Below, one piece after another: positions 1 through 64,000 of a DNA stretch of 64,000 bases. The notes beneath the pieces are model-generated. The model did not search any database. It was not told where the DNA came from and saw only the letters and a list, made by a program, of their open reading frames with translations. A program made the translations under genes and the position numbers. Source of the DNA: an uncultured Christensenellaceae bacterium (GTDB lineage: Bacteria > Bacillota > Clostridia > Christensenellales > UBA3700); assembly GCA_944380295.1 (NCBI GenBank), contig CALWHE010000003.1, positions 1 through 64,000 on the forward strand. Reading direction: 5' to 3'. Within the stretch, counting starts at the first letter, position 1. The number at the start of each line of letters is the position of its first letter.

Positions 1-473
<473 letters not shown>

Positions 474-484
474 GGAGGTGCCAT

Positions 485-3400
485 ATGTCCGAAGTAAATA
501 ATTTTGACAGTATACAAATAGGCGTAGCTTCCCCCGAACAGATCAGATCCTGGTCGCACGGTGAAGTCACCAAGCCGGAAACGATAAATTACAGGACGCA
601 GAAGCCGGAAAAAGACGGCTTGTTCTGCGAGCGCATTTTCGGACCCACCAAGGACTGGGAATGCCACTGCGGCAAATACAAGAGGATACGTTACAAGGGT
701 ATCATCTGCGACAAGTGCGGCGTGGAAGTCACGCGCGCCAAGGTGCGCCGCGAGAGGATGGGTCACATAGAGCTTGCCTCTCCCGTGTCCCACATCTGGT
801 ATTTCAAGGGCATACCTTCCCGCATCTCTCTGGTGCTGGACATGTCCCCCAAGGACGTGGAGTATGTGCTCTATTTCATCAAGTTCGTGGTGCTCGATCC
901 GGGCAAGACCGAGCTGCATAAAAAGCAGATCATAGACGACAAGGAGATGCGCGAGGCGCAGGAGAAATTCGGTTACGCCTCTTTCAGAGCGGCAATGGGC
1001 GCGGAAGCGGTCAAAGAGCTGCTCTCGGAGATAGACCTGGAAAAGGAGTGCGCCGCGCTCAAAGCGGAGTTGCAGCAGCTCTCCTCCGGCAACAACCAGA
1101 GGCGCGCCAAAGTGGTGAAGCGTCTGGAAGTGCTGGAATCCTTCCGCGTGAGCGGCAACCGTCCGGAATGGATGATCCTGGACGTGATCCCCGTCATTCC
1201 GCCCGAGCTGCGCCCCATGGTGCCGTTGGACGGCGGCAGGTTTGCCACTTCCGACCTCAACGACCTTTACAGGCGCGTGATCAACCGCAACAACAGGCTT
1301 AAAAAGCTGATGGAGCTGGGCGCGCCCGACATCATCATCAGAAACGAAAAGCGCATGCTGCAAGAGGCGGTGGACGCGCTCATAGACAACGGCAGGCGCG
1401 GCAAAGCCGTGACCGGCGCGGGCAACCGCGAGCTTAAATCGCTCTCCGGTCTGCTCAAAGGCAAGCAGGGACGCTTCCGTCAGAACCTGCTGGGCAAGCG
1501 CGTGGACTATTCCGGCCGTTCCGTCATCGTGGTGGGTCCCGAACTCAAAATGTATCAATGCGGTATCCCCAAGGAGATGGCGCTGGAGCTGTTCAAGCCC
1601 TTTGTCATCAAGCGTTTGGTGGACGGCGGCATCTGCCAGAACATCAAAACGGCAAAGCGCACCATAGAAAAGGCGCAGGAGAGCAAGATCTGGGACATCC
1701 TGGAAGAAGTTATCAAGGATCATCCCGTGCTGCTCAACCGCGCTCCCACGCTGCACCGTTTGGGTATCCAGGCGTTCGAGCCGGTGCTGGTGGAAGGCAG
1801 AGCCATCAAACTGCACCCGCTGGCGTGCGGCGCGTTCAACGCGGACTTCGACGGCGACCAGATGGCTGTGCACGTTCCGCTTTCCATAGAGGCGAGAGCG
1901 GAGGCGAGGTTCCTCATGCTCTCCACCAACAATATCCTCAAACTCTCCGACGGCAAGCCTGTGGTCACTCCCACCCAGGACATGGTGATGGGCAGCTATT
2001 ATCTGACCATCGTCAAGGAGGGCGCGCGCGGCGAGGGCAGGTTCTTCCGTGACGCGAACGAGGCGAAAAAGGCTTATCAGCTGGGACAGATAGACTTGCA
2101 GGCGATGGTGCACGTGCGCATGAGCAAGGTGATAGACGGACAAAAGGTGAGCAAGATAATCCAAACCACCACCGGACGCATCATCTTCAACGAAGCCGTG
2201 CCGCAGGATCTGCAGCTGGTGCCCAGGAACACGCCCGAACAGCAGCTCTATCTGGAAATAGACTGGGACGAGCAGGGCGCCAACAAGCAGGCGGACGAAC
2301 AGGGCTTGACGGGCGAAGAGCGCGAAAAGTTCCTGCGTTCCAAGTGGAACGGCAGCGGCAAGGGCAGCAACGTGCCCGTGGGCAAGAGCGTGCTCTCCCG
2401 CATAGTGGACGCCTGCTTCAAGTATAAGGGCGCAACGGAGACCTCCGTGGTGCTGGACAAGATCAAGGATCAGGGCTATCAGTATTCCACCGTGGGCGCC
2501 ATCACGGCGAGCGTGTTCGATATGCACGTCCCCGCGGAAAAATACGAAATACTCAAAAAGGCGGACGCGGACATTCTGGAAATAGAAAAACTTTACAAGC
2601 GCGGCCGCATGAGCGAAGAAGACCGTTACAACCAGACCGTCAAGGTTTGGCAGAAGGCCAAAGAAGAGGTGGACAAGGCGCTGATCGCGCACAAGGAAGC
2701 CTTCAACCCCATCTGGATGATGGCGGACTCCGGCGCGCGCGGTAACATGAGCCAGATATCCCAGCTGTGCGGCATGAGAGGTCTGGTGCGCGACCCGTCC
2801 GGTAAAGTCGTGGAACTGCCCATCAAGGCGTCTTATCGTGAAGGACTTTCCGTTTTGGAATACTTCATTTCCGCCCACGGCGGCCGCAAGGGTCTGGCAG
2901 ACACCGCTCTTAAAACGGCGGACTCCGGTTACCTCACCAGAAGACTGGTGGACGTTTCTCAGGACGTCATCATCAACGAAAAAGACTGCGGCGATACCAA
3001 GGGCAGCATAGTCACCGCCATCGTGGACGCTTCCGGCGCGGTGATAGAGCCTCTGCGTGACAGGATAGCCGGCAGATATTGCATGGACGACGTGGTGGAT
3101 CCCGCCACCGGCGAAGTGCTGGCTGCCAAGGATACGCTCCTGTCCAACGACCAGGCCGCGGCGATAGACGCGGCGGGCGTGAAGAGCGTGCGTATCCGTT
3201 CCATCCTCACCTGCAAGACCAAGCACGGCGTGTGCGCCAAGTGTTACGGCAAGAACATGGCGTCGGGCAACGACGTCAAGGTGGGCGAAGCGGTGGGCGT
3301 CATCGCGGCGCAGTCCATCGGCGAGCCGGGCACGCAGCTGACCATGAGAACGTTCCATACCGGCGGCGTGGCGGTGTCGGAAGACATCACGCAAGGTCTG

Positions 3401-4198
3401 CCCCGCGTGGAAGAGCTGTTCGAAGCGCGTAAGCCCAAGGGTCAGGCGCTGGTGGCGGATAAGTCCGGCGTGGTGCACGTCACGGAAGAAAACAAGGGCA
3501 CCGTGGTCACTGTGGTCCCCGAAGAGGGCGATCCGGTGGAATACAAGCTGGTGTTCGGTCAGAAACTGCGCGTCAAAGACGGCGACAGGATAGCCGCGGG
3601 CGATCCCATCACCCAGGGTAACATTTATCCTCAGGACATCTTGCGCACCAAGGGCGTGACCGGCGCGCAGCAATACCTCATCAAGGAAGTGCAGTCGGCA
3701 TACCGCACCTCCGGCGTTGAGATCAACGATAAGCATACGGAAGTCATTGTGCGCCAGATGCTGCGCAAAGTCAGGATAGAAGAGCAGGGCGATACAAACA
3801 TGCTGCCCGGCGATTACGTGGACATCTTCACTTATGAAGAGGAAAACGAAAAAACGCTGGAAGCCGGCGGCAGACCCGCCACGGCAAAGCGCATCCTGCT
3901 GGGCATCACCAAGGCGGCGCTGGCAACGGAGTCCTTCCTCTCCGCCGCGTCCTTCCAGGAAACCGCGCGCGTGCTCACGGAAGCCGCGGTCAAGAACAAG
4001 GTGGACAACCTGGTGGGCTTGAAAGAGAACGTCATTCTGGGCAAACTCATTCCCGCCGGCACGGGCATGCGCCGTTACCGCAACGTGGTGGCGGTGCCGC
4101 GCAGCTATGTGGAAGGCGGTATCCGTGAAGACGACATCACCGGCAAGTTCGCCATCGAAGAAGATATCACGGACGATATCGGCGAAGGCGAAGAATAA
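485..4198 (+). CDS. rpoC: RNA polymerase beta' subunit
   Basis: Complete 1237-residue beta' subunit, the catalytic partner of RpoB in transcription. Visible landmarks are the N-terminal zinc site (Cys60, Cys62, Cys75, Cys78), the Mg-binding motif NADFDGD at about residues 452-458 that forms the active centre, the bridge-helix/trigger-loop region, and a second zinc site whose last cysteines lie near residue 910-920 ([11 protein letters not shown]). The length is that of compact Firmicutes beta' without large insertions. The start is fixed by AAGGAGG at 472-478. A terminator follows directly, so rpoBC ends here and is not continued into rpsL, rpsG, fusA and tuf as is common in Firmicutes. Confidence 0.98.
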
Positions 4199-4217
4199 GG
4201 CAAACGTCAAAAAAAGA

Positions 4218-4243
4218 GCCGCCCCTTTGCGGGCGGCTTTTTT
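4218..4243 (+). terminator. rpoBC intrinsic terminator
   Basis: Stem GCCGCCC/GGGCGGC (4218-4224 with 4231-4237) followed by six T. It starts 20 bases after the rpoC stop. Confidence 0.9.
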
Positions 4244-4356
4244 GACGCCCGTGCGGGCGCACCGCAATATATAGTGCCGCGCGGCGGAGAAAAACACAAA
4301 CGGGCAAAAAATAAAAATATTTTACAAAGATTTTACATTTAAGCGCGGCGCGGCGT

Positions 4357-4385
4357 TTGACTTAAATGCGCGCCGATTATATAAT
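4357..4385 (+). promoter_or_regulatory. S10 operon promoter
   Basis: TTGACT at 4357-4362, a 17-base spacer, and TATAAT at 4380-4385, near the sigma-A consensus. The predicted start is about 4392, leaving a leader of roughly 155 bases before rpsJ. The stretch 4199-4356 holds the rpoC terminator and AT-rich sequence with no gene. Confidence 0.85.
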
Positions 4386-4549
4386 ATCAAAGCATCGTCC
4401 GAAAGGGCGCGTGCGGGAGGTTACCGGCAGGTCCCGGATAGTTTCCGCACGGCAGGGCATGGCGGCCGCGGGCCGCTTATTATATGAGGTCGATGCGAAA
4501 CGCGAGGGTGCGTAAACCCGTAATCAAACTGTTGAAGGAGAAAACAACA
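4386..4549 (+). promoter_or_regulatory. Structured leader of the S10 operon
   Basis: Untranslated leader of about 160 bases. Two possible stems are visible: GTGCGG near 4410 pairing with CCGCAC near 4446-4452, and GCGGCC/GGCCGC around 4461-4477. Leaders of this operon are often autoregulated by L4 in other bacteria. I do not recognise a known motif here, so a regulatory role is inference. Confidence 0.35.
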
Positions 4550-4855
4550 ATGGCAGGCAAAATCAGAATCAAGCTCAGAGCTTACGATCACAACCTCATA
4601 GACGCGGCGGCGTCCAAGATAATAGACACCGTTAAGCGTTTTGACGTGAAAGTTTCCGGTCCCGTTCCGCTCCCCACGGACAAGGAAGTGGTGACCATAC
4701 TGCGCGCGCCTCACAAGGATAAGGACAGCCGCGAGCAGTTCGAGCTGAGGACGCACAAGAGATTGATAGACATATATAACCCCACCGCCAAATCGGTAGA
4801 CGCTCTCATGAAGATAGATCTGCCCGCGGGCGTGGACATCAGCATAAAGCTGTAA
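4550..4855 (+). CDS. rpsJ: 30S ribosomal protein S10
   Basis: 101-residue S10, a small-subunit head protein that also serves in NusB-dependent antitermination in other bacteria. It begins [14 protein letters not shown] and ends VDISIKL as expected. The ATG at 4550 lies 9 bases after AAGGAG (4535-4540). A longer reading from 4484 adds residues unrelated to S10 and is not used. First gene of the S10-spc-alpha cluster; the 78-base gap to rplC is the largest inside the S10 part. Confidence 0.97.
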
Positions 4856-4933
4856 AAATAAAAAGCAAACAAGAACAAGCATACGCCGCGGGCGGCAACG
4901 CCGGGCGATAAAAATCGGAGGTGAACTTTATCT

Positions 4934-5563
4934 ATGAATAAAGCAATCATGGGAACGAAATTGGGTATGAGCCAGGTGTTCAATGCAGACGGCACCGTGA
5001 TACCCGTAACGGTAGTGCTTGCCGGTCCCTGCCCCGTGGTCCAGATCAAGAACACGGAAAAGGACGGCTACAATGCGGTGCAGATCGCATACGGCGCTAT
5101 CAAGGAAAAGAACGTCAGCAAGCCCGTCAAGGGGCATTTTGACGCAGCAAAAGTAAAGCCTATGCGCAAGCTCAGAGAGCTGCGCCTTGCGGACTGCTCC
5201 GCATACAAGTTGGGCGACGAGATCAAGTGCGACATCTTTGCCGCGGGCGAAAAGGTAGACGTTACCGGCACGTCCAAAGGTAAGGGTTTTGCCGGCGCGG
5301 TCAAAAGGTGGAACCATCACATAGGTCCCAAGGCACACGGTTCGGGTTATCACAGAGGCGTGGGTTCCATGGGCGCGTGCTCCACTCCTTCCCGCGTTTT
5401 CAAAAACAAAAAGATGTCCGGTCATTTGGGTAACGAAAGGGTGACCGTGCAGAATCTCACCGTGGTAAAAGTCGATACCGAGCGCAATCTTATCCTGATC
5501 AAGGGCGCGGTCCCCGGACCCAAGGGCGGCTTTGTCGTGGTCAGGGACAGCGTTAAGGCGTAA
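4934..5563 (+). CDS. rplC: 50S ribosomal protein L3
   Basis: 209-residue L3, which binds early to 23S rRNA and reaches to the peptidyl-transferase centre through its long central loop. Typical features are the N-terminal [12 protein letters not shown] and the loop [15 protein letters not shown] followed by [19 protein letters not shown]. Start preceded by CGGAGGTG. Followed by rplD after 11 bases. Confidence 0.98.
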
Positions 5564-5574
5564 AAGGAGCTATC

Positions 5575-6201
5575 ATGAAAATAGATAAGTTTAACATGGA
5601 AGCCAAAAAAGTGGGCGAGATAGAAGTGAGCGACGCGGTGTTCGGCGTGGAATTCAACGAAGCGCTGGTGCATCAGGTGGTCGTGGCGCAGCTTGCCAAC
5701 AAGAGGCAGGGCACCAAAAGCACCCTCACCCGCAGCGAAGTGCGCGGCGGAGGCAAAAAGCCTTGGAGGCAAAAGGGCACGGGCAGAGCAAGACAGGGCT
5801 CCATCCGCGCGCCCCAGTGGACGGGCGGCGGCGTGGTGTTCGCACCCAAGCCCCGCGATTTTTCGCAGAAGATCAACAAGAGAATGAAAAAGCAAGCCAC
5901 GCTGTGCGCGCTTTCCGCAAAAGTCAGCGACGGCGACTTTATCGTGATAGACGCCATCGCGCTCGAACAGATAAAGACCAAAGCCGTGGCGGAAATGCTG
6001 GACAAGTTCGGCGTGAAGGGCAAAGCGCTCATCGTCACCGGCGAGCATGACGAGAAGGTTTACCTCTCCGGACGCAACATCCCCGGCGTGAGCGTGACGG
6101 AAGCTGCCGGCGTGAACGTTTACGATCTGGTGGCAAACGGCAAGTGCCTGATCACGGAAGCGGCGGTGCGCAAGATAGAGCAGATACAGGAGGCGGAGTA
6201 A
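5575..6201 (+). CDS. rplD: 50S ribosomal protein L4
   Basis: 208-residue L4, an assembly protein lining the exit tunnel. The signature loop is present (TRSEVRGGGKKPWRQKGTG followed by RARQGSIRAPQWTGGGVVFAPKPRD). L4 is the usual autoregulator of this operon, which makes the leader upstream of rpsJ worth attention. Start preceded by AAGGAG. The stop is one base from the rplW start. Confidence 0.98.
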   Translation: MKIDKFNMEAKKVGEIEVSDAVFGVEFNEALVHQVVVAQLANKRQGTKSTLTRSEVRGGGKKPWRQKGTGRARQGSIRAPQWTGGGVVFAPKPRDFSQKINKRMKKQATLCALSAKVSDGDFIVIDAIALEQIKTKAVAEMLDKFGVKGKALIVTGEHDEKVYLSGRNIPGVSVTEAAGVNVYDLVANGKCLITEAAVRKIEQIQEAE

Positions 6202-6202
6202 T

Positions 6203-6493
6203 ATGAACAATTACGACATCATCATCGAGCCTATCCTGTCGGAGAAATCCACCGACGGTATCGCCGAGAAGAAATACACTTTCAAAGTGGCTAAAAACGC
6301 CACCAAAACCGATGTCAAAAGGGCGGTCGAGGCAGTGTTCGGCGTCAAAGTGGCAAAGGTGAACACCGTAAACGTGAACGGCAAAAAGAAGAGAATGGGA
6401 CGCAGTGAGGGCATGACCTCCGCTTATAAAAAAGCGATAGTGATGCTCACCCCTGACAGCAAGGGCATCTCCTTCTTTGAAAGCCTGGCATAA
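6203..6493 (+). CDS. rplW: 50S ribosomal protein L23
   Basis: 96-residue L23, located at the tunnel exit, where it docks trigger factor and SRP. The motif EPILSEKST and the C-terminal loop with [16 protein letters not shown] are seen. The ribosome-binding site lies inside the end of rplD, so translation is probably coupled. Confidence 0.97.
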
Positions 6494-6507
6494 TTAGGAG
6501 GTTAGAT

Positions 6508-7344
6508 ATGGCAAACGAAGGAATTAAGAGATATAAAGCCACATCTCCCGGTCGCCGCTTTATGACAACGCTCAGCAATACCCAGCTGACGGGCGACAAA
6601 CCGGAAAAAAGCCTGCTTGAAAAGGTCAACCGCACCGGCGGCAGAAACGCTTACGGCAGGATAACGGTCAGACACATCGGCGGCGGCAACAGGGTAAAAT
6701 ACAGGCTGATCGACTTCAAGCGCGATAAAGACGGCATTCCCGCCAAGGTGGCGTCTGTTCAATACGACCCCAACCGCAGCGCCAACATCGCTCTGCTGCA
6801 TTATGCGGACGGCGAAAAGAGGTATATCCTCTGCCCCCTCGGGCTCAACAAGGGCGACACGGTCATCAGCGGCGAGAGCGCGGACATCAAAGTGGGCAAC
6901 AACCTGCCCCTGGAAAAGATCCCCGTGGGCACGGAAGTGCACAACGTGGAGCTGCACCCCGGCAAGGGCGGACAGATGGCAAGAAGCGCGGGCGTGAGCG
7001 CGCAGCTGATGGCAAAAGAGGGCAAATACGCCACTTTGAGGCTCCCCAGCGGAGAGATGAGATATGTGCTGGTCAAGTGCAGAGCCACCATCGGCACGGT
7101 GGGCAACACCGAGCACGAGCTGGTCAATTACGGCAAGGCGGGACGCAAGCGCCACATGAACGTCAGACCGTCCGTGCGCGGCGTGGTGATGAACCCGAAC
7201 GATCACCCGCACGGCGGCGGCGAGGGCAAATCTCCCGTGGGTATGCCTTCACCCGTTACTCCTTGGGGCGTTCCTACCTTGGGTTACAAGACCAGGAACA
7301 AGAAGAACAGAAGCAACAAGTTCATTATCAAGCGTATTAACTAA
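6508..7344 (+). CDS. rplB: 50S ribosomal protein L2
   Basis: 278-residue L2, needed for subunit joining and the peptidyl-transferase centre. It carries the conserved C-terminal block [19 protein letters not shown] with the invariant histidines, then [13 protein letters not shown]. Start preceded by TTAGGAGGT. Confidence 0.98.
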
Positions 7345-7357
7345 GAGGAGATAAAAG

Positions 7358-7636
7358 ATGAGCAGATCGATAAAAAAAGGTCCGTATGTAGAAGAAAGCC
7401 TGATGAAGAGGATAGAAGCTATGAATGCGGGCGGAGAAAAGAAAGTTGTGAAAACTTGGTCGAGATCGTCCACTATCTTCCCCGATATGATAGGACACAC
7501 CATTGCCGTTCATGACGGCAGGAAGCATGTGCCGGTATACGTGACGGACGACATGGTCGGACACAAACTCGGCGAATTCGCTCCCACCCGCACGTTCAAG
7601 GGTCACGCGGGCGAAAAGACGACCGGCAGGAGGTAA
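7358..7636 (+). CDS. rpsS: 30S ribosomal protein S19
   Basis: 92-residue S19 of the small-subunit head, next to the A-site finger. It starts [15 protein letters not shown] and contains [22 protein letters not shown]. Follows rplB by 13 bases with GAGGAG as binding site. Confidence 0.97.
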
Positions 7637-7641
7637 TTCAG

Positions 7642-8031
7642 ATGGCAACTAGAATAAAGGAAAAAGCCTTGGCGCGTCAGCAGGCAAAGGACAAGCGCCC
7701 TACCGCTACCGCCAGATATATCAGGATTTCCCCCGACAAGGTGCGCATAGTGCTTGACACCATCAGGGGAGAGAGTTACATCAACGCCGTAGCCATACTC
7801 AAAAACACCTCCAAGGCGGCTTGCGAGCCCGTCATCAAGGTGCTGGAATCCGCGGCAGCCAATGCGGAGAACAACCTGGGTATGAACAAGAGCGACCTTT
7901 ATGTGGCGGAATGCTTTGCCAATGCGGGCCCCATCCTCAAAAGGGTGATGCCCCGCGCCAAGGGCAGCGCTTCGCGCATCAACAAGCGCACCAGTCACAT
8001 CACCGTCATTTTGGACGCGGCGGTCAAGTAA
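7642..8031 (+). CDS. rplV: 50S ribosomal protein L22
   Basis: 129-residue L22, whose beta hairpin lines the exit tunnel. Conserved parts are [16 protein letters not shown] and the tunnel hairpin [20 protein letters not shown] with R-N/K-R-TSHIT after it. Its ribosome-binding site GGAGG lies within the end of rpsS, five bases between the genes. Confidence 0.97.
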
Positions 8032-8042
8032 GGAGGTATAAC

Positions 8043-8732
8043 ATGGGTCAGAAAGTTAATCCCCACGGCATGAGAGTGGGCATAATCAAAGAATGGGATA
8101 CCCAGTGGTATGCCGACAAAAAGCACTTTGCGGACAACCTTGTGGAAGATAACGCCATCAGGACTTTCATCAAAAAGAAGTATTATGATTGCAATATCAG
8201 CAAGATAGCCATCAGCAGAGTGATCACCAACGCAGGCGTCACCGTGAAGATATACAGCGGCAGCCCCGCCAAGCTGATCGGCACCAAGGGCGAAAACGCC
8301 GGCGTGCTCAAAACGCAGATAGAAAAGATCACCAAGGGCAAGGCGGTGAGCGTGAACATCATCGAAGTGAAGAAGACGGACACGGACGCACAGCTGATCG
8401 CGGAATTCGTGGCGTTGCAGCTGGAAAAGCGCGTGGCTTTCCGCCGCGCGATGAAGCAGGCGATCACCCGCGCCATGAAGGGCGGCGCCATGGGCGTGAA
8501 AGTGATGGTGTCCGGACGCTTGGACGGCAGAGAGATCGCCGGCAGCGAAAAGTATCACGAGGGTTCCATACCGCTGCAAACTTTGAGAGCGGATATAGAT
8601 TACGGCTTTGCCGAAGCGCATACCACCTTTGGTATCATCGGCGTGAAGGCGTGGGTCTATAAGGGAGAGATCCTCGGAAAGGCCGCAGAAGAGCCTAAGA
8701 AAGAGGGAGGTAACGCAAATGTTAATGCCTAA
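8043..8732 (+). CDS. rpsC: 30S ribosomal protein S3
   Basis: 229-residue S3, part of the mRNA entry channel. It starts [14 protein letters not shown], has the KH domain ([19 protein letters not shown]) and the C-terminal domain [20 protein letters not shown]. The ATG at 8043 follows TAAGGAGGT. The last 14 bases overlap rplP. Confidence 0.97.
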
Positions 8733-9168
8733 GAGAGTTAAAAGGCGTCGCGTTCACCGCGGCAGAATGACCGGTAAGGCCACCCGCGGCAACCAGGTGG
8801 CATACGGCGAATACGGACTTATGAGTCTGGAACCGGGCTGGATAACTTCCAATCAGATAGAAGCCGCCCGTATCGCCATGACGCGTTACACCAAGCGCGG
8901 CGGTCAGGTTTGGATAGACATATTCCCCCACAAGCCCATCACCAAAAAGCCCGCGGAAACGCGCATGGGTAGCGGTAAAGGCTCCGTGGAATACTGGGTG
9001 GCGGTGGTCAAGCCGGGCAGAGTTATGTTCGAGCTGGGCGGCGTGCCCGAAGAGACCGCCAAAGAGGCGCTCAGGCTGGCAATGCACAAGCTCCCCGTCA
9101 AGTGCAAGATAGTCAAAAAAGAAGAGGTAGCGGAAACACAGGAGGTAGAAGGCGATGAAAGCAAGTAA
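8719..9168 (+). CDS. rplP: 50S ribosomal protein L16
   Basis: 149-residue L16, which helps position tRNA in the A and P sites. It starts [17 protein letters not shown] and contains [20 protein letters not shown] and the motif [16 protein letters not shown] at 8704-8710 favours 8719 over 8725 as start. Overlaps rpsC and rpmC by 14 bases each, so translation is coupled. Confidence 0.97.
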
Positions 9169-9391
9169 TTATTTCGAGATGTCTACCGCGGAACTGCAAG
9201 TGCAGTATAACTCGCTCAAAGAAAAGCTGTTCAATCTCCGTTTTCAGCACAAGGCAGGCCAGCTGGAAAGCGGCAAAGAGCTGACCAAGTGCAAAAAGGA
9301 TATTGCCCGCGTCCTCACAGTTCTCCGTCAGAGGGAGCTCGGCATCTCCGCAGAGCCCGTAAAGGCTTCCAAAAAGGCGAAGAAGGCGTAA
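9155..9391 (+). CDS. rpmC: 50S ribosomal protein L29
   Basis: 78-residue L29, a two-helix protein at the tunnel exit near L23. The motif [21 protein letters not shown] is diagnostic in sense (kept short here: FNLRFQ and GQLE). About ten residues longer than many L29 because of a Lys/Ala tail. Preceded by AGGAGGT within rplP. Confidence 0.96.
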
Positions 9392-9405
9392 GGAGGTTTT
9401 AGGTC

Positions 9406-9663
9406 ATGGAAAAGAGGAATTTGAGAAAGACCCGCACGGGCATAGTGGTAAGCGATAAGATGGACAAGACCGTTGTCGTAGCCATCAGGGAGCGCGTGAA
9501 GCACCCCCTCTACGGCAAGATAGTCAACAGGACCAAGAAGTTCAAGGTCCACGATGAAGCCAATCAGTGCGGCGTAGGCGACAAGGTCCGCGTTATGGAG
9601 ACCCGTCCGCTGAGCAAAGACAAGCATTGGAGATTGGTCGAAATAGTAGAAAAGGCTAAGTAA
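9406..9663 (+). CDS. rpsQ: 30S ribosomal protein S17
   Basis: 85-residue S17, an early binder of 16S rRNA with an OB fold. It begins with [20 protein letters not shown] and has the conserved PLYGKIV and [13 protein letters not shown]. Start preceded by AAGGAGG. Confidence 0.97.
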
Positions 9664-9674
9664 GGAGGCGACGC

Positions 9675-10049
9675 ATGATACAACCGGAAACCAGATTGAA
9701 GGTGGCGGACAACTCCGGCGCCAAAGAAATAAAGTGCATCAGGGTGCTTGGCGGCTCTTTCCGCAGATCGGGCAACATCGGCGACGTTATCGTTGCCGCG
9801 GTCCAGAGCGCTATCCCCGGCGGCGCGGTCAAGAAAGGCGAAGTGGTGAAAGCCGTTATCGTGAGAACGGTAAAGGGCGTGCAGCGCAGTGACGGATCTT
9901 ATATCAGATTCGACGAAAACGCCGCGGTCATCATCAACAACAACGGCGAGCCGAGAGGAACTCGTATATTCGGACCCATAGCAAGAGAGCTGAGGGACAA
10001 GGGGCAGACTTACATGAAGATAATCTCCCTGGCGCCCGAGGTGATCTGA
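9675..10049 (+). CDS. rplN: 50S ribosomal protein L14
   Basis: 124-residue L14, at the subunit interface. It begins [19 protein letters not shown] and ends with [20 protein letters not shown], both typical. Start preceded by AAGGAGG. First gene of the classical spc group, here continuous with the S10 group. Confidence 0.98.
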
Positions 10050-10062
10050 GGAGGCAGGCAAG

Positions 10063-10500
10063 ATGAGCATTGGTATCAAAAAAGAAGACGCGGTGCAGAT
10101 CATCGCGGGAGTGGATAAGGGCAAGACGGGAGAAGTCATCTCCGTCATCAAAGACGAGAAGGGCGACAAAGTGGTGGTCAAAGGCAGCGGACTTGCCACG
10201 GACAAGCACTTTGTCAAACCCCGCAGCGCCCAGCAAAGAGGCGGCATAATAGAAAAGGAAAGGGCGATAGACGTCTCCAACGTGATGGTGATCTGCCCCT
10301 CCTGCGGAAAAGCCACCCGCATCGGCGTGAGCGTGAGCACGGACGAAAAGGGCAAAAAGGTGAAGACGCGCGTTTGCAAGAAGTGCGGCGCTTCCCTTGA
10401 CGGACGCAAGAGCGTGCGCGCCACCAAGAAGAAGGCGAGCAAGACCGCTGCCAAAAAGACCGCTGCCAAAAATAGCGCCAAAGAGAGCAGCGAGAACTAA
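10063..10500 (+). CDS. rplX: 50S ribosomal protein L24 with C-terminal extension
   Basis: 145-residue L24, an assembly initiator with an N-terminal KOW motif (QIIAGVDKGKTGEVISVIK). A CxxC pair (CPSCGKATRIG) and a second one (CKKCGASL) are visible in the C-terminal half. Usual length is about 103, so about 40 residues are extra. The extra part is a Lys/Ala repeat (KKASKTAAKKTAAK) ending ESSEN, like histone-H1-type basic tails, and is probably disordered and rRNA-binding. Confidence 0.96.
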   Translation: MSIGIKKEDAVQIIAGVDKGKTGEVISVIKDEKGDKVVVKGSGLATDKHFVKPRSAQQRGGIIEKERAIDVSNVMVICPSCGKATRIGVSVSTDEKGKKVKTRVCKKCGASLDGRKSVRATKKKASKTAAKKTAAKNSAKESSEN

Positions 10501-10514
10501 CGGAGGACAGATAA

Positions 10515-11105
10515 GTGGCAGAAGTAAAACAAAATCAGGTTGAGCAGAAGGGCGCAACCGATAGAGTATACAGGATAGCGGAGCTTTACAAGAGCACCGC
10601 GGTGCCGGCGCTTATAGCCAAATTCGGGTATAAGAACGTCAATGAGGTGCCCAAGATGGTCAAGATAGTCCTCAACATGGGCTTGGGCGACATCAAGGAT
10701 AACTCCAAGAGCTTTGAACTGGCGGTGGCGGAACTGCGCGACATAGCCGGTCAGGCGCCCACCGTGACCAAAGCCAAAAAGAGCATAGCCAACTTCAAGC
10801 TGCGCGAAGGCATGAAGATAGGCGCCAAGGTCACGCTCAGAGGAAAGAGGATGTATGACTTTTTCGACAAGCTCGTTTCCGTGGCGCTGCCGCGCGTGAG
10901 GGACTTCAAGGGCGTGCCCGCCGATTCTTTTGACGGCAGAGGCAATTATGCAATGGGTATCAAGGAGCAGCTGGTGTTCCCGGAAATATCCTATGACAAG
11001 ATAGAAAAAGTCCGCGGCTTCGACGTGTGCGTTGTCACCACCGCGAAGACGGACGAAGAGGCAAAAGAGCTGCTCACTCTGCTCGGCATGCCCTTCGTCA
11101 GGTAA
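10515..11105 (+). CDS. rplE: 50S ribosomal protein L5
   Basis: 196-residue L5, which contacts 5S rRNA and the P-site tRNA. It is recognised by [15 protein letters not shown], the stretch [20 protein letters not shown] and [16 protein letters not shown]. The start appears to be GTG at 10515, ten bases after CGGAGGA. No ATG in frame precedes the conserved core closely enough. An N-terminal extension ([14 protein letters not shown]) precedes the usual start. Confidence 0.95.
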
Positions 11106-11119
11106 AGGAGGATTAGGAT

Positions 11120-11305
11120 ATGGCTAAGAAAGCAATGATAAACAAGCAGCAAAAAACGCCCAAATATTCCACCCGCGCCTACACCAGGTGCAGGATATGC
11201 GGCAGACCGCACTCCGTGCTGAAAAAATACGGCATTTGCAGGATCTGTTTCAGAGAGTTGGCTTACAAGGGCGAGATACCCGGCGTCAAGAAGGCGAGCT
11301 GGTAA
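11120..11305 (+). CDS. rpsN: 30S ribosomal protein S14, zinc type
   Basis: 61-residue S14 of the short zinc-binding class (also called rpsZ). The zinc ribbon is CRICG near residue 24 and CRICF near residue 40. It starts [20 protein letters not shown]. Start preceded by AAAGGAGG. Presence of this form implies dependence on zinc supply or a second zinc-free paralogue elsewhere. Confidence 0.97.
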
Positions 11306-11322
11306 GAAGGAGGTAAAGGAAT

Positions 11323-11721
11323 ATGATGACAACCGATCCCATCGCGGATATGCTCACCCGCATCAGAAACGGTCTGATGGTTGGGCACGAGAGCGTGGAA
11401 GTTCCCGCTTCCAGGATGAAAAACGCCATCGCCAAAATTCTTTTGGACGAGGGATATATCAAAGGTTACGAAATGAAGGAAGACGCCCCTTATCCCACCA
11501 TGGTGATCGCGCTCAAATACGGCGCGAACAAGCAAAAGGTGATAACGGGCATCAAGCGTGTGTCCAAACCCGGACTGCGCGTTTATGTCGACGTAGACCA
11601 TCTTCCCAAGGTATTGGGCGGCATGGGCGTCGCCATCATCTCCACGTCCAAGGGCGTGATGACGGACAAGCAGGCTCGCACCGCCCGCGTCGGCGGCGAA
11701 GTGCTGGCTTACGTCTGGTAA
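11323..11721 (+). CDS. rpsH: 30S ribosomal protein S8
   Basis: 132-residue S8, a primary 16S rRNA binder and in E. coli the spc operon repressor. It begins [17 protein letters not shown] and ends with the conserved [22 protein letters not shown]. Start could also be the second ATG three bases later. Confidence 0.97.
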
Positions 11722-11734
11722 GAGGAGGCAGGAT

Positions 11735-12280
11735 ATGTCGAGAATAGGCAGACTTCCCATAACGGTCCCCGCAGGCGTAACGGTCAGCGTCAGCCCGGAA
11801 AACGTGGTCACGGTGAAAGGACCCAAGGGAGAACTCAAACAAGATGTCAACAAAAAGATAACCGTCGCGGTGGAAGCGGGCGTGGTGCACTGCACGCGCA
11901 GCGACGAAGAAAAGCAGACCAAGGCGATGCACGGTCTTTACCGCAAGCTGATCGCCAACATGGTGGAAGGCGTCACCAACGGTTACAGCAAGGGCTTGGT
12001 CATAAACGGCGTTGGTTACAAGGTGGCAAAACAGGGCAACAAAATAGTGCTCAACGTCGGATATTCCCACCCCGTGGAGATGGCGGAACCCGCCGGTATC
12101 ACCTTTGACTGCCCCTCCGCCACGGAGATAACCGTCAAGGGCATAGACAGGTGCCTGGTGGGACAGGTGGCAGCCAACATCAGAGCCATTCGCGTTCCCG
12201 ATCCCTACCATGCATACGGCATTCGTTACAGCGACGAAGTGATCGCACGCAAGGAAGGCAAAAAGGCAGGCAAGAAGTAA
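11735..12280 (+). CDS. rplF: 50S ribosomal protein L6
   Basis: 181-residue L6 near the factor-binding site. It starts MSRIGRLPITVPAGVTV and carries NGVGYKVAKQGN and the C-terminal RVPDPYHAYGIRYSDEVI. Start preceded by AGAGGAGG. Confidence 0.97.
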   Translation: MSRIGRLPITVPAGVTVSVSPENVVTVKGPKGELKQDVNKKITVAVEAGVVHCTRSDEEKQTKAMHGLYRKLIANMVEGVTNGYSKGLVINGVGYKVAKQGNKIVLNVGYSHPVEMAEPAGITFDCPSATEITVKGIDRCLVGQVAANIRAIRVPDPYHAYGIRYSDEVIARKEGKKAGKK

Positions 12281-12293
12281 GGAGCGGTGAAAG

Positions 12294-12662
12294 ATGATAA
12301 AAAAGATAGATAAAAACAGCATCAGACAAAAAAGGCATGCCAGGATCAGAAACAAGATCTCCGGCACCGCGCAGAGACCGCGTTTCAGCGTTTACAGGAG
12401 CACGCGCAACATCATCGTGCAGATCATAGACGACGTGAAGGGCAACACCCTGGTCTACTGCTCCACGCTGGACAAGGACGTGGCTCCCGCCGTGGCGGGC
12501 AAGACCAAGGTGGAGGCTGCCAAGATAGTGGGTGAAGCCGCCGCCAAAAAGGCGCTGGAAAAGGGCATAACGGAAGTTGTGTTCGACAGGGGCGGATACC
12601 TCTATACCGGACGCGTTCAGTCCGTTGCGGACGGCGCCAGAGAAGCCGGACTCAAATTCTGA
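12294..12662 (+). CDS. rplR: 50S ribosomal protein L18
   Basis: 122-residue L18, a 5S rRNA binder. It carries RLSVYRST-like motif ([19 protein letters not shown]), [19 protein letters not shown] and the end [21 protein letters not shown]. Binding site AAGGAG. Confidence 0.97.
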
Positions 12663-12676
12663 CGGAGGAGAAGAAA

Positions 12677-13198
12677 ATGGCTAAAAGAGATAACAAACCT
12701 CAGGTTAAAGAAAACGAGCTGCCCAACAAGCTCATCGCCCTCCGCCGCGTCACCAAGGTCGTCAAGGGCGGCAGAACGATGCGTTTCTCCGCGCTCATGG
12801 TCGTGGGCGACGGCAAAGGCGGCATAGGCGTGGGTATGGGCAAAGCGGCGGAAGTGCCGGAAGCTATCCGTAAAGCCACCGCGGACGCCAAAAACAACAT
12901 GATAAAAGTGCCGCTGAGCGGCACCACCGTGCCTCATGAGGCGGTGGGCAAGTTCGGAAGCGGCAAGGTGATCATTCTCCCCGCAGAAGAGGGAACGGGC
13001 GTTATCGCCGGCGGTCCCGTGCGCGCCATCATGGAAGTTTCCGGTATCAAGGACGTGCGCACCAAGTCTTTGGGCAGCAATAACAAGATCAACTGCGTGA
13101 AGGCGGCTTTTGAAGGCTTGAAGCAGATGAGGACGGCGGAAATGATAGCGGCTTTGCGCGGCAAGACCGTGCAAGAGATCAAGGCGGAGGAAGCGTGA
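12677..13198 (+). CDS. rpsE: 30S ribosomal protein S5
   Basis: 173-residue S5, which affects decoding fidelity. It contains [41 protein letters not shown] and the C-terminal [20 protein letters not shown]. The stop is two bases before the rpmD ATG. Confidence 0.97.
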
Positions 13199-13199
13199 T

Positions 13200-13382
13200 A
13201 TGGAAAAGATGATAAAGATCACACTGGTCAAAAGCCTTATCGGCCGTCTGGAAAACCAGAAGGCGACCGCTGCCGCTCTCGGTCTGAAAAAGATAGGCGA
13301 CAGCAAGACGATGCCCGACACCGACAGCACCCGCGGCATGATCAGAAAGATAAGCCACATGGTCAAGGTGGAAGAGGCGTAA
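13200..13382 (+). CDS. rpmD: 50S ribosomal protein L30
   Basis: 60-residue bacterial L30. It has the usual pattern ITLVKSLIGRLENQKATAAALGL and ends with MIRKISHMVKVEEA. Binding site GGAGGA lies inside the end of rpsE. Confidence 0.96.
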   Translation: MEKMIKITLVKSLIGRLENQKATAAALGLKKIGDSKTMPDTDSTRGMIRKISHMVKVEEA

Positions 13383-13394
13383 GGAGGTCAAACT

Positions 13395-13841
13395 ATGAAA
13401 ATGCATGAACTCAAACCCGCGGAAGGCGCCAAGACCGCTGCCAAAAGACTGGGCAGGGGCATCGGCTCCGGACTGGGCAAGACTTCCGGCAAGGGACATA
13501 AAGGACAAAAGGCACGCAGCGGAGGCGGCGTTCGTCCCGGCTTCGAAGGCGGACAGATGCCTTTGGTCAGACGTATTCCCAAGCGCGGTTTCAACAACAG
13601 GTTCAGAAAGGTGTATTCCATCGTCAACATTGCGGCGCTGGAAGACAAATTCGAAAACGGCGCCGTGGTCGACGCGGAAGCGCTCATCGTTTCCGGCATA
13701 CTCAGCAAGATAGAAGACGCGGGCGTGAAGATCCTCGGCAACGGCGAGCTGACCAAGAGCCTCACCGTTAAGGCAAACAAGTTCAGCGCTTCTGCAAAAG
13801 AAGCTATCGAAAAGGCAGGCGGCAGCGTAGAGGAATTGTGA
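13395..13841 (+). CDS. rplO: 50S ribosomal protein L15
   Basis: 148-residue L15. The Gly-rich N-terminus ([20 protein letters not shown]) and the later [15 protein letters not shown] are diagnostic. The stop is one base from secY. Confidence 0.97.
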
Positions 13842-13842
13842 T

Positions 13843-15123
13843 ATGTGGCAGACGATAGTCAACGCTTTCAGGGATAAAGAGATCAGAAAAAAGATCTTGA
13901 TCACCTTCGGATTACTGCTCGTATTCCGCATAGGATGTTACATTCCGCTCCCGGGACTGAATGTGGCGGCGCTGCAAAGCGCCGGCACGGAGGCAAACGA
14001 CCTCATCGGCGTTATGAACCTCATCTCGGGCGGATCGCTGCAAAACGGCACCTTGTTTGCTCTGGGCGTGCTGCCTTATATCAACAGTTTCATCATCATG
14101 CAACTTCTCACCCTCATCATCCCCCCGCTGGACAGAATGTCCAAAAGCGGCGAAGAGGGCAGAAAAAAGATAACTCAGATCACACGTTACGTGGCGATCG
14201 CGCTGGGCATCGTGCAGGCGATAGGCATCTGTGTGACATACAGGGAATATATAGACTCTATCTGGGGCACCCCCTGGGTATCCTACATCGTCATCGTGCT
14301 GCTGCTCACGGCAGGCTCCACCTTTGTGATGTGGCTTTCCGAAAGGATAACCGAATACGGCATCGGCAACGGCTCTTCCCTGATAATCTTCACGGGTATC
14401 ATCGCCACCTTCGGCAGCTCGCTGATCAGGGCGTTCGGCTATGTGGGTGACGACGCCAACAACATCTGGTATATCCTTGGCTATCTCCTGGTGGTCGTGT
14501 TCTTATTCGCGTTCATCGTCTTCATAGACGGCGCCGAGCGCAGGATCAGGGTCAATTACGCCAAGCAGGTCAAGGGCAACAAGATGTATGGCGGTCAGTC
14601 CACCGTGATCCCCATCAAGGTGAACGGAAGCGGCGTTATGCCCATCATCTTCGCTTCTTCCTTCCTCATGTTCCCCTCGATAATCGTGTCTTTCTTCGAG
14701 GGAACGGAGTTTGCCAACGTGTGGAACAGATATATCGGCATGGGGACTCCCGTTTATTACGTCTTCATGTTCCTGTTCATCATCTTCTTTGCATACTTCT
14801 ATGCGCAGATACAGTTCAATCCCATGGACGTGGCGCGCAACTTGCAGCAGTATGGCGGAACGATACAGGGCGTAAGACCGGGCAAGCCCACCAGCGAATA
14901 CCTGGCGAGGATAAACAACAGGCTGACCTTCTTCGGCGCACTGTTCCTGGCGTTCATCGCCATCGTGCCCACCTTTGCCTTTAACGCATTGGGCGCACAG
15001 ATAGGCATGTCGTCGGCGTTCAGCGCAACGGGTATGCTGATCGTGGTCAGCGTGGCTCTGGAACTCGACAAACAGCTCGAATCCCAGATAATGATGAAAC
15101 ACTACAAAGGATTCCTCAAATAA
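13843..15123 (+). CDS. secY: Preprotein translocase subunit SecY
   Basis: 426-residue channel subunit of the Sec translocon, with about ten membrane-spanning segments. Conserved landmarks are the start of the plug region (GSLQNGTLFALGVLPYINS), the cytoplasmic loop before TM7 (QVKGNKMYGGQSTVIPIKVN, with NGSGVMPIIFASSF following) and the C-terminal GVRPGKPTSEYL block. It partners with SecG, encoded at 53105 in this window. The stop overlaps the adk start by one base (TAATG). Confidence 0.97.
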   Translation: MWQTIVNAFRDKEIRKKILITFGLLLVFRIGCYIPLPGLNVAALQSAGTEANDLIGVMNLISGGSLQNGTLFALGVLPYINSFIIMQLLTLIIPPLDRMSKSGEEGRKKITQITRYVAIALGIVQAIGICVTYREYIDSIWGTPWVSYIVIVLLLTAGSTFVMWLSERITEYGIGNGSSLIIFTGIIATFGSSLIRAFGYVGDDANNIWYILGYLLVVVFLFAFIVFIDGAERRIRVNYAKQVKGNKMYGGQSTVIPIKVNGSGVMPIIFASSFLMFPSIIVSFFEGTEFANVWNRYIGMGTPVYYVFMFLFIIFFAYFYAQIQFNPMDVARNLQQYGGTIQGVRPGKPTSEYLARINNRLTFFGALFLAFIAIVPTFAFNALGAQIGMSSAFSATGMLIVVSVALELDKQLESQIMMKHYKGFLK

Positions 15124-15758
15124 TGGCGCGCATAGTTTTGCTGGGAGCGCCCGGCGCGGGCAAAGGCACGCAGGCGGCGCTGCTCAAAGAAAAATACGCT
15201 CTGCCGCACATCTCCACGGGGGACATCTTCCGCGCGAATATCCGCGAAGGCACGCCCCTGGGGATCAAGGTAAAGGCGATCATAGACAGAGGCGAGCTCG
15301 TCCCCGACGAGCTTACCGTGGCGCTGGTAAAAGACAGGCTGGCACAGCCGGACTGCAAGAAGGGATATATCCTGGACGGCTTTCCGCGCACCATCGCGCA
15401 GGCGGAGGCGCTGGAAGGTTTTTCCGCGCCGGAGTTGGCGATAGACATAGACGTGGATCACGAAGCGGTGGTCAGGCGCATTGCCGGCAGGCGCATGTGC
15501 AAGTGCGGAGAAACTTACCACACCAGCACGCACGCTTCCGCAGAGTGCGCCAAGTGCGGCGCCAAGCTGTATCAGCGTGACGACGACAAAGAGGACGTGG
15601 TGCGCGAGCGTTTGCGCGTATACGAAGCGCAGACAAAGCCGCTCATCGATTTTTACGCGTCGCGCGGCGTGCTGCACACCGTGGACGGAAACGGAGGCGT
15701 GGAGAGCACCTTTGCGCTGGTTTCCGAGGTGATAGATGGTCACAATAAAGTCCGCTGA
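15123..15758 (+). CDS. adk: Adenylate kinase
   Basis: 211-residue long-form adenylate kinase (AMP + ATP to 2 ADP). The P-loop GAPGAGKGTQA is at residues 7-17, GDIFRANI and the DGFPRT motif follow, and the LID is of the zinc type. The LID has four cysteines, but the first pair reads C-K-C-G instead of the usual C-x-x-C-G; the second pair is CAKCG. This one-residue contraction is directly in the DNA. The gene overlaps map by 23 bases. Confidence 0.96.
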   Translation: MARIVLLGAPGAGKGTQAALLKEKYALPHISTGDIFRANIREGTPLGIKVKAIIDRGELVPDELTVALVKDRLAQPDCKKGYILDGFPRTIAQAEALEGFSAPELAIDIDVDHEAVVRRIAGRRMCKCGETYHTSTHASAECAKCGAKLYQRDDDKEDVVRERLRVYEAQTKPLIDFYASRGVLHTVDGNGGVESTFALVSEVIDGHNKVR

Positions 15759-16482
15759 GGAAATAGAGCTGATGCGCCGCGCCAACATCATCGTGCGTGA
15801 TGCGCTGGATCTGGTGGGCAGAGAGATAAAAGCGGGCATGACCACCGCGCAGGTGGACAAGCTGGTGTTCGAATACATCAGCTCCTGCGGCGCCAAGCCC
15901 TCCTTTTTGGGGTATGAAGGCTATCCGGCGTCCGCATGCGTGTCGATCAACGAAGAGGTGGTGCACGGCATACCCTCGCCCAGGCGCTTTATCGAAGAAG
16001 GGGACATCGTCAGCGTGGACGTAGGCTCCGTTTACAAGGGCTATAACGGCGACGCGGCGCGCACCTTCATGATAGGGCGTGTGAGCGAAGAAAAGCAGCG
16101 CCTCACGGCAGTGACCAGGCAGTGCTTTTTCGAGGGCATAAAAGTGCTCAAAGAGGGAGCCAGGCTGGGCGATCTGGGCTGGGCTATCCAGTCTTATGCG
16201 GAGAGCAACGGCTTTTCCGTGGTGCGCGCCTTAGTGGGGCACGGCATAGGCACGGACATGCATGAAGACCCTTCCGTGCCCAATTACGGCACTCCCGGCA
16301 GGGGCATGCGCCTGAGGGCGGGCATGACGATAGCCATAGAGCCGATGATAAACGCCGGCACGTTCGACGTCAAAGTGCTCAAAGACGGCTGGACGGTGGT
16401 GACGCGCGATGGCAGACCTTCCGCCCATTACGAAAACACGGTGGTCGTCACCAAAGACGGCTGCGAGATCTTGTCTTTGTGA
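15736..16482 (+). CDS. map: Methionine aminopeptidase, type I
   Basis: 248-residue enzyme that removes the initiator methionine. The metal-binding set is visible: D in VDVGSVYKGYNGDAART (two Asp), H in GHGIGTDMHE, E in AIEPMI and E in HYENTVVV. The start MVTIKSAEEIELMRRAN fits the family and GAGGTGATAG precedes it, giving a 23-base overlap with adk that implies coupled translation. Confidence 0.96.
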   Translation: MVTIKSAEEIELMRRANIIVRDALDLVGREIKAGMTTAQVDKLVFEYISSCGAKPSFLGYEGYPASACVSINEEVVHGIPSPRRFIEEGDIVSVDVGSVYKGYNGDAARTFMIGRVSEEKQRLTAVTRQCFFEGIKVLKEGARLGDLGWAIQSYAESNGFSVVRALVGHGIGTDMHEDPSVPNYGTPGRGMRLRAGMTIAIEPMINAGTFDVKVLKDGWTVVTRDGRPSAHYENTVVVTKDGCEILSL

Positions 16483-16489
16483 GGGGCGT

Positions 16490-16756
16490 ATGGAATATAT
16501 ACCCGAAGCGGGAGATATAGTTATATCAAAAGCCGGACACGATACGGGCAGGGCGCATGTGGTGCTCGCCTATACGGGCGGCGGATTCGCGTTGATAGCG
16601 GACGGGAAGAGGCGGCTTGTAGCCTCGCCCAAGAGCAAAAACGTGAAGCATTTGAGAAAAGTGGGCATAAGCGCACTGAAAGAGAGCATAGAAAGCGGCG
16701 GTGTGACGGACAAACAGATCCGGCAAGCCGTCAAAGAAATAAACGGAGGGTGCTAA
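16490..16756 (+). CDS. KOW-domain RNA-binding protein
   Basis: 88-residue protein of the KOW/L14e-like group that is regularly found between map and infA in Clostridia. The N-terminal half ([21 protein letters not shown]) is a KOW motif and the C-terminal half is charged and helical. The exact role is not established; an RNA-binding function near the ribosome is inferred from fold and context. Start chosen at ATG 16490, after GAGGGG. The stop overlaps the infA ATG by one base. Confidence 0.85.
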
Positions 16757-16977
16757 TGTCTAAGGACGATGTGATCGAGGCGGAAGGCAAGGTGATAGAA
16801 GTATTGCCGGGCACGAAATTCAAAGTGGAGCTGACCAACTCGCACGTGATAACGGCGTATCTTTCGGGTAAGCTTAGAAAGAATTACATCAAGATACTCG
16901 AAGGCGACACCGTAAAAGTAGAACTCAGCCTATACGATCTGACCAAGGGAAGGATCACATGGCGTAACAAGAACTAG
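16756..16977 (+). CDS. infA: Translation initiation factor IF-1
   Basis: 73-residue IF-1, an OB-fold protein that occupies the A site during initiation. Sequence [21 protein letters not shown] and the end [13 protein letters not shown] are typical. ATG at 16756 (not the upstream 16750) follows CGGAGGGT. Confidence 0.97.
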
Positions 16978-16989
16978 GAGGATACAACA

Positions 16990-17106
16990 ATGAAAGTAAG
17001 ACCGTCAGTAAAGCCCATGTGCGACAAATGCAGAGTGATAAAGCGCGACGGAAAAGTAATGGTCATCTGCTCCAAGTATAAAAAACACAAGCAGAGACAG
17101 GGCTGA
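16990..17106 (+). CDS. rpmJ: 50S ribosomal protein L36
   Basis: 38-residue L36 with a zinc ribbon: Cys11, Cys14, Cys27 and His33. It reads [20 protein letters not shown] at the start and ends KQRQG. AGGAGG precedes the ATG. Usual position between infA and rpsM. Confidence 0.95.
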
Positions 17107-17141
17107 GCCGCGGCAATTTTGCCCAAAACGGGTAAAATTTC

Positions 17142-17170
17142 TTGCCAAACGGCAAAAGAAGTGATATAAT
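17142..17170 (+). promoter_or_regulatory. Internal promoter before rpsM
   Basis: TTGCCA at 17142-17147, 17-base spacer, TATAAT at 17165-17170. This is the only large gap inside the cluster (17107-17291). The resulting leader of about 115 bases can form a stem ATAGGG/CCCTAT around 17208-17236, placed where alpha-operon leaders lie in other bacteria. Confidence 0.75.
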
Positions 17171-17291
17171 AATCCAGCATTATTCGCAAAGAGGATATGC
17201 GGCTGAATAGGGAACATTCCGAAATACTCCCCTATCGATCCTTGATGGCGACTAAAAAAATTATTGCAAGATAAGTTTTGGAGGTAATTTC

Positions 17292-17663
17292 ATGGCACGT
17301 ATTGCCGGCGTGGACTTGCCACGCGAGAAAAGAGTTGAGATAGGACTCACCTATATCTTCGGAATAGGCAGAGCCACATCCGACAAGATACTCGCCGATA
17401 CGGGTATCGACCCCGACACCCGCGTCAAAGACCTGACCGAGGACGAGGTGAGCAAAATAAGGGAATACATCGACCACAACAATATCCTTGTTGAGGGCGA
17501 TCTTCATCGTGAAATCAAGCTGAACATCAAGAGATTGACGGAGATCGGTTGTTACAGAGGTGTCAGACACCGCAAGGGCTTGCCCGTGCGCGGTCAGTCC
17601 ACCAAGCAGAACGCCCGCACCCGTAAAGGTCCCAAGAAGACCGTCAGCCGTAAGAAGAAGTAA
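17292..17663 (+). CDS. rpsM: 30S ribosomal protein S13
   Basis: 123-residue S13, which contacts P-site tRNA and bridges to L5. It starts [20 protein letters not shown] and ends with [17 protein letters not shown]. The usual GQRTKTNART reads [10 protein letters not shown]. First gene of the alpha group; GGAGGT precedes. Confidence 0.97.
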
Positions 17664-17674
17664 GGAGGTATAAC

Positions 17675-18079
17675 ATGGCAGCAGCAAAGAAGTCCGCAAG
17701 TGCGGCAAAAAAGCGCAACACGGTCAAACGTCGTGTGGAAAAAGGCTGTGCGCATATCCACGCCTCCTTCAATAACACGATAGTGACCATCACCGATACG
17801 CAGGGCAACGCCATATCCTGGTCCAGCTCCGGCAAAATGTCTTTGCGCGGCTCCAAGAGGAGCACGCCTTTCGCGGCGCAGATAGTGGCGGAAGACGCGG
17901 CAAAAGTGGCTGTGGACTGCGGTATGAAGAGCGTGGAAGTTTATGTCAACGGTCCCGGTGCGGGACGCGAATCCGCGATTAGAGCATTGGCAAACGCAGG
18001 TTTGGAAGTGACGCTGATAAAAGACGTTTCTCCCATTCCCCACAACGGTTGCCGTCCCCCTAAGCGCAGAAGACTGTAA
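17675..18079 (+). CDS. rpsK: 30S ribosomal protein S11
   Basis: 134-residue S11 of the platform. Conserved [19 protein letters not shown] and the C-terminal [13 protein letters not shown] are present. AAGGAGGT precedes; 11 bases after rpsM. Confidence 0.97.
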
Positions 18080-18095
18080 GAGGAGGTAAGAGAAA

Positions 18096-18722
18096 ATGGC
18101 TAAATATACAGGTCCGGCTTGCCGTCAATGCAGGCGCGAGGGAGAAAAGTTGTTTTTGAAGGGCAGCAGGTGCCTTTCTCAGAAGTGCGCTTTGGAGCGC
18201 CGTCCCAATCCTCCGGGCGTGCATGTGGGCGCCCGCAAGAAGGCTTCGGAATATTCCACTCAGCTGAGGGAAAAGCAGAAGACCAAGAGGTTTTACGGCT
18301 TGTGCGAAAAGCAGTTCAAGGGCTACTTCAACAAAGCCAGCAAGATGCGCGGACAGGCAGGTGAAAACATGCTGGTGCTCTTGGAGCGCAGACTGGACAA
18401 CGTGGTGTTCCGCATGGGTCTTTGCGCCAGCAGAGCGCAGGCAAGACAGGTGGTCAACCACGGTCTTATCACCGTCAACGGCAAGCGCGTGGACATTCCT
18501 TCTTACCTGGTAAGCAAGGGCGACGTGATCGCCGTCAAGGAGAACAAGACGGATAAAAAGGTGTTTGCCGAAATAAAGGGCGGCACCGCCAAATATGCCA
18601 CTGCGGCATGGCTCACCTTTGACGCAGAAAAGCTCACCGCCACGGTGGTGGAACTGCCGACGCGTGCGGATGTGGGCGAACATATCGAGGAGCACCTCAT
18701 CGTCGAGTTGTATTCCAAGTAA
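18096..18722 (+). CDS. rpsD: 30S ribosomal protein S4, zinc type
   Basis: 208-residue S4, a primary assembly protein. The N-terminus carries four cysteines (C9, C12, C26, C31 within GPACRQCRREG and GSRCLSQKCALERR), the zinc-containing form. An S4 RNA-binding domain follows (LERRLDNVVFRMGL, ARQVVNHGLITVNGKRVDIPS). In many Firmicutes rpsD is a separate gene; here it stays in the alpha operon. Confidence 0.97.
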   Translation: MAKYTGPACRQCRREGEKLFLKGSRCLSQKCALERRPNPPGVHVGARKKASEYSTQLREKQKTKRFYGLCEKQFKGYFNKASKMRGQAGENMLVLLERRLDNVVFRMGLCASRAQARQVVNHGLITVNGKRVDIPSYLVSKGDVIAVKENKTDKKVFAEIKGGTAKYATAAWLTFDAEKLTATVVELPTRADVGEHIEEHLIVELYSK

Positions 18723-18740
18723 GATAAGGGAGGAATTGTC

Positions 18741-19694
18741 ATGATAGAGATAATCAAGCCTAAGGTAGAAGTCCAAGACATCGTCGAAGGCAGAGAGAGC
18801 CGTTTTATTGCCGAACCGCTGGAACGCGGCTTCGGACAGACGCTGGGCAATTCTCTCAGACGTATCCTCCTGGGCGCGCTGCCCGGCGCGGCTCCCGTGG
18901 GCGTGAGGATAACGGGCGTCAACCACGAATTCAGCACCATAGAAGGCGTGAAGGAAGACGTGACGGAGATGATCCTCAACATCAAGGGACTGGCGGTAAA
19001 GGCGCACACGGACGACCGCAACTTCAAGCAGATAATGACCATCCGCAAGTATGACGCGGGCGTGGTCACCGCTGCGGATATAGAGCACAGCTCTGACATA
19101 GAGATACTCAATCCGGACATGTATATCTGCACCTTGGATGACGGCGCCAAGCTGGAAATGGACATCACCGTGGGCGTGGGACGCGGCTATGTGAGCGCGC
19201 AGGACAACAAAGACGACACGCAGCCCATCGGCTATATCCCCGTAGACAGCATCTTCTCCCCCGTGGAGGCGGCGAGCTACACGGTGGAAAACGCGCGCGT
19301 GGGTCAGAACATCGATCTGGACAAGCTCACCGTCACCGTCAAAACCAACGGCACGGCAAGCCCCAAGGAAGTCATCAGCCTTTCGGCAAAGATAATGTCC
19401 GATTACGTGGACGTGTTCGTCAGCCTGGTGGAAAGGATGCGCTCGCAGGAGATACTGGTCAGCCAGGACGACGAAAAGCAGACCAAAAAGCTGGAGATGA
19501 GCATAGAAGATCTGGATCTTTCCGTGAGGTCTTACAACTGCCTGAAAAGGGCGGGCATCCACACGGTGCAGGATCTGGTGAAAAAGTCGGAAGACGACAT
19601 GCTCAAGGTGCGCAACCTGGGCAAGAAGTCTTTGGACGAGGTCATGAACAAGTTGCAGGAACTGGGTTTTAACCTGCGCAACAAGGAAGAGTAG
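18741..19694 (+). CDS. rpoA: RNA polymerase alpha subunit
   Basis: 317-residue alpha subunit. N-terminal dimerisation domain (RFIAEPLERGFGQTLGNSLRR) and the C-terminal DNA-binding domain (LDLSVRSYNCLKRAGI, NLGKKSLDEVMNKLQELGF) are both present. Start preceded by AAGGGAGG. Confidence 0.98.
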   Translation: MIEIIKPKVEVQDIVEGRESRFIAEPLERGFGQTLGNSLRRILLGALPGAAPVGVRITGVNHEFSTIEGVKEDVTEMILNIKGLAVKAHTDDRNFKQIMTIRKYDAGVVTAADIEHSSDIEILNPDMYICTLDDGAKLEMDITVGVGRGYVSAQDNKDDTQPIGYIPVDSIFSPVEAASYTVENARVGQNIDLDKLTVTVKTNGTASPKEVISLSAKIMSDYVDVFVSLVERMRSQEILVSQDDEKQTKKLEMSIEDLDLSVRSYNCLKRAGIHTVQDLVKKSEDDMLKVRNLGKKSLDEVMNKLQELGFNLRNKEE

Positions 19695-19711
19695 GAGGCT
19701 ATTTAAGCGAT

Positions 19712-20242
19712 ATGAGAAAGTTAGGAAGGACCGCCGAGGCAAGAATGGCTATGATCCGCACGCAGGCAGCCGAATTGCTGTGGTATGGCAGGTTGGAAAC
19801 CACCGTGGACAGGGCAAAGGAAGTGCGTAAGCTCGCCGAGCAGATGATCACTCTTGCCGTGGACACTTACACGGATACCGTTAAAGTGACCAAAACCGTC
19901 ACCAACAAAGAAACCAAAGTCAAAGAGCAGAAAGAGTTTGTCAACGACGGCGTGAAAAAGCTGAACGCGCGCCGCGTGATGATCGCCAATCTGCGCGATC
20001 TGAGGGAAGAAAAGCCGGCAGGCGAAAAGATGAGCGTTTTCAAGGAGAGGACCAAGGACGTGAACCATCCGCTGATAGAAAAGATGTTCAACGTGCACGC
20101 TCCCTTCTATGCCAAGCGCGCGGAAGCGTTCGGGCGCAAGGGCGGTTATACGCGCATCGTCAAGCTGGGCGGCCGCCGTGGCGACAACGCCGAGATGGCA
20201 GTCATCGAGCTGGTGAAGAACATGCCCGAGAACAACAAGTAA
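19712..20242 (+). CDS. rplQ: 50S ribosomal protein L17 with insertion
   Basis: 176-residue L17 at the tunnel exit. The core MRKLGRTAEARMAMIRTQAAEL and the end GGYTRIVKLGGRRGDNAEMAVIEL are typical. Typical length is about 115-130 residues. The extra residues are an insertion in the middle (about residues 52-115) that is Lys/Thr/Val-rich and highly charged. Last gene of the cluster, followed by a terminator. Confidence 0.95.
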   Translation: MRKLGRTAEARMAMIRTQAAELLWYGRLETTVDRAKEVRKLAEQMITLAVDTYTDTVKVTKTVTNKETKVKEQKEFVNDGVKKLNARRVMIANLRDLREEKPAGEKMSVFKERTKDVNHPLIEKMFNVHAPFYAKRAEAFGRKGGYTRIVKLGGRRGDNAEMAVIELVKNMPENNK

Positions 20243-20276
20243 AAGGCAAACCGCTCAAAACAAACAAACAATAAAG

Positions 20277-20301
20277 GACCGCTCGGCAGAGCGGTCTTTT
20301 T
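20277..20301 (+). terminator. Terminator of the ribosomal cluster
   Basis: Stem GACCGCTC/GAGCGGTC (20277-20284 with 20289-20296), loop GGCA, then five T. Confidence 0.93.
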
Positions 20302-20700
20302 GTGTGTGCCGTGCCGGAAAGGCGCGGGCACGGCGTGGGCAGCGTGACGCTGCACCCTTATTATTGTCAAAGCCGATTGTCCGATATTATATACGGGACA
20401 TTAACTCTTACTGCCGCTCCTTTCTGTCCCGGCGATAAGAAATCATGACTATCCGTATATTATCCGGCGAGCGGCGCAGATAATTATCAGGGGTGGAGCG
20501 CCCCGCGCTCCCGTCCCGGCGATAAGCGCCGTTTCTATCTGTGCGACTTAAAAGGCTTGACAATACCGCAATAGATAGACGGCAAAGCATGCCTCGTCAC
20601 AGAATAGATACTTTCGTCCCACGCATTATCTGTTTGGTATCCGGCAAGCGGCTCAGATAATTATCAAGGGTGCAGCGTCACGCTGCCGCCCCGCACTCAG
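20302..20700. repeat. Intergenic repeat cluster (inverted relative of 52800-53040 plus short palindromes)
   Basis: No gene seen. Parts of this stretch match 52800-53040 in opposite orientation: a GTGCCGTGCCGG-like end, the block with CGGCGATAAGAAATCATGA, and TTGACAATACCGCAATAG. The first boundary (CTTATTATTGT) is in the same orientation in both. Two copies of the short palindrome GCAGCGTGACGCTGC (about 20339 and 20670) and one GGGGCGCTCCACCCC-type unit (around 20490) are embedded. Confidence 0.7.
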
Positions 20701-20978
20701 GGTGCAGCGCTATACTCTAATAGCGCCGCAGGCAGCCGCAACGTCTGCGATGCGCCGTGCTATGCACGGCAGTATGAGCAGACATTTCACGTGCCCTCTC
20801 GTCGCTTGCGGTTTGAGGGCACATTTCACGTTTTTGCCAATGTGTTGGCAAAAACATTTCACTTTTGCGCAGCAGTATACGTTCGCTTATCGCTCACTTA
20901 TATCTGCGCAAAAATTTCACGTCCGGAGCGGCACGGCGCTTTCTCGCTTATCGCTTATTGCCGTGCCGCGGAGGACAT
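20701..20978 (-). repeat. HA hairpin-array element, copy A
   Basis: Complete copy in minus orientation. Read on the minus strand it runs ATGTCC, stem 1 GCGGCACGGC/GCCGTGCCGC, GTGAAAT, stem 2 TTTGCGCAG/CTGCGCAAAA, GTGAAATG, stem 3 TTTTTGCC/GGCAAAAA, GTGAAATG, stem 4 TGCCCTC/GAGGGCA, GTGAAATG, stem 5 GTCTGC/GCAGAC with inner stem CCGTGC/GCACGG. Unlike other copies it is not directly at the end of a gene. Confidence 0.85.
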
Positions 20979-21033
20979 ATCAGGGGTGCAGCGTCACGCT
21001 GCCGCCCCGCGCTGCCGCCCCGCTCCCGCTGTC

Positions 21034-21062
21034 TTGCAATATGTTTGTTTATGTGTTATAAT
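21034..21062 (+). promoter_or_regulatory. Promoter of the zinc-ribbon membrane protein genes
   Basis: TTGCAA, 17-base spacer, TATAAT with the extended -10 TG (TGTTATAAT). Located 47 bases before the ATG at 21110. Two short palindromes lie just upstream (20985-21030). Confidence 0.75.
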
Positions 21063-21109
21063 GAGGCAAAGAGGCGGCGCGGGCGAAGTGCGCCGCGGGG
21101 AGGTGCGAT

Positions 21110-21595
21110 ATGTATTGTCATAATTGCGGGAAGCAGGTGAGCGACAACTCCAAGTTCTGCCGTTATTGCGGCGCGGCGCTCAGTGAAGAGAATGCGGCGG
21201 AAGAAAAGCCCAAGACCGGCGACGATCTGTTCGGCTTTGAAAACAAGGCGGAAAGCGGCGCGCAGAACGGCGGCGCACAGCAGCAGGGCAATGCGCAGCA
21301 GGGCAATTATCAATACGGTCCGGGCAGCTATTACACGCCGCAGGGCGGCGGGCAGCCGGGCAATTACAGCTATCAATACGGGCGCTATACCGCTCCGGAC
21401 GACGCCAAGTCGGTCGGATTCGGCGTGCTGGGCTTTTTCTTCCCGGTGGTGGGCTTTATCCTCTGGCTGATCTGGCACGACGATCACCCTCTGCGCGCCA
21501 AATCGTGCTTAAAGGGCGTGCTGGCGGGCGTGGTGCTCTATATCGCGCTGGTGATACTCATGATAGTGTTGGCGGTAGTCGTCAATTTCGCCTGA
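21110..21595 (+). CDS. Zinc-ribbon membrane protein 1
   Basis: 161 residues. The N-terminus is a zinc ribbon (Cys3, Cys6, Cys17, Cys20: YCHNCG and FCRYCG). A Gln/Gly/Tyr-rich linker follows, then two hydrophobic helices (GFGVLGFFFPVVGFILWLIW and a C-terminal VVLYIALVILMIVLAVVV). The family is common in Firmicutes under names such as zinc-ribbon domain-containing protein; no function is established. Start preceded by GGGGAGGTG. First of three related genes in a row. Confidence 0.85.
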   Translation: MYCHNCGKQVSDNSKFCRYCGAALSEENAAEEKPKTGDDLFGFENKAESGAQNGGAQQQGNAQQGNYQYGPGSYYTPQGGGQPGNYSYQYGRYTAPDDAKSVGFGVLGFFFPVVGFILWLIWHDDHPLRAKSCLKGVLAGVVLYIALVILMIVLAVVVNFA

Positions 21596-21654
21596 AAATT
21601 CACTTGAATACATCAAAAGCCGCGCCCGAGCGGGCGGGGCGAAGGAGGTAGTAA

Positions 21655-21978
21655 ATGTATTGTGCCGATTGCGGAAAGCAGATAGACGACGATTCCGCAT
21701 ATTGCAAATATTGCGGCGCGCAGACGGGAGCGGAAAAGGCGCCCGCCGACGCGAACAAACCGCCCACCGGCTACTATTACGCCACGGACGAGGAGAGCAA
21801 GGGTCATGCGGTGCTGGGCTTTTTCTTCCCCGTGGTGGGCTTTATCCTCTGGCTGGTGTGGCAGGACAAATACAGGAAACGCGCCAAATCGTGCGGCAAA
21901 GGCGCGCTCATCGGCGCGATCGTGTGGACGGCGCTTTCCGTGATAATGATGCTGATCTCCTTTTTTGCGATGCTGTGA
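21655..21978 (+). CDS. Zinc-ribbon membrane protein 2
   Basis: 107-residue paralogue of the preceding gene: the same zinc ribbon (YCADCG, YCKYCG), a shorter linker and the same two helices (AVLGFFFPVVGFILWLVW, then a C-terminal helix). AAGGAGG precedes the ATG. Together with its neighbours it looks like a local gene duplication. Function unknown. Confidence 0.85.
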   Translation: MYCADCGKQIDDDSAYCKYCGAQTGAEKAPADANKPPTGYYYATDEESKGHAVLGFFFPVVGFILWLVWQDKYRKRAKSCGKGALIGAIVWTALSVIMMLISFFAML

Positions 21979-21981
21979 CAA

Positions 21982-22470
21982 ATGACGGAAGATAAAAAGC
22001 AAAAGACGTCCGCGGCAGAGCAAGCAGACACGGCAACGCAGGAGTCCGGCAAACAAGCGGAGGGTAAAGAGCGCTCCGCCTGCTGGCGCGCGCGTGAGAG
22101 CGCGGAGCCGACGGACGTGGAAGAGAGCGCAAAGCCGGAGGACGGACACGAGAGCGCAAAGCCGGAGGAAGGACACGCGGCGGAAGCGGAGAACGCGGCG
22201 CCCGTGCGCGCGGTATTCGGCGTGAGTGCGGACAGCGGCGTGGATCACCGCCCCGCATACGGCAAAGACAAGTATTCCTTCTTGTGGGGCTTGCTCTCCT
22301 TTTTTGCGCCCGTGGTGGCTTTTGCCCTGCGCAATCTGTGGCGGCGCACTTATCCGCTGCGCTCCAAGTCGATACTCATCGGCAGCGTTCTGGGCATTGT
22401 CTTTTATGTCGCGCTCTTTGCCACCGCCGTTGCCCTCATCGTGGTAAAGATAAATCTTTATAAGCCATAA
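21982..22470 (+). CDS. Membrane protein 3, paralogue without zinc ribbon
   Basis: 162 residues. The C-terminal two-helix part (FLWGLLSFFAPVVAFALRNLW, RTYPLRSKSILIGSVLG) aligns with the two genes before it, but the N-terminus has no cysteine pairs. Instead there is a charged Glu/Ala/Lys-rich region with a repeated ESAKPEDGH/ESAKPEEGH unit. Only three bases separate it from the previous stop, so it is cotranscribed; no clear ribosome-binding site, so coupling is likely. Function unknown. Confidence 0.75.
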   Translation: MTEDKKQKTSAAEQADTATQESGKQAEGKERSACWRARESAEPTDVEESAKPEDGHESAKPEEGHAAEAENAAPVRAVFGVSADSGVDHRPAYGKDKYSFLWGLLSFFAPVVAFALRNLWRRTYPLRSKSILIGSVLGIVFYVALFATAVALIVVKINLYKP

Positions 22471-22515
22471 AATATGCACAAAACGGATAACAATAAAATT
22501 CCCGAACAAAAAATA

Positions 22516-22550
22516 CCCCGGTAAAACCTTATTTTTGCCGGGGATTTTTT
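22516..22550 (+). terminator. Terminator of the zinc-ribbon gene set
   Basis: Stem CCCCGGTAAAA with TTTTGCCGGGG (one G-T pair), short loop, then T-rich tail. Confidence 0.85.
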
Positions 22551-22641
22551 ATTTTTCCGCATATATCTTTATGGATAAAAACGCGCAGGACGTGACGGTG
22601 GAGTAAAACGTATCCGCCCGGACGGCGGGCGGATACGCAAA

Positions 22642-22875
22642 TTACAGCACGAATATGGAGATAAGAGTGGCGATAACGCAAGTTATTATTTCCAGACAAA
22701 CAAAGGTTATTTCCAGCGCCTTGGAGAATTTGGAAACGGCAGTCGCGTCGTTATTGTTGGAAGAGTATATCCGCAATTCATAACCCGTTTTGCTCGCCGA
22801 TCTCTCCTCTCGTTCTATATTTACATTACAGTAAGTTATTAACCTATTGTAAAGTAATAACTTACGTTTATCCAT
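22642..22875 (-). CDS. Small membrane protein, hypothetical
   Basis: 77 residues with one strong C-terminal membrane segment (LEITFVCLEIITCVIATLISIFVL, shown only in part: ITFVCLEIITCVIATLISIF). No homologue recognised. Divergent from the XRE gene and AT-rich compared with its surroundings, which suggests recent acquisition. No convincing ribosome-binding site is seen and the dyad at 22831-22865 falls within its first codons, so the start, or the gene itself, is uncertain. Confidence 0.45.
   Translation of the reverse strand: MDKRKLLLYNRLITYCNVNIEREERSASKTGYELRIYSSNNNDATAVSKFSKALEITFVCLEIITCVIATLISIFVL
22831..22865. promoter_or_regulatory. Palindromic operator between divergent genes
   Basis: Perfect 11-base inverted repeat GTAAGTTATTA (22831-22841) and TAATAACTTAC (22855-22865) with a 13-base spacer. 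It lies just upstream of the -10 hexamer (22875-22880) of the XRE gene. The likely reader is the adjacent XRE protein acting on its own promoter; this is inference. Confidence 0.6.
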
Positions 22876-22886
22876 ATAATAAAGAT

Positions 22887-23093
22887 ATGGAGATATTCAG
22901 GGTAAGATTTTGCGAATTGCTCAAAAGCAGCGGCAAGACTCAAAGCGAGCTTGCCGAATATCTCAACGTGGCAAAGCAGTGCGTAAGCGATTACAAGAGC
23001 GGAAAGAGTATCCCCAGTTTGCCAACATTCAAGAAGATCTGCGAATTTTTTGCCGTGAGCGCGGACTATCTTTTGGGGCTGAACAATTATTGA
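22887..23093 (+). CDS. XRE-family transcriptional regulator
   Basis: 68-residue helix-turn-helix protein of the Cro/CI type covering one domain only (LLKSSGKTQSELAEYLNVAK, then SDYKSGKSIPSLPTFKKICEFF, ending YLLGLNNY). TATAAT at 22875-22880 ends six bases before the ATG, so the mRNA may be leaderless. Its neighbour is a small divergent membrane protein; the pair resembles a small regulatory module, but its role is unknown. Confidence 0.85.
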   Translation: MEIFRVRFCELLKSSGKTQSELAEYLNVAKQCVSDYKSGKSIPSLPTFKKICEFFAVSADYLLGLNNY

Positions 23094-23202
23094 AAGCGCG
23101 TTTGCGCCGCCATAAATATCCGCCCGCCGATATGAAATGCGCCCCGAAAGCCGGACAGACTTGCGGGGCGCGTTGATAGAGCAAAGTTTTTGCTTTTGTT
23201 CC

Positions 23203-24555
23203 TCAATTTTTCAGCGAATGGGTGGGGGCGGGGATCCTGCCGCCGCGGTTGATGAACACGGCGGGGGAACTGCGGTTGACTTCCATGATGGGAGCTTCGC
23301 CCAAAAGTCCACCGAACACGGCGCGTTCGCCTGCTTTTTTGCCGTAAACGGGAATGACGCGCACGGCGGTGGTCTTGGTGTTTATCACGCCGATGGAGAT
23401 CTCGTCCGCTATCATGGCGGAGATTATCTCTTCGCTCACGTCGCCGGGAATGGCTATCATGTCCAAGCCCACGCTGCAAACGGCGGTCATGGCTTCCAGT
23501 TTTTCCAAGGTCAGCACGCCTTCCTGCGCCGCTTTTATCATGCCCGCGTCCTCTGACACGGGGATAAAGGCGCCGGAGAGTCCGCCCACGTGGCTGCTTG
23601 CCATGATGCCGCCCTTCTTGACCGCGTCGTTGAGCATTGCCAGGGTGGCGGTGGTGCCGTAAGCGCCCACGCTTTCCAGTCCCATTATCTCCAATATCTG
23701 CGCCACGGAATCGCCCACGGCAGGGGTGGGAGCGAGGGAGAGGTCCACTATGCCGAACTCCGCGTTAAGGCGGCGGCTTGCCTCTTTTGCCACCAGCTGT
23801 CCCACGCGGGTTATCTTAAAGGCGGTTTCTTTTATCACTTCCGCTATCTGCGTAAGATTAAAGCCGTCACACTGTTTGAGCGCGTGCGCCACCACGCCGG
23901 GACCGGAAACGCCCACGTTGATCACGCAATCCGCTTCGCCCACGCCCAAAAACGCGCCCGCCATAAAGGGGTTGTCCTCCACGGCGTTGGCAAACACCAC
24001 CAGCTTGGAGCAGGCGCTGCTGTCCGTGTCGCGGGTGAGATATGCCGCCTGTTTGATCAGCTTGCCGCACAGCGCCACGGCGTCCATGTTGACGCCCGCC
24101 TTGGTGGAAGCCACGTTCACGCTGGCACAGATCTTGGAAGTGGAGGCAAGCGCGGCGGGAATGCTCTGCAAAAAGGTCTTTTCGTAAGGGGTCATGCCCT
24201 TGTGCACCAGGGCGGAGTAACCACCCAAAAAGTCTATGCCCGTTTCCGCCGCCGCCTTATCCAGCATTTTCAGCGCCTCTTCGTGCCCGCCGGAAGCGGC
24301 GGTCACCAGGCTGAGCGGCGTGACGGAGATGCGCTTGTTGACGATGGGCACGCCTATTTCCGCGGAGATGGCGTTGCCCACGCTCACCAGGTTGCCCGCC
24401 TTTTTCATTATCTTGTCGTAGATCTTCTGCGCGGTGCGGCGCTTATCGTCCGTTATGCAGTCCAAAAGGCTGATGCCCATGGTGATGGTGCGCACGTCCA
24501 GGTGCTGGTGCGACACCATGTTTATCGTTTCCATTATCTCGCTGCTTGTATACAT
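23203..24555 (-). CDS. PFL-family protein UPF0210
   Basis: 450 residues of the UPF0210 family (DUF711), a pyruvate-formate-lyase-like fold without known reaction. The start [20 protein letters not shown] and the stretch [14 protein letters not shown] match the family. It is paired with an ACT-domain protein in many Firmicutes, as here. Start at 24555, preceded on the minus strand by GAGGTG. Longer readings add unrelated residues. Confidence 0.92.
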
Positions 24556-24562
24556 ATGCACC

Positions 24563-24853
24563 TCAGATGTTTTCGGAAGCAAGGCTTATCTTGTGCATGG
24601 CGTCAAAGATCTGCTGTGATTGGATCCTGATCTCCACGCCCGTTTTCTCGCCCAGGGCGGCAAGGCGCTGCGCCGTCTGATCGAAGGAGAGCTTGCACTC
24701 TTTCAGATCCACCGCCATTATCATGGTGAAATAATCCTGCAAAATGGTTTGCGAGATGTCTTCGATATTGATGTCCATATCGAACAATTCGCCCGACACG
24801 CGCGCGATGATGCCTTTTTTGTCTTTACCTATCACGGATACGATGGCTTTCAT
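24563..24853 (-). CDS. ACT-domain protein (UPF0237)
   Basis: 96 residues forming a pair of ACT-like folds ([32 protein letters not shown]). ACT domains bind amino acids, and this family is regularly encoded just ahead of UPF0210. The two stops and starts are 7 bases apart. Start at 24853; the residues before it in frame are not conserved-looking. Confidence 0.92.
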
Positions 24854-24861
24854 GTTTCTCC

Positions 24862-25434
24862 TTAGTAGACTCCCACCACTTTGCCCAGCACCCAATCTTG
24901 TTTGACGGGGCCGTAATCGTGGGAATCGAATGAATTGTTTCTGTTATCGCCGAGCACAAACAGCTCGTCGCTTTCAAGGGTGAGTCCCTCTTCCAGTTCC
25001 GTGGCGGAAAGTTCGGAAAAAAGGGACAAATAATCCTCGCCGTATGTCTGTTCGGCAAGATAAGGCTCGTTCAGCGCCTCGCCGTTCACATACCATTGCG
25101 CGCCGTCAAAGCGCACCATGTCGCCGCCCATGGCGATCACGCGCTTGACGGGCGGAGCTTCCCCGCCGGGGCGCTCGAAGAGGATAATGTCGCCGCGTTC
25201 TATCTCAAAGCCCACTTTCAGCACCATGATGTGGTCGCCGTCCTGCAAGGTGGGCGTCATGCTCCTGCCGGACACCACATAGGGCGTTACAATAAAAAAC
25301 AGCACTATTAGGGCGGCTATCAGCACAACTATGATCGCCACCACCGCCGCCGTAACGCCGCGGTTTATCCTCTTGGTGCGCGCCGAGTTCTGCTCGGGCG
25401 GGAGCTGTTCTTGCTCAAAAGGCTCATTGATCAT
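24862..25434 (-). CDS. lepB: Signal peptidase I
   Basis: 190-residue membrane serine protease that cleaves Sec signal peptides. One N-terminal membrane segment (about residues 27-52) is followed by the nucleophile Ser58 in GRSMTPTL and the general base Lys97 in VKRVIAMGGD. The conserved GDNRNNSFDSHDYGPV box is near the end. It overlaps the DUF951 gene by 11 bases and ends 8 bases before the ACT gene. Confidence 0.95.
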   Translation of the reverse strand: MINEPFEQEQLPPEQNSARTKRINRGVTAAVVAIIVVLIAALIVLFFIVTPYVVSGRSMTPTLQDGDHIMVLKVGFEIERGDIILFERPGGEAPPVKRVIAMGGDMVRFDGAQWYVNGEALNEPYLAEQTYGEDYLSLFSELSATELEEGLTLESDELFVLGDNRNNSFDSHDYGPVKQDWVLGKVVGVY

Positions 25435-25609
25435 TTTTTTCCACTTTTTTCAAGGCTTTTTCAAAGGCGAGCAGATCCAGCATCACCACTCTGCCGCAGC
25501 CCAGGCACTTGATCTTCACGTCCGCGCCCGTGCGCACCACCTGCCAGCGGTCGCAGCCGCAGGGGTGGGGCTTTTTTGTTATGACGATGTCGCCTTCTCT
25601 TGCCTTCAT
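25424..25609 (-). CDS. DUF951 protein
   Basis: 61-residue protein of the DUF951 family, common in Firmicutes. It starts MKAREGDIV and contains KKPHPCGCDRWQVVRTGADV and the pair CLGCGR, probably zinc ligands. Start at 25609 overlaps the stop of the hydrolase gene (TGATG), so translation is coupled. Function unknown. Confidence 0.9.
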   Translation of the reverse strand: MKAREGDIVITKKPHPCGCDRWQVVRTGADVKIKCLGCGRVVMLDLLAFEKALKKVEKNDQ

Positions 25610-27255
25610 CACGTCCACAAAACGTTGTTGAGCATCAGCCCGCCTATGTCGCGCACGGTCAGGCGTTTCACGCCGCTCCAAGATTTGAGCGCGATCAGCT
25701 TGTCGTCCTTAAAGTCCGCCGCGGAGCCGGTGCAGGTGGTCCACTCTCCCGCCTTGGCGTAAAACACGCTGCGGTAGATCACGGGCGTTTTGTCTTTGAG
25801 CGCGGTGAGTTCCAGCACCACTTCGCGGTCTTTTTCGCAAAAAACGTCAAAGCGCAGCATGGTGTCCGGCTCTTTGAGCACGTTGAAGTCGCCCGCCGCA
25901 AAGGTGGTCAGATCGCCCCCGTCCGCGGTGAGTCCCAAAATGTCCAAGCCGCCCGCTTCCAGTTTGGGGAAGTAAGGGTTGACCAGTCCGTGGAAGCCCG
26001 TCACCGTCCAGTCGGAAAGCGGGTGCCTTTTATCGTAAAGTATGCGCGTATTGCGGCAGTTCATACGTTCTCCGCCCGCGGGCGTGACCGCCAGCATGGG
26101 GGAGCAGAAGATCTCTTTACTGTCATAGCCGGCGCGCAAAAAGGCGAATATCATCTTGGCGCACTCGGGCAGGGGCACGGAAACGGTGCCTTTACCCGCC
26201 GGAGTCACGTCCAGCGCGCGCCAATGGCGCAGATCCGCGTGCATCTCGTCAAAGGCGTAAAACAGCTGCAATTCCGTGGTGCGGCGCGGCGAGGCGAGTT
26301 TGAAAGAAAATTCTCCGCCCACGCCCGCATATTCCAGCTCCGGCGGCTTGGCGCAGGGCTTTTCGCCCAGCAGCTGCCATTGCAGCCAGCGTTTGAGCAC
26401 GACTATCGCGTCAGGTGAAAAAGCCGTGGTCATGCCGGCGTCGTAAAAGCGGTAAACGGGGCTTTCTATCACCTTCAAGGTGGAGCCGACCCTGTCCAGC
26501 GGCGAAAAACGCGAGTTGGTGGTGCCAAGATAGAGCACCGGACAGGTGATGTATTTGGCGTAAGTTTGCGGCGCGTAACCTATCACCCACGCCTCCGCCT
26601 CTTCGCTGAGCACCACGTCCACGTCCTCGCCGGCGTATTTGGGCAGGTTTTTCACCTCGTGCCAGCCCGCGCTCTGAATGGGCGCGATCGCCGTCACGCG
26701 CTTGTCGAACGCCGCCGTCAGCCAGGTGATGTCAGCGCCCAGCCCGTAACCCGCCAAACACAGCTTTTTGGAAGAAGTCAGGGTGCGGGCAAAGGTTATC
26801 ACGCGGTGGCACACGCGCACCCAATGATACATGCAGGTGTCGAAAGAGGTGGGGAACGCCTTGAAAAGCCGCTCCTCATCCGGCGAATATGCGGCATACG
26901 CGGCGCTTTGCGGATAACGCGAATGCTTGCCGTCCGCGCTTTCTCCGCCGTTATAATCGAAGGTGAGGGCAAGCAGACCCAAGCCCGCTGCGTCGCGCAG
27001 GTACTCGTCTTTGACGGTGGAATAGCGCGCGTCGTCCGCCAAAATGGCGCAGGGCGGATTTTTCACGCCTTTGGGCAGGTAGCCGCGCACAAAAGCGCGC
27101 GCCTTGCCGTCCGGCGCCGTAAAGGCGGTGATGTATGCCTCAAAGTAAACAAGCCCGTCCTTTTCCCCGTAACGGAGAAAGGAAGTTTCCAGCGGATCGG
27201 ACTCCGCGTCATAGTCCTGCCAAAGGCGGACGGGCGTCAAAACGTTCATGCTCAT
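25609..27255 (-). CDS. Alpha/beta-hydrolase-like protein, nucleophile replaced
   Basis: 548 residues. The first about 300 resemble acyl-esterase or acetyl-xylan-esterase type alpha/beta hydrolases (FVRGYLPKG, LLALTFDYNGGES). The C-terminal half looks like a beta-sandwich of the kind fused to CocE-type esterases. The nucleophile elbow, normally G-x-S-x-G, reads GYGLG (codons 26737-26751), so no serine is available; it may be a pseudoenzyme. The start is ATG 27255 or 27249. TATAAT at 27263-27268 (minus strand) ends 7 bases before the first, suggesting a leaderless mRNA. The gene heads a unit that continues into DUF951, lepB, ACT and UPF0210. Confidence 0.6.
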   Translation of the reverse strand: MSMNVLTPVRLWQDYDAESDPLETSFLRYGEKDGLVYFEAYITAFTAPDGKARAFVRGYLPKGVKNPPCAILADDARYSTVKDEYLRDAAGLGLLALTFDYNGGESADGKHSRYPQSAAYAAYSPDEERLFKAFPTSFDTCMYHWVRVCHRVITFARTLTSSKKLCLAGYGLGADITWLTAAFDKRVTAIAPIQSAGWHEVKNLPKYAGEDVDVVLSEEAEAWVIGYAPQTYAKYITCPVLYLGTTNSRFSPLDRVGSTLKVIESPVYRFYDAGMTTAFSPDAIVVLKRWLQWQLLGEKPCAKPPELEYAGVGGEFSFKLASPRRTTELQLFYAFDEMHADLRHWRALDVTPAGKGTVSVPLPECAKMIFAFLRAGYDSKEIFCSPMLAVTPAGGERMNCRNTRILYDKRHPLSDWTVTGFHGLVNPYFPKLEAGGLDILGLTADGGDLTTFAAGDFNVLKEPDTMLRFDVFCEKDREVVLELTALKDKTPVIYRSVFYAKAGEWTTCTGSAADFKDDKLIALKSWSGVKRLTVRDIGGLMLNNVLWT

Positions 27256-27262
27256 ATGTATC

Positions 27263-27290
27263 ATTATAACACAAAAAAGGAAAATTGCAA
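27263..27290 (-). promoter_or_regulatory. Promoter of the hydrolase-DUF951-lepB unit
   Basis: On the minus strand TTGCAA (27290-27285), 16-base spacer, TATAAT (27268-27263) in the extended form TGTTATAAT. The ATG at 27255 is 7 bases further. Confidence 0.75.
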
Positions 27291-27381
27291 TAAATAATCG
27301 CGCGCGGTCATAATAAAGAGGACGGGCGCGTATATTATGCCGTGAACGCGGAGCGCAAAAGCGCCTGCGGAAGGAGAGGCT

Positions 27382-27918
27382 ATGCGCGAGTGGGAAGAAC
27401 TGCCCGATGAGGAGAGCATAAAAAGGATGAATGCGGAATACCGCCGCATATCGGTTTTGCAGGGCGCGGCGCAAGGGGCAGAGAGCACGGGCGGCAAAGA
27501 CGCGCCGCGAGAGCAGAGCGAGCAGGAAGCAACCGAGCAGCGGGAGCAGAGCGAGCAAGGAAAGGCCGCGCAGGACGCGCAGACGGCGGGGGAGTGCCTC
27601 AGCGCTTTGCGGGCGGTGCGCGCCTGCGCGCAGACCATGAGGGAGAAAAGCGCGCGCGCAAGTGGAGCGCTGCGCCTGCTGTCGCCTCTCGCGGAGAGCC
27701 TGCTCAAAGAGGCGGAAGAGCTGTGCGCGCAGACGGGCGCCGAAGAGGAAAACGAAGCTGTGCCGGCAGCGGCAAATTACGCCGCCTGCAAAAGGGCGAT
27801 GGAAGAGGCGGCGGTGCGGGCGTTTTTCGCTTTGGACGGGCTCGCCGGGCGTTATCCGCGCGCGCAAAGAGCGCAGGTGCGGGCGCTGGCGCTCTGCTTT
27901 TTTTGCGCCCGGCTGTGA
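27382..27918 (+). CDS. Hypothetical protein, Ala/Glu-rich
   Basis: 178 residues, not recognised. The N-terminus starts MREWEELPDEESIKRMN, followed by a low-complexity Glu/Gln/Ala region (about 35-60). The C-terminal half is predicted helical with several cysteines and ends CFFCARL. GGAAGGAG precedes the ATG, which supports translation. It is divergent from the hydrolase unit and just ahead of the gene at 28004. Confidence 0.6.
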   Translation: MREWEELPDEESIKRMNAEYRRISVLQGAAQGAESTGGKDAPREQSEQEATEQREQSEQGKAAQDAQTAGECLSALRAVRACAQTMREKSARASGALRLLSPLAESLLKEAEELCAQTGAEEENEAVPAAANYAACKRAMEEAAVRAFFALDGLAGRYPRAQRAQVRALALCFFCARL

Positions 27919-28003
27919 GAGCGAATTTTTTTGCGTAAATTCGCGTAAATTCGACGCGACTTTGCACGATCCGCGCCCTTTTTAGTGTTATTTTATCGAT
28001 AAG

Positions 28004-29191
28004 ATGGAATACGCGGAAGAACAGGAAAACATCGTCACCAAGCGCGCGCTCATCACGCAAAACTTCAAGCAGGACTTGCTCGGCTGCTGTGAGGAACTTT
28101 TGCCTTCGGGGCATGTGGCGCTTGCCTTCACTTTGCGGAATACCGCCCTTGCGGACGAGATATGCGCCGCCCTAGGAGTGCAAAAATATCGTGTCAGCCG
28201 TTTTTCTTACGCGCCGGGCACCACGCCCTCGCAAGAGGCGGCGGAGGAGCTGATAAACGCCGCGGACGATATCCGTCTGCTGGTGTGCGCGGGCGGCGCG
28301 GACATGGCGGACATCGTGAAATTCGCCGCCAAAGAGCGCGGCTTGCCCTGGGTGCTATGCCCGTCCACGCCGGACATACTCTCCTGCGCGGAGGGCGCGG
28401 CGGTGCTGGGCTGGGGCGCGGCGGGAGAGCGGGTGGACTGTCCGCCGCCCGCGGCGGTGGCGGCGTCCTGCGCGCTGATGGAAGAATGCGCGGGCAGGAA
28501 AAAGGCGGAGGCTTACGCCGCGCTTGCCGCGGAAAGACTGCATTGCGCGGAATATGAGTGTGAAGACCTCATCTTCGGCACTCGGCATAAAACTGCCGGA
28601 CTGCGGGAGTTGTGCGCCGCCGCCTTAAAGGCGGAAGACGGCGCGACTTTGGCAAAGTTTTCTCTGCAAGCGGCGCTGCAAAGGCAGAAAGACAATTTGA
28701 GCGGAGAGGGCGGAGGACGCGCCTTGGCGCGCGTGCTCACGGCGGCGCAGGACGACGGCAGGAGCGTGAGCGAAAATTGCTTTATCTGCGCGCGCGTGCT
28801 CAATGAGCTTTATATCATGAGTTTGGCGTGGACGGGCGCGGACGTATTTATCCCGCCCGACCGCGCGGCGGCGGCATGCACGCTGGGCAGACTGTGCGGC
28901 GGGGATAAGCTGAGCCTGATTTCGGCGCTGGAAACGGGCGTGGACGGCGATAAGACCGCTTACGTCATCAAGGAATACCGCGAGGATATGTTAAAGATCT
29001 TGCAAAAGGCGGCGGAGAATAAAAAAGAACATGCGCGCACGTTCAGGCGCATGTATGAGGACGCGGGCTTTTGGCTGGGAAAATACGTGCGGCCGAAAGA
29101 CCTCATCTGGCTGGCGCGTCTTTATGCCGCCACGGCGCCGCGCAAGAGCCTTGCGGGAGCGCTGGGCGCTCCACCCCCGATCGTGCCTTGA
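28004..29191 (+). CDS. Dehydroquinate-synthase/Fe-ADH fold protein, divergent
   Basis: 395 residues resembling glycerol-1-phosphate dehydrogenase and iron-containing alcohol dehydrogenases: a nucleotide-binding half (LLVCAGGADMADIVKFAA, GLPWVLCPSTPD) and a helical half (GDKLSLISALETGVDGDK). The histidines that bind the metal in those enzymes are not seen at the expected places, so activity is doubtful. The last residues GALGAPPPIVP are encoded by a short intergenic repeat unit (see 29161). A possible -10 TATTTT at 27989-27994 lies 9 bases before the ATG; no ribosome-binding site is obvious. Confidence 0.45.
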   Translation: MEYAEEQENIVTKRALITQNFKQDLLGCCEELLPSGHVALAFTLRNTALADEICAALGVQKYRVSRFSYAPGTTPSQEAAEELINAADDIRLLVCAGGADMADIVKFAAKERGLPWVLCPSTPDILSCAEGAAVLGWGAAGERVDCPPPAAVAASCALMEECAGRKKAEAYAALAAERLHCAEYECEDLIFGTRHKTAGLRELCAAALKAEDGATLAKFSLQAALQRQKDNLSGEGGGRALARVLTAAQDDGRSVSENCFICARVLNELYIMSLAWTGADVFIPPDRAAAACTLGRLCGGDKLSLISALETGVDGDKTAYVIKEYREDMLKILQKAAENKKEHARTFRRMYEDAGFWLGKYVRPKDLIWLARLYAATAPRKSLAGALGAPPPIVP

Positions 29192-29335
29192 AGTAACTTC
29201 CGTTATTTTGCGTGCTTCATCTCTTCGCAGCGCATATTCTTAAAAAATGATATTTCACGCCATAAAAAATCGGCGGCATGCCGGGCAGCGTGACGCTGCA
29301 CCCTGATCGTGCCTTGAAGTAACGTCCGCCTCTTC
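29161..29335 (+). repeat. Two copies of a short repeat ending in CCTTGAAGTAAC
   Basis: Unit 1 (29161-29202) reads CGCTGGGCGCTCCACCCC, then GATCGTGCCTTGAAGTAAC. Unit 2 (about 29283-29325) reads GCAGCGTGACGCTGCACCC, then TGATCGTGCCTTGAAGTAAC. Relatives occur at 51405-51440 and 51535. The first unit covers the 3' end of the preceding gene. The remainder of 29192-29369 shows no gene. Confidence 0.75.
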
Positions 29336-29369
29336 GCCGAATGCCGGGAAATGCAAGGCAAACGCGCTC

Positions 29370-30263
29370 TTAAAGCGCGCTGCCCGCGTTGAGAGCGGCG
29401 ATCGCGCCGTCGGCGCAGGCGGTCACTATCTGCCTGACCTGCTTAGAGTTATTGTCCCCGGCGGCGTAAACGCCGGGCAGGGAAGTGCGCATTTGCTCGT
29501 CCGTTTTGACGTATCCGTTCGTGTCTTTTTCCACCCCTGCTATCAAATTTTGCTCCGGTTTGCCGCCCACGGAGATAAAAACCGCGTCCACGTCAAGGCG
29601 CAGCCGCCGACCGTTTTGTTCAAGCGTCAAAGAGGTCACTTTTTCCTCTCCGTCTATGCTCACGGGCAGGGCGCAGAGGTGTTCTGTGATGTTGCCCGCC
29701 GCGCGCACTCTTTCCACCAGAGAGCTTTCCGCGCGGTATTGGTCGCGCCTGTGGACAAGGTGCACGCTCTTGCAGAGGGAAGAGAGATAGAGCGCTTCGG
29801 AGAGCGCGCTGTTGCCGCCGCCGATCACGGCAACCTCCCTGCCGCGGTAAAAGGCGCCGTCGCAGGTGGCGCACCAAGAAACGCCGCGCCCGTTCAGCCG
29901 CTCCTCGCCGGGTATGTTCAGGCGCGAGCGCACCGTCCCCGTGGCGATGATCACGGCGCGGGCGAGGTATTCGCCCTGCGGCGTTTTCAGGCGCAGGGGA
30001 GAGCCGGGTTCGAGCGCGGTCACCTCTTCGCCGATATAGTCCGCGCCCGCCTCCGTTGTTTGGGCAAACATCTTTTCCGCCAGATCAAAGCCGGAGATCT
30101 TGCCCTCGGCGGGGTAATTTTCTATCTCGTGCGCGCTCACCATCTGACCGCCCGGATAATTTTTTTCAAACAGCGCCACGCTCTTGCCCGCGCGGCGGGC
30201 GTATATCGCCGCCGTCATGCCGGCGGGACCGGCGCCTATCACCGCAATGTCGTAAGTTTTCAT
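29370..30263 (-). CDS. trxB: Thioredoxin-reductase-like FAD enzyme
   Basis: 297-residue low-molecular-weight thioredoxin reductase family member: FAD-binding GAGPAGMTAAIYA at about 10-22, redox pair Cys131-Cys134 in WCATCDG, NADPH-binding GGGNSALSEAL and the C-terminal AAGDNNSKQVRQIVTACADG. Usual length is about 305. No thioredoxin gene is adjacent, so the partner is not visible and a related role (for example ferredoxin-dependent) is possible. Start at 30263 is preceded by GAGGACGAT on the minus strand. Confidence 0.9.
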   Translation of the reverse strand: MKTYDIAVIGAGPAGMTAAIYARRAGKSVALFEKNYPGGQMVSAHEIENYPAEGKISGFDLAEKMFAQTTEAGADYIGEEVTALEPGSPLRLKTPQGEYLARAVIIATGTVRSRLNIPGEERLNGRGVSWCATCDGAFYRGREVAVIGGGNSALSEALYLSSLCKSVHLVHRRDQYRAESSLVERVRAAGNITEHLCALPVSIDGEEKVTSLTLEQNGRRLRLDVDAVFISVGGKPEQNLIAGVEKDTNGYVKTDEQMRTSLPGVYAAGDNNSKQVRQIVTACADGAIAALNAGSAL

Positions 30264-30375
30264 ATCGTCCTCGCTTTTCGCTCTTTTTTTAATTATACCA
30301 CAAGAAAAGTAAAGTAAAAAGCGGCATTTGCAACAATTTTTTGCGCTCGACGTGCGCGCAATATGCGCAAAACGC

Positions 30376-30404
30376 TTTATATTACGCGCGATATATGATA
30401 TAAT
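30376..30404 (+). promoter_or_regulatory. Promoter of the ABC transporter operon
   Basis: TATAAT at 30399-30404 with a weak -35 (TTTATA at 30376-30381), 17-base spacer; 30 bases before the ATG at 30435. Confidence 0.55.
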
Positions 30405-30434
30405 ATCAATAATTTCCATGTGGAGGAATAACTT

Positions 30435-31436
30435 ATGAGAAAAAAGATACTTATCGCGGCAATTGCCGTGGTCGCCGTGGTCGCAGTGGTGGCGGGCGTG
30501 CTGGGCTTTTCCGCTTGCTCCAAAGCCGACTTCACCATCGGCATAGCGCTGCCCATGCAGCATGACGCGCTGGGACTGGCGGCGGATACCTTTATGAGCA
30601 CGCTGGAAGAAAAGCTGGCTGCCGACGGGCTGACCGTTAAATTCGACGAGCAGAACGCCAACTCGGACGCTTCTCTTTATCCCACGATAGTTACCAATTT
30701 CGCCAACAAAGGCTATGATATGATCTACACGCTCGGCACGGACATTTCCGTGGCGGCAAAGACGGCTACAAGCACCATTCCCGTGCTGTTCAACGCGGTG
30801 ACCGATCCCGTTTCGGCGGGACTGGTGGAAAGCGATGAAAAGCCCGGCGCCAACGTGACCGGCGTTTCTGACCTTAACCCCATAGACGAACAGGTGGCGC
30901 TCATGCAAATGCTGATGGGCGGCGCCGACACGACCGATTTCAGCGTGGGCATTTTGTTCACCAACAGCGAGCCTAACTCCAAGGTGCAGGCGAACTCCGT
31001 TGAGGCGGCGTGCGAAGCCAAGAACATCGCCGTCAAGCAATACGGCATCACCAAAGTGGACGACATCAGCGGCATGATGAACACCATCAAGAACGAAGGC
31101 GTGGACATCATCTATATCCCTACGGATAACCTGCTGGCGGCAAACGCTTCCACCGTCAATGCGCAGAATATTCAGACGGGCGCAAATCTGCCCATCGTCT
31201 GCGGCGAGTCCAACATGAACAAAGAGTGCGGCGTTGCCACCATCAGCGTTGACTATGCGAGATTGGGCGAGATGGCGGCGCAATCGGCTTATGAAATTCT
31301 CGTGGACGGCAAATCCCCCGCGGAAGTGGCGGTGGTCTACTCTGCCAAAGAAGATCTGACTTACTCTATAAGCGAAAACATCGCCGAGGGCATAGAATTC
31401 ACCATTCCCGAAGCGGTAAAGGCACTCGTGGCATAA
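30435..31436 (+). CDS. ABC transporter substrate-binding lipoprotein (TrpX-like)
   Basis: 333 residues. A long hydrophobic signal peptide ends in a lipobox-like FSAC with Cys28, so it is probably lipid-anchored. The rest is the periplasmic-binding fold of the ABC_sub_bind family (TIGIALPMQHDALG, IYTLGTDISVAAKTAT, VLFNAVTDPVSAGLV), found in TrpXYZ-type uptake systems for aromatic amino acids. The substrate cannot be fixed from sequence; no T-box or trp element is seen ahead of it. The stop is one base from the permease gene. Confidence 0.85.
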   Translation: MRKKILIAAIAVVAVVAVVAGVLGFSACSKADFTIGIALPMQHDALGLAADTFMSTLEEKLAADGLTVKFDEQNANSDASLYPTIVTNFANKGYDMIYTLGTDISVAAKTATSTIPVLFNAVTDPVSAGLVESDEKPGANVTGVSDLNPIDEQVALMQMLMGGADTTDFSVGILFTNSEPNSKVQANSVEAACEAKNIAVKQYGITKVDDISGMMNTIKNEGVDIIYIPTDNLLAANASTVNAQNIQTGANLPIVCGESNMNKECGVATISVDYARLGEMAAQSAYEILVDGKSPAEVAVVYSAKEDLTYSISENIAEGIEFTIPEAVKALVA

Positions 31437-31437
31437 T

Positions 31438-32637
31438 ATGGTTTTACTCAACACGTTTATCAGCGGCGTCGACCAAGGACTGCTCTATGCGGTCCTTGCG
31501 TTGGGCGTCTATATCACTTACAGGCTGCTCGATTTTGCCGATCTGACATGCGAGGGCAGTTTCAGCATGGGCGCCATGCTCTCCGCCGTTTTGATCGCGG
31601 ACAACGGCGCTCACCCCATTTTGGCGGCGTTTGTCACCATCTTTGCCGGAGCGGCGGCGGGCTTGGTCACGGGAATACTCAACACCAAGTTCAAAATACC
31701 GCCCATTCTGGCGGGCATTCTTACGCTCACCATGCTCACCACCATCAATATCCTGGTCGGCACGGGCAGGGCTTCCGTGTCCGTCGTCGGAGGCAACTTC
31801 GCCTCATGGCTGGGCTTTGAGCGTGAGCAGACGATGTTCGGCGTGCTCATCTCCGGCTTGATGATAAGCGCCATCCTCATCGGCGTGCTCTACTGGTTTT
31901 TCGGCACGGAGATGGGCGCGTCCATCCGCGCCACGGGCGCAAACGAAAAAATGGCGCGCGCGCAGGGCATAAACACTTCGGCAAAAAAGATAATCGCGCT
32001 GATGATCTCCAACGCGCTGATCGCGCTCTCCGGCGCGCTGTATTCGCAATACATGGGCACTGCCACCGTCACGCTGGGCACGGGCGCCATCGTCATCGGC
32101 TTAGCGGCGGTCATCATCGGAGAAACGCTCATCCCGTCCAAGCGCAGTTTTGCCGTTTCGCTCCTGTCCGTGATAATAGGCAGCGTTATTTACTTTATCA
32201 TCTATCAGTTCGTCATCCTGGCGGGACTGCCTTCCGACTATATCAAACTGATAACGGCGATCATCATCGTGCTGGCGCTCTGCCTGCCCATGATAAAGAC
32301 CTTCTTTATCAAGATAGGCAAAAAGGCGGATACTTATCTGCGCGGCAAATACGCGGGATATAACGCCTATGCGATGAGGCGCGACGAAAAAGCCGCCGCG
32401 CGCAAGGAAGAGAAAAAGCAAAAGGCGATCGCGGAGATCAAGGCTTTGCAGCTCATGTTGCATGAAGGCGCTGCTCTCACGCCTTTCAAGCGCGCTTTGA
32501 CAGAGCGCAGGCTGGCGCGCAAAAAAGAGAAATTCGAGATGAAGGAAGGCGTGAAGGCGCTCGCCGTGTTCGACGTCATAGACAAAGAAACGGAAGAGGC
32601 GGCAGAGGGCGTCGAAGGAGGGCAGGACAATGCTTAA
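31438..32637 (+). CDS. ABC transporter permease (TrpY-like) with charged tail
   Basis: 399 residues. The first 290 form a branched-chain-type permease with about eight membrane segments (for example LLYAVLALGVYITYRLLDFA, ALIALSGALYSQYMGTATV). The last about 110 residues are a charged, coiled-coil-like cytoplasmic tail rich in Lys, Glu and Arg, not usual in this family. Overlaps the ATPase gene by 8 bases. Confidence 0.85.
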   Translation: MVLLNTFISGVDQGLLYAVLALGVYITYRLLDFADLTCEGSFSMGAMLSAVLIADNGAHPILAAFVTIFAGAAAGLVTGILNTKFKIPPILAGILTLTMLTTINILVGTGRASVSVVGGNFASWLGFEREQTMFGVLISGLMISAILIGVLYWFFGTEMGASIRATGANEKMARAQGINTSAKKIIALMISNALIALSGALYSQYMGTATVTLGTGAIVIGLAAVIIGETLIPSKRSFAVSLLSVIIGSVIYFIIYQFVILAGLPSDYIKLITAIIIVLALCLPMIKTFFIKIGKKADTYLRGKYAGYNAYAMRRDEKAAARKEEKKQKAIAEIKALQLMLHEGAALTPFKRALTERRLARKKEKFEMKEGVKALAVFDVIDKETEEAAEGVEGGQDNA

Positions 32638-33427
32638 ACTGGAAAACGTCGTCAAGATCTTCAACATCGGCACCATCAATGAGAAAAAGGCGTTGCAGGG
32701 CGTGAGCATCACCATAGAAGACGGCGACTTTATCACCGTCATCGGCGGCAACGGCGCGGGCAAATCCACCATGCTCAACCTGATCGCGGGCGTGTTCCCG
32801 CCGGAAGAGGGCAAAATTTACCTGGGCGAGAAAGACGTGACCGCGCTGCCCGAATACAAGCGCGCCAAGTTTTTGGGCAGGGTGTTCCAAGACCCCATGA
32901 TGGGCACCGCCGCCAACATGCAGATACAGGAAAATCTGGCGTTGGCGTATCGCCGCGGCAAGCTGCGCGGACTGAGCAACGCGGTGAGCAAAAAGGAAAA
33001 GGCGATGTTCAAAGAAAAGCTCGCCATTTTGGGCTTGGGGCTTGAAGACAGAATGACCACCAAAGTGGGGCTTTTGTCGGGCGGACAGCGTCAGGCGCTG
33101 ACCTTGCTGATGGCAACGCTCAAACGTCCGGAGCTTTTATTGCTGGACGAACACACCGCCGCGCTCGACCCCAAAACGGCGGAAAAGGTGCTCAAAGTCA
33201 CGGAAGAGCTTACTTCGCGCGACAATCTCACCACCCTGATGGTCACGCACAATATGAAAGACGCGATCCGCCTGGGCAACAGGCTGATCATGATGCACGC
33301 CGGCAGGATAATCTATGACGTGCGCGGCGAGGAAAAGAAAAACCTCACGGTCGCCGACCTTTTGAAGAAGTTCGACGAGGTGTCCGACGGCGACTTTGCC
33401 AACGACAGAATGCTGCTGGCAAAATAA
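32630..33427 (+). CDS. ABC transporter ATP-binding protein (TrpZ-like)
   Basis: 265-residue ATPase with Walker A GGNGAGKST, Q-loop region VFQDPMMGTAAN, signature LSGGQRQAL, Walker B LLLLDEHTAALDP and the switch His in MVTHNMKDA. Third gene of the operon, closed by the terminator at 33443. Confidence 0.92.
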   Translation: MLKLENVVKIFNIGTINEKKALQGVSITIEDGDFITVIGGNGAGKSTMLNLIAGVFPPEEGKIYLGEKDVTALPEYKRAKFLGRVFQDPMMGTAANMQIQENLALAYRRGKLRGLSNAVSKKEKAMFKEKLAILGLGLEDRMTTKVGLLSGGQRQALTLLMATLKRPELLLLDEHTAALDPKTAEKVLKVTEELTSRDNLTTLMVTHNMKDAIRLGNRLIMMHAGRIIYDVRGEEKKNLTVADLLKKFDEVSDGDFANDRMLLAK

Positions 33428-33442
33428 CAAAGAAAAGGGAGG

Positions 33443-33465
33443 GCGCCGCGGCAGCGGCGCTTTTT
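33443..33465 (+). terminator. Terminator between ABC operon and GNAT gene
   Basis: Stem GCGCCGC/GCGGCGC (33443-33449 with 33454-33460), loop GGCA, five T. It ends only four bases before the next ATG, and the sequence AGGGAGG lies just before its 5' arm. Confidence 0.85.
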
Positions 33466-33469
33466 GCTT

Positions 33470-33979
33470 ATGATAACGTTTGAAGAGATAAAGACAAAAG
33501 AGCAATGCGAGGACTTGAAAGCCCTTGCCACGGAGATAAGTTTGGAGCACTTCACGCCCATCACGGGCGCGGGGCAGGTCTATTACATGATGGACAAGTT
33601 CCTCTCACCCGAGGTGGTGATGCGCGAGATAAGCGAAAATTACGAGTTTGCCTTTGTCCTCTATAACGGCGTGCGCGCGGGCTATTACGCGATCGCCTTT
33701 GAGGGCGAAGCGCTGTTTTTGAGCAAGCTCTATGTGCACAAGTCTTTCCGCGGACGGGGACTGGGGCGCGCTATGTTTGAAAGGATAGTCAAAAAGGCGC
33801 GCGCCGCCGGCTGCAATTATATCTACCTCACCGTGAATAAGCACAACTCCTCTTCCGTTGCCGTTTATAAAAAGTGGGGCTTTTATGTCCATGAAGAGGC
33901 GCAAACGGACATCGGCGGCGGATATGTGATGGATGACTATATTATGAGAATGTCCTGCGCCGCCGAACAAAATCAATAA
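33470..33979 (+). CDS. GNAT acetyltransferase; C-terminus from HA element
   Basis: 169-residue GNAT-fold N-acetyltransferase. The acetyl-CoA site is LYVHKSFRGRGLGRAMFERI, followed by a typical YLTVNKHNSSSVAVYKKWGF. The substrate is unknown. The last residues MSCAAEQNQ and the stop are the left end of the HA repeat starting at 33950, the same peptide as in spoIIE and cwlD. No ribosome-binding site is directly upstream; the terminator hairpin sits between AGGGAGG and the ATG. Confidence 0.85.
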   Translation: MITFEEIKTKEQCEDLKALATEISLEHFTPITGAGQVYYMMDKFLSPEVVMREISENYEFAFVLYNGVRAGYYAIAFEGEALFLSKLYVHKSFRGRGLGRAMFERIVKKARAAGCNYIYLTVNKHNSSSVAVYKKWGFYVHEEAQTDIGGGYVMDDYIMRMSCAAEQNQ

Positions 33980-34231
33980 GCGAAAGCTATGTTCGGCGGC
34001 TCCGGACGTGAAATTTTTGCGCAGATATAAGTGAGCGGCAAGCGAACATATCTGCTGCGCAAAAGTGAAATGTTTTTGCCAACGAGTTGGCAAAAACGTG
34101 AAATGTGCCCTCAAACCGCAAGCGACGAGAGGGCACGTGAAATGTCCGCTCATCCAGCCTCGCAAAGCGAGGCGCATCGCGGACGTGGCGGTTGCCTGCG
34201 GCGCTATTCGATCAGTAACTGCTTGCGGCGC
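33950..34231 (+). repeat. HA hairpin-array element, copy B
   Basis: Complete copy. Stem 1 GCCGCCGAAC/GTTCGGCGGC (loop has ATAAGCGAAAG), stem 2 GCGCAG/CTGCGC, stem 3 TTTTTGCC/GGCAAAAA, stem 4 TGCCCTC/GAGGGCA, stem 5 TCCGC/GCGGA with inner CCTCGC/GCGAGG, all joined by GTGAAAT linkers. The first 30 bases encode the end of the GNAT gene. Confidence 0.88.
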
Positions 34232-34298
34232 TCCCCCCCTTATAGACGTCTGTTCGGCATAATTGTCATCATAAACAAACACATAAGATAAGCCAACC

Positions 34299-34524
34299 GC
34301 GCAAAAGTGAAATGTTTTTGCCTCACAAGGCAAAAACGTGAAATGTGCCCTCAAAGCAGCGTGACGCTGCACCCCGTTCATATGTGACCGCAATGTGAAG
34401 AACTTGCACGCTCACAGAGAGGGCACGTGAAATGTCCGCTCATACTGCCGTGCATAGCACGGCGCATCGCGGACGTGGCGGCTGCCTGCGGCGCTATTCG
34501 ATCAATAACTGCTGGCGGCGCTGT
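34299..34524 (+). repeat. HA element, copy C (5' truncated, with nested insertion)
   Basis: Begins inside stem 2 (GCGCAAAAGTGAAATG), then stem 3, stem 4 and stem 5 (TCCGC/GCGGA with CCGTGC/GCACGG). The loop of stem 4, normally about 15 bases, holds a longer segment that starts with the short palindrome GCAGCGTGACGCTGC (34353 on). The tail matches that of copy B. No gene is seen in 33980-34536. Confidence 0.82.
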
Positions 34525-34536
34525 TTGCTTCGGCAG

Positions 34537-34887
34537 TTATCTGCCGGATAAATCGGCTTTTGCCGTGTTGATCGATTTGATCAAAATGCTTCGGATACTG
34601 CCGCATTCTTTTATCAACGCGGATACTTCCTGCATGTCCGGATAACCGGCGGATAAGATGAGATCCAGCCAATATTCGCTTTCATGGCACTCTTTGAGCG
34701 CTATCTGCAATTTGTTGACAAAATCGCTTTTACTGGCGGCATAATTCGCTTCGTGGATATTGGCACCGATAGACGTGGCGCTCCTCACGAGTTGTTTTGC
34801 CAAAATATATTGTATGCCGTCTTTTTTCAGCTTGTCGCAAGTCTGCAAAATATGCAAAGAAAAAGTTTTAGACCTTTCTTCCAGCAT
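34537..34887 (-). CDS. Four-helix bundle protein (23S rRNA intervening-sequence type)
   Basis: 116-residue protein of the four-helix-bundle family originally seen inside 23S rRNA intervening sequences (LAKQLVRSATSIGANIHEAN, DFVNKLQIALKECHESEYWL). The same fold includes Avd of diversity-generating retroelements, but no reverse transcriptase is near. Lies alone between HA copies C and D, which suggests a mobile or recently acquired unit. Role unknown. Confidence 0.88.
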   Translation of the reverse strand: MLEERSKTFSLHILQTCDKLKKDGIQYILAKQLVRSATSIGANIHEANYAASKSDFVNKLQIALKECHESEYWLDLILSAGYPDMQEVSALIKECGSIRSILIKSINTAKADLSGR

Positions 34888-34944
34888 GGTTTTCTCCTCA
34901 TCATATATCCATTGCGGCGCACCGTCCGCTTAATAAAAAGCGAT

Positions 34945-35302
34945 GTTGCCGCGCTTTTATCCCACTTTATCCAATGTGCCCACAGCACCGCCACGCACGA
35001 CGAGTGCGCAGCTGTATAGTCTTTCTGTCGCTCTTGCCATGTTTTATCGCATTTTATTTAATGTGCCCACAGCACCGCCACGCACGACGAGCGCGGAGCT
35101 GTATCGTCGTGCATTTCACGTGCCCTCTCGTCGCTTTGCGGTTTGAGGGCACATTTCACGTTTTGCCTTGCAGGCAAAACATTTCACTTTTGCGCGGAAG
35201 ATATGCTCGCATATTGCTCGCTCTTATCCGCGCAAAAATTTCACGTCCGTAGCAAGGGCAAACAATTTCGCTTAATGTTCATTGTGCCCTTGCGCAGGAC
35301 AA
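34945..35302 (-). repeat. HA element, copy D, with duplicated end
   Basis: Minus orientation, starting two to three bases after the stop of the ATPase gene at 35305. Stems (minus strand): stem 1 GCAAGGGCA/TGCCCTTGC, stem 2 GCGCGGA/TCCGCGC, stem 3 TTTTGCC/GGCAAAA, stem 4 TGCCCTC/GAGGGCA, stem 5 CACGACGA/TCGTCGTG. The far end (34945-35090) is an imperfect tandem repeat of about 84 bp containing GTGCCCACAGCACCGCCACG twice; a related segment trails copy F. Confidence 0.83.
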
Positions 35303-35304
35303 TC

Positions 35305-36369
35305 TTAAAGCACCTTCGATAAAAATTCTTTGAGCCTTGCGTCCTTGGGCGCGCCGAAGAGTTCGGCGGGCGGGGCGTCTTCTTTGATCACGCCTTCGTC
35401 GATAAAGAGCACGCGCGTTGCCACTTCGCGGGCAAAGCCTATCTCGTGCGTGACTATCACCATGGTCATGCCGCCTTCCGCCAGTTCCTTGATGACTTCC
35501 AAAACCTCGCCCACCATTTCCGGGTCGAGCGCGGAAGTGGGTTCGTCAAAGAGCATGACGCGCGGATACATTGCCAGGGCGCGCACAATGGCTATGCGCT
35601 GTTTTTGTCCGCCCGAGAGGGTGGAAGGGTAAGCGGCTGCTTTATCCGAAAGTCCTATCCTTTCCAAAAGCGCCATGGCGTTATCCAGCGCCTTTTTGCG
35701 TATTTCCGCCTTGGACGGGTAAGAGGGGATCTCTTCCGTGCAATTTTTGTCGAACACTTTGCGCAATTTGAGGAAAAACGCCTTTCTGCGCAGTTTTTTC
35801 ATGTCCGCAATGCCCGTTTTGACGGGCGCCAGCATGATGTTTTCCACCACGGTGAGATTGTTGAACAGGTTGAAGTGCTGGAAGACCATGCCCATGCTGC
35901 GGCGGTGCAGATTGATGGAAGAGTGCTTGGGATCGAGCGGCGCGCCGTCAAAGACGATCGTGCCGGAAGTGGGCGTTTCCATCATGTTCAAACAGCGCAG
36001 CAGGGTGGACTTACCGCTGCCGGAAGGTCCGATTATCACCACTTTTTCGCCCTTTTTCACCTGCGTGGTAACGCCGCGCAGCACCTCGTTTTTGCCAAAA
36101 CTTTTGTGCAGGTCGGTTATGCTTATCAAAACATCGTCGTCGCAGTCGGGCAGAACCGCCTCTTTGTCATTTTCGGGAACTTCCTGCCCGTTGTCGTTCT
36201 CGGCTTCGGTGCTCTCCTGCGCTTCTTCCGCGCCGCTCTCCTCCGCCTCCTCAATGAGGTCGGCGTTGTTTTCCGCGGCGGCGTCTTGCACGGCGTCGGC
36301 GCTGTCTATTATGTTTTCAAAAACGTCGGCTTGTTCGCCTGCCGGCATTTTCGCTTCGTCTTTTTCCAT
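35305..36369 (-). CDS. Polar amino acid ABC transporter ATPase with acidic N-terminal extension
   Basis: 354-residue GlnQ-type ATPase. Walker [11 protein letters not shown]-loop [10 protein letters not shown], signature [10 protein letters not shown], Walker [14 protein letters not shown], switch His VTHEIGFA. It begins with about 80 residues rich in Glu, Asp and Ala (for example [20 protein letters not shown]) not found in GlnQ, and has an insertion of about 40 residues after the Q-loop helix region. ATG at 36369 overlaps the permease stop (TGATG). The stop is followed at once by HA copy D. Confidence 0.9.
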
Positions 36370-37184
36370 CACGCTGCCTCCTTGCGTTTGCTCACGGCTT
36401 TTTCGTAAGCGCTGTTTATGCGCGCCAGTTTGCGCTCCGTTTTCGCCTTTACTTTGGCTATCTTTTTATCCGAAATATGTTGTTCGCTCTCGCGCAGCTT
36501 TTTCTCTATCAGGCGCAGGAAAAAGGTGAGGATATAAACGATCGCCAGATAAAACAGCGCCGCCACCAGCATGGGCACCAAATAAGTTGCCATATTGTTG
36601 CCGCTGCCGATGAGCTTTGCCGCGTTGGTCAGATCGATGATGCTTATCATGCTGACGATGGAAGTTTCCTTGATCAGGGCGATCAGCTCGTTGCCGATGG
36701 CGGGGATCACGTTTTTGACCGCCTGCGGCAGCACCACGCTCGCCATGGTGGTGGAGCCGGAAAGCCCCAGAGAGCGCCCCGCTTCCGTCTGACCGGGATC
36801 CACCGATTGTATGCCGGCGCGCAGATTTTCCGCCACATAGGCGCCCGAATTGATGCCAAAGGTCAGAATGGCGGTGATCACGATGGGGAAATTTCTGATA
36901 GCCAAAATCACAAACGCCATGATAAAAAGTTGCAGCGCCACCGGCGTGCCGCGGATAACGCCCACATAAATGTTGCAGATGACTTCCGGTATGCGCAGCT
37001 TTTTATTGTTGACCGCGGCAATTTTGATTATCGCCACGATCACGCCCAGCACCAAGCCCAAAACGGCGGCGCCCACGGAAATTATCAGCGTGTTTTGCAG
37101 TCCCGTCAACAAAAAATCGTTGTATTCGGAAAACACTCTGCCTATGTCGGAAAAGAATTTTTCAAATGCGGAAGGTCCTTCCAT
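36369..37184 (-). CDS. Polar amino acid ABC transporter permease
   Basis: 271-residue permease of the His/Glu/Gln/Arg family with about five membrane segments. Family motifs: [42 protein letters not shown] (in part) and [23 protein letters not shown]. The C-terminus is a basic helix ([20 protein letters not shown]), opposite in charge to the N-terminal extension of the partner ATPase. Confidence 0.9.
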
Positions 37185-37207
37185 TGCAGTGCCCTCACGA
37201 TAAAATT

Positions 37208-37234
37208 CGGCAGGGATAAAAATTACCCCTGCCG
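37208..37234 (-). other. Intercistronic hairpin after the binding-protein gene
   Basis: CGGCAGGG/CCCTGCCG with an AT-rich 11-base loop lies between the binding-protein gene and the permease, without a T-run. Such hairpins often raise binding-protein mRNA over that of the membrane components; that role is inferred. Confidence 0.5.
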
Positions 37235-37266
37235 CAGGTGTTCAGCGTTTTAATGCAAAAGCGCCG

Positions 37267-38133
37267 TTACGCATCAAGTCCGAAGTGCTTGGCAACCAGC
37301 CTGTCTATGCCGTTGTCGCCGCTTTCGTCCACGTCTTTGATAAGCTCGTCAAGCACGGAGTTGATGGCTTCCAAAAGCTCGGTTTGACCGGGAGTTACGC
37401 AGATGGCATACTCTTCTTCCGTGGCAACGGGTTCGCTGTCCGCGGTTCCGTCATAGTAGAGCGGCGCGCACTTGATATTGCTGTTCGCGTTCACATAATA
37501 GAGCGCGGGCAGCTGGTCGATGACCACCACGTCGGCAGTTTCGCTGCCGCTGGTCATGGCGGTGATGGCAACGGTCACGTCGTCAAAGGGATTGCATTTG
37601 GCGCCCGTGTCTTTCAGCACGCCGGCAAAACCGTCGCCGCTGATCTCGCCGTCCACATAGATGTGTCCGGTGGTGTCGCGTTGCACGCCCACCTGCTTGC
37701 CGGCAAGCTGCGACCAGAAGATGACTTCCTGTCCGTCTACCGTGGAAGTGGTGATGCCGCTGTTATCCGTGTAGACCACATATTGCACGGAAGTGTAATA
37801 AGGCGTGGAAAAGTCCACCTGCGCCTTGCGCTCTTCCGTGATGGTGATGCCGGCGGCGCCCACGTCGCACAGGGAACCGCTGTGCACGTTGGGTATGATA
37901 ACGTCAAAATCCACGTTTTCGAATTTGACGTCGCGTCCCAGCTTTTCGCCCACCATGTTCATGATGTCAATGTCCACTCCGGCAATGGTGTCGGCGTCGG
38001 CAAAGTATTCAAAAGGCGCAAAATATGCGTTGGTATAGACCACAATGGTGTCGTCCGCGCAAGCCGCCACGCCCACAAAGGCGCAGACCGCTATCAGCAC
38101 GACGGCAAGGATCAGAATAAGCTTCTTTTTCAT
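37267..38133 (-). CDS. Amino acid ABC transporter substrate-binding lipoprotein
   Basis: 288 residues, SBP_bac_3 family. Signal peptide with lipobox VAAC, Cys25. Typical blocks: YAPFEY-like NAYFAPFEYFADADTIAGVD, AAGITITEERKAQVDFSTPYY. Acidic or neutral polar amino acids are the likely ligands, but the pocket cannot be read here. First gene of the minus-strand operon with the permease and the ATPase. Confidence 0.92.
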   Translation of the reverse strand: MKKKLILILAVVLIAVCAFVGVAACADDTIVVYTNAYFAPFEYFADADTIAGVDIDIMNMVGEKLGRDVKFENVDFDVIIPNVHSGSLCDVGAAGITITEERKAQVDFSTPYYTSVQYVVYTDNSGITTSTVDGQEVIFWSQLAGKQVGVQRDTTGHIYVDGEISGDGFAGVLKDTGAKCNPFDDVTVAITAMTSGSETADVVVIDQLPALYYVNANSNIKCAPLYYDGTADSEPVATEEEYAICVTPGQTELLEAINSVLDELIKDVDESGDNGIDRLVAKHFGLDA

Positions 38134-38180
38134 TTTTATCTCCTTGTTTTCAGGAAAGTCCTCTTTCCTTACAGGCGTAT

Positions 38181-38209
38181 ATTATACCACGTCCCGCGCG
38201 CCTTGGCAA
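38181..38209 (-). promoter_or_regulatory. Promoter of the amino acid ABC operon
   Basis: Minus strand TTGCCA (38209-38204), 17-base spacer, TATAAT (38186-38181); about 45 bases before the ATG. AAGGAGATAA precedes the gene. Confidence 0.8.
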
Positions 38210-38323
38210 TAAAATGTAAAAATTTTGCGAAATTTGCATAAATGAATAAATATGCAAAACAAATCGTTGATATTCCGATTGAAAAAATAACGATTTGTTA
38301 AATACGGCGGAAAAAGATAACAA

Positions 38324-38340
38324 AAAAGCCCCCGGCTTTT
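38324..38340 (-). terminator. Terminator downstream of the MATE gene
   Basis: On the minus strand AAAAGCC, GGG, GGCTTTTTT; a short hairpin with T-run about 210 bases beyond the MATE stop. Confidence 0.65.
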
Positions 38341-38392
38341 GCACGGCGGTGCGGGGCGACGGGGGATCGAGGTCGGCGGGAGCGCGCTTTTG

Positions 38393-38628
38393 CGGCGCAG
38401 CTTTTTGTCCTGCGTGCGCGGCTTGGGGAGTTCAGACGATGTTTTCCGCGCTCTCTTCGCGCTTTTTCAGGATCTTGCTGTCACTCAGGGAAAGGCGGTC
38501 GTGCCGATGACGGCGCAGCTTTTTGTCTTGCGCACGTGGCTTGGGAAGTTCAAACGATGTTTTCCGCGCTCTCTTCGCGCTTTTTCAGGATCTTGCCTAT
38601 CACGCAGGAGAAAGTGACCGTGCTGATG
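38393..38628. repeat. 118-bp tandem duplication at the 3' end of the MATE gene
   Basis: 38393-38510 and 38511-38628 are related along their length (CGGCGCAGCTTTTTGTC, then GATGTTTTCCGCGCTCTCTT and TTTTTCAGGATCTTG in both). The copy at 38511 contains the real C-terminal codons; the other lies past the stop and has drifted. The rest of 38134-38549 holds the promoter and terminator listed and no gene. Confidence 0.8.
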
Positions 38629-39920
38629 ATCGCGCTGGCGATGTCCGCCGCCGGCTCCGCGTAAAACACCGCGCTCACGCCGAAGAGGGCGGGCAGGGCA
38701 AAGGTGAGCGAGAGCAGCAGCACCAATTTGCGGGTGATGGAGAGGGTGAAGGCGAATTTGGGCTGCCCCAGTCCCGTCAGCCCGTCCACAAAGGCGTATT
38801 GCAGGGCGAGGGGAATGATGCCTATCATATATTTGCGAATGCCGCTGATGCTGTTTTGCGTGATGAGCGCGTCGCTCGTGAAGAGGGAAACAAAGGGCTT
38901 GGCGATCGCCCAGGAGAGGGCGAACATGAGGGTGGTGAAGCACAGACACATCAGCACTATCGTCTTTTCCGCCTTTTTTATGAGCGCGGTGTTGCGCGCG
39001 CCGTAATTGAACGCCAGCACCGGCTGTGTGCCCGTGGTTATGCCCAGCATGGGCATGGTGATGAGGGAGAGGAACGCCTGCACCACGGTAGCCACCGTCA
39101 CCCACATGTCGCCGTCCGCGCCGCCGTGCTTTTGCAAAACGGCGTTGAGGACGATGATTATTATGCTGTCCGTGGCGGCTATGAAAAAGGGCGAAAGTCC
39201 CATTTTGACTATCTTTATCATGGTCTTGCCGCTGTATCCGCCAAAGGAGAGGCGCACCTTGGTCTTGGGCAGCAGCAGAAAGACGATCACAAACAGCGCG
39301 GAAAGTCCCTGGGAGAGCACTGTCGCCGCCGCCGCGCCCGTCACGCCCATGTCCAATGTGAAGATGAAGAGCGGGTCCAAGGCGATGTTCGCCACCGCGC
39401 CTATGCAGGTGGTCGCCATGGCTGTGCCCGCGTAACCTTGCGCGGTGATGAACTGGTTCAAGCCGGCGGAGAGCACGGCGAACACGCAGCCGCTTGCATA
39501 GACCAGCATATATTCTTCTGCAAAGGGATAAGTGTTTTCGCTGGCGCCAAAGGTCATGAGCAGCGGTTTGAGCAGGGGCAGGATCACCGCCGTGAGCGCG
39601 GCGGAGATGATGAGCAGCATCAAAAGGGCGTTGGAGAGGATCTTGCGCGCGTTGTCCGCTCTGCCTTCTCCCATGCACATGGCAAACAGCGGCGCGCCGC
39701 CTATGCCCACCAGAGAGGCAAAGGAAGTTATTAAAGTGGTCACGGGCGCGCACACGCCCACGCCCGCCAGCGCCAAATCGCCCACCTGCGCCATGTTACC
39801 CACAAAGATCCTGTCCACTATAGAATAGAGCACGTTGATCAGCTGTGCCAGCATGGCGGGCACGGCAAGGCGCAGACAGGTGCGCAGCACTTTGGGGGAG
39901 GAGAGGTCTATTCCTTTCAT
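38550..39920 (-). CDS. MATE-family efflux transporter
   Basis: 456 residues with about twelve membrane segments in two MatE repeats (LAVPAMLAQLINVLYSIVDR, MGLSPFFIAATDSIIIIVLN). MATE carriers export cationic drugs and metabolites with Na+ or H+; the substrate is unknown. The ATG at 39920 (KGIDLSSPKVLRTC) is preferred over a TTG at 39965; neither has a strong ribosome-binding site. Confidence 0.92.
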   Translation of the reverse strand: MKGIDLSSPKVLRTCLRLAVPAMLAQLINVLYSIVDRIFVGNMAQVGDLALAGVGVCAPVTTLITSFASLVGIGGAPLFAMCMGEGRADNARKILSNALLMLLIISAALTAVILPLLKPLLMTFGASENTYPFAEEYMLVYASGCVFAVLSAGLNQFITAQGYAGTAMATTCIGAVANIALDPLFIFTLDMGVTGAAAATVLSQGLSALFVIVFLLLPKTKVRLSFGGYSGKTMIKIVKMGLSPFFIAATDSIIIIVLNAVLQKHGGADGDMWVTVATVVQAFLSLITMPMLGITTGTQPVLAFNYGARNTALIKKAEKTIVLMCLCFTTLMFALSWAIAKPFVSLFTSDALITQNSISGIRKYMIGIIPLALQYAFVDGLTGLGQPKFAFTLSITRKLVLLLSLTFALPALFGVSAVFYAEPAADIASAIISTVTFSCVIGKILKKREESAENIV

Positions 39921-40097
39921 AAGCCGAATAAGATGATATGCCCGTTTGCGCGAAAAGTCAATCAAAGCAAAGAGGAAATATAAAAATAAAGCGGCATTTT
40001 ATGCGGCATTGTAAAAAGAGCGTATAGCATGCCGCCGCGCTATTGCCAAAAGCGCTTTTATGTGTTACCATAGCCTTGGGAAAAAGTGAGGGAAAAG

Positions 40098-41195
40098 ATG
40101 AAAAAAGCATTGAAGATAACGGGTATCACCGTGCTGGCGCTCATCATCGCTTTGATCGCGGCGGCGCTTTGTTACGTGCTCTATGTGGCGGTGGAATACG
40201 ACCGCATAGAAGACAACTTGCAGCTGGAAATCACGCCCGGCAACGTGGCTCAGTCCGCCGCGGTGGGTGAGGAATACAGCATCGTCACATACAATATCGG
40301 CTTTGGCGCTTATTCTCCTGAATACTCCTTTTTTATGGACAGCGGCGTGATGGAAGACGGCACGCAGGTGACGGGCGTTTACGCCAAAGGGCTGAGCAAA
40401 GAGGACGTGCAGAAGAACACTGACGGGGCGGTGAACACGCTCAAAGATCTGAACGCGGACTTTTATTTTATCCAGGAAGCGGACACGGACGGGGACAGGA
40501 GCTATCATATCGACCAAGTGGCGGCGCTGCGCGCCGCGCTGGACGGGGACAGCACTTATGCGGAGAACTTCCACAGCGCTTATCTGCTCTATCCCTTTAA
40601 CGATCCGCACGGCAAAAACAACGCCGGCATCGTCACCTTTTCCAAGATAAAGATAAATTCCGCCGTGCGCCGTCAATATCCGGTGGACGACGGCTTTGCC
40701 AAATTTTTCGATCTGGACAGATGTTTTTCTCTGCATCGCGTCGGCGTGGCGGGCGGAAAGGAACTGGTGCTGATCAACAGCCATATGTCCGCATACGACG
40801 AGGGCGGCACCATTCGCGCCTTGCAGCTGGAAATGCTCAATTCCGTGATGGCGGAGGAATACGCCAAGGGCAATTACGTGATCGTGGGCGGCGACTTCAA
40901 CCATGAACTTGCCGGCAGTTTCGGCACCTTCCCTTCAAAGCAGAAGCAGCCCACCTGGGCATACGAGCTGAAAAACGAAGATTTGGCAGAAGGCTTTACC
41001 ATTGCCGCCAGCAAGGAGGGCACGGGCACCTGCCGCGCCGCGGAGATACCTTATGAAGAGGGCGTGAATTACCTGACCGTGCTGGACGGCTTTATTGTTT
41101 CCGACAACGTGCAGGTGAAGGCTGTGCAAAACGTGGATACCGGCTTTGCTTATTCCGATCATAACCCCGTGAAGATGACCTTCCTGCTCAAATAA
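40098..41195 (+). CDS. Membrane-anchored endonuclease/exonuclease/phosphatase-family protein
   Basis: 365 residues. One N-terminal membrane segment (about 8-28), then an EEP domain facing outside: SIVTYNIGFG, FIQEADTD (catalytic Glu), VLINSHMSAYD, VGGDFNHE and the final SDHNPVKM. EEP enzymes cleave phosphodiesters in lipids, nucleic acids or sugars; an extracellular phospholipase- or nuclease-like role is possible. Start ATG 40098 follows GTGAGGGAAA. Confidence 0.85.
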   Translation: MKKALKITGITVLALIIALIAAALCYVLYVAVEYDRIEDNLQLEITPGNVAQSAAVGEEYSIVTYNIGFGAYSPEYSFFMDSGVMEDGTQVTGVYAKGLSKEDVQKNTDGAVNTLKDLNADFYFIQEADTDGDRSYHIDQVAALRAALDGDSTYAENFHSAYLLYPFNDPHGKNNAGIVTFSKIKINSAVRRQYPVDDGFAKFFDLDRCFSLHRVGVAGGKELVLINSHMSAYDEGGTIRALQLEMLNSVMAEEYAKGNYVIVGGDFNHELAGSFGTFPSKQKQPTWAYELKNEDLAEGFTIAASKEGTGTCRAAEIPYEEGVNYLTVLDGFIVSDNVQVKAVQNVDTGFAYSDHNPVKMTFLLK

Positions 41196-41260
41196 AAAGC
41201 GGGGCAGGGGCGGAAAAATTTTGGCAAAACCCCGTGCAGGGGCGGAAAAACAAGCAAGTC

Positions 41261-41287
41261 AAAAAGCGGCACGAAAGCCGCTTTTTT
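41261..41287 (+). terminator. Terminator after the EEP gene
   Basis: Stem AAAAAGCGGC/GCCGCTTTTT (41261-41270 with 41277-41286), loop ACGAAA, T-run. Two copies of GCAGGGGCGGAAAAA lie just ahead of it. Confidence 0.88.
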
Positions 41288-41375
41288 GCCGCCTCTTGCG
41301 CGCCTTTGCCGCGCCGCCTTTACGCGCTTTTGCCGGCGGCGCGCAGGCATGAAATGCCGCCGGGCAGAAAAAGTG

Positions 41376-41404
41376 CTGCAAAAGCCGCGCGGTCGTGTTA
41401 TAAT
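41376..41404 (+). promoter_or_regulatory. Promoter of the exonuclease gene, leaderless arrangement
   Basis: CTGCAA, 17-base spacer, TATAAT (41399-41404) in the form TGTTATAAT. The ATG at 41411 is exactly six bases after the hexamer, so the predicted +1 is the A of the start codon. Confidence 0.7.
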
Positions 41405-41410
41405 ATAGGC

Positions 41411-41956
41411 ATGAGTGCGAAAGAAAAGGGCAAGAGTCTGCTCGTTTTCCCGGAAGATTACACCGTGGTGGACATAGAAACCACCGGGCTTTGCGCGGGC
41501 AAAAGCGAAATAATAGAGATCTCCGCCGTCAAATTCCGCGGCAGAAGGGAAGAAGGCTCCTTCTCCACCCTGGTCAAGCCTTCTCGTCCGGTGGGATACT
41601 TCATCACCCGCCTCACCGGCATCACGGACGAGATGGCTGCCGGCGGCGCGGACATCAAAGACGCCTTGCGCGGCTTTTCCGACTTTTTGGGCGACGACAT
41701 CATCGTGGGTTACAACGTCAATTTCGACATCAATTTTTTGCACGCGGATATGATGCGCCACTTGGGTGTGCCGCTCACCAACGATTTTGTGGACGTGCTG
41801 CGCTTTGCCCGCCGCCTGCTGCCTCAGCTGCCCGACCACAAGCAGACCACCGTTGCCGGCTATTACGGCATCTCCGTCACGGGCGCTCACCGCGCGCACG
41901 CCGACTGCCTGATCTGCAACGCCTGCCTGGAATGCCTGCGGCAGCGGCAGCGGTAG
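41411..41956 (+). CDS. DEDDh 3'-5' exonuclease (DNA polymerase III epsilon-like)
   Basis: 181 residues. All motifs of the DEDDh family are present: VVDIETTG (Asp, Glu), GYNVNFDINFL (Asp) and HRAHAD (His, Asp). It is a stand-alone exonuclease domain of the kind used in repair or proofreading. No ribosome-binding site; see the promoter. The end LRQRQR runs into the short palindrome cluster, so the last codons may derive from it. Confidence 0.88.
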   Translation: MSAKEKGKSLLVFPEDYTVVDIETTGLCAGKSEIIEISAVKFRGRREEGSFSTLVKPSRPVGYFITRLTGITDEMAAGGADIKDALRGFSDFLGDDIIVGYNVNFDINFLHADMMRHLGVPLTNDFVDVLRFARRLLPQLPDHKQTTVAGYYGISVTGAHRAHADCLICNACLECLRQRQR

Positions 41957-42141
41957 CGTGACGGGAGCGCGGGGCGGCAGCGTGACGCTGCACCCCGATA
42001 TGCTCCGCAGCGGCGGAAAATGCTGACAAGCGTTACTCCCTGCAATACTTGATAAGGTGCAATAAAAGCGCGGGCAGCGTGACGAGAGCGCGGGGCGGCA
42101 GCGTGACGCTGCACCCTGAGCGCGGGGCGCTCCACCCCTTT
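41957..42141. repeat. Cluster of short palindromic units
   Basis: Contains GCAGCGTGACGCTGC twice (about 41976 and 42098), truncated GGCAGCGTGACG-type units, two GGGGCGCTCCACCCC-type units and one GATATGCTCCGCAG unit at 41998 followed by CAAGCGTTACTCC. No gene. Confidence 0.75.
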
Positions 42142-42410
42142 ATGTCCTGCGCCGCCGAACAAAATCAATAAGCGAAAGCTATGTTCGGCGGCTGCGGACG
42201 TGAAATTTTTGCGCAGATATAAGTGAGCGATAAGCGAACATATACTGCTGCGCAAAAGTGAAATGTTTTTGCCAACGAGTTGGCAAAAACGTGAAATGTG
42301 CCCTCAAACCGCAAGCGACGAGAGGGCACGTGAAATGCACGACGATACAGCTCCGCGCTCGTCGTGCGTGGCGGCTGCCTGCGGCGCTATTAGAGTATAA
42401 TGCTGCACCA
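42142..42410 (+). repeat. HA hairpin-array element, copy E
   Basis: Complete copy: ATGTCCTGCG start, stem 1 as in copy B, stems 2-4 as in the others, stem 5 of the CACGACGA/TCGTCGTG type, and the end GCGGCGCTATT then GAGTATAATGCTGCACC. About 185 bases after the exonuclease gene, in the same orientation. Confidence 0.87.
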
Positions 42411-42560
42411 GGAGCGCGGGGCGGCAGCGTGCCGCTGCACCCGGAGCGCGGGGCGGCAGCGTGACGCTGCACCCTGATATGCTCCGCAGTGGCAGAAAAT
42501 GTTGGCAAGCGTTACGCCTTGCAAAACTTAACGGAGCGCTATTATTGCGCCAAGATCGGA
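42411..42560. repeat. Short palindromic units and a GATATGCTCCGCAG unit
   Basis: GCAGCGTGCCGCTGC at about 42424, GCAGCGTGACGCTGC at about 42453, then TGATATGCTCCGCAG at 42476 followed by GGCAAGCGTTACGCC. From 42561 to 42714 no structure or gene is recognised. Confidence 0.7.
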
Positions 42561-42714
42561 AAAAGCAAGAGCGTGCGCCGTTTTTCCGCGTTGCAAAAGC
42601 GCGTGCGCCCGGGGTAACTGCCGAAAGGCGCGGAACGAGTGTTTGCCGGGGAAAATCGAACGGCGGATAAAAGCGGGCGGCACCCGCAGGACATAGACGC
42701 AAGAGGAGAAGAAT

Positions 42715-43197
42715 ATGGATATCGAGCAGATCAAGGCGTTCCTTGCCGGGCAGGGGCTGGGCGAACGGGTGATGGAGTTTTCCGTGTCCAGCGCCACGGT
42801 GGAGCTGGCGGCAAAAGCCGTGGGCTGTGAGCCGGCGCGCATTGCCAAAACGCTTTCTTTCCTCACCAAGGAAGGACCGCTGCTCATCGTGGCGGCGGGC
42901 GATGTGAAGGCGGACAATAAAAAATTCAAGGCGTGCTTTGCGCAAAAAGCGCGCATGATCCCCTTTGAAGAGGTGGAAGAGCTGACCGGTTTCAAGCCGG
43001 GCGGCGTGTGTCCCTTTTGCGCCAAAGAGGGGGTGCGCGTGCTCTTGGACGAGTCCTTAAAGCGCTTTGACGTCATTTATCCCGCCGCAGGCAACGCCGC
43101 CAGCGCGATCAGGCTCACGCCGCAGGAGCTTTTTCGGCTTGCGCGCGCAGACGGCTGGGTGGACGTTTGCGGTCCCAAAGAACAGCCGGCGGAATAA
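42715..43197 (+). CDS. YbaK/EbsC-family aminoacyl-tRNA deacylase
   Basis: 160 residues of the YbaK/ProX-like trans-editing family, which hydrolyses mischarged tRNAs (often Cys-tRNAPro or Ala-tRNAPro). The conserved Lys is in ARIAKTLSFL; GDVKADNKKFK and GFKPGGVCPFCA are further landmarks. AAGAGGAG precedes the ATG. Confidence 0.92.
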   Translation: MDIEQIKAFLAGQGLGERVMEFSVSSATVELAAKAVGCEPARIAKTLSFLTKEGPLLIVAAGDVKADNKKFKACFAQKARMIPFEEVEELTGFKPGGVCPFCAKEGVRVLLDESLKRFDVIYPAAGNAASAIRLTPQELFRLARADGWVDVCGPKEQPAE

Positions 43198-43387
43198 AAG
43201 CGGCTGCCGCCGCATAGACCGCGATCGACGCGCCGCCTCACGCAACGCTCAGGTTTTCCGCACGATTTGACAATGTGCGAAAGCGGGCAATGAGCGCGCT
43301 TTTCGCTGCCCGGCAAAACTTTTTTAAGCGTTCGGCGTTTTCACGCAACGTTGCGGCGGGGCTGTTTTGCGGATTTTTATGCCGCGA

Positions 43388-43416
43388 TTGACAGAGTGAT
43401 AACGTTGTGTTATAAT
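43388..43416 (+). promoter_or_regulatory. Promoter of the LURP-one gene
   Basis: TTGACA, 17-base spacer, TATAAT (43411-43416), extended TGTTATAAT. The ATG is 53 bases further, with AAGAGGGG ahead of it. 43198-43387 shows no gene. Confidence 0.85.
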
Positions 43417-43469
43417 ATGCGTGTGCCGCGGCAGTGCTGGCGGCGATAAAAGGAAAAGAGGGGACGTTT

Positions 43470-43955
43470 ATGATAATCAACATCAAAAACAAGATAGTTT
43501 CTCTGCGCGGTTCGTCCGACATCACGGACGTGGACGGCAACAAGGTCTTCACGGTCAAGGGCAAGGTTTTCAGCCTGCGCCGCAAAAAGTTTCTCTATGA
43601 CAACAGCGGCAATCTGCTCTTCCGCATTCAAAACAAGTTTATCAACTGGTTCGTGCACCGCGCTTACATCTTTGACGGCGACGGCAACAAGGTGTGTTCG
43701 GTCAAGGACAAGTGGTTCAACGTCAACAACGAATACTTCGTCTATGACTGCAAAGACGAGATTAAGATAGACGGCAAATTCATGTCGCGCGATTCGCGCA
43801 TTGTGCGCAACGGCGAGGTGGTGGCTTTTCTTCACCGCAACTTCGACATTTTGCGCGACAGTTTTCAGCTGGAAGCCCAGCCCGAGGACATGCCCTTCAT
43901 GGCGGCGCTGGTCATTGCCATAGACAACATCGTGGACAATATCCAAAACGGCTGA
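43470..43955 (+). CDS. LURP-one-related (tubby-like fold) protein
   Basis: 161 residues of the LURP-one/DUF567 family, a 12-stranded barrel like the tubby domain. Repeated strands are visible (DITDVDGNKVFTVKGKVFSL, FDGDGNKVCSVKDKWF). In bacteria the function is unknown; membrane-lipid scramblase relatives exist in eukaryotes. Start at ATG 43470. Confidence 0.82.
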   Translation: MIINIKNKIVSLRGSSDITDVDGNKVFTVKGKVFSLRRKKFLYDNSGNLLFRIQNKFINWFVHRAYIFDGDGNKVCSVKDKWFNVNNEYFVYDCKDEIKIDGKFMSRDSRIVRNGEVVAFLHRNFDILRDSFQLEAQPEDMPFMAALVIAIDNIVDNIQNG

Positions 43956-44046
43956 ACGGGCGGTTTTTCCGCGCGGCGCGTTGAGGCGCGCCTCTCTTTT
44001 GCTCGCCTTTTCGGCGGCGGGCGATGCGTGCGCTTAAAATTTTTTC

Positions 44047-44075
44047 TTGAAATATCGCGCGAGGCGTGATAAAAT
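44047..44075 (+). promoter_or_regulatory. Promoter of darA-queH
   Basis: TTGAAA, 17-base spacer, TAAAAT (44070-44075). An in-frame ATG at 44082 lies exactly six bases after the -10, while the ribosome-binding-site-led ATG is at 44136. Confidence 0.75.
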
Positions 44076-44135
44076 ATAAATATGATTTTAAGCGCCGCCG
44101 GGAAGCGCCCGTTGCCCCGCGGCGGGAGGGAAAAT

Positions 44136-44474
44136 ATGAAAATGGTGTGGGCTATCCTCAGAAAAGAGGACGAGGAAACAACGACCAACGCACTCAACGA
44201 TAACGGCTTTGTGGTGACCAAGCTCGCCACCACGGGCGCGTTTTTGCGCAAAAAAAACGTGACTCTGCTCATCGGCACGGAGGACGAAAAGGTGGAAAAG
44301 GTGATAGAGATATTGCGTTCGCACGCGGGCAAGCGCAACAAGGTGATCTATGCCCCGCACACCGTGGCGCCCGGACTGGTTTACGGCGGAGCCAATTCCA
44401 TGGTCCCCATCAACGAACAGATAGGCGGCGCCACCGTGTTCGTCATGGACGTGGACAGATATTGCAAGATCTGA
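44136..44474 (+). CDS. darA: Cyclic-di-AMP receptor, PII-like
   Basis: 112-residue DarA/PstA family protein that binds c-di-AMP as a trimer. It begins MKMVWAILRKEDEETTTNAL and contains the family motifs NGFVVTKLATTGAFLRKKN, TLLIGTEDEKVEKV and GGATVFVMDV. GGGAGGG precedes ATG 44136. An upstream in-frame ATG (44082), next to the promoter, would add 18 residues. queH follows after 16 bases. Confidence 0.92.
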   Translation: MKMVWAILRKEDEETTTNALNDNGFVVTKLATTGAFLRKKNVTLLIGTEDEKVEKVIEILRSHAGKRNKVIYAPHTVAPGLVYGGANSMVPINEQIGGATVFVMDVDRYCKI

Positions 44475-44490
44475 ACGCGGGGGATCGCTT

Positions 44491-45108
44491 TTGAACGCGC
44501 GCGACTTCAACAGAGAAATGACGGAGAGATTGAGCGGCTCGGCGCAAAAGCCGCGGCTTTTGCTGCACAGCTGCTGCGCGCCTTGTTCTTCGCACTGCCT
44601 GAGCGTGCTCACGCCGCTGGCGCAGGTGACCGTTTTTTATTACAACCCCAACATATATCCGCGCGAGGAATACGAAAAGCGCAAGAGCGAACAGATAAGA
44701 CTGATCAAAGAGGCGTATCCGCAGGTAGGCATGCTGGACGCGGAATACGACTACGGGGAGTTTTTGCGCGCCGCCCGCGGGCTGGAAAAGGAAAGGGAAG
44801 GCGGAGCACGCTGCACGGCTTGCTTTGAACTGCGCCTGTCCGCCACGGCAAAGGCGGCGCGCGAGGGCGGTTTTGACATGTTTGCCACCACGCTCACCGT
44901 AAGTCCGCATAAAAACGCGCCGCTTATCAATATGATAGGCGCGCAGGCGGGCGCGCGCGAGGGCGTGGAGTTTCTGCCCTCCGACTTCAAAAAAAAGGAT
45001 GGTTATCTGCATTCGATACAGTTGAGCAAACAATATTCGCTCTATCGCCAAAATTATTGCGGGTGTGGGTTTTCTTTTGCCAAACAGGCGCTGTCCGGGC
45101 ACGCATGA
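44491..45108 (+). CDS. queH: Epoxyqueuosine reductase QueH; C-terminus from TIR element
   Basis: 205 residues of the QueH family (DUF208), the iron-sulfur enzyme of the last step of queuosine tRNA modification, non-orthologous to QueG. Cysteine motifs: LLHSCCAPCSSHCL, GARCTACFELRL and YCGCGFS. The start seems to be TTG at 44491 with GGGGGAT ahead. The last residues AKQALSGHA are encoded by the left terminal repeat of the mobile-looking element at 45079. Confidence 0.88.
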   Translation: MNARDFNREMTERLSGSAQKPRLLLHSCCAPCSSHCLSVLTPLAQVTVFYYNPNIYPREEYEKRKSEQIRLIKEAYPQVGMLDAEYDYGEFLRAARGLEKEREGGARCTACFELRLSATAKAAREGGFDMFATTLTVSPHKNAPLINMIGAQAGAREGVEFLPSDFKKKDGYLHSIQLSKQYSLYRQNYCGCGFSFAKQALSGHA

Positions 45109-45240
45109 GAGCGCGTCTTTACGCGCGCCTTTGAACAACGGGGACTTGATAATACAACAAGTATTACCTGCGTCCCCGTTGTCCAAATCCGCACGCAAAT
45201 CCATCACTCTCCTACGCACCCTTAACAGCGCCTGTTTGGC
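45079..45240. repeat. TIR palindromic element, copy 1
   Basis: 162 bp bounded by perfect 16-base inverted repeats GCCAAACAGGCGCTGT (45079-45094) and its complement (45225-45240). The centre is a long hairpin: TTTGAACAACGGGGAC and GTCCCCGTTGTCCAAA flank an inner CAAGTATTA-type stem. No coding capacity for a transposase, so MITE-like. Confidence 0.85.
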
Positions 45241-45277
45241 ATTAATAGTCAAATGGAATAATGTATCGTTATAAGCC

Positions 45278-45362
45278 GAAAATATTGCCTGCGTCGCCGC
45301 CGTCCAAACCTGCACGCAAATACATCGCCCGCATGCGCGCCCGCACGACTCCCGCTCGGCAT
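45278..45362. repeat. TIR element, right half only
   Basis: Starts in the centre (AATATTGCCTGCGTC), runs through GCCGTCCAAACCTGCACGC and ends with CCCGCTCGGC. A truncated relative of the copies at 45079 and 63864. A GGGGCGCTCCACCCC unit and a GATATGCTCCGCAG unit follow (45374-45440). Confidence 0.65.
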
Positions 45363-45504
45363 TATTTTTTCGCGGGGCGCTCCACCCCTGATATGCTCCG
45401 CAGTGACGGAACCGTTGATGAGCGTTACTCTTCACACTGATATTTGTTGGATATATAATGATATTAACGGCATGACCATTCACACAACCATGTATTTGGT
45501 AAAC

Positions 45505-45630
45505 AAGGGTGCAGCGTTACGCTGCCCGGGCAGGCGGCAGCGTGACGCTGCACCCTTGATATGCTTCGCAGCGACGGAACTATCGGTAATCGATGTTTTT
45601 CAAACTGATATATGTCGGGGATATAATGAT
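45505..45630. repeat. Short palindromes and a GATATGCTTCGCAG unit
   Basis: GCAGCGTTACGCTGC at about 45510, GCAGCGTGACGCTGC at about 45538, then TGATATGCTTCGCAG at 45558 with a tail (CTGATATATGT, ATATAATGAT) shared with the unit at 45390. Confidence 0.65.
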
Positions 45631-45633
45631 AAG

Positions 45634-45720
45634 AATGCCGGACAGGCGCCGTCAAGGGCATGCAGGAGAGTGATGGATTTGCGAGTGATTTTGGACAACG
45701 GGGGCGAAGGTAATATTCAT
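45634..45720. repeat. TIR element, left half only
   Basis: GCCGGACAGGCGCCGTCAAG at the boundary, then AGTGATGGATTTGCG and GGACAACGGGGGCGAAGGTA; ends at the centre of the hairpin. Confidence 0.65.
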
Positions 45721-45785
45721 CGATTATAATGATACAATTTGTTCTCAACAACTATTAAAGCCGGCGGTTCCCAATAACTACTAAT

Positions 45786-45950
45786 GCCGGGCAGGCGCTG
45801 TTAAGGGTGCGCGGTAGGGCGATGGATTTGCGTGCAGGTTTGGGCAACGGGGACGAAGGTAATACTCTTGCGGTATTATCAAGTCCCCGTTGTTCAAAGA
45901 TGTGCGTAAAGCCGCGCTCTACTGCGTGCCCTTGACAGCGCCTGCCCGGC
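45786..45950. repeat. TIR palindromic element, copy 2
   Basis: 165 bp with perfect 16-base ends GCCGGGCAGGCGCTGT (45786-45801) and the complement (45935-45950). Relative to copy 1 three bases of each end differ in a compensating way (AAA/TTT against GGG/CCC). Central hairpin GGGCAACGGGGAC/GTCCCCGTTGTTC with inner AATACTCTTGCGGTATT. Confidence 0.85.
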
Positions 45951-46027
45951 GGCTAAAAACCAAAGTTATAACATGGCGACAAAAAGGCGTATTTAAGGCG
46001 CAAAAATCCACACTTTGCCGCCGTTTG

Positions 46028-46057
46028 TTGACAGACTTTGCGGCGGCGTTATATAAT
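46028..46057 (+). promoter_or_regulatory. Promoter of the P-type ATPase gene
   Basis: TTGACA (46028-46033), 18-base spacer, TATAAT (46052-46057); 52 bases before the ATG. Confidence 0.8.
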
Positions 46058-46109
46058 TTGACGGGAAAACGAAAAACTTGGCGCACGCTTTTGTGTGCCG
46101 TGAGGTGAC

Positions 46110-48710
46110 ATGGGACGTTGGTCTGAATTGAGGTTGCTGCGTGCCCGCAGCAAGAAGAAAGAGGGCAGCCGCAATTATAAAAACGCCGAGAGGTTCGCGC
46201 CCGATCCCGCGCTGGGGTTGGATGAAGAGCGCGTGGCGCAGAGAAGAGAAGAAAATCTCGTCAACATCAAGCCCATCAACAGGGCAAAGTCTTATCCCCG
46301 CATAATCTTTGAAAACATTTTCAGCTTTTGCAACATAGTCACGCTGTTTTTGATGATCCTGCTCGTTGCCATAGGCGCGGCGGATTACGCTCTGTCTTCT
46401 TCCATCATCATCATCAGCATGGCGATAGGGATAGTGCAGGAGATAAAAGCCAAGCGTTCGGTGGAAAAGCTGTCTTTGACGGTGGAATCTACCTGCACGG
46501 TGGTGCGCGGCGGAGAGAGCAGGCAGATCTCCACCAAAGAGCTGGTTTTGGACGACATATACGTGGCGGAAGCGGGCGCGCAGGTGCCCGTGGACAGCGT
46601 GATCGTAGACGGCTATATCGAGGTGGACGAATCCATTCTCACCGGTGAAGCCGTGCCCGTCAGGCGCGGCGCGGGTGAGAGCGTGTTTGCCGGCAGCATC
46701 GTGATGGAAGGGCAAGCCACGGCGCGCGCGGACAGAGTGGGCAAGGACTGTTACATAGAGAGCATCGCCCGCGCGGCGCGCAAGGTGGAGCGCCCCAAAT
46801 CGCGCATTTTCACTTCCATCAACAACTTTATCAAGGTGGCAACGGTGATACTTGCCGTGCTGGCGGTCATTCTCACCATCTCCCAGCGCCTTGCCGCGGA
46901 AGCGGGCGACTGGAACAGCTGGAAGCAGACCATCATCACCGTGTCGTCCAGCATACTCGGCATGATCCCGGTGGGCATGTTCGTGATGATGTCCACGGCG
47001 CTGGCGGTTTCCGTGCTGCGCCTGTCCAAGCACAGCGCGCTGCCGCAGGACCTTTACAGCGTGGAGATGCTGGCGAGGGTGGACACGCTGCTTTTGGACA
47101 AGACGGGCACCATCACCAGCGGCGAGCTGGAAGTGGTGGACGTGAAAACGCTCACGCAGACGGACGTGGATCTGGCGGATCTGATGCGCACGTTCACGGA
47201 GGCGACCAAGGACAAAAAGTCCACGGCGCGCGCTTTGGACAAGAAGTTTGAAAACGGCAGCGTGCTGGAATTTGAAGACGCGCTCTCTTTTTCTTCCGAG
47301 CGCAAGTTCAGCGCGGTCACGTTGAAGGGCGGCAAGTCTTATCTGTTGGGCGCGCCCGAATATGTGACGCAGCTTTCGGACGAGGCGAAGGAATACCTCT
47401 CCGCGCAGTCCGCGCTGGGCAGGCGCAGCGTGCTTTTGGCGCAGTTCGACGGACCGATAAGCAAGGCTACTCCCGAACAGACCGTGCCGCTTGACATCTT
47501 TATTTTGGAAGACAGCCTGCGCACGGACGTGCGCAGCACGCTGGAATGGTTTTATAAAAACGACGTGGACGTGAAGATAATCTCCGGCGACGACCCGGAA
47601 ACGGTTGCCAACATCGCCGGCAAAACGGGCGTTTACAACGCGGACAAGTGGATCAACTGCCGCAATCTTTCCAAAGAAGAGCTGGAAGCCAAGGCGGAAG
47701 AAGGCGTGGTCTTTGGCAGAGTGTCGCCCGACCAGAAGCGCGACATCGTGCGCTGCCTGCAAAAAAAAGGCAGAACGGTGGGCATGATAGGCGACGGCGT
47801 GAACGACGTGAAGGCGCTCAGAGAGAGCGACTGCTCCATCTCTTTCGGTTCGGCAAACGAGGTGGCGCGCAACATCTCGCGCATCATTTTGACGGACAAT
47901 AATTTCAGCACGCTGCCCGCCATCGTCAATGAGGGCAGGTCGGTCATCGGCAACATAGAAAAGGTGTCGGCGCTCTATATCATGAAGAACATCGCCATCA
48001 TGGTGCTCACGCTGGCGTTTGCCATCGCCGGCTTTATCGACCCCGCCATCAGTTACCCCATCTCCACCAAGCAGCTGCTTTTGCTGGAATTTTTCGTGAT
48101 CGGCGTGCCGTCTTTGGCGTTCGCCATGCAAAAGGGCAACTCGCGGCGCGTCACGGGCAACTTTATGCGCAACGTGCTCAAATCGGCGCTGCCGGCTTCT
48201 TTGGCGCTCATCCTCTCCGTTGCCATGATCTATCCCATGGGCAAGGCGGGCTTGTTCGCCTCTGCGGACGAGGCGTATATCGTGTCCGTCACGGGCATGG
48301 CGCTCTCCTTCACCGGCTTTTTGTGCCTCTTGCTCATCTCTCTGCCGCCGAATAAATTCCGCCTCATCGTCACGGGCGTGATGATGGCGGTGGCGGTGGC
48401 TGCCATCTATATCGACTATTACGTGTTCGGCGACTGGTTCGGACCGGAAGAAACTTTCCTGGGCATGCTCCCCGTGCAGAGCGGCGCGGACGTGGGCTGG
48501 ATAGCTCTGGCGGCAGCGGCGGGTTTTTTGCTCAACATCGCCGCCATTTTCGTCGCGCGCAAGGTGGAGAACAAATACGGCGACAAGCTGGACGAAAAGC
48601 TGCTTGAACTGGAAAACCGCCTGCACGCGCGCAAAGAAGAACTGCGGGCAAAGCTGAAAGAAAAGCGCGAGCAAAAACAGCAAAAAAAGAGCGAAAAGCA
48701 GAACAAATAA
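46110..48710 (+). CDS. P-type cation-transporting ATPase
   Basis: 866-residue P-type ATPase. Dephosphorylation motif LTGEAVPV, phosphorylated Asp330 in DKTGTITSGE, nucleotide-binding domain (FSSERKFSAVTL), hinge GDGVNDVKAL, and about ten membrane segments. The fourth segment has a proline motif in IPVGMF. The overall shape is closest to the CtpE/YfgQ-like group of Ca2+- or divalent-cation pumps; the ion cannot be decided from sequence. The C-terminus is a Lys/Glu-rich coiled coil (about 45 residues). GAGGTGAC precedes the ATG. Confidence 0.9.
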   Translation: MGRWSELRLLRARSKKKEGSRNYKNAERFAPDPALGLDEERVAQRREENLVNIKPINRAKSYPRIIFENIFSFCNIVTLFLMILLVAIGAADYALSSSIIIISMAIGIVQEIKAKRSVEKLSLTVESTCTVVRGGESRQISTKELVLDDIYVAEAGAQVPVDSVIVDGYIEVDESILTGEAVPVRRGAGESVFAGSIVMEGQATARADRVGKDCYIESIARAARKVERPKSRIFTSINNFIKVATVILAVLAVILTISQRLAAEAGDWNSWKQTIITVSSSILGMIPVGMFVMMSTALAVSVLRLSKHSALPQDLYSVEMLARVDTLLLDKTGTITSGELEVVDVKTLTQTDVDLADLMRTFTEATKDKKSTARALDKKFENGSVLEFEDALSFSSERKFSAVTLKGGKSYLLGAPEYVTQLSDEAKEYLSAQSALGRRSVLLAQFDGPISKATPEQTVPLDIFILEDSLRTDVRSTLEWFYKNDVDVKIISGDDPETVANIAGKTGVYNADKWINCRNLSKEELEAKAEEGVVFGRVSPDQKRDIVRCLQKKGRTVGMIGDGVNDVKALRESDCSISFGSANEVARNISRIILTDNNFSTLPAIVNEGRSVIGNIEKVSALYIMKNIAIMVLTLAFAIAGFIDPAISYPISTKQLLLLEFFVIGVPSLAFAMQKGNSRRVTGNFMRNVLKSALPASLALILSVAMIYPMGKAGLFASADEAYIVSVTGMALSFTGFLCLLLISLPPNKFRLIVTGVMMAVAVAAIYIDYYVFGDWFGPEETFLGMLPVQSGADVGWIALAAAAGFLLNIAAIFVARKVENKYGDKLDEKLLELENRLHARKEELRAKLKEKREQKQQKKSEKQNK

Positions 48711-48741
48711 AGGATAACGCACCAAGGCGGAGCATATGCAT

Positions 48742-48772
48742 GACAAAAAGCGGAGATATCCGCTTTTTTGTC
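48742..48772 (+). terminator. Terminator after the P-type ATPase
   Basis: Stem GACAAAAAGCGGA with TCCGCTTTTTTGTC, loop GATA; the A/T arms make it work in both directions. Confidence 0.88.
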
Positions 48773-48837
48773 ATTATCCGCGCTTTTTTGTGCGATGACG
48801 GCAAAAGGCGGCGCAAAATTTGTGTTATGCTCTGCCT

Positions 48838-51087
48838 ATGAAAAACATATCCGCGGCACAAAAGACGGGCGCGTTTTTTGCGCTCTTTGCACTCTTTTAT
48901 ATCCTGGGCAGGGCAAAGCCGGCGCCGGACATGGCTCCGCTCGCCATCGGGCTTTATTGCGCGCTGCTGTTTTGCAAAAAGAATTATTTCGCCCTCTCGC
49001 TTGCCTATCTGGGCGGCGTGTGCGCCGCTGAGCCCGCGCTGCTCACGCTCATAGACGGCGCTGCGGCGGTGCTGGTGTGGGGAGCGGCGCTGCTCATCCA
49101 CCGCAAGGCGGGCTTTGCCCTGCGCCTGCCGCTTGCCGTCCTCTATTCCTTCATATCCATGCTGCCGCGCTTTTTCCTGGCGGTTTTTTTGCAAGGGATC
49201 GTGGTGCAGAGCGTGTGCGCGCTGGCGGTGAACGGCGTGTTCTGCGCCACTTCCTGCATCGGCTGTTACGCCCTGAACGCGCGCGGCGCGGGCGCGCGCC
49301 TTGCCTATGACGAAGTCCTGGGGCTGGGCTTGATCCTCGCCGCCGTGGGCTTGGGCGTCTGCGGCGCCGATCTGTGGGGTTACAAGCCTTATTTCACCGT
49401 GCTGGCGGCGCTGTGCACGCTGTGCGCTTTTGCTCCTCCGCCCCTTGCCGGCGCGGGCATTTGCGGCGCTTTTTCTCTGGGCGCAGCCATCTATGCGGCG
49501 GACATGGCGGCGGTGGGCGCGGCGCTTGCCGTGTGGGCGGCGGGCGCGTGTTTCCGCTCGCAGGGCAAGTGGCTTTCGCACCTTGCCTGCCTGGGCGCAT
49601 ACCTCTTGTGCGCGCTCGCGCTGCACGCTTTTGCTTTTGACGCGCTCAATCTCTGCCTTGCCTGCCTGGGCACGGTCTTGGTCGCCTTGGTGCCGGCAAG
49701 GGCGCAAAAAGCGCTGGCAAAAAAGCTGTTCCCGCCGCCCGGCGACGCTCTGCGCTATGCGGTGGAACGGGACAGGCGCGAGCTTTTTGACAAGCTGGGC
49801 GGGTATGCGCGCCTGTTTTTGGGCATGGCGGAGGAGTTCGACAGACAGCCCGCCCCGGCAGATCTGCAAGCCGCGGCGTGCCGGGAAGTGTGCCGCGTGT
49901 GCGGGCAGTGCGCGGAAGAGCGCAAGTGTCCGGACATTGCGGGCGAAGAGATGTTTGCCAAAGCCGTGGAACGCGCGGCAAAGGGCGAGCTTCCCGGCGC
50001 AGACGATCTGCCCCTCTTTATGCTGAGCAAGTGCAAAAAGACGGCGGACATTTTGCAGGCGTGTCAAAGCGCGGCGCGGGCGGCGCAGGAAAAAGAGCGC
50101 AGGCGCGAGGCGGCGCGGGAGAACGGAGCGGTCATGGCGGCGCAGCTGCGCGCCACGGGCGCCATGTTGGGCAGACTTGCCGTTGCCGTGGAACGCGGCG
50201 GCGCGGGCGGCGGGGAAGAGTGCGCGCGCCTTACGGCGGAGCTGGGCTACGACAATATCACCTGCTTGGGCGCGGCGGCGCTGGGCGAGGGGGAAAGACT
50301 GCGGGTGACCTTGCGCCTGCGCGCGGGCGACGAGGATAAGGCGGCGGTGGAAAAGGCTTTGGCGCGCGTGTTCAAGCGCAGCATGCGCCCGGTGGAAAGA
50401 GAGCGGGGGACAAACGCGGTCACCGTTACTTATGCGCCTTTGCCGGCGTTCAGGCTGGTTTTCGGCGCGGCGGAGCACACCAAAGAGGGCAGCGAGCGCA
50501 CGGGCGACATGCACGCGGTGACGGCGGTGGAAGAAAACACCGTGCTTGCCTGCGTGTGCGACGGCATGGGCAGCGGCACGCAGGCGGCGGCAGAGAGCGC
50601 GCATTGCCTTGCCATGCTGGAAAACTTCTGCCGCTGCGGCTTTGAAAAGGGCGCGGTGGCGGCGCTGGTCAACAGGTTTTCGGCGCTTGCCGGCACGGAA
50701 GGCTTCTGCGCCTTGGACGCCTGCCTGATAAACGTGGGCGAGGGCAGTGCGGAATTTATCAAGCTGGGCGGAGTGGAGAGCTTTATCCTGCGCGAAGGAC
50801 GGGTGAAAACGATAAGCGGCGGTGCCTTGCCCGCGGGCGTTTTGGAAGAGATAAAGCCCGTTTACGCCACGGAAGAGCTCAAAGACGGTGATATGCTGGT
50901 CATGGTCAGCGACGGTGTTATCGACGCGCTCACCTTGCACGGCACGGAATACACGCTGGGCAACATCGAGGCGTTCAATCCGCAAAACACCGCGCAGACC
51001 CTGCTCGCCGCCGCCCAAGCCAACGGCTTGCATGACGACGCCACGGTGGTGGCAATTAAAATCATGTCCTGCGCGGCACGGCAATGA
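48838..51087 (+). CDS. spoIIE: Stage II sporulation protein E, PP2C phosphatase; C-terminus from HA element
   Basis: 749 residues. The N-terminal 290 residues hold about ten hydrophobic segments, the middle is a regulatory region with a Cys cluster (CRVCGQCAEERKC), and the C-terminal part is a PP2C-type phosphatase (CDGMGSGTQAAAES, VMVSDGVIDAL, DDATVV). SpoIIE dephosphorylates SpoIIAA and so switches on sigma-F in the forespore. The end MSCAARQ plus stop is the start of HA copy F. A possible -10, TATGCT in TGTGTTATGCT (48826-48831), ends six bases before the ATG and no ribosome-binding site is seen. Confidence 0.92.
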   Translation: MKNISAAQKTGAFFALFALFYILGRAKPAPDMAPLAIGLYCALLFCKKNYFALSLAYLGGVCAAEPALLTLIDGAAAVLVWGAALLIHRKAGFALRLPLAVLYSFISMLPRFFLAVFLQGIVVQSVCALAVNGVFCATSCIGCYALNARGAGARLAYDEVLGLGLILAAVGLGVCGADLWGYKPYFTVLAALCTLCAFAPPPLAGAGICGAFSLGAAIYAADMAAVGAALAVWAAGACFRSQGKWLSHLACLGAYLLCALALHAFAFDALNLCLACLGTVLVALVPARAQKALAKKLFPPPGDALRYAVERDRRELFDKLGGYARLFLGMAEEFDRQPAPADLQAAACREVCRVCGQCAEERKCPDIAGEEMFAKAVERAAKGELPGADDLPLFMLSKCKKTADILQACQSAARAAQEKERRREAARENGAVMAAQLRATGAMLGRLAVAVERGGAGGGEECARLTAELGYDNITCLGAAALGEGERLRVTLRLRAGDEDKAAVEKALARVFKRSMRPVERERGTNAVTVTYAPLPAFRLVFGAAEHTKEGSERTGDMHAVTAVEENTVLACVCDGMGSGTQAAAESAHCLAMLENFCRCGFEKGAVAALVNRFSALAGTEGFCALDACLINVGEGSAEFIKLGGVESFILREGRVKTISGGALPAGVLEEIKPVYATEELKDGDMLVMVSDGVIDALTLHGTEYTLGNIEAFNPQNTAQTLLAAAQANGLHDDATVVAIKIMSCAARQ

Positions 51088-51394
51088 GCGATAAGCGAAA
51101 GTGTGCCGTGCCGCTCCGGACGTGAAATTTTTGCGCAGATATATGTGAGCGGCAAGTGAACTTATATCTGCTGCGCAAAAGTGAAATGTTTTTGCCTTGC
51201 AAGGCAAAAACGTGAAATGTGCCCTCAAACCGCAAGCGACGAGAGGGCACGTGAAATGTCCGCTCATACTGCCGTGCATAGCACGGCGCATCGCGGACGT
51301 TGCGGTGCTGTGGGCACATTAAATAAAATGTTATAAAACATAACAAGAGCGACAGAAAGACGATACAGCTCCGCGCTCGTCGTGCGTGGCGGCT
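51064..51394 (+). repeat. HA hairpin-array element, copy F
   Basis: Stem 1 GCGGCACGGCA/TGCCGTGCCGC (loop AGCGATAAGCGAAAG), stem 2, stem 3, stem 4 and stem 5 (TCCGC/GCGGA with CCGTGC/GCACGG) joined by GTGAAAT. After about 51300 it continues with GTGCTGTGGGCACATTAAAT and a piece up to GTCGTGCGTGGCGG that matches the duplicated end of copy D. The first 24 bases are the end of spoIIE. Confidence 0.87.
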
Positions 51395-51760
51395 GGGAGC
51401 GCGGGGCGCTCCACCCCTGATCAAGCCTTGAAGCAACATATTAGCCTGTCCGACTTACCTCTTCGCAATACTTACACGGCAAAGTGTGATAAAGCGCGGC
51501 AAAATCGGCAGCGTGACGCTGTATCCATTTTATGTCTTGAAGTAACTTTTTTTACCTGTGTCCACAAAAGTGGACAAATCTAAATAAGATACAATACCTT
51601 TGCTCTCCTTTTGAAGTGTCCACTTTAGTGGACAGAACGCCCTTGCCAAAAACTGAAAAACAAGTTGCAATATTCCGCCACCGAAAACCGCGCTTTTCGG
51701 TGAACAACAGCGTGGCGCTGCACCCGGAGCGCGGGGCATTTTTTTGCATAATATTCATCT
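51395..51760. repeat. Mixed repeat remnants and hairpins
   Basis: No gene recognised. Contains GGGGCGCTCCACCCC (about 51405) with CCTTGAAGCAAC, GCAGCGTGACGCTG (51509), TGTCTTGAAGTAAC (51532), two small hairpins GTCCACAAAAGTGGAC (51561) and GTCCACTTTAGTGGAC (51619), CACCGAAAACCGCGCTTTTC-type inverted sequence (51679 on) and another palindrome (51708). Confidence 0.6.
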
Positions 51761-51786
51761 TTGCGCATAAAGTTTATTGAGAAAAG

Positions 51787-51830
51787 TTATCCACACAAAT
51801 ATATGTTTATGGGGATAACTCTGGGGATAA
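51787..51830. promoter_or_regulatory. Cluster of DnaA-box-like sites
   Basis: One perfect DnaA box TTATCCACA (51787-51795) and two inverted near-matches TGGGGATAA (51810-51818 and 51822-51830, complement TTATCCCCA), the latter a 12-base-spaced direct repeat. It lies 40-85 bases ahead of cwlD. It could be a DnaA-controlled promoter or a DnaA-titrating site; the window shows no dnaA or dnaN, so it is unlikely to be oriC. Confidence 0.55.
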
Positions 51831-51871
51831 CTCGGCATTTTTGCGGTGTAAAGGGGTAAAAAAACGGATAT

Positions 51872-52558
51872 ATGCGGAAAATAGCGGTGATTTCCGGCAG
51901 GTGGATAAAGCTGGTGGCTTTCGCCCTGATATTGGCGGCAGGAGCGGGCTGCGCGGCGGGGCATGCGGCGGCTTTTGCCGGGGCAACGCCGCCCGAAGTG
52001 ACGGTGGTGTTGGACGCGGGGCACGGCGGCGCCGACGGCGGCGTGGTGTCCGCAGAGGGGGACAGGGAGGCGGACATCAACCTCCGCATCACTTTGCGCG
52101 TGAAAAAGCGTTTGGAAAGGCAGAATATCGGAGTCGTGCTGACGCGCACCGACCAAAACGCGCTGGGCGCGACCAAGCGCGAAGATATGGAAAAACGCGC
52201 GCAAGTGATCAACTCTTCCGGCGCGGACGCGGTGATCAGTATACACGTTAATAAATATTCAGGCGCATACCGCCGCGGCGTGCAGGTCTTTTACGGAGAT
52301 ACGGGAACTGGCGGCGCGTTTGCGGTCAAGTTGCAGTCGGTGTTCAATACCTATATCAATGAAAAATACAGCGGCAGAACGTTTTCCGCCCTGGCGGGAG
52401 ATTATTACATTGCCAAGTGCTCTTCCATCCCTTCCGTGATCGTGGAGTGCGGCTTTATCTCCAACAGTGAAGACCTGCGCCTGCTCAAAACGGACGGATA
52501 TGCCGATGAGATCGCGGAATGCATTGCCATGTCCTGCGCGGCACGGCAAAATCTATAA
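51872..52558 (+). CDS. cwlD: N-acetylmuramoyl-L-alanine amidase, CwlD-like; C-terminus from HA element
   Basis: 228-residue Amidase_3 zinc enzyme with an N-terminal membrane/signal segment. Zinc ligands His51 (DAGHGGADGG), Glu66, His125 (SIHVN) and catalytic Glu191 (VIVECGFISN) are all present. Size and motifs fit CwlD, which makes muramic-delta-lactam in spore cortex; nearby spoIIE supports this. The last residues MSCAARQNL and the stop come from HA copy G. A weak binding site AAGGGG lies 13 bases before the ATG. Confidence 0.88.
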   Translation: MRKIAVISGRWIKLVAFALILAAGAGCAAGHAAAFAGATPPEVTVVLDAGHGGADGGVVSAEGDREADINLRITLRVKKRLERQNIGVVLTRTDQNALGATKREDMEKRAQVINSSGADAVISIHVNKYSGAYRRGVQVFYGDTGTGGAFAVKLQSVFNTYINEKYSGRTFSALAGDYYIAKCSSIPSVIVECGFISNSEDLRLLKTDGYADEIAECIAMSCAARQNL

Positions 52559-52800
52559 ACGAACGTGCGCCGTGCCGCTCCGGACGTGAAATTTTTGCGC
52601 AGATATAAGTGAGCGGTAAGCGAACGTATACTGCTGCGCAAAAGTGAAATGTTTTTGCCTCACAAGGCAAAAACGTGAAATGTGCCCTCAAACCGCAAGC
52701 GACGAGAGGGCACGTGAAATGTTTGCTCATACTGCCGCAAAGCGGCGCATCGCAAACGTGGCGGCTGCCTGCGGCGCTATTGGAATATAATGCTGCACCC
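52529..52800 (+). repeat. HA hairpin-array element, copy G
   Basis: Complete 272-bp copy. Stem 1 GCGGCACGGC/GCCGTGCCGC, stem 2 GCGCAG/CTGCGC, stem 3 TTTTTGCC/GGCAAAAA, stem 4 TGCCCTC/GAGGGCA, stem 5 GTTTGC/GCAAAC with inner GCCGC/GCGGC, and the end GCGGCGCTATT then TATAATGCTGCACC. The first 30 bases encode the end of cwlD. Confidence 0.88.
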
Positions 52801-53035
52801 TTATTATTGTTATCAAAACCGGCTATCCGATAATATACGGATAGTAATGATTTCTTATCGCCGGGACGGGAAGGTGCGGGCGCGGCGTGGGGCGAGAGAA
52901 TTTGTTCTGCGGCAAGGCGAAAGGCGCAGGCTGTCCTATTGCGGTATTGTCAAGCCTTTTAACACAGTCGCAGGGCAAATTATCCGTCCCACGGCGTGCC
53001 CGCGCCTTCCCGGCACGGTGCACACAAAAAAGTGG
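52795..53035. repeat. Larger intergenic repeat, relative of 20302-20640
   Basis: Shares CTTATTATTGT, CGGATAGTAATGATTTCTTA (then TCGCCGGGAC), CTATTGCGGTATTGTCAAGC and a terminal GCCCGCGCCTTCCCGGCAC block with 20302-20640, mostly in opposite orientation. Ends just ahead of the secG promoter. No gene. Confidence 0.65.
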
Positions 53036-53045
53036 GGTCAAACGC

Positions 53046-53074
53046 TTGATTAAGACGATTTGATGTGCTATCAT
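53046..53074 (+). promoter_or_regulatory. secG promoter
   Basis: TTGATT, 17-base spacer, TATCAT; 30 bases before the ATG. Confidence 0.6.
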
Positions 53075-53104
53075 ATTATGGCAATCAATATCGGAGGAGC
53101 GATA

Positions 53105-53401
53105 ATGGACAGCGCAACATTTTATCGAGTGATAGAGACTTATCTGCAACCCATCTTTATGATAGCGATGGCGCTTGTGGGTATTGCCACGATCGTGCTC
53201 GTGTTGCTGCAAAAGGGAAGCAGCGATAACATCTCCGCCATCGGCGGCGGTTCCACGGAAACTTACGTGGGCAAAAAGCCGCGCAGCAAGGACCGCAACC
53301 TGAAGATAGGCACCGTGGTCTGCGGGGTGCTGATGTTACTGTTTTCCATCGGCTATTTCGTGCTGTTTTTGATACAGGACAGCCTGGGCTCGGTAGCGTA
53401 A
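53105..53401 (+). CDS. secG: Preprotein translocase subunit SecG
   Basis: 98 residues with two membrane segments (FMIAMALVGIATIVLVLLQ and VVCGVLMLLFSIGYFVLFLI) separated by the loop that contains GSSDNISAIGGGS, as in SecG. The start ATG 53105 follows CGGAGGAG. In many Firmicutes secG is followed by rnr then smpB; here rnr is absent. Confidence 0.9.
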   Translation: MDSATFYRVIETYLQPIFMIAMALVGIATIVLVLLQKGSSDNISAIGGGSTETYVGKKPRSKDRNLKIGTVVCGVLMLLFSIGYFVLFLIQDSLGSVA

Positions 53402-53421
53402 GGGCAGAGCGAAAGGAAGCG

Positions 53422-53449
53422 ATCCTCCGTATCAAACGGAGGATTTTTT
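53422..53449 (+). terminator. secG terminator overlapping the smpB ribosome-binding site
   Basis: Stem ATCCTCCGT/ACGGAGGAT (53422-53430 with 53436-53444) followed by a run of T. The 3' arm contains GGAGG, which is the only binding site for smpB (ATG at 53455). Confidence 0.82.
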
Positions 53450-53454
53450 GATAT

Positions 53455-53916
53455 ATGGACATAAAGCTGATCGACAACAATAAAAAGGCGTTTCACGATT
53501 ACTTTATCGAAGAGACGTTTGAAGCGGGCATAGTGCTCACGGGCGCGGAGGTCAAATCCGTGCGCGGCGGACATTTCAGCCTGCGCGACAGCTTTGTCAT
53601 TTTCAAAGGCGGGCAGGCGCTTTTGGTCAACGCGCACATCAAGCCTTATGAAAAGGGCAGCTTTTTCAACACGGACGCCAAGCGCACGCGCGTGCTGCTG
53701 CTCAACAAGGCGGAGATAAACAAATTGCGCGGCAAAACGGAAGCCAAGGGCATGACGGTGGTGCCCACGCGCGCTTACTTCAAAAAGGGGCTGGTCAAGG
53801 TGGAAGTGGGGCTTGCCAGGGGCAAGGAAGGGCACGATAAGCGCCGCGACATAGCCGAACGCGACAACAAGCGCAACTTGGAGCGCACGCTCAAACAATA
53901 CAACGCCGGCAGATGA
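53455..53916 (+). CDS. smpB: SsrA-binding protein SmpB
   Basis: 153 residues. SmpB carries tmRNA to stalled ribosomes. Motifs EAGIVLTGAEVKSVR, NAHIKPYEKGSFFN and the basic C-terminal tail (GKEGHDKRRDIAERD) are present. Expression may depend on read-through of the secG terminator. Confidence 0.95.
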   Translation: MDIKLIDNNKKAFHDYFIEETFEAGIVLTGAEVKSVRGGHFSLRDSFVIFKGGQALLVNAHIKPYEKGSFFNTDAKRTRVLLLNKAEINKLRGKTEAKGMTVVPTRAYFKKGLVKVEVGLARGKEGHDKRRDIAERDNKRNLERTLKQYNAGR

Positions 53917-53950
53917 CCGGGACCGCGGCGCGCCGCGGAGGGAGGATGAC

Positions 53951-55222
53951 ATGAAAGAAGGGACAAAATGCGTTCAGCAGGGATACACGCCGGCAAACGG
54001 CGGACCCCGCGTGCTTCCGCTTTATCAAAGCACCACTTTTGCTTACGACACGCCCGAACAGCTGGCGCAGGTGTTCGACCTCAAAGACCCCGGCTATATG
54101 TATTCGCGCCTGGGCAACCCCACCTGCGACGCTCTGGAAAAAAAGGTGGCGGCGCTCGAAGGCGGCGCGGCTGCCATCTCCGCCTCTTCCGGCATGTCCG
54201 CCATACTCATGGCGGTGACCAACGTGTGCAGCGCGGGGGACAACATCATCTCTTACGCCAAGATATACGGCGGCACATTCAACCTCTTTAACGTGACTTT
54301 GCGCCGCTTGGGCATAGAGTGCCGCTTCATCGACGCGGACGCTTCCGCCGAAGAGGTGGAAAAGCTCATAGATGACAAGACCCGCCTTGTTTACGGCGAG
54401 AGCCTTGCCAACCCGGGCATGGATATTTTCGATTACGAAAAGATAGTGCCCGTGTGCCGCAAACACGGCGTGCTGCTCTTCATAGACAACACGCTGACCA
54501 CGCCCGTTCTGCACCGTCCCTTTGAGTGGGGCGCGGACGTGGTGGTGCACTCCACCACCAAATATATGGACGGACACGCCAGTTCCCTGGGCGGCATGGT
54601 GGTGTGTTCGAGCACGCTTGACTTCACCGGCAACCCCCGCTATCCCATGTTCACCACGCCGGACGAGAGCTATCACGGCATGGTCTATCAGACGGCGTGC
54701 GGAAGCAGCGCGTTCGTGGTCAAGATACGCGCGCAGATGCTGCGCGATCTGGGCTGCTGCATGAGCCCGTTCAACGCCTACCTCACCAATATGGGCATGG
54801 AAACCATGCACCTGCGCATGCGCGCGCACAGCGAAAACGCCGCCGCGCTGGCGGAAGAGCTGGCAAAGTGCGACAACGTGGAATGGGTGCGTTACCCCGC
54901 GCTTGCCTCCGACCCCATGCACGCCATGGCGGAAAAGTATTTCGAGGGCGGCTGCTCGGGCATGATCACCTTTGGTATCAAGGGCGGCAGGAGCGCGGCG
55001 AACAAGTTCATGAAGGCGCTCAAACTCGCCAAGATAGTCACGCATATCGCGGACGTGCGCACCTGCGTGCTGCACCCCGCCACCACCACGCACCGCCAGC
55101 TGAGCGACGAACAGCTCATAGAAGCCGGCGTGCCGGACAACCTCATTCGCGTTTCCGTGGGAATAGAGGATAAAGAAGACATAATCGCGGATATGCTCGC
55201 CGCCCTCAAAGCGGCAAAGTGA
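53951..55222 (+). CDS. metY: O-acetylhomoserine sulfhydrylase / PLP-dependent Cys-Met enzyme
   Basis: 423-residue PLP enzyme of the Cys/Met metabolism family. PLP Lys lies in VVVHSTTKYMDGH, and the substrate loop has YSRLGNPTCDALEKKVAALE. It probably makes homocysteine from O-acetylhomoserine and sulfide, fitting the adjacent acetyl-type metA. A methionine gamma-lyase activity cannot be excluded. GGAGGATGAC precedes the ATG. Confidence 0.88.
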   Translation: MKEGTKCVQQGYTPANGGPRVLPLYQSTTFAYDTPEQLAQVFDLKDPGYMYSRLGNPTCDALEKKVAALEGGAAAISASSGMSAILMAVTNVCSAGDNIISYAKIYGGTFNLFNVTLRRLGIECRFIDADASAEEVEKLIDDKTRLVYGESLANPGMDIFDYEKIVPVCRKHGVLLFIDNTLTTPVLHRPFEWGADVVVHSTTKYMDGHASSLGGMVVCSSTLDFTGNPRYPMFTTPDESYHGMVYQTACGSSAFVVKIRAQMLRDLGCCMSPFNAYLTNMGMETMHLRMRAHSENAAALAEELAKCDNVEWVRYPALASDPMHAMAEKYFEGGCSGMITFGIKGGRSAANKFMKALKLAKIVTHIADVRTCVLHPATTTHRQLSDEQLIEAGVPDNLIRVSVGIEDKEDIIADMLAALKAAK

Positions 55223-55237
55223 GCAAAGGAGGCGCAC

Positions 55238-56140
55238 ATGCCGATAGTCATACCCAAGTCTTTGCCCGCGCATGACATTTTGGCGCGCGAAAACATCTTT
55301 GTGATGTCGCACGCGCGCGCCACGCGTCAGGACATCAGACCGATAGAGATAGCCATCGTCAATCTCATGCCCACCAAGGTGGACACGGAAACGCAGCTCA
55401 TGCGCCTTTTGGGAAATTCGCCGCTGCAAGTGAACGTCACGCTGATAAAAACGGGCAGTTACACGGGCACGCACACACCGCTTGAACACCTGGACAGGTT
55501 TTATAAGACGTTCGCGGAGATCAGACACCGCAAATTCGACGGCATGATCATCACCGGCGCGCCGGTGGAAACGCTGCCGTTCGAACAGGTGGCTTATTGG
55601 GACGAACTGAAAGAGATAATGGATTATGCGGACAAGTATATCACTTCCACCGTGTATATCTGCTGGGGCGCGCAGGCGGCGCTCTACCACTATTACGGCA
55701 TAAACAAGGTGGCGCTGCCGGAAAAACTCTTCGGCGTTTACCGCGTGCGCGCGCTCGACGAAAAAGAACCGCTCCTGCGCGGCATGAACGACATCATGCA
55801 TATCCCCATGTCACGCCACACCGCCGTGGACGAGGCAGCCGTGGCGGCATGCAAAGAGATAAAGGTGCTGGCGGCGGGAGATCAGTGCGGACTTTCCATC
55901 GCCAAAAGCGTGGATAACAAAAAGTTTTTCTTCACCGGGCACTCCGAATACGACCGCTTCACCCTGCGCGCGGAATATCTGCGCGACAAGGAAAAAGGGC
56001 TGCCCATCAAGCCGCCCGTGCATTACTTCATCGAGGGCGACATCGACCGCGTGAACATGAAGTGGCGCTCCACCGCAACGCTTTTGTTCAACAACTGGCT
56101 CAATTATGTCTATCAGGTCACGCCTTACGACATAAATTGA
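55238..56140 (+). CDS. metA: Homoserine O-acetyltransferase (MetA family)
   Basis: 300-residue MetA. Catalytic Cys142 (YICWGAQA), His235 and Glu237 (FTGHSEYD) are at the canonical positions. Residue 111 is Glu (GAPVETLPF), which in characterised MetA proteins goes with acetyl-CoA use instead of succinyl-CoA. With metY it forms the acetyl branch of methionine synthesis. AAAGGAGG precedes the ATG. Confidence 0.94.
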   Translation: MPIVIPKSLPAHDILARENIFVMSHARATRQDIRPIEIAIVNLMPTKVDTETQLMRLLGNSPLQVNVTLIKTGSYTGTHTPLEHLDRFYKTFAEIRHRKFDGMIITGAPVETLPFEQVAYWDELKEIMDYADKYITSTVYICWGAQAALYHYYGINKVALPEKLFGVYRVRALDEKEPLLRGMNDIMHIPMSRHTAVDEAAVAACKEIKVLAAGDQCGLSIAKSVDNKKFFFTGHSEYDRFTLRAEYLRDKEKGLPIKPPVHYFIEGDIDRVNMKWRSTATLLFNNWLNYVYQVTPYDIN

Positions 56141-56165
56141 CCGCTTATTGCAGATAATATGGCAA

Positions 56166-56192
56166 AACGCCGCCCGCGGGCGGCGTTTTTTT
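56166..56192 (+). terminator. metY-metA terminator
   Basis: Stem AACGCCGCCC/GGGCGGCGTT (56166-56175 with 56178-56187) and seven T. Confidence 0.92.
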
Positions 56193-56252
56193 GCACCGAG
56201 CAGACCCCTTGCGGCGCATTTATCCGCCGCGCCGGCTCGGTTTTCGGACGCG

Positions 56253-56561
56253 TTAAGCCTTGACGTCGGAGAGCAGGGCGATGATCGCCTCCTGCCGCTG
56301 CGCGGGCAGAGAATCCAAAAAGTCCAGCGTCTTTTTGTCGCGCGCATAGCGCGTGATGTCGCGGTAGAAAAATTCCTCCGGAGAAGAGCCGCACGCCGTT
56401 ATTATCTCCAAGAGCACGGAAAGGGAAGGTTCGAATCCCTTTTGCTCCAACCGGTTGATGTAGGACTCCGTTTTGCCTATCGTCAGGCTCAGCGCGCGGG
56501 CGGAAAGATTCGCCCTGTTGCGGATGTAACCTATGCGGTAAATGATGTCTTCTGTTGTCAT
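56253..56561 (-). CDS. XRE-family transcriptional regulator
   Basis: 102 residues. N-terminal Cro/CI helix-turn-helix (IRNRANLSARALSLTIGKTE, SYINRLEQKGFEPSLSVLLEI) and a short C-terminal helical region (DFLDSLPAQRQEAIIALLSD). Start at 56561 behind AGAGGGA on the minus strand; longer readings enter AT-rich non-coding sequence. Target unknown. Confidence 0.88.
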   Translation of the reverse strand: MTTEDIIYRIGYIRNRANLSARALSLTIGKTESYINRLEQKGFEPSLSVLLEIITACGSSPEEFFYRDITRYARDKKTLDFLDSLPAQRQEAIIALLSDVKA

Positions 56562-56670
56562 AGCGTTCCCTCTTATCAAAATTGTAAGGCATAACATGTG
56601 CCGTGTATGATATTTTCTATTGTCAAAAATACCCCTTAATATACAAAATATATACCTTAAATACATATAC

Positions 56671-56700
56671 TTGACAAAATATATATTCCGGCTATATAAT
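56671..56700 (+). promoter_or_regulatory. Strong promoter without an adjacent gene
   Basis: TTGACA (56671-56676), 18-base spacer, TATAAT (56695-56700), full consensus hexamers. The next gene (feoA, 56966) has its own promoter. Confidence 0.75.
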
Positions 56701-56706
56701 ATCCGC

Positions 56707-56776
56707 GGAATAAAATTTCCGCCGTTTGCGGCGGAGTCACATCACCCGGGGCGCGCCGAACGGCGCGCCCGCTTTT
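56707..56776 (+). ncRNA. Candidate small RNA
   Basis: From the predicted start there are two hairpins: CCGCCG/CGGCGG (about 56719-56734) and a perfect 10-bp stem GGGCGCGCCG/CGGCGCGCCC (56749-56758 with 56761-56770) followed by GCTTTTGC. The second could act as a terminator, defining an RNA of about 70 bases. The T-run is short, so read-through to feoA is possible. Confidence 0.35.
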
Positions 56777-56901
56777 GCGCAGATCCCGCCAATAAAGCAA
56801 AAATCGAGGGAAAGAAAAACAGCGCTTCGGCGCGACTTGATTCATAGCGGGAGAGGACGGCGCGTTTGCCGCAAAAAAATTAAATAACATTAACATTTCG
56901 C

Positions 56902-56954
56902 TTGCCAAGCGCGCACGCATAGTATATAATATCGTATGGTTAGTTAAGGCTAAC
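56902..56954 (+). promoter_or_regulatory. feoA promoter and operator 1
   Basis: TTGCCA (56902-56907), 17-base spacer, TATAAT (56925-56930). A palindrome GTTAGTTAAGGCTAAC (56939-56954) covers the start site, right before the ribosome-binding site. It resembles DtxR/IdeR-family sites and has relatives ahead of the second feoA. Confidence 0.7.
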
Positions 56955-56965
56955 GGGAGGTGCGT

Positions 56966-57178
56966 ATGCCCATAATGCTCGCCCCGGTGGGGCAAAAGGT
57001 GAAGATAGTGGCAATGTCTTTGGACGCGGAGGTGAAAAAACGCCTCACGGACATCGGCGTTGCCGTGGGCGCGGACGTGGAAGTGATCTCCAATTCGGGC
57101 GGCAACCTGGTCTTGGACGTCTTGGGAGTGCGCGTGGCGCTGAACAGGGACGTGGCGATGAAGATCCGCGTAGCATAA
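56966..57178 (+). CDS. feoA: FeoA-domain protein 1
   Basis: 70-residue SH3-like FeoA domain (QKVKIVAMSLDAEVKKRLTD, ALNRDVAMKIRVA). FeoA proteins assist FeoB in Fe2+ uptake. Start ATG 56966 after GGGAGGTG. Separated from the second feoA by 280 bases and an own promoter, so regulated singly. Confidence 0.85.
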   Translation: MPIMLAPVGQKVKIVAMSLDAEVKKRLTDIGVAVGADVEVISNSGGNLVLDVLGVRVALNRDVAMKIRVA

Positions 57179-57183
57179 ACGTT

Positions 57184-57316
57184 CCGCATATCGTCAGAGC
57201 GCGGAAACCGAGGGCGGCAAGATCGCAATGGAGCAAGCGCGGACGGGTGCGCCAGCCGAGGGAAAACGGCAAAACGCAATTCAAGAGCCGCTCCGTATAT
57301 CGTCAGAGCGCGGAAA
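57184..57316. repeat. Direct repeat between the two feoA genes
   Basis: A 24-base sequence beginning CCGCATATCGTCAGAGCG recurs at 57293-57316 with one change (CCGTATATCGTCAGAGCG). Each copy can form TTCCGC/GCGGAA-type hairpins. No gene in this gap. Confidence 0.65.
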
Positions 57317-57381
57317 AACGCAAAAGCCGCGGCGCAAAACATCCGCAAGGCAAAAAAAATAAAAATCATCGGTAAAAACGC

Positions 57382-57436
57382 TTGACAAAAGTTAAGCACA
57401 CTTAATATAATGTGTCCGTAGTTAAGCAAGATTAAC
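57382..57436 (+). promoter_or_regulatory. feoA2-feoB promoter with two operators
   Basis: TTGACA (57382-57387), 18-base spacer, TATAAT (57406-57411). GTTAAGCACACTTAAT (57391-57406) fills the spacer and GTTAAGCAAGATTAAC (57421-57436) covers the start. Both share the half-sites GTTAA-N6-TTAAY with operator 1. A DtxR-family iron sensor is the likely reader, from context. Confidence 0.72.
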
Positions 57437-57458
57437 ATCTGCGGACAAAGGAGAGGTT

Positions 57459-57698
57459 ATGGAAAAGGTGCTCAAAGATCTCAAACCGGGAGAAGAAGGC
57501 GTGGTGAAGCGCGTGGGCGGCGACGGCGCGGTGCGGCGCAGGCTGTTCGACATGGGCGTTACGCCGGGCGCGCCGGTGAAGATGCGCAAGGTGGCGCCGC
57601 TGGGCGACCCGATGGAGGTGACTTTGCGCGGTTATGAGCTGACGCTGCGCAAAAACGAAGCGGAAAACGTGCTGGTGGAAATGCAGGATAAGGCTTAA
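57459..57698 (+). CDS. feoA: FeoA-domain protein 2
   Basis: 79-residue FeoA (VLKDLKPGEEGVVKRVGG, RRRLFDMGVTPGAPVKMRKV, DPMEVTLRGYELTLRKNEA). Closer to feoB-linked FeoA than the first copy. GGAGAGG precedes the ATG; feoB follows after 42 bases. Confidence 0.92.
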   Translation: MEKVLKDLKPGEEGVVKRVGGDGAVRRRLFDMGVTPGAPVKMRKVAPLGDPMEVTLRGYELTLRKNEAENVLVEMQDKA

Positions 57699-57740
57699 CG
57701 TAAAAGCGCCGCGCCCCGTGCGCGGAAAAAGGAGGTATAT

Positions 57741-59996
57741 ATGTTGAAACTTGCGCTTGCGGGAAATCCCAACTGCGGCAAGACAACGCTGTTCAACGCC
57801 TTGACGGGCAGCACCGCTTATGTGGGCAACTGGCCGGGCGTGACGGTGGAGAAGCGAGAGGGCAAATATAAAAAAGCCGGGCAGCCGATAAACGTGGTGG
57901 ATCTGCCGGGCATATATTCGCTTTCTCCCTATTCGCCGGAAGAGGTGGTATCGCGCAACTATCTGCTGGACGAAAAGCCGGACGTGATAGTAAACATTCT
58001 GGACGCCACCAACTTGGAGCGCAACCTGTATCTGACCACGCAGATCTTGGAAACGGACAGACCGGTGGTGATCGCGCTCAACATGATGGACGAAGTGGAG
58101 CGCCGCGGCGACAAGATAGACGCGGCGGAGCTTTCCCGGCGTCTGGGCGTGCCGGTGACGGAGATCAGCGCGCTGCGCGGCAAGGGCATACACGAGCTGA
58201 TGAAGGTGGCGCAGGAGGCGGCGAAAAAGCCGCGCGCGGCTTTCAGCGTGCTGCAAGAAGGGGAGCTGGCGCCCGCGGTGGAGGCGGCGCGCAAGCTGTT
58301 GGAAACGCACGGCACGGACAATCCGCTCTTCCATGCGATCAAACTGCTGGAAGGGGACGAATTGGAGGTGAAAAACCACCCCGACGAGGCGGGCGAGCTG
58401 GAAGAGATACGCAAGCGCTGTCAGAACGAAACCTTCGGCGACGACTTCGAGGCGCTCACCGCGGACGCCAGGTATAAATACATAACGCAAAATCTGGCGA
58501 GCGTGCAGCACAAAGCCGAACGCAAAGAAAAGCTCACGCGCAGTGACAAGATAGACAAGGTGCTCACCAGCCGCATTTGGGGCATACCCATTTTTGTGGC
58601 GATGATGTTTTTGATCTTCCACCTCACCTTTGCGGAGGACTTTTTGTATCTGAACACCTTTTACGGCGTGAGCGTGCAGGGCTGGGAAACCTGGTGGGAG
58701 CCGGGCAGCTATATGATAGACGGCGGTATCCCTTCCCCCGGCGTGCTGTTGCAGTCATGTCTTATCTGGTGCACAGACAGCCTCTCCGCCTTGGCGGCAA
58801 GCGGGCTGGCAAACGCGCCGGCATGGGTATCTTCACTCATCTGCGACGGCGTGCTGGCGGGCGTGTTTAGCGTGCTCTCCTTCCTGCCGCAGATAGCGCT
58901 TTTGTTCCTCTTCCTCTCCATTTTGGAAGACAGCGGTTACATGGCGCGCGTGGCGTTCATCATGGACAGGATCTTCCGCAAATTCGGACTTTCCGGCAAA
59001 TCCTTCCTGCCGCTGCTGATGGGCTTCGGGTGCAGCGTGCCCGCCATCATGGCGTCAAGGACGTTGGAACACGACAAAGAGCGGCAGATGACCATTTACA
59101 TGACCCCCTGGTTCTCCTGCACCGCCAAGATGCCCATCTATACGGCGATCGCCGCGGCGGTGTTTGTGGGCAATGACGACCTTGTGGTCTTCGGCATGTA
59201 TATGCTGGGTATGGTCTGCGCCATTCTGGGCGCGCTGTTGCTACGCAACACCGTGTTCCGCGGTCAGACGGCGCCCTTCATCATGGAGCTGCCCGCTTAC
59301 CACCTGCCTCAGGCAAAATCACTTTTTGTCCACCTCTGGGACAAAGTGAAAAAATATGTTGTTAGGGCGGCAACCATCATAGCCGCGTCCACCATAGTGC
59401 TGTGGTTCGTGTCCAACTTTGATTGGAGTTATCACATGGTGGGCAGCATAGAAGACAGCATCATCCACGACATCGGCAGTCTGGTGGCTTGGATATTCTA
59501 TCCGCTCGGCTTTGCGCACGGCGCTTACGGCTGGGTGTTCGTGGTGGCGGCGATCACCGGACTCATCGCCAAAGAAGAGGTGGTGTCCACCCTCACGGTG
59601 CTGGGCATAGCCGTGGGCAAATTGGCGGAAGACGCGGCGGAAGCCACGGCGATAGAAACGCTCTTTACCGTGTCCGGCATCAGCTCTCCCGCGGTGATAG
59701 CCTTCATGGCGTTCAACCTGCTGGCGATCCCCTGCTTTGCGGCGGTGGGCGCGGCGCGCGCGGAACTGGGCAAGGGCAGAGGCTTCAAAGGCGCGCTGCT
59801 GTGGTGGACGGCTTCGGCTTACGTGGTGTCTATGCTGATCTACCTTATCGGCAGCTATTGGTGGACGGTGTTCATCTTTGCGGCTCTGGCGGCAGCGGCA
59901 ACGGCGCTGATAGTTTTGTGGAACAAGGGAAAGATAAAACTGCCCGCACGCGGCAAAAAAGCCGCGCAAGAGGGCGGCGATAAAAAAGCCTCCTGA
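57741..59996 (+). CDS. feoB: Ferrous iron transporter FeoB
   Basis: 751 residues. N-terminal GTPase: G1 GNPNCGKTT, G3 DLPGIYSL, G4 NMMDEV, G5 SALRGKG; then the FeoB spacer domain and about ten membrane segments with two Gate motifs (FGCSVPAIMASRTLEHDKER, and GLIAKEEVVSTL). Imports Fe2+. The C-terminus is basic. AAGGAGGT precedes the ATG. Confidence 0.96.
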   Translation: MLKLALAGNPNCGKTTLFNALTGSTAYVGNWPGVTVEKREGKYKKAGQPINVVDLPGIYSLSPYSPEEVVSRNYLLDEKPDVIVNILDATNLERNLYLTTQILETDRPVVIALNMMDEVERRGDKIDAAELSRRLGVPVTEISALRGKGIHELMKVAQEAAKKPRAAFSVLQEGELAPAVEAARKLLETHGTDNPLFHAIKLLEGDELEVKNHPDEAGELEEIRKRCQNETFGDDFEALTADARYKYITQNLASVQHKAERKEKLTRSDKIDKVLTSRIWGIPIFVAMMFLIFHLTFAEDFLYLNTFYGVSVQGWETWWEPGSYMIDGGIPSPGVLLQSCLIWCTDSLSALAASGLANAPAWVSSLICDGVLAGVFSVLSFLPQIALLFLFLSILEDSGYMARVAFIMDRIFRKFGLSGKSFLPLLMGFGCSVPAIMASRTLEHDKERQMTIYMTPWFSCTAKMPIYTAIAAAVFVGNDDLVVFGMYMLGMVCAILGALLLRNTVFRGQTAPFIMELPAYHLPQAKSLFVHLWDKVKKYVVRAATIIAASTIVLWFVSNFDWSYHMVGSIEDSIIHDIGSLVAWIFYPLGFAHGAYGWVFVVAAITGLIAKEEVVSTLTVLGIAVGKLAEDAAEATAIETLFTVSGISSPAVIAFMAFNLLAIPCFAAVGAARAELGKGRGFKGALLWWTASAYVVSMLIYLIGSYWWTVFIFAALAAAATALIVLWNKGKIKLPARGKKAAQEGGDKKAS

Positions 59997-60125
59997 CGCG
60001 CTTGCCTCCACCCGGGCAAGGCGTTACCCGCCGGCGGTTTGCCGGCATTATTACCCGGCTGTCCGCGCCTCGTGGCGCGGGCGGTCCGAGCAAAGCTCCG
60101 GCAGAGCCGGAGGAAGGAGCAAAAT

Positions 60126-60347
60126 ATGAGCGCGATAGAGATAGTGGTCATCATAGCGGCGGTTTTGTTCGTGGCGGCGGTAACGGCGGTTTCGTTGTGG
60201 CGCAAAAAGCACGGCAAGGGCGGCTGTTCCGCCTGCGGCGGTTGCAGCGCCTGCGCCAAGGCGGCGGAAAAGGCGCGGGAAAAAGAGGGCGCCTGCGGCG
60301 GGAATTGCTCCGGCTGTCCCGGCTGCGGCGGCAGACCGCGCGAATAA
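60126..60347 (+). CDS. FeoB-associated Cys-rich membrane protein
   Basis: 73 residues: one N-terminal membrane helix (IEIVVIIAAVLFVAAVTAVS) and a Cys-rich tail (CSACGGCSACA, CGGNCSGCPGCGG). This type of small protein is regularly found after feoB in Firmicutes (the FeoC/virus-attachment-like annotation is sometimes used); it may handle iron at the cytoplasmic mouth of FeoB. GGAAGGAG precedes ATG 60126. Confidence 0.85.
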   Translation: MSAIEIVVIIAAVLFVAAVTAVSLWRKKHGKGGCSACGGCSACAKAAEKAREKEGACGGNCSGCPGCGGRPRE

Positions 60348-60384
60348 AAGAGAACGGCTATACGATAATACTCCATATATGGGA

Positions 60385-60413
60385 AGCGTCCGGCACTGCC
60401 GGGCGTTTTCTTT
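60385..60413 (+). terminator. feo operon terminator
   Basis: Stem AGCGTCCGGC/GCCGGGCGTT (60385-60394 with 60398-60407, two wobble pairs) and T-rich tail. Confidence 0.8.
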
Positions 60414-60550
60414 TGTGCAAAAGCGGCGCGGCAGGCGGCAAAAGCGCCCCGGCTGTGGCAAATGCGGCGCGGATGCGGCAAAGGCGGCGGAAAAATTCTT
60501 TGATTCGGCTTAAATTCTTAAATATGCGGGCTATACGCGCGGGCGCGATA

Positions 60551-60579
60551 TTGACAAATATGCTCATCGGTGATAAGAT
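60551..60579 (+). promoter_or_regulatory. Promoter-like sequence facing the IS element
   Basis: TTGACA (60551-60556), 17-base spacer, TAAGAT (60574-60579). It points into the left end of the IS (60599), so whatever it drove may have been displaced. Confidence 0.45.
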
Positions 60580-60598
60580 AATGGCGTATTAAGCAGAT

Positions 60599-61398
60599 GA
60601 ATTGTCAAACTAAGTGCAACACTTTGCGAGATTTTATTGGAACAAATCTTGCGGTGTTCGGAAATGCAAAACTTTCTTTGGCCTGGCGTTGATCAACGCC
60701 AGATTTTTTTTCAGAGTCGCGGGACTGACCCGAGAAAGATTCCTGCCTTTCGGGTAAAACTCCCGCAGCAGTCCGTTCAGGTTCTCGTTCGTTCCTTTTT
60801 GCCATGCGCAATACGGATCGGCAAAATACATATCGCATTGCAGCGCTTTCTCTATCTCTCTCCAACAGGCGAACTCGCTCCCTCGGTCGCAGGTGATCGT
60901 CTTTACCGCTTCTTTGGGAAACTTGGAAAGCACCTCTATGATTGCTTTCGCCATCGTTTCTCCTTTTCTGTCAGGGATCTTCACGGCGATATAGTATCTC
61001 GTCTTTCTCTCCGCGAGCGTGGCAAAACACGCTTTGCTTTTCCCTTGCCCGGACACCACCGTGTCCGCTTCCCAATGCCCGAATTCTTTGCGGTTGTATA
61101 CGCTCTTATCCCGTTTGCGTATGCTTTTCCCGGTCGTGAACCTTCCGCCGTTCCCTAACCGCTTCCGCGTTTTCCCTTTCCTGCGTAGGTTTTTAAGGGT
61201 GGAGCGAAGATACCTTTCGTCTATCCAACGATAAATGGTTTTGAATGACGGCATCTTCATCCGGCATGGCGTTTTGGAGATCTGTTCGGGTGACCACGTT
61301 TGCGACAGCTTCTCGTCTATGTAATCCAACACCTCTTTACCACAGATTTGTATGAACTCCTTTTTTTCTCTCAACTGTTGCACTTAATAGTATAATTC
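60599..61398 (-). mobile_element. IS30-family insertion sequence, short form
   Basis: 800 bp bounded by imperfect inverted repeats of 23 bases: both share GAATT at the outer edge and AAGTGCAACA at the inner edge (60599-60621 and 61376-61398). It carries one transposase gene. Usual IS30 elements are 1000-1250 bp. No clear target duplication is seen. Confidence 0.8.
60634..61383 (-). pseudogene. IS30-family transposase lacking the N-terminal DNA-binding domain
   Basis: 249 residues from a GTG at 61383 that lies in the right inverted repeat. The DDE catalytic set is complete (GHWEADTVVSG, TITCDRGSEFA, TNENLNGLLREFYPKG) and the WSPEQIS motif is present, but the helix-turn-helix of about 65 residues that begins normal IS30 transposases is missing. 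Possibly an internal deletion derivative; alternatively the GTG product is active with an altered end recognition. Confidence 0.75.
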
Positions 61399-61528
61399 AC
61401 CTTTATTAAACAGCGCCGAATATATATAATATATTCGGCACATAAGAGTGCAAATTTTTTTGCGCAAGAATAAGGCTGTCAAAGGGAAGGGCAGGGCGGC
61501 GTTTTTGCGTTTGTTGCCGCCCTAGCAA

Positions 61529-62917
61529 TCATAATTTTGCCACTTTGTAGCCCTCTTTGGTGTCTGTCACGCCATAGCCCAGCTCGCTTATGCGTGCGCG
61601 CAACGCGTCTGCTTTTGCCCAATCGCGGGCGGCTTTGGCGGCTTTTCTCTGCTCGCAAAGTTCAAGTATCTCCGCGGGGACGTCTTCCTGCTCTTCCTGC
61701 GCCGGCTGCGCCTTGTCAAGGGAAAGTCCCAAAACTTTGTCGAATTCCAAAACGGCTTCATAGATCTCGCGGCAGGGCTTTTCTTTGATCATCGTCCACA
61801 AAATGCCCAAAGCCAAGGGCACGTTCAGATCGTCGTCCACCGCCTCTTTGAATTGCGCCAAATATCTCTCCGCCGCGCTCTTGTCGCCGCAGGCGGGCGC
61901 GCTCTTGTGCTTGAACACCTGCGTGAGCAGGCGGGCGTATGCCGCCTTTGCCGCGTCCAAGCCCTCAAAGGTGAAGTTCAATTTTTTGCGATAATGCGTG
62001 TTGAGGCAGAAATAGCGGAAGTCAAGCGCCTTGTAGCCGCGCTCTTCCAGGTCCGCGATGCGGTATGTGTTGCCCAAAGACTTGGACATCTTGCCGCCGT
62101 CTACCAGCATAAATTCGCCGTGCACCCAATAATTCACGCTCTTTTCGCCCGTGAGCGCCTCGTTTTGCGCGATCTCGTTCTCGTGGTGCACGGGTATGTG
62201 ATCCACGCCGCCCGTGTGTATGTCAAATGGCATGCCCAAATATTTCAAGCTCATGGCACTGCACTCTATGTGCCAGCCGGGATAACCCATGCCCCAGGGG
62301 CTTTCCCATTGCATGATGTGCTCCGGCTCCGCCTTTTTCCACAGCGCAAAGTCCGCCGGGTGCCGCTTTTGGCTGTTCACCTCCACGCGCGCGCCCGCTT
62401 GTTGCTCTTCCAGATTCAAACGCGAAAGTTTGCCGTATGCGGGGAATTTGCCTATGTCAAAATATATGCCGTCGTCTATCTCGTAGCCGTATCCCTTGTC
62501 CACCAGCTTTTGCACATAATCTATCATCTCCTTGATGTGGTCGGTGGCTTTGGCGATTATCTCCGGCTTGCCGATGTTAAGCGCGGCAAGATCTTTGAAA
62601 AATACGTCCGTGTAAAACGCCGCTATCTCCCAGGGCGACTTTTTTTGCTCGCGCGAGGCTTTTTGCATCTTGTCCTCGCCCTCGTCGCCGTCGGAGAGCA
62701 AATGCCCCACATCCGTGATGTTCATCACGCCTTTGAGCTTGTAGCCGTCATATTTCAAAGTGCGGCGGAACAAGTCCATGAATATATACGTGCGCAAATT
62801 GCCGATGTGCGCATAATTGTATACCGTGGGTCCGCAGCTATACATATAAGCCTTGCCTTGACGTATCGGCACAAATTCCTCTTTTTGCCTGCTCAACGTG
62901 TTGTATATCTTCAACAT
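61529..62917 (-). CDS. cysS: Cysteinyl-tRNA synthetase
   Basis: 462-residue class I synthetase. YSCGPTVYNYAHIGN contains the first zinc Cys and the HIGH-like motif, KMSKSLG is the second signature, and zinc ligands continue in GWHIECSAMS and VHHENEIAQ. Start at 62917 with AGCGGAG-like site; cysE precedes by 12 bases in the same operon, controlled by a T-box. Confidence 0.97.
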   Translation of the reverse strand: MLKIYNTLSRQKEEFVPIRQGKAYMYSCGPTVYNYAHIGNLRTYIFMDLFRRTLKYDGYKLKGVMNITDVGHLLSDGDEGEDKMQKASREQKKSPWEIAAFYTDVFFKDLAALNIGKPEIIAKATDHIKEMIDYVQKLVDKGYGYEIDDGIYFDIGKFPAYGKLSRLNLEEQQAGARVEVNSQKRHPADFALWKKAEPEHIMQWESPWGMGYPGWHIECSAMSLKYLGMPFDIHTGGVDHIPVHHENEIAQNEALTGEKSVNYWVHGEFMLVDGGKMSKSLGNTYRIADLEERGYKALDFRYFCLNTHYRKKLNFTFEGLDAAKAAYARLLTQVFKHKSAPACGDKSAAERYLAQFKEAVDDDLNVPLALGILWTMIKEKPCREIYEAVLEFDKVLGLSLDKAQPAQEEQEDVPAEILELCEQRKAAKAARDWAKADALRARISELGYGVTDTKEGYKVAKL

Positions 62918-62929
62918 TTCTCCGCTCCT

Positions 62930-63574
62930 TTATTCTTCGTCCGCTTTATCTTTGGCGGCGCCCGCCGCACGATGTTCCAGCCTGTCTATGCGCTCGCGTA
63001 AACGCCTTATCTCTTCTTGTATCGGGTCGGGCAGCTGCTGGCTCTGCTCGTCTACGCGCTTGTCTTTTTGCTTGACTATGCGCCCCGGCACGCCCACCAC
63101 CGTGCTGTGCGGCGGCACGTCTTTCAAAACCACGCTCCCCGCGCCCACCTTGCTGTGCGCGCCCACCGTGATCGGACCCAGCACCTTGGCGCCCGCAGAG
63201 ATCATCACCCCTTCTTCTATCGTGGGGTGGCGCTTGCCCGTGTCTTTGCCCGTGCCGCCCAGCGTCACGCCTTGATATATCAGCACGTCGCGCCCGACCA
63301 CCGCCGTTTCGCCTATCACCACGCCCACGCCGTGATCGATGAACACGCCGCCTTCTATCTGCGCGGCAGGGTGGATGTCCACGCCCGTCAGCCTGCGCGT
63401 GCGCGCCGAGATGAACTGCGCCAAGCCTTTCATTCCGTGCGTGTAAAACCAGTGCGCGCGGCGGTGGCGGAAGAGCGCGCGAAAACCGCCGTATGTGAAA
63501 AACACTTCCAGCTTGCTGCGCGCGGCGGGATCTTTTGCCATTGCCGCATTCAGATCGTCTTTTATTTTGCCCAT
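62930..63574 (-). CDS. cysE: Serine O-acetyltransferase
   Basis: 214-residue CysE: N-terminal helical domain and left-handed beta-helix hexapeptide repeats (GVDIHPAAQIEGGVFIDHGV, GVTLGGTGKDTGKRHPTIE, GAKVLGPITVG). It makes O-acetylserine for cysteine synthesis. The C-terminus is a charged helix. ATG 63574 follows GAGGTG on the minus strand. Confidence 0.95.
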   Translation of the reverse strand: MGKIKDDLNAAMAKDPAARSKLEVFFTYGGFRALFRHRRAHWFYTHGMKGLAQFISARTRRLTGVDIHPAAQIEGGVFIDHGVGVVIGETAVVGRDVLIYQGVTLGGTGKDTGKRHPTIEEGVMISAGAKVLGPITVGAHSKVGAGSVVLKDVPPHSTVVGVPGRIVKQKDKRVDEQSQQLPDPIQEEIRRLRERIDRLEHRAAGAAKDKADEE

Positions 63575-63585
63575 ATTCACCTCAT

Positions 63586-63816
63586 AAAAAAACGGACGCG
63601 TCCTTTTTTCAAAGACGCATCCGCGCGGTCCCACTTTGATTGAACGGCAAATGCCGCCCCTCTCTTCGGCAGATAACGGTGCCCCCGTGCGGCATTTCCT
63701 CCGCAAGCGCCGCGCCCGCACTTCACGCTTTTTACTCGGGGCGGCTTTCAGCCGGCGACCACCCCTCTCTGGGAGATATTAACGCTACTCTTGACGCGTA
63801 AGCCTTATTGTTATGT
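63586..63816 (-). promoter_or_regulatory. T-box leader of cysE-cysS
   Basis: On the minus strand the T-box sequence AAAGTGGGACCGCG (63637-63624) is followed by the terminator CGGATGCGTC/GACGCGTCCG (63623-63614 with 63602-63593) and seven T (63592-63586). The stem I region lies upstream; a TGC triplet at 63720-63718 is a plausible cysteine specifier but the pairing was not verified. Uncharged tRNA-Cys would allow read-through into cysE and cysS. Confidence 0.85.
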
Positions 63817-63822
63817 GTATGA

Positions 63823-63851
63823 ATTATAGCAAGAAAGAGTGCGGTTGTCAA
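63823..63851 (-). promoter_or_regulatory. Promoter of the cysE-cysS T-box operon
   Basis: Minus strand TTGACA (63851-63846), 17-base spacer, TATAAT (63828-63823), full consensus. Confidence 0.9.
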
Positions 63852-63863
63852 GTATTTTTTTCT

Positions 63864-64000
63864 GCCGGGCAGGCGCTATACGGGCACGCAGTAGGGCGCG
63901 GCTTTACGCACATCTTTGGACGGCGGGGGCTTGACAATACCGCAAGAGTATTGCCTGCGCCCCCGCCGTCCAAACCTGCACGCAAATCCATCGCTCTCCT
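63864..64000. repeat. TIR palindromic element, copy 3 (cut by window end)
   Basis: Left end GCCGGGCAGGCGCTATACGG, then the central hairpin TTTGGACGGCGGGGGC with GCCCCCGCCGTCCAAA around AATACCGCAAGAGTATT, then GCACGCAAATCCATCGCTCT as in copy 1. The right terminal repeat lies outside the window. Confidence 0.78.

Follow-up and report, generated by a model that had tools for sequence, protein, structure and literature searches.

Background

The described family closest to the elements reported here is Gut-1 RNA (Rfam RF01706), which Weinberg and colleagues list on the strength of comparative analysis (PMC2864571). When first described, it came from gut bacteria that had no cultured hosts. On the basis of its covariation it was rated 'certainly' an RNA, was judged not to be cis-regulatory, and was found in the human gut only (PMC2864571). 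The consensus of the Rfam model is CAaUGAAAU-hairpin-GUGAAAU-hairpin-GUGAAA-hairpin-UGAAAU, and the typical form is a compact converging pair of three-hairpin arrays, from which the elements described below differ. A literature search on the linker motif, or on Gut-1 RNA by name, found nothing useful.

A second group for comparison comprises the REP, BIME and REPIN elements, which are multi-copy extragenic palindromic units arranged in mosaics. REP and BIME elements are marked by a GTAG or CGTC tag beside the palindrome (PMC3733652), and in REP it is the palindrome that is conserved.

The window analysed here is a 64-kb stretch of DNA from a draft genome of 1.75 Mb in 27 contigs (G000), and it contains seven copies (A to G) of a hairpin array termed HA. 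Like Gut-1 RNA, HA consists of consecutive hairpins with a GUGAAAU linker and with stems that change freely by compensation. It differs in having five hairpins, in its longer and more elaborate stems (with inner helices and AAGCGA-type loops), in scores below the model cut-off, and in continuing into a mosaic tail. With REP, BIME and REPIN elements HA shares the multi-copy extragenic mosaics, and the generic Gut-1 arrays described below are paired in opposite orientation in a REPIN-like manner. Unlike REP, HA has no GTAG or CGTC tag; its constant part is GTGAAAT (variants GTGATAT and ATGAATT), which stands both 5' and 3' of every hairpin, whereas the hairpin sequences all differ. No RAYT (Y1) gene flanked by HA repeats was found, so that REP/BIME, named in the initial annotation as the closest idea, fits as an analogy for intergenic palindromic mosaics and fails for the tag and the RAYT link. 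The BOX elements of pneumococci resemble HA in being modular and intergenic, with variable internal modules and a stable fold. They are not known to contain anything comparable to a constant linker that joins interchangeable hairpins.

Architecture of the elements in the window

The window contains 32 occurrences of GTGAAAT, compared with 8.1 (sd 2.8, maximum 15) in dinucleotide-preserving shuffles, and 27 of the 32 lie inside the seven reported HA copies (Table 1). The alternation of hairpins and linkers given for these copies in the initial annotation was confirmed by linker counts and stem inspection, with copy C being a fragment, and the alleles listed there for stems 1, 2 and 5 match the window copies exactly. 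In stem 1, GTCC pairs with GGAC to form an outer helix, and an internal mismatch is conserved. On the 3' side of stem 5, GTGGCGG or GTTGCGG is followed by a further palindromic-repeat mosaic of several hundred bases. Copy G had been assigned a start at 52529; the element itself begins with TGTCC at 52530, its hairpin 5 ends at 52757, and GTGGCGG and the repeat tail come next. Folding of copy G gave five hairpins on either strand (z = -6.95 for RNA of the plus strand; z = -6.69 for DNA of the minus strand). Canonical terminators were rejected because, on the GTGAAAT strand, the hairpins lack a T-run behind them.

Table 1. Coordinates of the HA copies in the window, with copy G divided into its parts
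Feature	Position	Strand	Sequence or detail	Basis
Copy A	20720..20978	-	five hairpins	sequence inspection, BLAST
Copy B	33950..34207	+	five hairpins	sequence inspection, BLAST
Copy C	34299..34497	+	fragment: stems 3 to 5, insertion within stem-4 loop	
Copy D	35060..35301	-	five hairpins	linker search, sequence inspection
Copy E	42142..42390	+	five hairpins	BLAST; hit of the Gut-1 model at 42198-42341 (33.5 bits)
Copy F	51064..51305	+	five hairpins	BLAST; hit of the Gut-1 model at 51159-51262 (32.8 bits, E 1.0e-4)
Copy G, hairpin 1	52530..52585	+	GTCCTGCGCGGCACGGC / GCCGTGCCGCTCCGGAC, outer GTCC/GGAC helix included	sequence, fold, pair table
Copy G, linker 1	52586..52592	+	GTGAAAT	motif count
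Copy G, hairpin 2	52593..52643	+	TTTTGCGCAG / CTGCGCAAAA	sequence, pair table, fold
Copy G, linker 2	52644..52650	+	GTGAAAT	motif count
Copy G, hairpin 3	52651..52674	+	GTTTTTGCC / GGCAAAAAC	sequence, pair table, fold
Copy G, linker 3	52675..52681	+	GTGAAAT	motif count
Copy G, hairpin 4	52682..52713	+	GTGCCCTC / GAGGGCAC	sequence, pair table, fold
Copy G, linker 4	52714..52720	+	GTGAAAT	motif count
Copy G, hairpin 5	52721..52757	+	outer GTTTGC/GCAAAC, inner GCCGC/GCGGC	
Copy G, 3' module, start of mosaic tail	52758..52800	+	GTGGCGGCTGCCTGCGGCGCTATT...ATAATGCTGCACCC	

At 33950, 35301 (minus strand), 51064 and 52530, hairpin 1 gives the upstream gene its last codons and stop codon, with in-frame tails such as M-S-C-A-A-R-Q-stop and M-S-C-A-A-E-Q-N-Q-stop. 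The amidase ORF upstream of copy G enters hairpin 1 and has its stop codon in the hairpin loop. At copy F, the original last codons of the upstream gene have been lost and are still present in congeners. The mosaic of other palindromic repeats on the 3' side of HA copies (for example, 51310-51800 of the window) often recurs in the same order and includes GGAGCGCGGGGCGCTCCACCCC, CAGCGTGACGCTGCACCC, CCTTGAAGTAACTTG... and AAAATGCGCCGTGCGCATTTT. A gene for a 23S rRNA-intervening-sequence protein (PF05635, E 2.7e-23) is located between copies C and D at 34537-34887 on the minus strand; despite its presence, no Rfam rRNA match was obtained in the window.

Relationship to Gut-1 RNA

No Rfam family matched the window at the gathering threshold. 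In the source genome, the RF01706 model identified 38 places, all below the cut-off (best score 34.9 of 50 bits, E 3e-5), and at least 30 of these 38 coincide with HA copies, among which are A, B, D, E and F. The initial annotation had found no named element with this plan, and in this it was mistaken, as a succession of GTGAAAT, hairpin, GTGAAAT and hairpin is the plan of Gut-1 RNA. Because the linker and plan are the same and Gut-1 matches occur below the threshold, HA is, judged by sequence, a divergent, genus-level, five-hairpin relative of the Gut-1 class and not a new plan. It is a longer relative of Gut-1 that had previously not been listed.

Hairpin arrays that share the GTGAAAT linker but have unrelated stems are widespread in Clostridia. 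Among 297 genomes of the order, a search with the linker alone picked out 20 with arrays of this kind, whose stems are near-perfect; the 20 include some genomes with tandem repeats instead of hairpins, and the reversed pattern detected almost none. Public genomes with GTGAAAT arrays are mainly clostridial gut MAGs. When hairpins were located first, in about 0.8 Mb of the genome G310, the seven-base spacer between adjacent perfect hairpins was GTGAAAT in 75 of 81 cases (150 of 162 with both strands counted). Such generic arrays match RF01706 with up to 79.5 bits and form compact converging pairs of about 230 bp without an ORF. Gut-1 matches with E values up to 0.001 were present in 48 of 200 genomes of the order, with 29 above the cut-off. 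Gut-1, for 15 years an orphan 'RNA' family with no known source other than gut metagenomes, thus gains many genomic homes in one order and, with HA, a long five-hairpin branch. Four of the generic arrays (L077, L095, L188 and L217) are located shortly 3' of tRNA genes, past a terminator-like hairpin. A match assigned to Akkermansiaceae (L180) probably lies on a clostridial contig that was placed in the wrong bin, as the large ORF at this locus groups with those of clostridial loci.

Copy number, genomic sites and spread

The source genome contains about 50 HA copies, with 48 BLAST matches and 52 places that have at least three linkers. By sequence similarity HA is confined to the genus, where three further genomes were positive (G001, G003 and G004); it was absent from G002 and G005, and no match was obtained in the other genera of the family. 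According to hexamer-based gene calls made for this analysis, none of 45 copies in the source genome lies within a gene and one of 42 lies between divergent genes. The TGTCC end of HA abuts the edge of a gene, and the opposite side carries several hundred bases of mosaic repeats. Comparison of sites among relatives revealed both gain and persistence: five congeners have only a short SpoIIE-amidase gap, with no element, where copy F stands in the source genome; copy G is missing from the orthologous site in G001; and copy B occupies the identical codon of a GNAT gene in this sister species (84% identity), with different stem alleles, that of stem 1 included.

Relative to the upstream gene, 25 copies in the source genome are sense and 18 are antisense, and relative to replication they show no orientation bias (24 to 21). 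A replication-strand bias of insertion, strong in G310 (37 of 41 arrays) and absent from the source genome, was rejected as a general rule. No similar DNA was found in phage and plasmid collections, and carriage by phages or plasmids was rejected. Most pattern matches in viral contigs were chance matches in coding sequence. Three of the viral-contig matches (L097, L138 and L160) are real generic arrays.

Covariation and exchange of hairpins

A pair table was compiled from the arms only of 59 complete elements (51 distinct) of G000, G001 and G003. Two-sided changes were present in 32 of 48 stem pairs. Watson-Crick pairs filled 94.2% of the cells, compared with 69.9% (maximum 71.7%) when the 3' letters were shuffled, a control that ignores the relatedness of copies, and with 32-35% when the partners were slid; the slid control and the between-species replacements are independent of relatedness. 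In the source genome, nearly all combinations of the stem-1, stem-2 and stem-5 alleles were seen, so hairpins behave as exchangeable units. Arrays of G003 have the same five-hairpin plan, with GTGATAT as the usual linker; their outer stems have been replaced (TTTTGGAC/GTCCAAAA in hairpin 5), whereas stems 4 and 5 are unchanged in their inner parts.

Orthologous gaps of G310 and G138, two genomes of one genus, were also compared. At one site, whose flanking genes are 97 and 99% identical, ATTTGGC/GCCAAAT in one genome corresponds to ATTCGGC/GCCGAAT in the other. At a second (L355/L388), the array has been kept, all linkers are ATGAATT in G310 and GTGAAAT in G138, and the last hairpin shows a compensatory difference. 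Two further orthologous gaps have clear arrays mainly in G138. At these sites the architecture persists, the arms turn over and the linkers change jointly; the linkers of any one array seem to undergo concerted evolution, as at L355 and in the mostly GTGATAT arrays of G003.

The covariation reported in the initial annotation is thus real within the genome, between species and at an orthologous site. HA inserts at new sites, exchanges hairpins and replaces them with pairing preserved. The conclusion drawn earlier, that the fold is selected, is likely and falls short of proof, because templated palindrome correction could also produce perfect covarying stems.

DNA-level and RNA-level readings

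We favour, with a probability of roughly 0.5, the reading of HA as a dispersed DNA-level hairpin repeat of the Gut-1 class that is spread in trans. HA would insert beside gene ends as a dispersed intergenic repeat, with near-perfect hairpins kept apart by the constant seven-base linker. Each linker-plus-hairpin unit would be a module, and the structure would act, being copied or checked, as single-stranded DNA on the ATTTCAC strand. A putative trans-acting function of the host or of the element would spread HA, and the arrays would be maintained because hairpins of single-stranded DNA are either selected or copied. The scheme also includes a putative reader of GTGAAAT and, possibly, a benefit to the host; effects on neighbouring genes, such as protection of mRNA ends, would be secondary.

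The composition of the arms and loops is consistent with this reading. Among 71 different array hairpins of G310, 544 pairs included no G-T and two A-C, and a wider set of 222 hairpins had one G-T and seven A-C in 1333 pairs; terminator-like hairpins of G310, used as a control, had 25 G-T and 12 A-C in 1096 pairs. Triloops on the GTGAAAT strand of G310 are C(TNC)G in 36 cases and C(GNA)G in one, whereas GNA or TNC made up 56 of 209 triloops in control palindromes. C(TNC)G or C(TNNC)G on the GTGAAAT strand means C(GNA)G or C(GNNA)G on the ATTTCAC strand, and d(cGNAg) and d(cGNNAg) are unusually stable DNA loops. The RNA-type GNRA is not preferred over other GNNA loops in the arrays. With DNA parameters, the ATTTCAC strand was the more stable in 105 hairpins and the less stable in 31; RNA parameters likewise favour this strand, and the loop bias by itself would therefore fit an antisense RNA as well as DNA.

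The main rival is the existing reading of Gut-1, in which transcription of the arrays yields the 3' ends of mRNAs, or small RNAs; the hairpins in tandem would stop 3' exonucleases, and an RNA-binding protein would recognise the single-stranded GUGAAAU repeats. We regard it as possible and on balance doubtful. It would agree with the 'certainly' given to Gut-1 as an RNA on covariation (PMC2864571), with the strong RNA folding of copy G (z -6.95), and with the avoidance of divergent promoter regions by HA in the source genome. In G310, 33 of 41 arrays directly follow a same-sense gene, often less than 60 nt past the stop codon, which is the expectation for a transcribed 3' UTR element and counts against the DNA-level reading. 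Also counting against the latter are the co-orientation of 37 of 41 G310 arrays with replication, on the leading strand; the A-U and U.G pairs that linker ends can add to each hairpin when the GUGAAAU strand is folded as RNA; and the stems of the HA copies, in which wobble is little depleted relative to A-C (14 versus 19). Transcribed RNA is, however, hard to reconcile with arms almost devoid of G-U compared with terminators of the same genome, with loops whose optimal form is found on the complement of the sense transcript, and with the occurrence of HA both sense and antisense to upstream genes. Covariation in Gut-1 had been taken as RNA structure; since the scarcity of wobble pairs, the strand that carries the stable loops, the sites without an element and the jointly changing linkers point to DNA, the family may have been misfiled as RNA and may instead be a spreading DNA element. 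In a more far-reaching version, which we consider rather unlikely, Gut-1 and HA would be hairpin-cassette DNA and not RNA genes. A putative clostridial single-stranded-DNA system would join, swap and renew linker-plus-hairpin units at GTGAAAT, perfecting the arms by copying and homogenising the linkers within each array.

Covariation might also be purely mutational, with single-stranded DNA hairpins templating their own correction (quasi-palindrome correction), gene conversion shuffling alleles, and the arrays being neutral or parasitic. The near-perfect palindromes with hardly any one-sided intermediates, the 83 distinct hairpins across 34 G310 arrays, and the confinement of the loop type that favours fold-back to one strand are all compatible with this account, but correction alone does not explain fixed linkers or hairpin number and order, outer stems differ between species that have stem 4 and the inner part of stem 5 in common, and arrays persist at orthologous sites; we consider the account unlikely. 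Far less probable again is that HA is a classic REP/BIME or an IS200/IS605-derived MITE that owes its movement to a Y1 (HUH) transposase or RAYT; the intergenic palindromic mosaics and the Y1 proteins encoded in G000, G002, G310, G119, G239 and G250 would fit this. The REP-associated Y1 transposase suggested in the initial annotation proved to be missing from most array-rich genomes tested (no match in the array carriers G001, G003, G004, G162, G056, G174, G293 and G254); where Y1 genes are present they are flanked by other repeats or by none, with no GTGAAAT arrays, and the GTAG/CGTC tag is absent from HA. Mobilisation by Y1/RAYT was rejected on this distribution and these flanks.

Neighbouring genes and Y1 loci

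No mobilising enzyme for HA arrays was found, nor was an autonomous parent with arrays at its ends. Across 67 loci, no recurrent neighbour gene was detected beyond an array-derived low-complexity ORF and scattered housekeeping or recombinase genes. Two IS200-like loci that were inspected (L163 and L169) had neither GTGAAAT arrays nor HA-like ends. RAYT-sized Y1 proteins of 253-289 aa are encoded at L166, L170, L174 and L171 in G310 and G239, and the RAYT-sized loci inspected are flanked by palindromic repeats of another family, which have ends of the GGGACGG type and bear no relation to GTGAAAT.
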